NCBI GenBank assembly: GCA_020441225.1
Contig: JAGRMP010000432.1
Span: forward strand, 1 to 11,622
Reading direction: 5' to 3'
Origin: Maritimibacter sp.
Lineage (GTDB): Bacteria; Pseudomonadota; Alphaproteobacteria; Rhodobacterales; Rhodobacteraceae
DNA length: 11,622 nt
The notes below the pieces were generated by a model. The model was not told the DNA's origin and did no database searches. It saw only the letters and a list, made by a program, of their open reading frames with translations. The position numbers and the translations under genes were made by a program. This document shows positions 1-11,622 of the stretch, in pieces. How positions within the stretch are numbered: position 1 is the stretch's first letter; every line of letters begins with the position of its first letter.

Positions 1-522
1 GCTTCGGCGAACCTGGTGCTTGGGGAAACCCTGTTCTGGCGGAACAACGAGTGGAGCATCCGGACGACCATCCAGAAGACGCATCTGTCGCGGCCGGAGC
101 CCCTCGTTGCACCACTGCATGCCGACTACGGCAAGTTCATCGACGCCGTGTTGCTTGGAGATATGCCCGAGGAACTCCTACCCGAGATTCGTTCCCGCGC
201 GATCAAACAGCGACGCCAGCTGTTCGTTCTTTACAATGGCAAGCGGACGGGGCCGAGCTACGTCCCGATGATGTTCAAAACGCTCACAGGCAATTCGTTT
301 ACGTCGACCAGGGCGATGATTCACACCGATGGTGCGCGCCATTTCGGCGCGGAAGGGCTCGAGAGAGCCAAGATCGCCTGTCACCAGACCTCGGACGCGG
401 TCGTCAGGCAGCACTACTACCAGGAGGCCGTGGCCGAGGTCTTCGCGAGCAATCTGCGAAACAAACGGCGTGCCCGGCGTGCGGGTATCCTCCGGGCGCA
501 AGAGGTGGGGGAAACGGAGTAG
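1..522 (+). CDS. Probable tyrosine recombinase (integrase), C-terminal part, cut by the window edge
   Basis: The frame is open from base 1, so the real start lies to the left; the GTG at 16 is only the first start-like codon in view. About 173 codons remain. The layout resembles the catalytic domain of phage or ICE-type tyrosine recombinases: a segment with LFVLYNGK, then a KTLTG turn, an arginine/histidine stretch (STRAMIHTDGARHFG), a conserved-looking CHQTSD near where the family's third-box His lies, and a HYY that could supply the nucleophilic tyrosine about ten residues later. The tail is very basic (RNKRRARRAG). The spacing of the boxes is not canonical, so assignment to the family is an inference. 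Such enzymes cut and rejoin DNA at attachment sites. The gene is followed after only 14 bases by a long hairpin, then by a pair of unknown genes on the same strand. Confidence 0.45.
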   Translation, partial: ASANLVLGETLFWRNNEWSIRTTIQKTHLSRPEPLVAPLHADYGKFIDAVLLGDMPEELLPEIRSRAIKQRRQLFVLYNGKRTGPSYVPMMFKTLTGNSFTSTRAMIHTDGARHFGAEGLERAKIACHQTSDAVVRQHYYQEAVAEVFASNLRNKRRARRAGILRAQEVGETE

Positions 523-536
523 AGCGAAGGAGGTTT

Positions 537-594
537 TCTCGCTGTCTGTCTTTCGGGCGTGCCTGGTTGAACGCCCGAAAGACAGACAGTGAGA
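537..594. repeat. Long near-perfect inverted repeat (hairpin)
   Basis: The arms at 542-560 (ctgtctgtctttcgggcgt) and 571-589 are exact 19-bp reverse complements around a 10-base loop (gcctggttga). After one G/T mismatch (541/590) four more pairs (537-540 with 591-594) extend the stem to 24 positions. Neither side is followed by a clear T tract, so it is not a textbook intrinsic terminator, although it would block or stabilise the 3' end of the upstream recombinase mRNA. Its position right behind a recombinase also allows a role as a recombination or protein-binding site. Confidence 0.8.
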
Positions 595-670
595 CAGAAA
601 TCCAGGGTTGCAGGCCGACTGTCGGGTCCGGATCGGCCAAGCGATAACAAAGAGATACGACCATCCCCAG

Positions 671-709
671 AAAGGAGGCACCGCTTGACGCTGGGAACAC
701 GGGGTTCCC
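671..709 (+). promoter_or_regulatory. Strong Shine-Dalgarno with small hairpin upstream of the unknown gene pair
   Basis: AAAGGAGG at 671-678 is a full match to the anti-SD sequence and lies 6 bases before a TTG at 685, which opens a 31-codon reading frame ending at 780, overlapping the start of the next gene. A 6-bp inverted repeat GGGAAC/GTTCCC (693-698 and 704-709) lies between this and the gene at 731. This could be a leader peptide or translational control region; the peptide itself is arginine-rich and not recognisable. Confidence 0.3.
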
Positions 710-730
710 GGCATGAAAGGAGTAGAACGC

Positions 731-1114
731 ATGTTCGATCTCACCCCGCGGGCGGACAGCCTGCACGTCTTCGCCAATGAATACGCGGACGCGCTTCAGA
801 ACGCCGCGATGCTTCTTGGCGGCGCAAAGTGGTTCCAACGGGCTGCCCGGTTCTGCGATACGCTCTCGGATGGGGGCAGCATCAGCCGAAGGCTGCTTGC
901 CGAGGGGGCATCGCTCCGGGATCTCCTGGCGCTCCGCTTTCTCGACGATCCGTTCAGCGACGAGGCTGCCATGTTCGCCGCTCTCGATCCGGCGGATCCC
1001 GCGATCGAGGAGATCTGCGTGGTCACGGACGCGCTGGACGATGCACTTCGCGCCAGTCGCGAGGAAGTCGGCACAGACCCCTTTGCGGTCGAGGGAGGTG
1101 ATCGCGATGAATGA
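731..1114 (+). CDS. Hypothetical protein, 127 aa, first of an overlapping pair
   Basis: I do not recognise this protein. The start at 731 is chosen because AAAGGAG (716-722) lies 8 bases ahead of it; the in-frame ATG at 713 lacks an SD and would swallow it. The product is acidic overall and looks alpha-helical and soluble, with no signal peptide or membrane segment. It has a cluster FLDDPFSDEAAMFAALDPADP near residues 75-95 and ends in an acidic tail. Its last 8 bases overlap the next gene, so the two are almost certainly co-transcribed and translationally coupled. Located between a recombinase remnant and the efflux operon, it is probably cargo of a mobile element or plasmid-type region, but nothing in the sequence shows its function. 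Confidence 0.7.
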   Translation: MFDLTPRADSLHVFANEYADALQNAAMLLGGAKWFQRAARFCDTLSDGGSISRRLLAEGASLRDLLALRFLDDPFSDEAAMFAALDPADPAIEEICVVTDALDDALRASREEVGTDPFAVEGGDRDE

Positions 1115-1520
1115 CCTTTCTTCTCACTCTAAACCGCTCACCGCGCCGGAAGCTGCATTGGTCTCCGCTCGAGAACTCCGTGTCGAGCTTTCGTCGCTGC
1201 TGGCTCGCCGAGAACTTTCGCCAGGGCTCCGCCTGCGGGCGCAGCGGGTCTACGACACCGTCCGGTCCAGGGAGATATTCGTCGAGCGCGCAATCGATGA
1301 TTTCGATTTTTTCGTCGATAGCCTGGAGGTGGACATGGCTCGGGAGGTCCGCACCGCGTTTGTCGCCGACGAACACCACGTCGATGGCGGTGCGACTGAA
1401 ACGCACCTCACTGAATTCGGCGAATGCCTGCGTTCCATCAACGCGCGGGTGCGGGAGCTCGCGCTCCTATGCTCGGCAGTCGAAGCCAAGGCTACCACAG
1501 CCAGGTGGGGTTTCGAGTAG
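1107..1520 (+). CDS. Hypothetical protein, 137 aa, second of the pair
   Basis: The ATG at 1107 is preceded by GGAGGT (1094-1099) at a 7-base distance and overlaps the end of the upstream gene by 8 bases, so start choice and coupling are clear. The product is unrecognised. It looks mostly helical and charged: a basic, arginine-rich segment around residues 20-60 (ARRELSPGLRLRAQRVYDTV), an acidic segment near 62-78 (AIDDFDFFVDSLEVD), and a C-terminal helix ending ARWGFE. There are no membrane segments or obvious catalytic motif. Such small coupled pairs can be antitoxin-toxin, regulator-effector or structural partners; none of these can be chosen from the sequence. The stop codon sits inside a small hairpin and a larger inverted repeat follows. 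Confidence 0.7.
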   Translation: MNDLSSHSKPLTAPEAALVSARELRVELSSLLARRELSPGLRLRAQRVYDTVRSREIFVERAIDDFDFFVDSLEVDMAREVRTAFVADEHHVDGGATETHLTEFGECLRSINARVRELALLCSAVEAKATTARWGFE

Positions 1521-1836
1521 CTCGAATTTGCATGGGTGACCGGATTTCGCGACCGGTCACCCGGTCAACCTTTGTAAGGTGCATCGACAGAATCTGACCG
1601 GTTTCAAACTTGGAAATGAACTGACGCACGGTGAATGCCGCCGCCAAATATTCGAGGGTATTGGCCTCCTGCGTTGAGACGTGCCCTTCGCCGACCACAC
1701 CGATCAACGTGGCGGTCCCCCCGATTTGGACTTGCGCAACCGGTAGTCTTTCGAGCTTTCCATTACCCGGACGGTCTGGGGTGACATAGGATTCAGTGGT
1801 GGGGCTGTTGGCTTTAGGCCCTCCGAGAACTGGCAA
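1492..1836 (-). CDS. Doubtful hypothetical ORF, 114 aa
   Basis: This leftward frame would need the TTG at 1836 as its start, right after an in-frame stop (TGA at 1840-1842), with no SD ahead of it. Its 3' end overlaps the unknown gene ending at 1520 by 29 bases on the opposite strand and runs through the 1534-1562 inverted repeat. The composition is protein-like (for example ANTLEYLAAAFTVRQFISKF) and it is not the shadow of another gene for most of its length, so it could be a real small gene or the remnant of a larger one. The third codon positions are less GC-rich than in the neighbouring operons. I do not recognise it. Confidence 0.25.
   Translation of the reverse strand: MPVLGGPKANSPTTESYVTPDRPGNGKLERLPVAQVQIGGTATLIGVVGEGHVSTQEANTLEYLAAAFTVRQFISKFETGQILSMHLTKVDRVTGREIRSPMQIRATRNPTWLW
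1512..1562 (+). terminator. Inverted-repeat cluster at the end of the unknown gene pair
   Basis: Two hairpins lie back to back. TTCGAG/CTCGAA (1512-1517 and 1521-1526) encloses the TAG stop as a 3-base loop and is followed by TTT. A perfect 10-bp repeat GGGTGACCGG/CCGGTCACCC (1534-1543 and 1553-1562) with a 9-base loop follows. The U run is short, so this is a terminator-like end rather than a proven terminator; the larger repeat could equally be a protein-binding site. Confidence 0.4.
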
Positions 1837-1981
1837 GGTTCAAGACAGTGCAACGGACCCCTGATGTAGCGTTTTAGCGTTCGCAGTAGTGGGGGACGGC
1901 CGATCCCGAAAGGCTGATTGCAGCCTGTCGGAGTCTCTTCAACAAGAACTTTTGGCGAGGAAGTCTGACCCCGTCGGAGTC
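1837..1981. other. Gene-free gap downstream of the RND operon
   Basis: No supported coding frame. It contains a 6-bp hairpin (1911-1926) and an 11-bp direct repeat (1927-1937 and 1973-1983). Together with the doubtful ORF beside it, some 460 bp separate the convergent unknown pair and the efflux operon. Confidence 0.5.
1911..1926 (-). terminator. Possible terminator hairpin of the efflux operon
   Basis: AGGCTG-attg-CAGCCT forms a perfect 6-bp stem with a 4-base loop, about 55 bases beyond the RND stop codon in the leftward direction. On that strand it is followed only by TTTCGGG, so the U tract is minimal. It is the best-placed hairpin for this operon, but weak. Confidence 0.3.
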
Positions 1982-1983
1982 TC
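1927..1983. repeat. 11-bp direct repeat reaching the RND stop codon
   Basis: GTCGGAGTCTC occurs at 1927-1937 and again at 1973-1983, 46 bp apart; with the bases just before, 13 of 14 match. The second copy contains the end of the RND gene. It may be a short duplication scar or chance. Confidence 0.5.
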
Positions 1984-4900
1984 AGGTCTCCGCGAACACG
2001 CCGTTGCCCCGCTTCACCGACAAAGTCGTCAGACCGAAATCGTCGAGGATCGCGTAGACCGCCGGCAGGACAAGGATCACGACGAGGCTCGCGGCGACGA
2101 GGCCGAAGACCAGGCTGGCGACGAGGGGAACCAGGATCTGCGCCTGGAGGCTGGTCTCGGTGAGGATCGGGATGAGGCCGGCCAGTGTCGTCGTGGTCGT
2201 CAGCAGCATCGCTCGGAAGCGTGCGCGGACTGCCTGCGAGGCCGCCTCAGCCACGCTCTCCGCGTCCCCGTGCTCGTGCTTGATGAATTCCACCAGCAGG
2301 ATCGAGTTGTTCACCACCACGCCAGCCAGGGCGACGTAGCCGAGCAGGCTTGGCATCGAGAAGTCGAGCCCCATGAGCATGTGGCCGAAGATCGCGCCTG
2401 CCAGCGCCAGCGGGATCACCAACATCACCACGATTGGCTCGACATAGGAGCGAAACTGGAATGACAGGAGCGCGAAGACGCCGAACAGGCCGATGACGAA
2501 GCCCTTCATCATCGAAACCTGGGTGGTGGCCGCTTCGGCGCGCTGGCCCTCGACGTCGAGGATGAGGTCGGGATACCGCGCGCGCAGCTCGGGCACGAAG
2601 CGCGCGAGGGTGTCGGAGACGATGGCATTGGCGTTGGCGACGCCCGTGTCGATCGTGCCCTGCACGGTGACGGTCCGCCGCCCGTCCTCGCGGTTGATCC
2701 GGGCGACCCCGCGGCCGGTCTCGACGGCGGCCACCACGGACAGCGGGATCGTCGTCCCGTCGGTCCGGGTAACGGCGAATTCGTCGAAGGTGCGAAGATC
2801 GGCCGCCGCGGTGGGGTCGAGGCGTGCGGTGACCTCGATGGCCTGGCCACCGCTCTGGATCTCGCTGATCGTGCTGCCCTGGTAGGCGGCGCGGAGCTGG
2901 TCGGCGACCATCGCCGCGGTGACGCCCATCGGTCCGGCCGTGTCCTTGAGCGTGATACGGAGCTCGCGCTTGCCGGGGCGCAGGTCGTCCATCACCGAGG
3001 TCACGCCGTCGTAGCTGGCGAGCCAGCCGGTGAGCTCGGTGGCGGCGGATTTGAGTGTGTCGAGGTCGTCCCCCTTCAGGCGCATGTCGAGGGCGATCCC
3101 GGCGGGACCGATCGTGCTTTCGGCGTATTTCAAGGCAACGACGTCAGGGAGCGCGCCGACTTCGTCACGCCAGGCCGCCATGATTGGGTCAGGCCGCAAG
3201 GTGCGCAGCGACGACGGCAACAGGTCGACCGAGACAGTGGCGACATGGGCACCGGATTCGAAGGCGTCGCGGTTGACGCCATTGAACACGGTGACGGACC
3301 GAACGAGGTCGGCGCCTTCGGGTTGGTCGGGCGCGAGGCGCGCATTCACCCGGTCGAGGCCGGCGACGATGCTGGCCACCACGGCATCGGTGCGCTCTTG
3401 CGGTGTGCCTTGCGGCAGCAACACCCGTGCCTCGATCGTATCGCCGTCGATCTCGGGGAAGGCCGTGAACTTCAATGTGCCGCCGGCGATCTGGGCGATG
3501 GCGACGAAGAGGATCGCCAGCGCCAAGCCGACCACCGCGTAGCGCGCCCGGATCAGTCTGTCGGCGAGGCGGCCGGTGGCGTCCCTAAGCCAGCCGATGC
3601 CGGCCTCGATCCGGGTCGCGACACGGCTCTGCCGTTTGTGTTCGAGGCTGTGCAGAAGGTGGTGGGGTAGGATCAGGAAGGCTTCTATGAGCGAGACGGT
3701 GAGAACGAAGAGCATCACCGCCGGGACCACCCGGAGCACCGCACCGAGGTCGCCTTTGAGGAAGGCGAGCGAGCCGAAGATCATCGCCGTGGTGGCGAAG
3801 GAGGCGAGCACGTTGCCGAAGACCTGGCTTGCGCCTTCGACGGCCGCGTCGAGCGGGGCACGGCCCGCCTCACGCAACCGGGCGATGTTTTCCGAGATCA
3901 CGATGGCGTCGTCCATCAAGAGGCCGATGACGATCAGGAGGCCAATGGTGGTCATCAGGTTGAGGGAGAGCCCCGCGGCGGCCATGATCGCGACGCCACC
4001 CATGAAGGCGACTGGCAGGCCCATCGCAACCCAAAAGGCGAAGCGCACACCGAACACCAGCCAGAGCACGGCGAACACCAGTGCAAGGCCCTGGAGGCCG
4101 TTCACCAGCACCAGCGACAGCCGTTCGCGGATCACGGTTGCGCCGTCAGAGATCACGTCGTAGGCGACGCCGGGCGGCGCGGAAGCACGCGCGGCGTCGA
4201 GGAATGCGTTGATTGCGTCGATTGTTTCGAGCGAATCCTCAGCGCGTGTCTTGGTCACGTCGAGCACGGCGGCCGGTTTGCCGTTCAGTGTGATGGCCTG
4301 CGCCTCGTCGGCGTAGCCCTCAGTGATCTCTGCGATCTCGCCGAGCCGCACTTGGCCGCCGCCTGACGAGGCGCGGACGACGATGTCGGCGAGCGCGTCA
4401 GGACTGCGGCGTTCCTCGTTGATGCGGATCAGCAGGCTCTGGTCGGGCCCGTCGAGAGATCCGGCGGGCATGTCGAGGCTTTCGGCGCCGATCGCGCGGG
4501 CGACGTCTGCGATCGACACGCCGAAACGGCGCAGCGCAGCAGGAGCGACGTCGATGCGGATTTCGGAGGTGGGAAAGCCGCGAATGTCGACCATCGGAAT
4601 GCCGCCCCAACGCAGCATCCGGGTGCGGAGTTCTTCCGCATGGGCTTCGAGGGTGGGGCCGTGGTCCGGGCCGGTTACGGCGACGGAGGCGACGAAATCG
4701 GTCAACCCGAGGGCGCGCACCGAGGGCCGCTCGGCACGGTCGGGAAAGTCGGTGATCGCGTCGACTTCGGCGGTCACCTCGGCGAGGAATCCGCGAAAGT
4801 CACTGCCTTCGCGCATGGTGGCGACCGCCCGGCCGAGACCTTCGCGGGACTCGCAGGAGGCGGTCCCGAGGTCGGTGACGGCATCGAGGGCTGTCTCGAT

Positions 4901-5092
4901 CCGTTCGCAGATCGCGGTCTCGATGTCCTCGGCCCGGGCGCCGGGATAGACGACGTTCACCTCGACCTCGCTCGGCGCCGCGCGTGGGAAGGTCTCGCGC
5001 AGCAGCCCGGGGCCGGCGATCAGGCCGGCGGCGAGGAAGATCAGCATGAGAAGGTTGGCGATGGTCGGATGGCCGGCAAAGAAGCGGATCAT
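1982..5092 (-). CDS. RND-family efflux pump, inner-membrane permease (HAE1/AcrB type)
   Basis: A 1036-aa proton-driven exporter subunit, full length for the hydrophobe/amphiphile RND family. The sequence shows the expected two-fold repeat: an N-terminal helix (about 11-31), a large periplasmic domain (about 35-325), a block of helices (about 327-475), a seventh helix (about 518-538), a second periplasmic domain (about 540-860) and a final helix block (about 863-1015). Helix 4 carries the paired aspartates of the proton relay (GLLMDDAIVISENI, D394-D395) and helix 10 the matching VVNNSILLVEF. The start codon overlaps the adaptor stop as ATGA, so the two are coupled. The pump would take substrates from periplasm or membrane and, with the adaptor and an outer-membrane channel encoded elsewhere, expel them. 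Substrate cannot be read from the sequence; a drug/lipophile type is more likely than a metal (CusA) type because the protein lacks methionine-rich features. Confidence 0.95.
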   Translation of the reverse strand: MIRFFAGHPTIANLLMLIFLAAGLIAGPGLLRETFPRAAPSEVEVNVVYPGARAEDIETAICERIETALDAVTDLGTASCESREGLGRAVATMREGSDFRGFLAEVTAEVDAITDFPDRAERPSVRALGLTDFVASVAVTGPDHGPTLEAHAEELRTRMLRWGGIPMVDIRGFPTSEIRIDVAPAALRRFGVSIADVARAIGAESLDMPAGSLDGPDQSLLIRINEERRSPDALADIVVRASSGGGQVRLGEIAEITEGYADEAQAITLNGKPAAVLDVTKTRAEDSLETIDAINAFLDAARASAPPGVAYDVISDGATVIRERLSLVLVNGLQGLALVFAVLWLVFGVRFAFWVAMGLPVAFMGGVAIMAAAGLSLNLMTTIGLLIVIGLLMDDAIVISENIARLREAGRAPLDAAVEGASQVFGNVLASFATTAMIFGSLAFLKGDLGAVLRVVPAVMLFVLTVSLIEAFLILPHHLLHSLEHKRQSRVATRIEAGIGWLRDATGRLADRLIRARYAVVGLALAILFVAIAQIAGGTLKFTAFPEIDGDTIEARVLLPQGTPQERTDAVVASIVAGLDRVNARLAPDQPEGADLVRSVTVFNGVNRDAFESGAHVATVSVDLLPSSLRTLRPDPIMAAWRDEVGALPDVVALKYAESTIGPAGIALDMRLKGDDLDTLKSAATELTGWLASYDGVTSVMDDLRPGKRELRITLKDTAGPMGVTAAMVADQLRAAYQGSTISEIQSGGQAIEVTARLDPTAAADLRTFDEFAVTRTDGTTIPLSVVAAVETGRGVARINREDGRRTVTVQGTIDTGVANANAIVSDTLARFVPELRARYPDLILDVEGQRAEAATTQVSMMKGFVIGLFGVFALLSFQFRSYVEPIVVMLVIPLALAGAIFGHMLMGLDFSMPSLLGYVALAGVVVNNSILLVEFIKHEHGDAESVAEAASQAVRARFRAMLLTTTTTLAGLIPILTETSLQAQILVPLVASLVFGLVAASLVVILVLPAVYAILDDFGLTTLSVKRGNGVFAET

Positions 5093-6441
5093 CGCATAGA
5101 CCCCAACTCGGCGGTGAGGGCTTCGTCGGCGACCGGGGCGAGGGCCATACTTTCAAGGGGCACCAGAAGGTCGGAGACGACAACTCTGTCACCGTTGGAT
5201 ATACCATTGGTAATCAAAGCAATACGGTCCTGAATTAACGTGGTGGACACGTGCCGGCGTTCCAGCCGGTCGCCGTCACCCGCCACAAAAAGCGTCCCGT
5301 CCCAAAGAGCGCTGCGCGGCACGGCGAGTCCTGTCACGGGGCGTCCGGCAATGGATACCTCGACGAACATGCCCTTGGTGAGCGGCGGCTGTGCACCAGG
5401 AACGGCGCTCCCATAGGCTGCATCGACGACGACGATGACGCCGAGCGTGCCGGTCTTGGGGTCGATCATGTCGCTCACCCGATCGACATGGCCGGACCAG
5501 CGTAGCGCGTCGTCGCCGAGATTGAGCCGGACCTCGGCGCCAAGGTCGAGACCGCGCAGGACTGAGGTCATGGCCGTCGGATCGGCGGCGAATGCGGCGG
5601 CGTCCGGGGCCGCGAGCCGCAACAGCCGGCGCAGTTCCGCAATGGGCACCTGAGCTTCGATTTCGGCCCGGTCGGTGCCGTCCAGCACGGCGGCGACTTC
5701 GCCTGCGCGCAGAAACCGTCCTTCTTCGACCGAGACTTGGGCGACGCGGGCGTCGAAGGGCAGGGTGAGCGTGGTTCGCGCGAGGTTGAGGCGCGCGGCG
5801 TCTCCGGCCGCGCGTGCCGCGGCGGCACTCTCCTCGAGGCCTGCGCGTTGCGCCGGAATGAGGGCGATCGTGCTCTCGATGGTCTGGACCTTCTGCCGTT
5901 GCGCGAGCCAGGCCGCGCGGGCGGTGTCGACGGTCGCCTGTGCTCGAGCGCCACCTTCGAGCAACGCCTCGGAGCGGGCCAATTCGTCTGCCCGAAGCGC
6001 AAGCACGTCACGTTCGATCTCCAGCGCCGCGCGCTGGTTATCCTCGGACACGGAGAGTTCGGTGAGTTTCGCTTCTGCCGCACCGACATTGGCCTCGGCC
6101 TGGGCCAAAGCGATCTCGTAATCCTCTGACGCGATCCGAACCAGCTCGGCGCCTGCCGGCAGGATCGCACCGCGTGCGAGCTCCGGGTTGACCCAGGCGA
6201 CGGTGCCAGCCACCTGGGCAATAGCCTCGAATGTCTTGGCCGGCGCTACCAGTCCGAAGCCGGTGACGACCGGCCGGATCGATGTCTCCGCGGCGGTGAT
6301 GACACGGACGGGGGTGGCGATCTCGCCCGTCTCGACCTGAGCAGGCGGCGCCTTGGTGTTCACGGTGTAGGCGAGGTATCCAGCGCCCGCGGCCGCAAGG
6401 GGGAGGGTGAGGAGGAGGAGTTTCAGACCGTTGCGCATCAT
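5089..6441 (-). CDS. RND efflux periplasmic adaptor (membrane fusion protein, HlyD/AcrA family)
   Basis: A 450-aa adaptor that would link the RND pump to an outer-membrane channel. It begins with a short positive stretch and one hydrophobic segment (residues about 6-26) that acts as an uncleaved anchor or signal; there is no lipobox cysteine, so it is not a lipoprotein. The two halves of the lipoyl domain are at about 68-110 (EAIAQVAGTVAWVNPELARG) and 222-262 (RTTLTLPFDARVAQVSVEEG), separated by an alanine/glutamate-rich coiled-coil hairpin (about 110-220). Beta-barrel and membrane-proximal domains follow. The ATG at 6441 is preferred because it overlaps the regulator's stop as ATGA; a GTG at 6456 in the same frame would add five residues. 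It overlaps the pump gene by 4 bases. Confidence 0.93.
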   Translation of the reverse strand: MMRNGLKLLLLTLPLAAAGAGYLAYTVNTKAPPAQVETGEIATPVRVITAAETSIRPVVTGFGLVAPAKTFEAIAQVAGTVAWVNPELARGAILPAGAELVRIASEDYEIALAQAEANVGAAEAKLTELSVSEDNQRAALEIERDVLALRADELARSEALLEGGARAQATVDTARAAWLAQRQKVQTIESTIALIPAQRAGLEESAAAARAAGDAARLNLARTTLTLPFDARVAQVSVEEGRFLRAGEVAAVLDGTDRAEIEAQVPIAELRRLLRLAAPDAAAFAADPTAMTSVLRGLDLGAEVRLNLGDDALRWSGHVDRVSDMIDPKTGTLGVIVVVDAAYGSAVPGAQPPLTKGMFVEVSIAGRPVTGLAVPRSALWDGTLFVAGDGDRLERRHVSTTLIQDRIALITNGISNGDRVVVSDLLVPLESMALAPVADEALTAELGSMR

Positions 6442-7037
6442 GTTTCGCTTTCCCACGTGAAGGCGGCGAGTTGAAGGTCGAGGAGCCGGGGGCCATCGCG
6501 TGAGAGAAGTGCCGGGTCGTGGGTGAGGACGAGCCGCAACGCGAGGCTCTGCATCACACCCATCACCAGCGCCGCGATGTCGACGGCCGGGACGTCGTTT
6601 CGGAGTGCTCCCTCGCCTTGGGCCGTGGCGCAGAGCTGGACCACGGTGCTCTGGAAGTCCGCCATCCGCGTTTGCATCGCCACACGCACGACCGCGTCCG
6701 CGCTGGTCGGGTCTCGTGTGAGCATGATCTCGGGAAGGGCGGGGGTGCGTTCGACCAGGGCGAGCTGGCCAAGGACCAGGGCTCGGAGCCGGGCGAGCGC
6801 CGATTGGTCACTGTTCGTGATGATGTCGAGATTGTGTGCGACATCCCGTCCAAGGCGGTCGGTGATGGCATTCCAGAGTTCGGCTTTCGAGCGGTAGTGG
6901 CGGTAGATCGCGGGCTGTGTCAGGCCCAGGCGCTCGGCGATCGCGACGGTGGTCACGCGGGCCGGTCCGCCTTCGAAGGCGAGCGCGAGGGCGGCATCAA
7001 GGATCTGTGCCTTTCGATCGTTCGGCTCCTTGGTCAT
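6438..7037 (-). CDS. TetR-family transcriptional regulator
   Basis: A 199-aa regulator with the N-terminal helix-turn-helix typical of TetR proteins: ILDAALALAFEGG (helix 1), then VTTVAIAERLGLTQPAIYRHYRSKAELW at about residues 28-55. The helical C-terminal part, which binds ligand and dimerises, is not conserved in such proteins. The ATG at 7037 overlaps the stop of the membrane-protein gene as ATGA; longer upstream readings of this frame would run through that gene and are not credible. Lying inside the operon directly ahead of the adaptor and pump, it is most likely a local, autoregulating repressor released by a pump substrate. The 16-bp palindrome at 7479-7494 is its likely binding site (inference). 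Confidence 0.92.
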   Translation of the reverse strand: MTKEPNDRKAQILDAALALAFEGGPARVTTVAIAERLGLTQPAIYRHYRSKAELWNAITDRLGRDVAHNLDIITNSDQSALARLRALVLGQLALVERTPALPEIMLTRDPTSADAVVRVAMQTRMADFQSTVVQLCATAQGEGALRNDVPAVDIAALVMGVMQSLALRLVLTHDPALLSRDGPRLLDLQLAAFTWESET

Positions 7038-7447
7038 GCGCGTCTCCGGGGGTGAGATAGCGCGGCCAGAGCGGCCCAGACGGCGCAGCGGAAGATGAGC
7101 GCCATGCCGGTGCGAGGTTCTACCGGGGCTTCCGAGAGGGCGACGACAGCGAAAACAAGGCCAGCGACGGCCGTCGCCAGAGCGATGACGATGGCGAGGC
7201 GGTGCCCCCATAGGTGGCCGCGCCACAAGCCCACCGCGGCGGCCAGGTAGGCAAAGCCGGCGAGGAAGTTGAACCAGACGACGAAAGGGACAACGTCGCC
7301 CGCCAACTCCCTCGCCGTGTCCGGCCCGAACAACACGCTCGATGAAGCCGAGAGGGTGGCGAGCGCGAACACGCCGGCTATGCCGCCAAGGATGCGGTTT
7401 CGGGAGACCTTGAAGCGGTTCGGTTTGCTCGGACTTCTGGGATCCAT
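7034..7447 (-). CDS. Small four-helix membrane protein, first gene of the efflux operon
   Basis: A 137-aa integral membrane protein of unknown function. After a basic, proline-containing N-terminus (PRSPSKPNRFKVSRNR) four hydrophobic segments are visible at about 19-40, 53-74, 83-104 and 114-131, and the tail is HPRRRA, consistent with both ends in the cytoplasm. The ATG at 7447 has AGGGAG about 8 bases upstream. Its stop overlaps the TetR start, making it the promoter-proximal gene of the operon and placing it under the same control as the pump. It could be a pump accessory, an unrelated stress membrane protein, or the product sensed by the operon; no motif decides this. The operon palindrome lies 32-47 bases upstream of its start. 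Confidence 0.85.
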   Translation of the reverse strand: MDPRSPSKPNRFKVSRNRILGGIAGVFALATLSASSSVLFGPDTARELAGDVVPFVVWFNFLAGFAYLAAAVGLWRGHLWGHRLAIVIALATAVAGLVFAVVALSEAPVEPRTGMALIFRCAVWAALAALSHPRRRA

Positions 7448-7478
7448 CCCGTGCTCTCCCTGCGATTCCGGTTGGCGT

Positions 7479-7494
7479 GTTATATCGATATAAC
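7479..7494. promoter_or_regulatory. Perfect 16-bp palindrome, probable TetR operator
   Basis: GTTATATCGATATAAC is an exact palindrome, strikingly AT-rich in a GC-rich region, in the 138-bp gap between the divergent efflux operon and the methyltransferase gene. The length and dyad symmetry are usual for TetR-family operators, and the sequence can overlap a -10 element (TATAAC or TTATAT) in either direction. Binding by the neighbouring TetR protein is inferred. Confidence 0.7.
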
Positions 7495-7514
7495 GCTCCC
7501 GGCGCGGGTGGGAA

Positions 7515-7528
7515 TTGAGAAAAGTCAA
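7515..7528. promoter_or_regulatory. FNR/CRP-family box upstream of the quinone genes
   Basis: TTGAGAAAAGTCAA fits TTGA-N6-TCAA. Against the alphaproteobacterial FnrL-type consensus TTGAY-N4-RTCAA, nine of ten defined positions match; the left half has G in place of Y. Its centre (7521.5) is about 41 bases before a putative start around 7563, and a weak -10-like TGATAG lies at 7549-7554, as in class II activated promoters. The methyltransferase ATG follows at 7586. Activation at low oxygen is inferred. Confidence 0.5.
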
Positions 7529-7585
7529 GTGAGTGGCGAGCGGGTCCTGATAGAGCCGGGACGACCCGAAGCGGCAGGATGGGCA

Positions 7586-8337
7586 ATGGAACGCGCGACC
7601 GATCTCGAACAGATGAAGACGACTTTCGGGGGGCGAGCGGTCTCCGAAGACGAACGTCAAACGGAGGTCACCGGCCTCTTCAACCGGATCGCGCCACGCT
7701 ATGACCTGATGAATGATTTGATGAGCTTCGGCACCCACCGACTATGGAAACGCAAGGTTGTGTCGCGAGCCATCGCACAGTTGGGCGATGTTCCGGGCCC
7801 GGTCGTCGATCTCGCGGGCGGCACCGGCGATCTGGCGCTGGAGTTGCGGCGCTGGTTGCCGGACGACGAGATCATCGTTGCCGACGCCTCCAAGGGATGC
7901 TCGAGGTAGCCCGTGCTCGTGGCGGCGCCGCGCTCCGCTATGTCGAGACACCTGCTGAGACCTTGCCGTTTGGCGACGCAACGGTGGCGATGGTGACCCT
8001 CTCCTTCGGTCTGAGGAACATGACCGACCCTGCTCGCGCCCTGAGCGAAGTCGCCCGGGTGCTGTCACCGGGGGGACATCTGGTGCTGCTCGAGTTCTCC
8101 AAGCCGGCGGCTTGGTTTGCTCCGATCTACGGGCTTCACGCGCGCCACGTGATCCCGCGTATCGGCGCGGCGGTAGCGCGAGACCGCGGCGCCTACACCT
8201 ACCTGGTGGAATCGATCGAGCGGTTTCCCGGGCGGGAAGACATTGCCCGCGAAATCGCGGCGGCCGGTCTGGATCTGGTCGAGGAGCGCGCCTTCGTCTT
8301 CGGTGTGGCGCGCATGCACATCGGGCAGAAGGCATGA
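7586..8337 (+). pseudogene. ubiE: UbiE/MenG-type quinone C-methyltransferase, broken by a single-base frameshift
   Basis: The 5' part (7586-7909) encodes the family's N-terminus: FNRIAPRYDLMNDLMSFGTHRLWK, then SAM-binding motif I VVDLAGGTGDLALEL, then VADASK, and stops at TAG 7907-7909. The 3' part continues in the next frame from the ATG at 7897 (GMLEVARARG), with LSFGLRNMTD, VLSPGGHLVLLEFSKP and YTYLVESIERFPGREDI, all UbiE/MenG signatures. One base is missing in the GGG at 7894-7896; with it restored the protein would be 250 aa, a normal length. These enzymes methylate demethylmenaquinone or a ubiquinone precursor using SAM. The start at 7586 has an AGGAT-type SD. The stop overlaps the MenA gene as ATGA. 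A sequencing error, a true pseudogene or a recoded gene are all possible; as given, each half alone should be inactive. The split leaves a normal ubiE elsewhere in the genome likely. Confidence 0.85.
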
Positions 8338-9221
8338 GCGACGCCGTTTCAGACCCGCGGACCAGGCTCGCCGGCCTGCCTGCGCCCGCGCTCTGGCTGA
8401 TCGCGGCGCGGCTCAAGACCGTGAGCCTCAGCCAGATGCCAGTGCTGGCCGCGGCGTGGCTCGCGGGCGATGGTGTTCGGCTCGACGTGGTGGCCCCGGC
8501 GATGATCGCCACGGCCGCGATACAGATCGGCACGAATCTCTGGAACGATGCCGCGGACGCAGCGCGTGGGGTCGACCGGCCGGACCGCCTCGGTCCGCCC
8601 CGAATGACGGCTCTGGGCCTGCTTGACGGGGCGTCGGTGCGCCGCGGCGCTCTTGCGAGCTTCGCACTTGCCGCGCTCGCGGGGCTCTGGCTGGTCGGGA
8701 TAGGGGGCTGGCCGATCGTGGCCATCGGGCTCATGTCGCTGGCGCTCGGCTATTTCTACTCGATGGGACCGCGGCCGCTGTCCGGCCTGCCGTATGGTGA
8801 GCTGCTTGTCATCGGCTTCTTCGGCGTCGTTGCCGTCTCCGGGTCCGGCTGGCTGATGGGGGTCGATCCGTTTGCGGCCCGCACTCTTGCCACGGGGCTG
8901 ATGATCGGCCTGCCGGCGGCGGCGGTGTTGATGCTCAACAACCACCGCGACCGGGTGCAGGACGCGCGGGCAGGGCGGCGGACGCTGGCGATCGTGATCG
9001 GGCCGACGGCGTCGCAGCTGGTCTATTTCGCGGCCCTTCTCGCGGCGTTCGGCTTCGGTGCGGCGCTGAATGCGACCGTATGGCTCGCAGTGCCGGGCGC
9101 TCTCGCGCTCTGGCTCGGTCACGCGATGTGGCATTGGCCGGTCTCGGTGCGGCTCAACCGGCTCCTGGGGCAGACGGCGGCCTACCAGGCGTTGCTGCTC
9201 CTGTTCGTGGCGCTCGCATGA
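8334..9221 (+). CDS. menA: MenA-type prenyltransferase (UbiA superfamily; 1,4-dihydroxy-2-naphthoate polyprenyltransferase-like)
   Basis: A 295-aa membrane enzyme with about eight hydrophobic helices. It carries both Asp-rich motifs of the UbiA superfamily: NDAADAARGVDRPDRLGPPR (N71, D72, D75) and NNHRDRVQDARAGRRTLA (D206, D210). The wording around these, NDxxDxxxGVDxxxRLGPxRxT, FYSMGPRPLSGLPYGE and NNxRDxxxDxxAGxRTLA, is characteristic of MenA rather than UbiA or the haem/chlorophyll members. The reaction would be transfer of a polyprenyl chain to 1,4-dihydroxy-2-naphthoate at the inner membrane, giving demethylmenaquinone, the substrate of the MenG activity encoded just upstream. The ATG at 8334 overlaps the upstream stop as ATGA. 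No other men gene is in the window, so a different aromatic acceptor remains possible. Confidence 0.8.
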   Translation: MSDAVSDPRTRLAGLPAPALWLIAARLKTVSLSQMPVLAAAWLAGDGVRLDVVAPAMIATAAIQIGTNLWNDAADAARGVDRPDRLGPPRMTALGLLDGASVRRGALASFALAALAGLWLVGIGGWPIVAIGLMSLALGYFYSMGPRPLSGLPYGELLVIGFFGVVAVSGSGWLMGVDPFAARTLATGLMIGLPAAAVLMLNNHRDRVQDARAGRRTLAIVIGPTASQLVYFAALLAAFGFGAALNATVWLAVPGALALWLGHAMWHWPVSVRLNRLLGQTAAYQALLLLFVALA

Positions 9222-9298
9222 AAACCGCCGCCTGTCGCGGTGACGCATTCCGTGTGGTGGGACATGGATCTGTAATCCGAGAGCGGGGGCCGATGTGA
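9218..9298 (+). CDS. Possible 26-aa small ORF coupled to menA
   Basis: An ATG at 9218 overlaps the menA stop as ATGA, exactly like the other junctions in this region, and opens 26 codons (MKTAACRGDAFRVVGHGSVI and so on) to a TGA at 9296-9298. It could be a real small protein, or the beginning of a third operon gene whose remainder was lost. The only support is the junction, so confidence is low. Confidence 0.2.
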   Translation: MKTAACRGDAFRVVGHGSVIRERGPM

Positions 9299-9665
9299 AG
9301 GTTTCTGGCCGCGGAAGGTGTCGCCGCGGACATATCTTGTGGCATGTGTCGAAGGCCATTTATCATTTGGCATGTCGAAACAACAGGACGATAAGCCCTC
9401 TCTTGCGCGATGTTCGCGCGCGGAAACCCGACTGGGCAGCAAGTTCACCGAACTGCGGGAGATCGCACGACCTACGCGGACTTGAACGACTAAAGTGATA
9501 GAGAACCGGGGAGCAGTCTCGCGATCGTGCGTATGCGTATCACGGGCCGGACGCGCGAACGGACCTCGCCGCAGGTCCATTTCCGGATCGCCGAAGATCA
9601 ATTGCCCGCACCGGGGCCGCAAATGCTGCAACGACGAGGCGCCTACCTGCAATACGGTCGTCGCT
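9222..9665. other. Gene-free region between menA and the stress-protein gene
   Basis: Apart from the 26-codon ORF at its left end, no frame here looks coding; the longer readings are arginine-, serine- and histidine-rich and lack starts with SD. Visible structures are two CCGCGG copies (9309-9314, 9324-9329), a near-direct repeat GGCATGTGTCGAA/GGCATGTCGAA (about 9341 and 9369), a GCGCGA/TCGCGC hairpin (9405-9419) and a GGACCT/AGGTCC hairpin (9561-9578). The two operons converge here, so some of these may serve as terminators, but none has a T tract. Confidence 0.5.
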
Positions 9666-10493
9666 TCAGGCGTCAGCCCCACGTGCGATCAGCAGGTCCG
9701 TGGGCGGGGTCCGCAGGAGCTCGGCCGTGAACGAGCCGAGACCGGTGAAGGACAGGCTTCGGGTGTTGGCGCCAACGGCGATCAGGTCGGGTGCAAAGCC
9801 CTTGATTTCCTGGTGGCAGCCAGATCCGACCCCGTCATGCACCAAGTCGACTTTGGGGAGCGTCGCGGCAAACCCTTCGGCCCAGGACGCGGCCTGAGCT
9901 GCTGTTTCGCGTTGCACCTCACGCGCGAAGTCCGACGATTGCCCTCCGGTCAGGCCTTCGAACGGCGCCATCCACAGATGGAAGAGGCGGAACGCCGCGT
10001 GGGGGGCAATGGAGAGTGCCGTTTTCACCGCGCGACTACAGGCAGATGAGAACGCGACCGGCGCCAGCACGCGGTCGTAGCTGCCGTGGACCGGATCTGT
10101 GACGAGGAGCACCGGGGTGAGAGAGCGTGCGACCACGCTTTCCACCGTCGTCTGCCGCAGCCCGTCGAGAAGGCCCCGGTCGCGGTGCCGGCCGGCGACC
10201 ACGAGGTCGACCTCGGCGGAATTCACCAGATCGACGAGGCGGGTGATCGGATCGCCGATCTCGACCTGGATATCGTAGGGAACCTCTCCGGCCATGCTCT
10301 GTGCAGACGCCTCGAGATGGGCGCGGCATTTGGCGGCCAGATCCTGCGTCAGGCCCTCCGGAACGCTGTCATCCACGATCGACACCACCCGCACGCGCGC
10401 GCCCAACTCGCCCGCAAGGAGGAAGCCGCGTTGCAGGGCGCGATCCGAACGCGCCGAAAGATCCGTCGCAATCAGAATGGATTTGATCTGCAT
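9666..10493 (-). CDS. Universal stress protein, tandem UspA domains
   Basis: A 275-aa protein made of two UspA-like domains. Domain 1 (about 1-135) starts with IKSILIATDLSARSDRAL and has a degenerate nucleotide-binding loop (GRHRDRGLLDGLRQTTVESV), in which the second glycine of the usual G-2x-G-9x-G(S/T) is replaced by arginine. Domain 2 (about 139-275) starts with YDRVLAPVAFSSACSRAV and keeps the final GS (GANTRSLSFTGLGSFTAELL). The start at 10493 is chosen because GAAGGGG lies 8 bases ahead; an in-frame ATG at 10511 has no SD. Soluble and cytoplasmic, it probably acts as a nucleotide-dependent stress or energy-state factor. It diverges from a P-type ATPase gene, a pairing often found in low-oxygen or starvation regulons of related bacteria. 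Confidence 0.88.
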   Translation of the reverse strand: MQIKSILIATDLSARSDRALQRGFLLAGELGARVRVVSIVDDSVPEGLTQDLAAKCRAHLEASAQSMAGEVPYDIQVEIGDPITRLVDLVNSAEVDLVVAGRHRDRGLLDGLRQTTVESVVARSLTPVLLVTDPVHGSYDRVLAPVAFSSACSRAVKTALSIAPHAAFRLFHLWMAPFEGLTGGQSSDFAREVQRETAAQAASWAEGFAATLPKVDLVHDGVGSGCHQEIKGFAPDLIAVGANTRSLSFTGLGSFTAELLRTPPTDLLIARGADA

Positions 10494-10701
10494 GAGTTGT
10501 GCCCCTTCCATTTTGGCGGCAAGTCCAGTCTTGCGTGCCGACGTAACTTACATTCCATTACCCATGGCGCGGACCTCTGGAGGATCTGCGGCACCTCGAC
10601 GCACATTCGGTCGCGCCCGACCTGAGCGCGAAATCGTGCAAGCATTTCAACGCTGAAGCACGCTCAAGATACGTCCTGTTTTCACGGTTTCACTTGGGGG
10701 C

Positions 10702-10727
10702 GAAGAAGCGATTCTTCAATTCTTGAA
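10702..10727. repeat. Overlapping small inverted repeats in the divergent promoter region
   Basis: GAAGAA-gcga-TTCTTC (10702-10717) overlaps TTCAA-ttc-TTGAA (10715-10727). The two dyads share the TTC at 10715-10717, so only one could form at a time. This AT-richer spot is a candidate operator or promoter element. Confidence 0.4.
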
Positions 10728-11103
10728 CGCCACCAAAACGGCACTACCTGTGGCGAGGAAACAATGTCGGGCCGTGGCCGCGAAGGACATCCGCGAGGGC
10801 CCGGAGGCAGGCGAAGCGATCATGTGCGGCTGGACCAGGGACGGTGCAAAAAACCCACGACGCCCATCGGTCTATTCGGGCCGCTGGTCTCGATCGTGGC
10901 GCCTTCATGGAAAGCGGTGGGCCATATGCGATACGCGCGTGTGACACGGTCGGGGACAATGGCGGTTTCATCGCGGGTTTCGCGCCAGATCTTGACCGCT
11001 GGCCGTCTCCGAACAGGCGTCTGACTTCCGACGGCCCGCCCGTTCGTCTGCATGCATCGCGCGGAACCGGGTCGCGCGCGACCTGGTCCCGAGCTTCAAT
11101 CAT

Positions 11104-11118
11104 GGCGCCATTGGCGCC
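11104..11118. promoter_or_regulatory. 15-bp dyad just ahead of the ATPase ribosome-binding site
   Basis: GGCGCCA-t-TGGCGCC is a perfect 7-bp inverted repeat with one central base. It ends 8 bases before the AAAAGGAG at 11125-11132 that serves the ATPase start. It may be an operator or an mRNA hairpin that affects translation initiation. Confidence 0.4.
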
Positions 11119-11135
11119 GGAAAGAAAAGGAGCGA

Positions 11136-11622
11136 ATGACCCACCCCGATACGGCCCCCCGGTATCACGCCCAACCTGCCCGCGACGCGCTCGACGCGCT
11201 CGACGCCACGACCGCCGGTCTCAGTGCCGAGACCGCCGCCTGCCGCCTGTCGGAGCACGGCCCCAACCGCCTGCCCGAACCGCCGAAGCGGAGCCCGGTG
11301 CTGCGGTTTCTCGCCCATTTCCACAACGTGCTGATCTATGTTCTGCTCGCTTCCGCCCTGGTCACCGCGGCGCTCCAGCACTGGATCGACACCGGCGTGA
11401 TCCTCGCGGTGGTGATCGTAAACGCGGTGATCGGCTTCATTCAGGAGGGGCGGGCCGAACAGGCGATGGCGGCGATCCGGGGCATGCTCGCGCCGCACTC
11501 CGCCGTGCTGCGCGACGGCAAACGCGTCAGCGTCAACGCGGCCGAGCTCGTGCCGGGCGATATCGTGCTCGTCGAAGCGGGCGACCGGGTCCCGGCAGAC
11601 CTGCGGCTCATCGAGGCGCGCG
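11136..11622 (+). CDS. P-type cation-transporting ATPase (P-II, Ca2+/cation type), N-terminal part
   Basis: The first 162 codons of a P-type ATPase that runs off the right edge. A cation-ATPase N-terminal domain is visible at about 15-60 (LSAETAACRLSEHGPNRLPE), two transmembrane helices at about 64-81 (VLIYVLLASALVTAALQ) and 87-103 (GVILAVVIVNAVIGFIQE), and the start of the actuator domain (LVPGDIVLVEAGDRVPADLRL, about 138-158). This arrangement, with no metal-binding domain or CPx helices in front, points to type II pumps for Ca2+, Mg2+ or monovalent cations. The phosphorylation site DKTGT lies beyond the window. The ATG at 11136 follows AAAAGGAG at a rather short 3-base distance. A 9-bp tandem repeat (gacgcgctc, 11184-11201) encodes the ALDALD stretch. 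Confidence 0.92.
   Translation, partial: MTHPDTAPRYHAQPARDALDALDATTAGLSAETAACRLSEHGPNRLPEPPKRSPVLRFLAHFHNVLIYVLLASALVTAALQHWIDTGVILAVVIVNAVIGFIQEGRAEQAMAAIRGMLAPHSAVLRDGKRVSVNAAELVPGDIVLVEAGDRVPADLRLIEAR

What the first reader, a model, noticed from the sequence alone, without database searches (positions are those of the whole stretch)
7515..9221. FNR-box-fronted MenG-MenA module in a probable ubiquinone lineage
Seen: a UbiE/MenG methyltransferase coding region and a MenA-type prenyltransferase joined by an ATGA overlap, with TTGAGAAAAGTCAA 58 bases ahead of the first ATG. Known: MenA and MenG/UbiE perform the last two steps of menaquinone synthesis; most alphaproteobacteria use ubiquinone and FnrL-type regulators control anaerobic genes. 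Inferred: this may be an oxygen-regulated route to a low-potential naphthoquinone, or to another prenylated quinone, carried on an accessory region next to an efflux pump.
Basis: partly seen in the sequence, partly recalled or inferred. Interest (0 to 1): 0.75.

Follow-up and report, generated by a model that had tools for sequence, protein, structure and literature searches.

The report
Menaquinone salvage genes beside N2O reductase
The two genes look like the last steps of vitamin-K-type (menaquinone) synthesis kept by bacteria that seem unable to make the starting compound, and in relatives they travel with a likely importer and with the enzyme that destroys the greenhouse gas nitrous oxide, which suggests that these bacteria borrow the compound from neighbours to breathe without oxygen.

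Summary
The menG-menA pair, its ATGA overlap and the TTGA-N6-TCAA box are real, but the window's menG is frameshifted (7586-7909, then 7903-8337); menA (8334-9221) is intact. The prenyltransferase is MenA-type: over the TIGR00751 cut-off, split from UbiA 100/100 in a tree, only solved relative UBIAD1. No genome is held for the window, so the rest comes from relatives. Most MenA-bearing genomes also have UbiA (over the cut-off in 32 of 37), while MenD (1 of 35), MenB (1 of 33) and MqnA/D (1 of 33, marginal) are nearly all missing: no visible route to dihydroxynaphthoate (DHNA). In relatives menG-menA opens the clade II (Sec-type) nosZ cluster, and a distinct BASS-family transporter closes it or sits by menA. 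In a 248-genome family sample all 5 clade II nosZ genomes carry MenA (7 do in all), and the top 7 BASS hits are those 7 genomes. Best reading: a DHNA-salvage module (importer + MenA + MenG) giving ubiquinone bacteria a menaquinone for anaerobic N2O/nitrate respiration. Partial pathways fed by outside DHNA are known in Gram-positive bacteria; this linkage, lineage and transporter were not found in print. Substrate, product and transport are inferred. The window copy is detached from nos and has a broken menG.

The parts
7515..7528 (.). FNR-type box TTGAGAAAAGTCAA (palindromic half-sites TTGA-N6-TCAA)
   Evidence: Only match in the window, expected 0.09; a TTGA-N6-TCAA box at the same place before menG in 7 relatives and in L002
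7586..7909 (+). menG 5' part (UbiE/MenG methyltransferase, N-terminal about 105 aa); frame ends in a stop
   Evidence: PF01209 63.6 bits; 59-67% identical to the N part of MenG in L001, L003-L006, L008 and L009
7903..8337 (+). menG 3' part in another frame; ends with the TGA of ATGA
   Evidence: PF01209 125 bits, TIGR01934 142.5 bits, under the cut-off of 158.35 for the half alone; groups with module MenG and not with housekeeping UbiE
8334..9221 (+). menA, 1,4-dihydroxy-2-naphthoate prenyltransferase type, 295 aa, intact
   Evidence: TIGR00751 110.8 bits, cut-off 102.15; 543 homologues at E<=1e-3 among the 7999 candidates scored; tree

Best explanation
menG-menA is the enzymatic end of a quinone-precursor salvage module of ubiquinone-making alphaproteobacteria. 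A dedicated BASS-family transporter brings in an aromatic carboxylate, most likely 1,4-dihydroxy-2-naphthoate (DHNA) released by other microbes; MenA attaches a polyprenyl chain with loss of the carboxylate, giving demethylmenaquinone; MenG methylates it to menaquinone. The low-potential quinol feeds anaerobic respiration, above all the clade II (Sec-type) nitrous oxide reductase chain whose cluster encodes NapG/NapH-type proteins and cytochromes c, and in a few genomes other nitrogen-oxide respiration. In one sub-clade, which includes the window, a Crp/Fnr-type site before menG would switch the pair on without oxygen. SHOWN: gene families, absence of DHNA-synthesis families in relatives, linkage and co-occurrence with clade II nosZ and one BASS clade, the conserved box. 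INFERRED: substrate, direction of transport, product, use by NosZ, oxygen control. In the window only menG(broken)-menA is present, so that copy works, if at all, with a housekeeping UbiE doing the methylation.
For: MenA type: TIGR00751 over the cut-off, split from UbiA 100/100, only PDB relative at E<=0.01 UBIAD1. No DHNA route: MenB over the cut-off in 1 of 33 genomes and MenD in 1 of 35, both only in the Myxococcota genome G032; PF02621 in 1 of 33, at 26.3 bits against 26; of 14 control genomes 7, 7 and 4 were over the cut-offs. The strongest sub-cut-off MenB is BadI; the strongest sub-cut-off MenD lies among polysaccharide-type genes by eye. UbiA over the cut-off in 32 of 37. Co-occurrence in 248 family genomes: clade II NosZ 5, MenA 7, all 5 within the 7 (Fisher 2.8e-9, shared ancestry ignored); NosZ below that cut-off in 63, only one (G018) with MenA. 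BASS: 30 of 37 genomes have a hit of 288 bits or more; in the 248 the top 7 hits (309-399 bits, next 219.7) are the 7 MenA genomes, 4 of which did not enter the profile. The MenA-linked BASS form one clade, 100/99, against the 13 best other BASS. Position: in 22 of 23 clade II NosZ genomes the extra MenG is within 3.3 kb of nosZ; BASS is 9.5-12.4 kb from nosZ in all 19 genomes where one contig shows both, on the far side from menG in the 18 where menG is on that contig too. Where clade II nosZ is absent BASS is still next to menA in L016, L018 and L121, one gene from it in L029 and L033, and next to menG-menA in L020. FNR-type box in 8 of 22 plus L002.
Against: No biochemistry. BASS carriers move many organic anions, and the linked ones fall below the BASS subfamily cut-off (138.6, 134 and 121 bits against 326.3). 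The larger DHNA-prenyltransferase models are below their cut-offs for the window MenA (best 168.7 against 264). G010, G011, G017 and G031 have MenA but no BASS of this clade (G011 only 203 bits), and G010, G011 and G017 no NosZ match either. G318 and G444 have MenA without this BASS, and in the class sample only G001 matched clade II NosZ; their MenB/MenD/Mqn were not tested. G024 has menG-menA 5.4 kb from a clade I-like nosZ. 21 of the 33 first loci are from MAGs by their titles, so single absences are weak. NapG/NapH-type proteins are not proof of menaquinol: ubiquinol use is known for E. coli NapGH (recalled), and their role as quinol dehydrogenase is disputed (passages of PMC6195509). 14 of 22 menG loci lack the box. 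The window has no BASS or nos gene and its menG is broken.
Confidence: 0.62

Rival explanations
1. The module makes another prenylated quinone: MenA uses a different imported or home-made hydroxy-aromatic acid (for instance homogentisate or a hydroxybenzoate), and MenG methylates the product to a plastoquinone-like low-potential quinone.
For: No DHNA route in relatives; MenA and homogentisate prenyltransferases both do decarboxylating prenylation (recalled); the MpqE methyl-plastoquinone methyltransferase model hits the MenG halves, at 52.2 and 109.2 bits against a cut-off of 335.
Against: All 11 NCBIfam families that hit the prenyltransferase at E<=1e-3 are MenA-type or unnamed prenyltransferase models; no UbiA or homogentisate model. 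MpqE is far below its cut-off and below the best MenG/UbiE model on each half. A home-made substrate would not explain the BASS clade. No homogentisate prenyltransferase was put in the tree.
Confidence: 0.17
2. DHNA is made inside the cell by unrecognised, non-orthologous enzymes, and BASS has another role in the nos cluster (for instance uptake of a cofactor precursor).
For: Profiles find only known families; BASS relatives such as PanS carry (keto)pantoate (the linked proteins hit the PanS model far below its cut-off).
Against: MenB and MenD of one pathway and the MqnA/MqnD family of the other are missing together in nearly all genomes; MenC, MenE, MenF, MenH and other Mqn enzymes were not searched. 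BASS stays with menA where clade II nosZ is absent.
Confidence: 0.1
3. Functionless or decaying hitch-hiker: menG-menA is carried along with nos genes by linkage and does nothing useful, as the broken window copy suggests.
For: menG broken in the window; no BASS or nos in the window.
Against: menA is intact, with 56 invariant columns over 31 sequences; the pair is kept from Rhodobacterales to Cohaesibacter; MenA-BASS persists without clade II nosZ. True for the window copy at most.
Confidence: 0.07

Closest known systems
Partial menaquinone pathway fed by exogenous DHNA (Streptococcus agalactiae; Lactiplantibacillus plantarum)
   Same: Prenyltransferase step kept, DHNA synthesis missing, DHNA or menaquinone taken from outside for respiration (S. 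agalactiae, passages of PMC8376106) or extracellular electron transfer (L. plantarum, passages of PMC10746273)
   Different: There in Gram-positive bacteria without a ubiquinone pathway of their own (recalled); here in ubiquinone-pathway alphaproteobacteria, beside clade II nosZ, with a BASS-family transporter candidate and an extra MenG
Clade II nos cluster of Wolinella succinogenes (NosG, NosH, NosC1, NosC2, NosB)
   Same: Sec-type NosZ, NosD, NapG- and NapH-type proteins, c-type cytochromes (single members tested); electron transfer from menaquinol to NosZ was predicted there (passages of PMC11102522)
   Different: Wolinella is a menaquinone organism (recalled); here the host has a ubiquinone pathway and the cluster is bracketed by menG-menA and a BASS gene
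MenA (DHNA polyprenyltransferase) of classical pathways
   Same: TIGR00751 over the cut-off, invariant aspartate-rich motifs, tree placement
   Different: No menB/menC neighbours as in Thermomicrobium; found in genomes without MenB and MenD
BASS family (bile acid:sodium symporter, PF01758/TIGR00841)
   Same: SBF domain (one member tested); E 1e-34 to 1e-40 to TIGR00841
   Different: Below the subfamily cut-off; a separate clade tied to MenA; substrate unknown

Membership tests
MenA (TIGR00751) | Score over the curated cut-off | tested here: met
   110.8 against 102.15 bits; other MenA models matched below their cut-offs
MenA (TIGR00751) | Groups with MenA and away from UbiA | tested here: met
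   Split from 12 UbiA rows at 100/100; 5 reference MenA on the same side
MenA (TIGR00751) | Both aspartate-rich prenyl-diphosphate motifs (recalled) | tested here: met
   N68, N71, D72, D75 and D206, D210 invariant in 31 rows
MenA (TIGR00751) | Prenylates DHNA | not testable with these tools
   Needs an enzyme assay
MenG/UbiE (PF01209, TIGR01934) | One intact open frame | tested here: not met
   Frame break close to 7900; intact in relatives
MenG/UbiE (PF01209, TIGR01934) | Family match | tested here: met
   PF01209 over its cut-off on both halves; each half alone is under the TIGR01934 cut-off
Classical menaquinone pathway | MenD and MenB in the genome | tested here: not met
   Relatives only: MenB 1 of 33, MenD 1 of 35, both G032; the window's own genome is not held
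Futalosine pathway | MqnA/MqnD family in the genome | tested here: not met
   Relatives only: PF02621 over the cut-off in 1 of 33, by 0.3 bit
DHNA-salvage partial pathway | MenA present while DHNA synthesis is absent | tested here: met
   In relatives; not testable for the window's genome
DHNA-salvage partial pathway | Exogenous DHNA restores quinone and respiration | not testable with these tools
   Needs cultures
Crp/Fnr regulon | TTGA-N6-TCAA box before the gene, conserved | tested here: met
   8 of 22 loci plus L002, all in the 11-row MenA clade of the window; absent in the other 14
Crp/Fnr regulon | Oxygen-dependent transcription | not testable with these tools
   Needs RNA or reporter data
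Clade II nos cluster | Clade II nosZ beside the pair | tested here: not met
   None in the window, though met in relatives: in 22 of 23 clade II NosZ genomes MenG is within 3.3 kb

The most novel reading that the evidence does not exclude
A group of alphaproteobacteria respires N2O with a quinone it cannot make: a dedicated BASS-type DHNA importer, MenA and MenG are built into the clade II nos cluster, so N2O consumption by these ubiquinone bacteria depends on a precursor cross-fed by menaquinone-making neighbours. It would be a genetically defined DHNA importer of a family not known for this, and a two-quinone respiratory chain acquired by salvage.
Probability: 0.42. Interest if true: 0.9.

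Novelty: new variant of a known kind. Interest (0 to 1): 0.77.

Why it matters
Clade II N2O reducers are a sink for a strong greenhouse gas. If their alphaproteobacterial members need a cross-fed naphthoquinone precursor, N2O removal depends on community composition, pure cultures on defined media would under-report it, and quinone typing of aerobic cultures would miss the second quinone. It also gives a concrete candidate for a DHNA importer and a testable case of a quinone dependency that travels together with a terminal reductase.

Tried and rejected
Rejected: oxygen-regulated de novo menaquinone synthesis (no MenB/MenD/MqnA-D in nearly all relatives). Rejected: functional tie to the RND pump and TetR (no hits in 33 loci). 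Rejected: MenB in G005 (BadI over its cut-off) and MenD in G006 (165.6 bits, below the cut-off, among polysaccharide-type genes by eye) as signs of a pathway. Withdrawn on checking: I first took menG of L002 as broken (and a note); one search shows unread bases (X in the translation) at that spot, so L002 is no evidence of decay, and I lowered the hitch-hiker rival from 0.08 to 0.07. Searched for remnants of nos, PCuAC or BASS in the window: none. tblastn of MenA against plasmids gave 24 records, all under 60% identity. PHROGs gave nothing for four small window ORFs. Structure prediction was not run; MenC, MenE, MenF, MenH and further Mqn enzymes were not searched.

Own errors: one search failed; one search treated minus-strand loci as plus, so a set of housekeeping rows was nonsense, and it is replaced. 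No paper linking menA or ubiE with nosZ in Rhodobacterales was found in these searches, which cover an open-access library only (0 papers; 0; 2, of which PMC11165706 was looked at by passages, with no whole-word menA, and PMC10303372 was seen in the listing only). PMC10653820 and PMC11409646 (passages) held nothing on this beyond a cited reference.

Full report
What is in the window. MenA occupies 8334-9221 (+), 295 aa, and starts inside the stop of the preceding frame (ATGA, 8334-8337). Upstream lies a UbiE/MenG methyltransferase, but its frame is broken: 7586-7909 ends in a stop and the rest continues in another frame to 8337. Both parts match PF01209 over its cut-off. Relatives carry MenG as one frame of about 250 aa, up to 94% identical to the 3' part, so the break is recent or an assembly indel. 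The box TTGAGAAAAGTCAA at 7515-7528 is the only TTGA-N6-TCAA in 11.6 kb (expected 0.09). Around the pair: to the left, on the minus strand, a small membrane protein, TetR, an RND adaptor and an RND permease; to the right a universal stress protein on the minus strand and the start of a P-type ATPase on the plus strand. The right end is 86-87% identical to conjugative plasmids of Frigidibacter and Actibacterium (Frigidibacter record read). No whole genome is held for the window, so statements about genomes below concern relatives.

What the prenyltransferase is. It scores 110.8 bits to TIGR00751 menA (cut-off 102.15); every one of the 11 NCBIfam hits is a MenA-type or unnamed prenyltransferase model, the others below their own cut-offs (best 168.7 against 264). 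In the PDB only UBIAD1 answers to the family profile at E<=0.01 (E 6e-24). In a tree of 50 rows it and 30 relatives fall on the MenA side, away from 12 UbiA sequences of the same genomes, at 100/100.

Relatives. A genome-contig scan gave 33 loci, mostly Rhodobacterales, plus five Cohaesibacter, one other Hyphomicrobiales MAG, four unassigned alphaproteobacterial MAGs, one gammaproteobacterial MAG and one Myxococcota; 12 of the 33 titles carry no MAG mark. menG sits before menA as its neighbour in 23 of the 33. The module MenG forms a group apart from the housekeeping UbiE of the same genomes (77/99; one change in all 200 bootstrap trees; 20 and 30 rows), and 26 of 35 genomes have a second UbiE-type gene. 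UbiA proper is over its cut-off in 32 of 37 genomes searched and split in two pieces in G002 and G007; G026, G032 and G444 lack it. These are, with few exceptions, ubiquinone-pathway bacteria with an added MenA.

No visible way to make DHNA. MenB is over the cut-off in 1 of 33 genomes and MenD in 1 of 35, in both cases the Myxococcota genome G032. The MqnA/MqnD family passes its cut-off in 1 of 33, by 0.3 bit (G029). The strongest near-misses were checked: G005's MenB-like protein is BadI (501.6 bits, cut-off 467.6), and G006's MenD-like protein (165.6 bits, cut-off 244.2) lies among glycosyltransferase- and sugar-type genes by eye. Of the 14 control genomes 7, 7 and 4 were over the cut-offs. 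MAG incompleteness can explain single absences but not the pattern, which includes the 12 records not marked as MAG.

Link to clade II N2O reductase. Next to menG-menA in relatives lie a PCu(A)C copper chaperone, a Sec-type (clade II) NosZ (856 bits to TIGR04246, cut-off 625), cytochromes c, a 411-aa membrane-type protein without a family hit, NosD, a NapG-type protein (below its cut-offs) and a NapH-type protein (235.3 bits, cut-off 213.05); one or two members of each were tested (order). Upstream of the pair in several loci stand cytochrome cd1 nitrite reductase (PF02239, one member), proteins that I read by eye as NorC, NorQ and NorD, and in 13 loci or flanks a Crp/Fnr-type regulator (cluster 6; one member tested). 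Of 35 MenA genomes, 22 have an over-cut-off clade II NosZ and G013 has one in two pieces; in 22 of these 23 the extra MenG is within 3.3 kb of nosZ, and in G019 the two are on different contigs. In G007 menA itself is on another contig. In an even sample of 248 genomes of the Maritimibacter family, MenA occurs in 7 and over-cut-off clade II NosZ in 5; all 5 are among the 7 (Fisher p 2.8e-9, ignoring shared ancestry). Another 63 genomes have a NosZ match below that cut-off and only one of them (G018) has MenA, so the tie is to clade II and not to N2O reduction as such. In a class sample of 385, MenA is in 3 and clade II NosZ in 1; the other two MenA genomes, G318 and G444, are a different setting (the latter 0.9 Mb and AT-rich).

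A transporter that goes with MenA. Reading the cluster to its end in G014 and G001 showed a BASS/SBF gene (family, and for L033). The same kind of gene is directly next to menA in L016, L018 and G270, one gene away in L029 and L033, and before menG-menA in L020. A profile of 8 such proteins gives at least 288 bits in 30 of 37 genomes; G010, G011 (203 bits), G017, G031 (122 bits), G032, G318 and G444 are the misses. BASS lies on the same contig as the extra MenG or nosZ in 20 genomes, and in five more (G016, G018, G029, G033, G270) beside or one gene from menA; in G013, G022, G024, G026 and G028 it is on another contig. Where both can be seen (19 genomes) the nosZ-BASS distance is 9.5-10.0 kb, and 11.8-12.4 kb in the two Cohaesibacter. 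In the 248-genome sample the seven highest hits (399-309 bits) are exactly the seven MenA genomes, followed by a gap to 219.7 (at most 9 candidates were scored per genome). Three of the seven had contributed to the profile; the other four had not. In a tree the 30 linked proteins form one clade against the 13 best other BASS of the sample, 100/99 (the program warned of long branches). In G270 menA and BASS stand on the strand of narH and narI (969 and 258 bits), about 1.3 kb after the last gene of that group.

Mechanism proposed. Import of DHNA by BASS, prenylation by MenA, methylation by MenG (or by the housekeeping UbiE where menG is missing or broken), giving menaquinone for anaerobic electron transfer, chiefly to clade II NosZ. 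The families, absences, linkage and box are shown; substrate, transport direction, product and use are inferred. Precedent for the salvage logic: S. agalactiae lacks DHNA synthesis and needs exogenous DHNA or menaquinone to respire (passages of PMC8376106); L. plantarum lacks the other genes of the pathway, and exogenous DHNA suffices for its extracellular electron transfer (passages of PMC10746273). For the clade II chain, electron transfer from menaquinol to NosZ was predicted in Wolinella (passages of PMC11102522); whether NapGH-type proteins act as quinol dehydrogenases is disputed (passages of PMC6195509).

Regulation. The FNR-type box stands at the same distance before menG in 8 of 22 sequences and in L002; all nine are in the 11-row MenA clade that holds the window (the other two rows have no menG before menA). 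The remaining 14 lack it, so it is a feature of one sub-clade and not of the module. A perfect 14-bp palindrome at 7480-7493 next to it is a candidate TetR operator for the divergent pump genes.

Verdict. The window's pair is a detached copy with a broken menG and, taken alone, ordinary. The relatives make it interesting: a naphthoquinone-finishing pair without a naphthoate pathway, tied to one BASS clade and to clade II N2O reductase. Ten paper searches found no description of this, in an open-access library only. I file it as a new variant of a known kind (DHNA-salvage partial menaquinone pathway).

Noticed in passing
window 7480-7493: Perfect 14-bp palindrome TTATATCGATATAA between the divergent TetR/RND operon and menG: candidate TetR operator.
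   Followed up: no
L002 1-1086: menG of the nearest genome relative (Maritimibacter MAG, MenA 81% identical) is interrupted by unread bases; it has the FNR-type box variant TTGAGTTAAGTCAA at 261.
   Followed up: yes
L121 8443-18928: In G270 menA and BASS stand on the strand of a nitrate reductase operon (NarH and NarI confirmed; NarG, NarJ and a PpiC-like gene by eye), without clade II nosZ or an extra menG.
   Followed up: partly
L007 7166-7867, L010 7406-7906, L119: In L007 and L010 menA follows an Rrf2-type regulator (RirA/NsrR models, below cut-offs; only L010 tested); in G007 menG, clade II nosZ and BASS are on another contig than menA.
   Followed up: partly
L115 1480-2376: A 0.9 Mb AT-rich genome of the class sample (G444) carries a MenA (164.6 bits to TIGR00751) beside PlsY and dihydroorotase, with no UbiA hit: perhaps a symbiont with a quinone dependency of its own.
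   Followed up: partly
L024: Aliiroseovarius crassostreae has menG-menA 5.4 kb from a clade I-like nosZ, with BASS on another contig: a possible swap of the reductase.
   Followed up: no
L031 and genome G031: A gammaproteobacterial MAG has this MenA, a second UbiE-type gene and a NosZ fragment at a contig end (243.6 bits over 147 positions), but no BASS of the clade.
   Followed up: no
window 9666-11622: Universal stress protein and P-type ATPase stretch 86-87% identical to conjugative plasmids of Frigidibacter mobilis and Actibacterium: the window may be plasmid-borne.
   Followed up: partly
window 1-522: Left-end ORF without a family match; 27-38% identical to hypothetical proteins on three Rhodobacteraceae-type plasmids.
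   Followed up: partly
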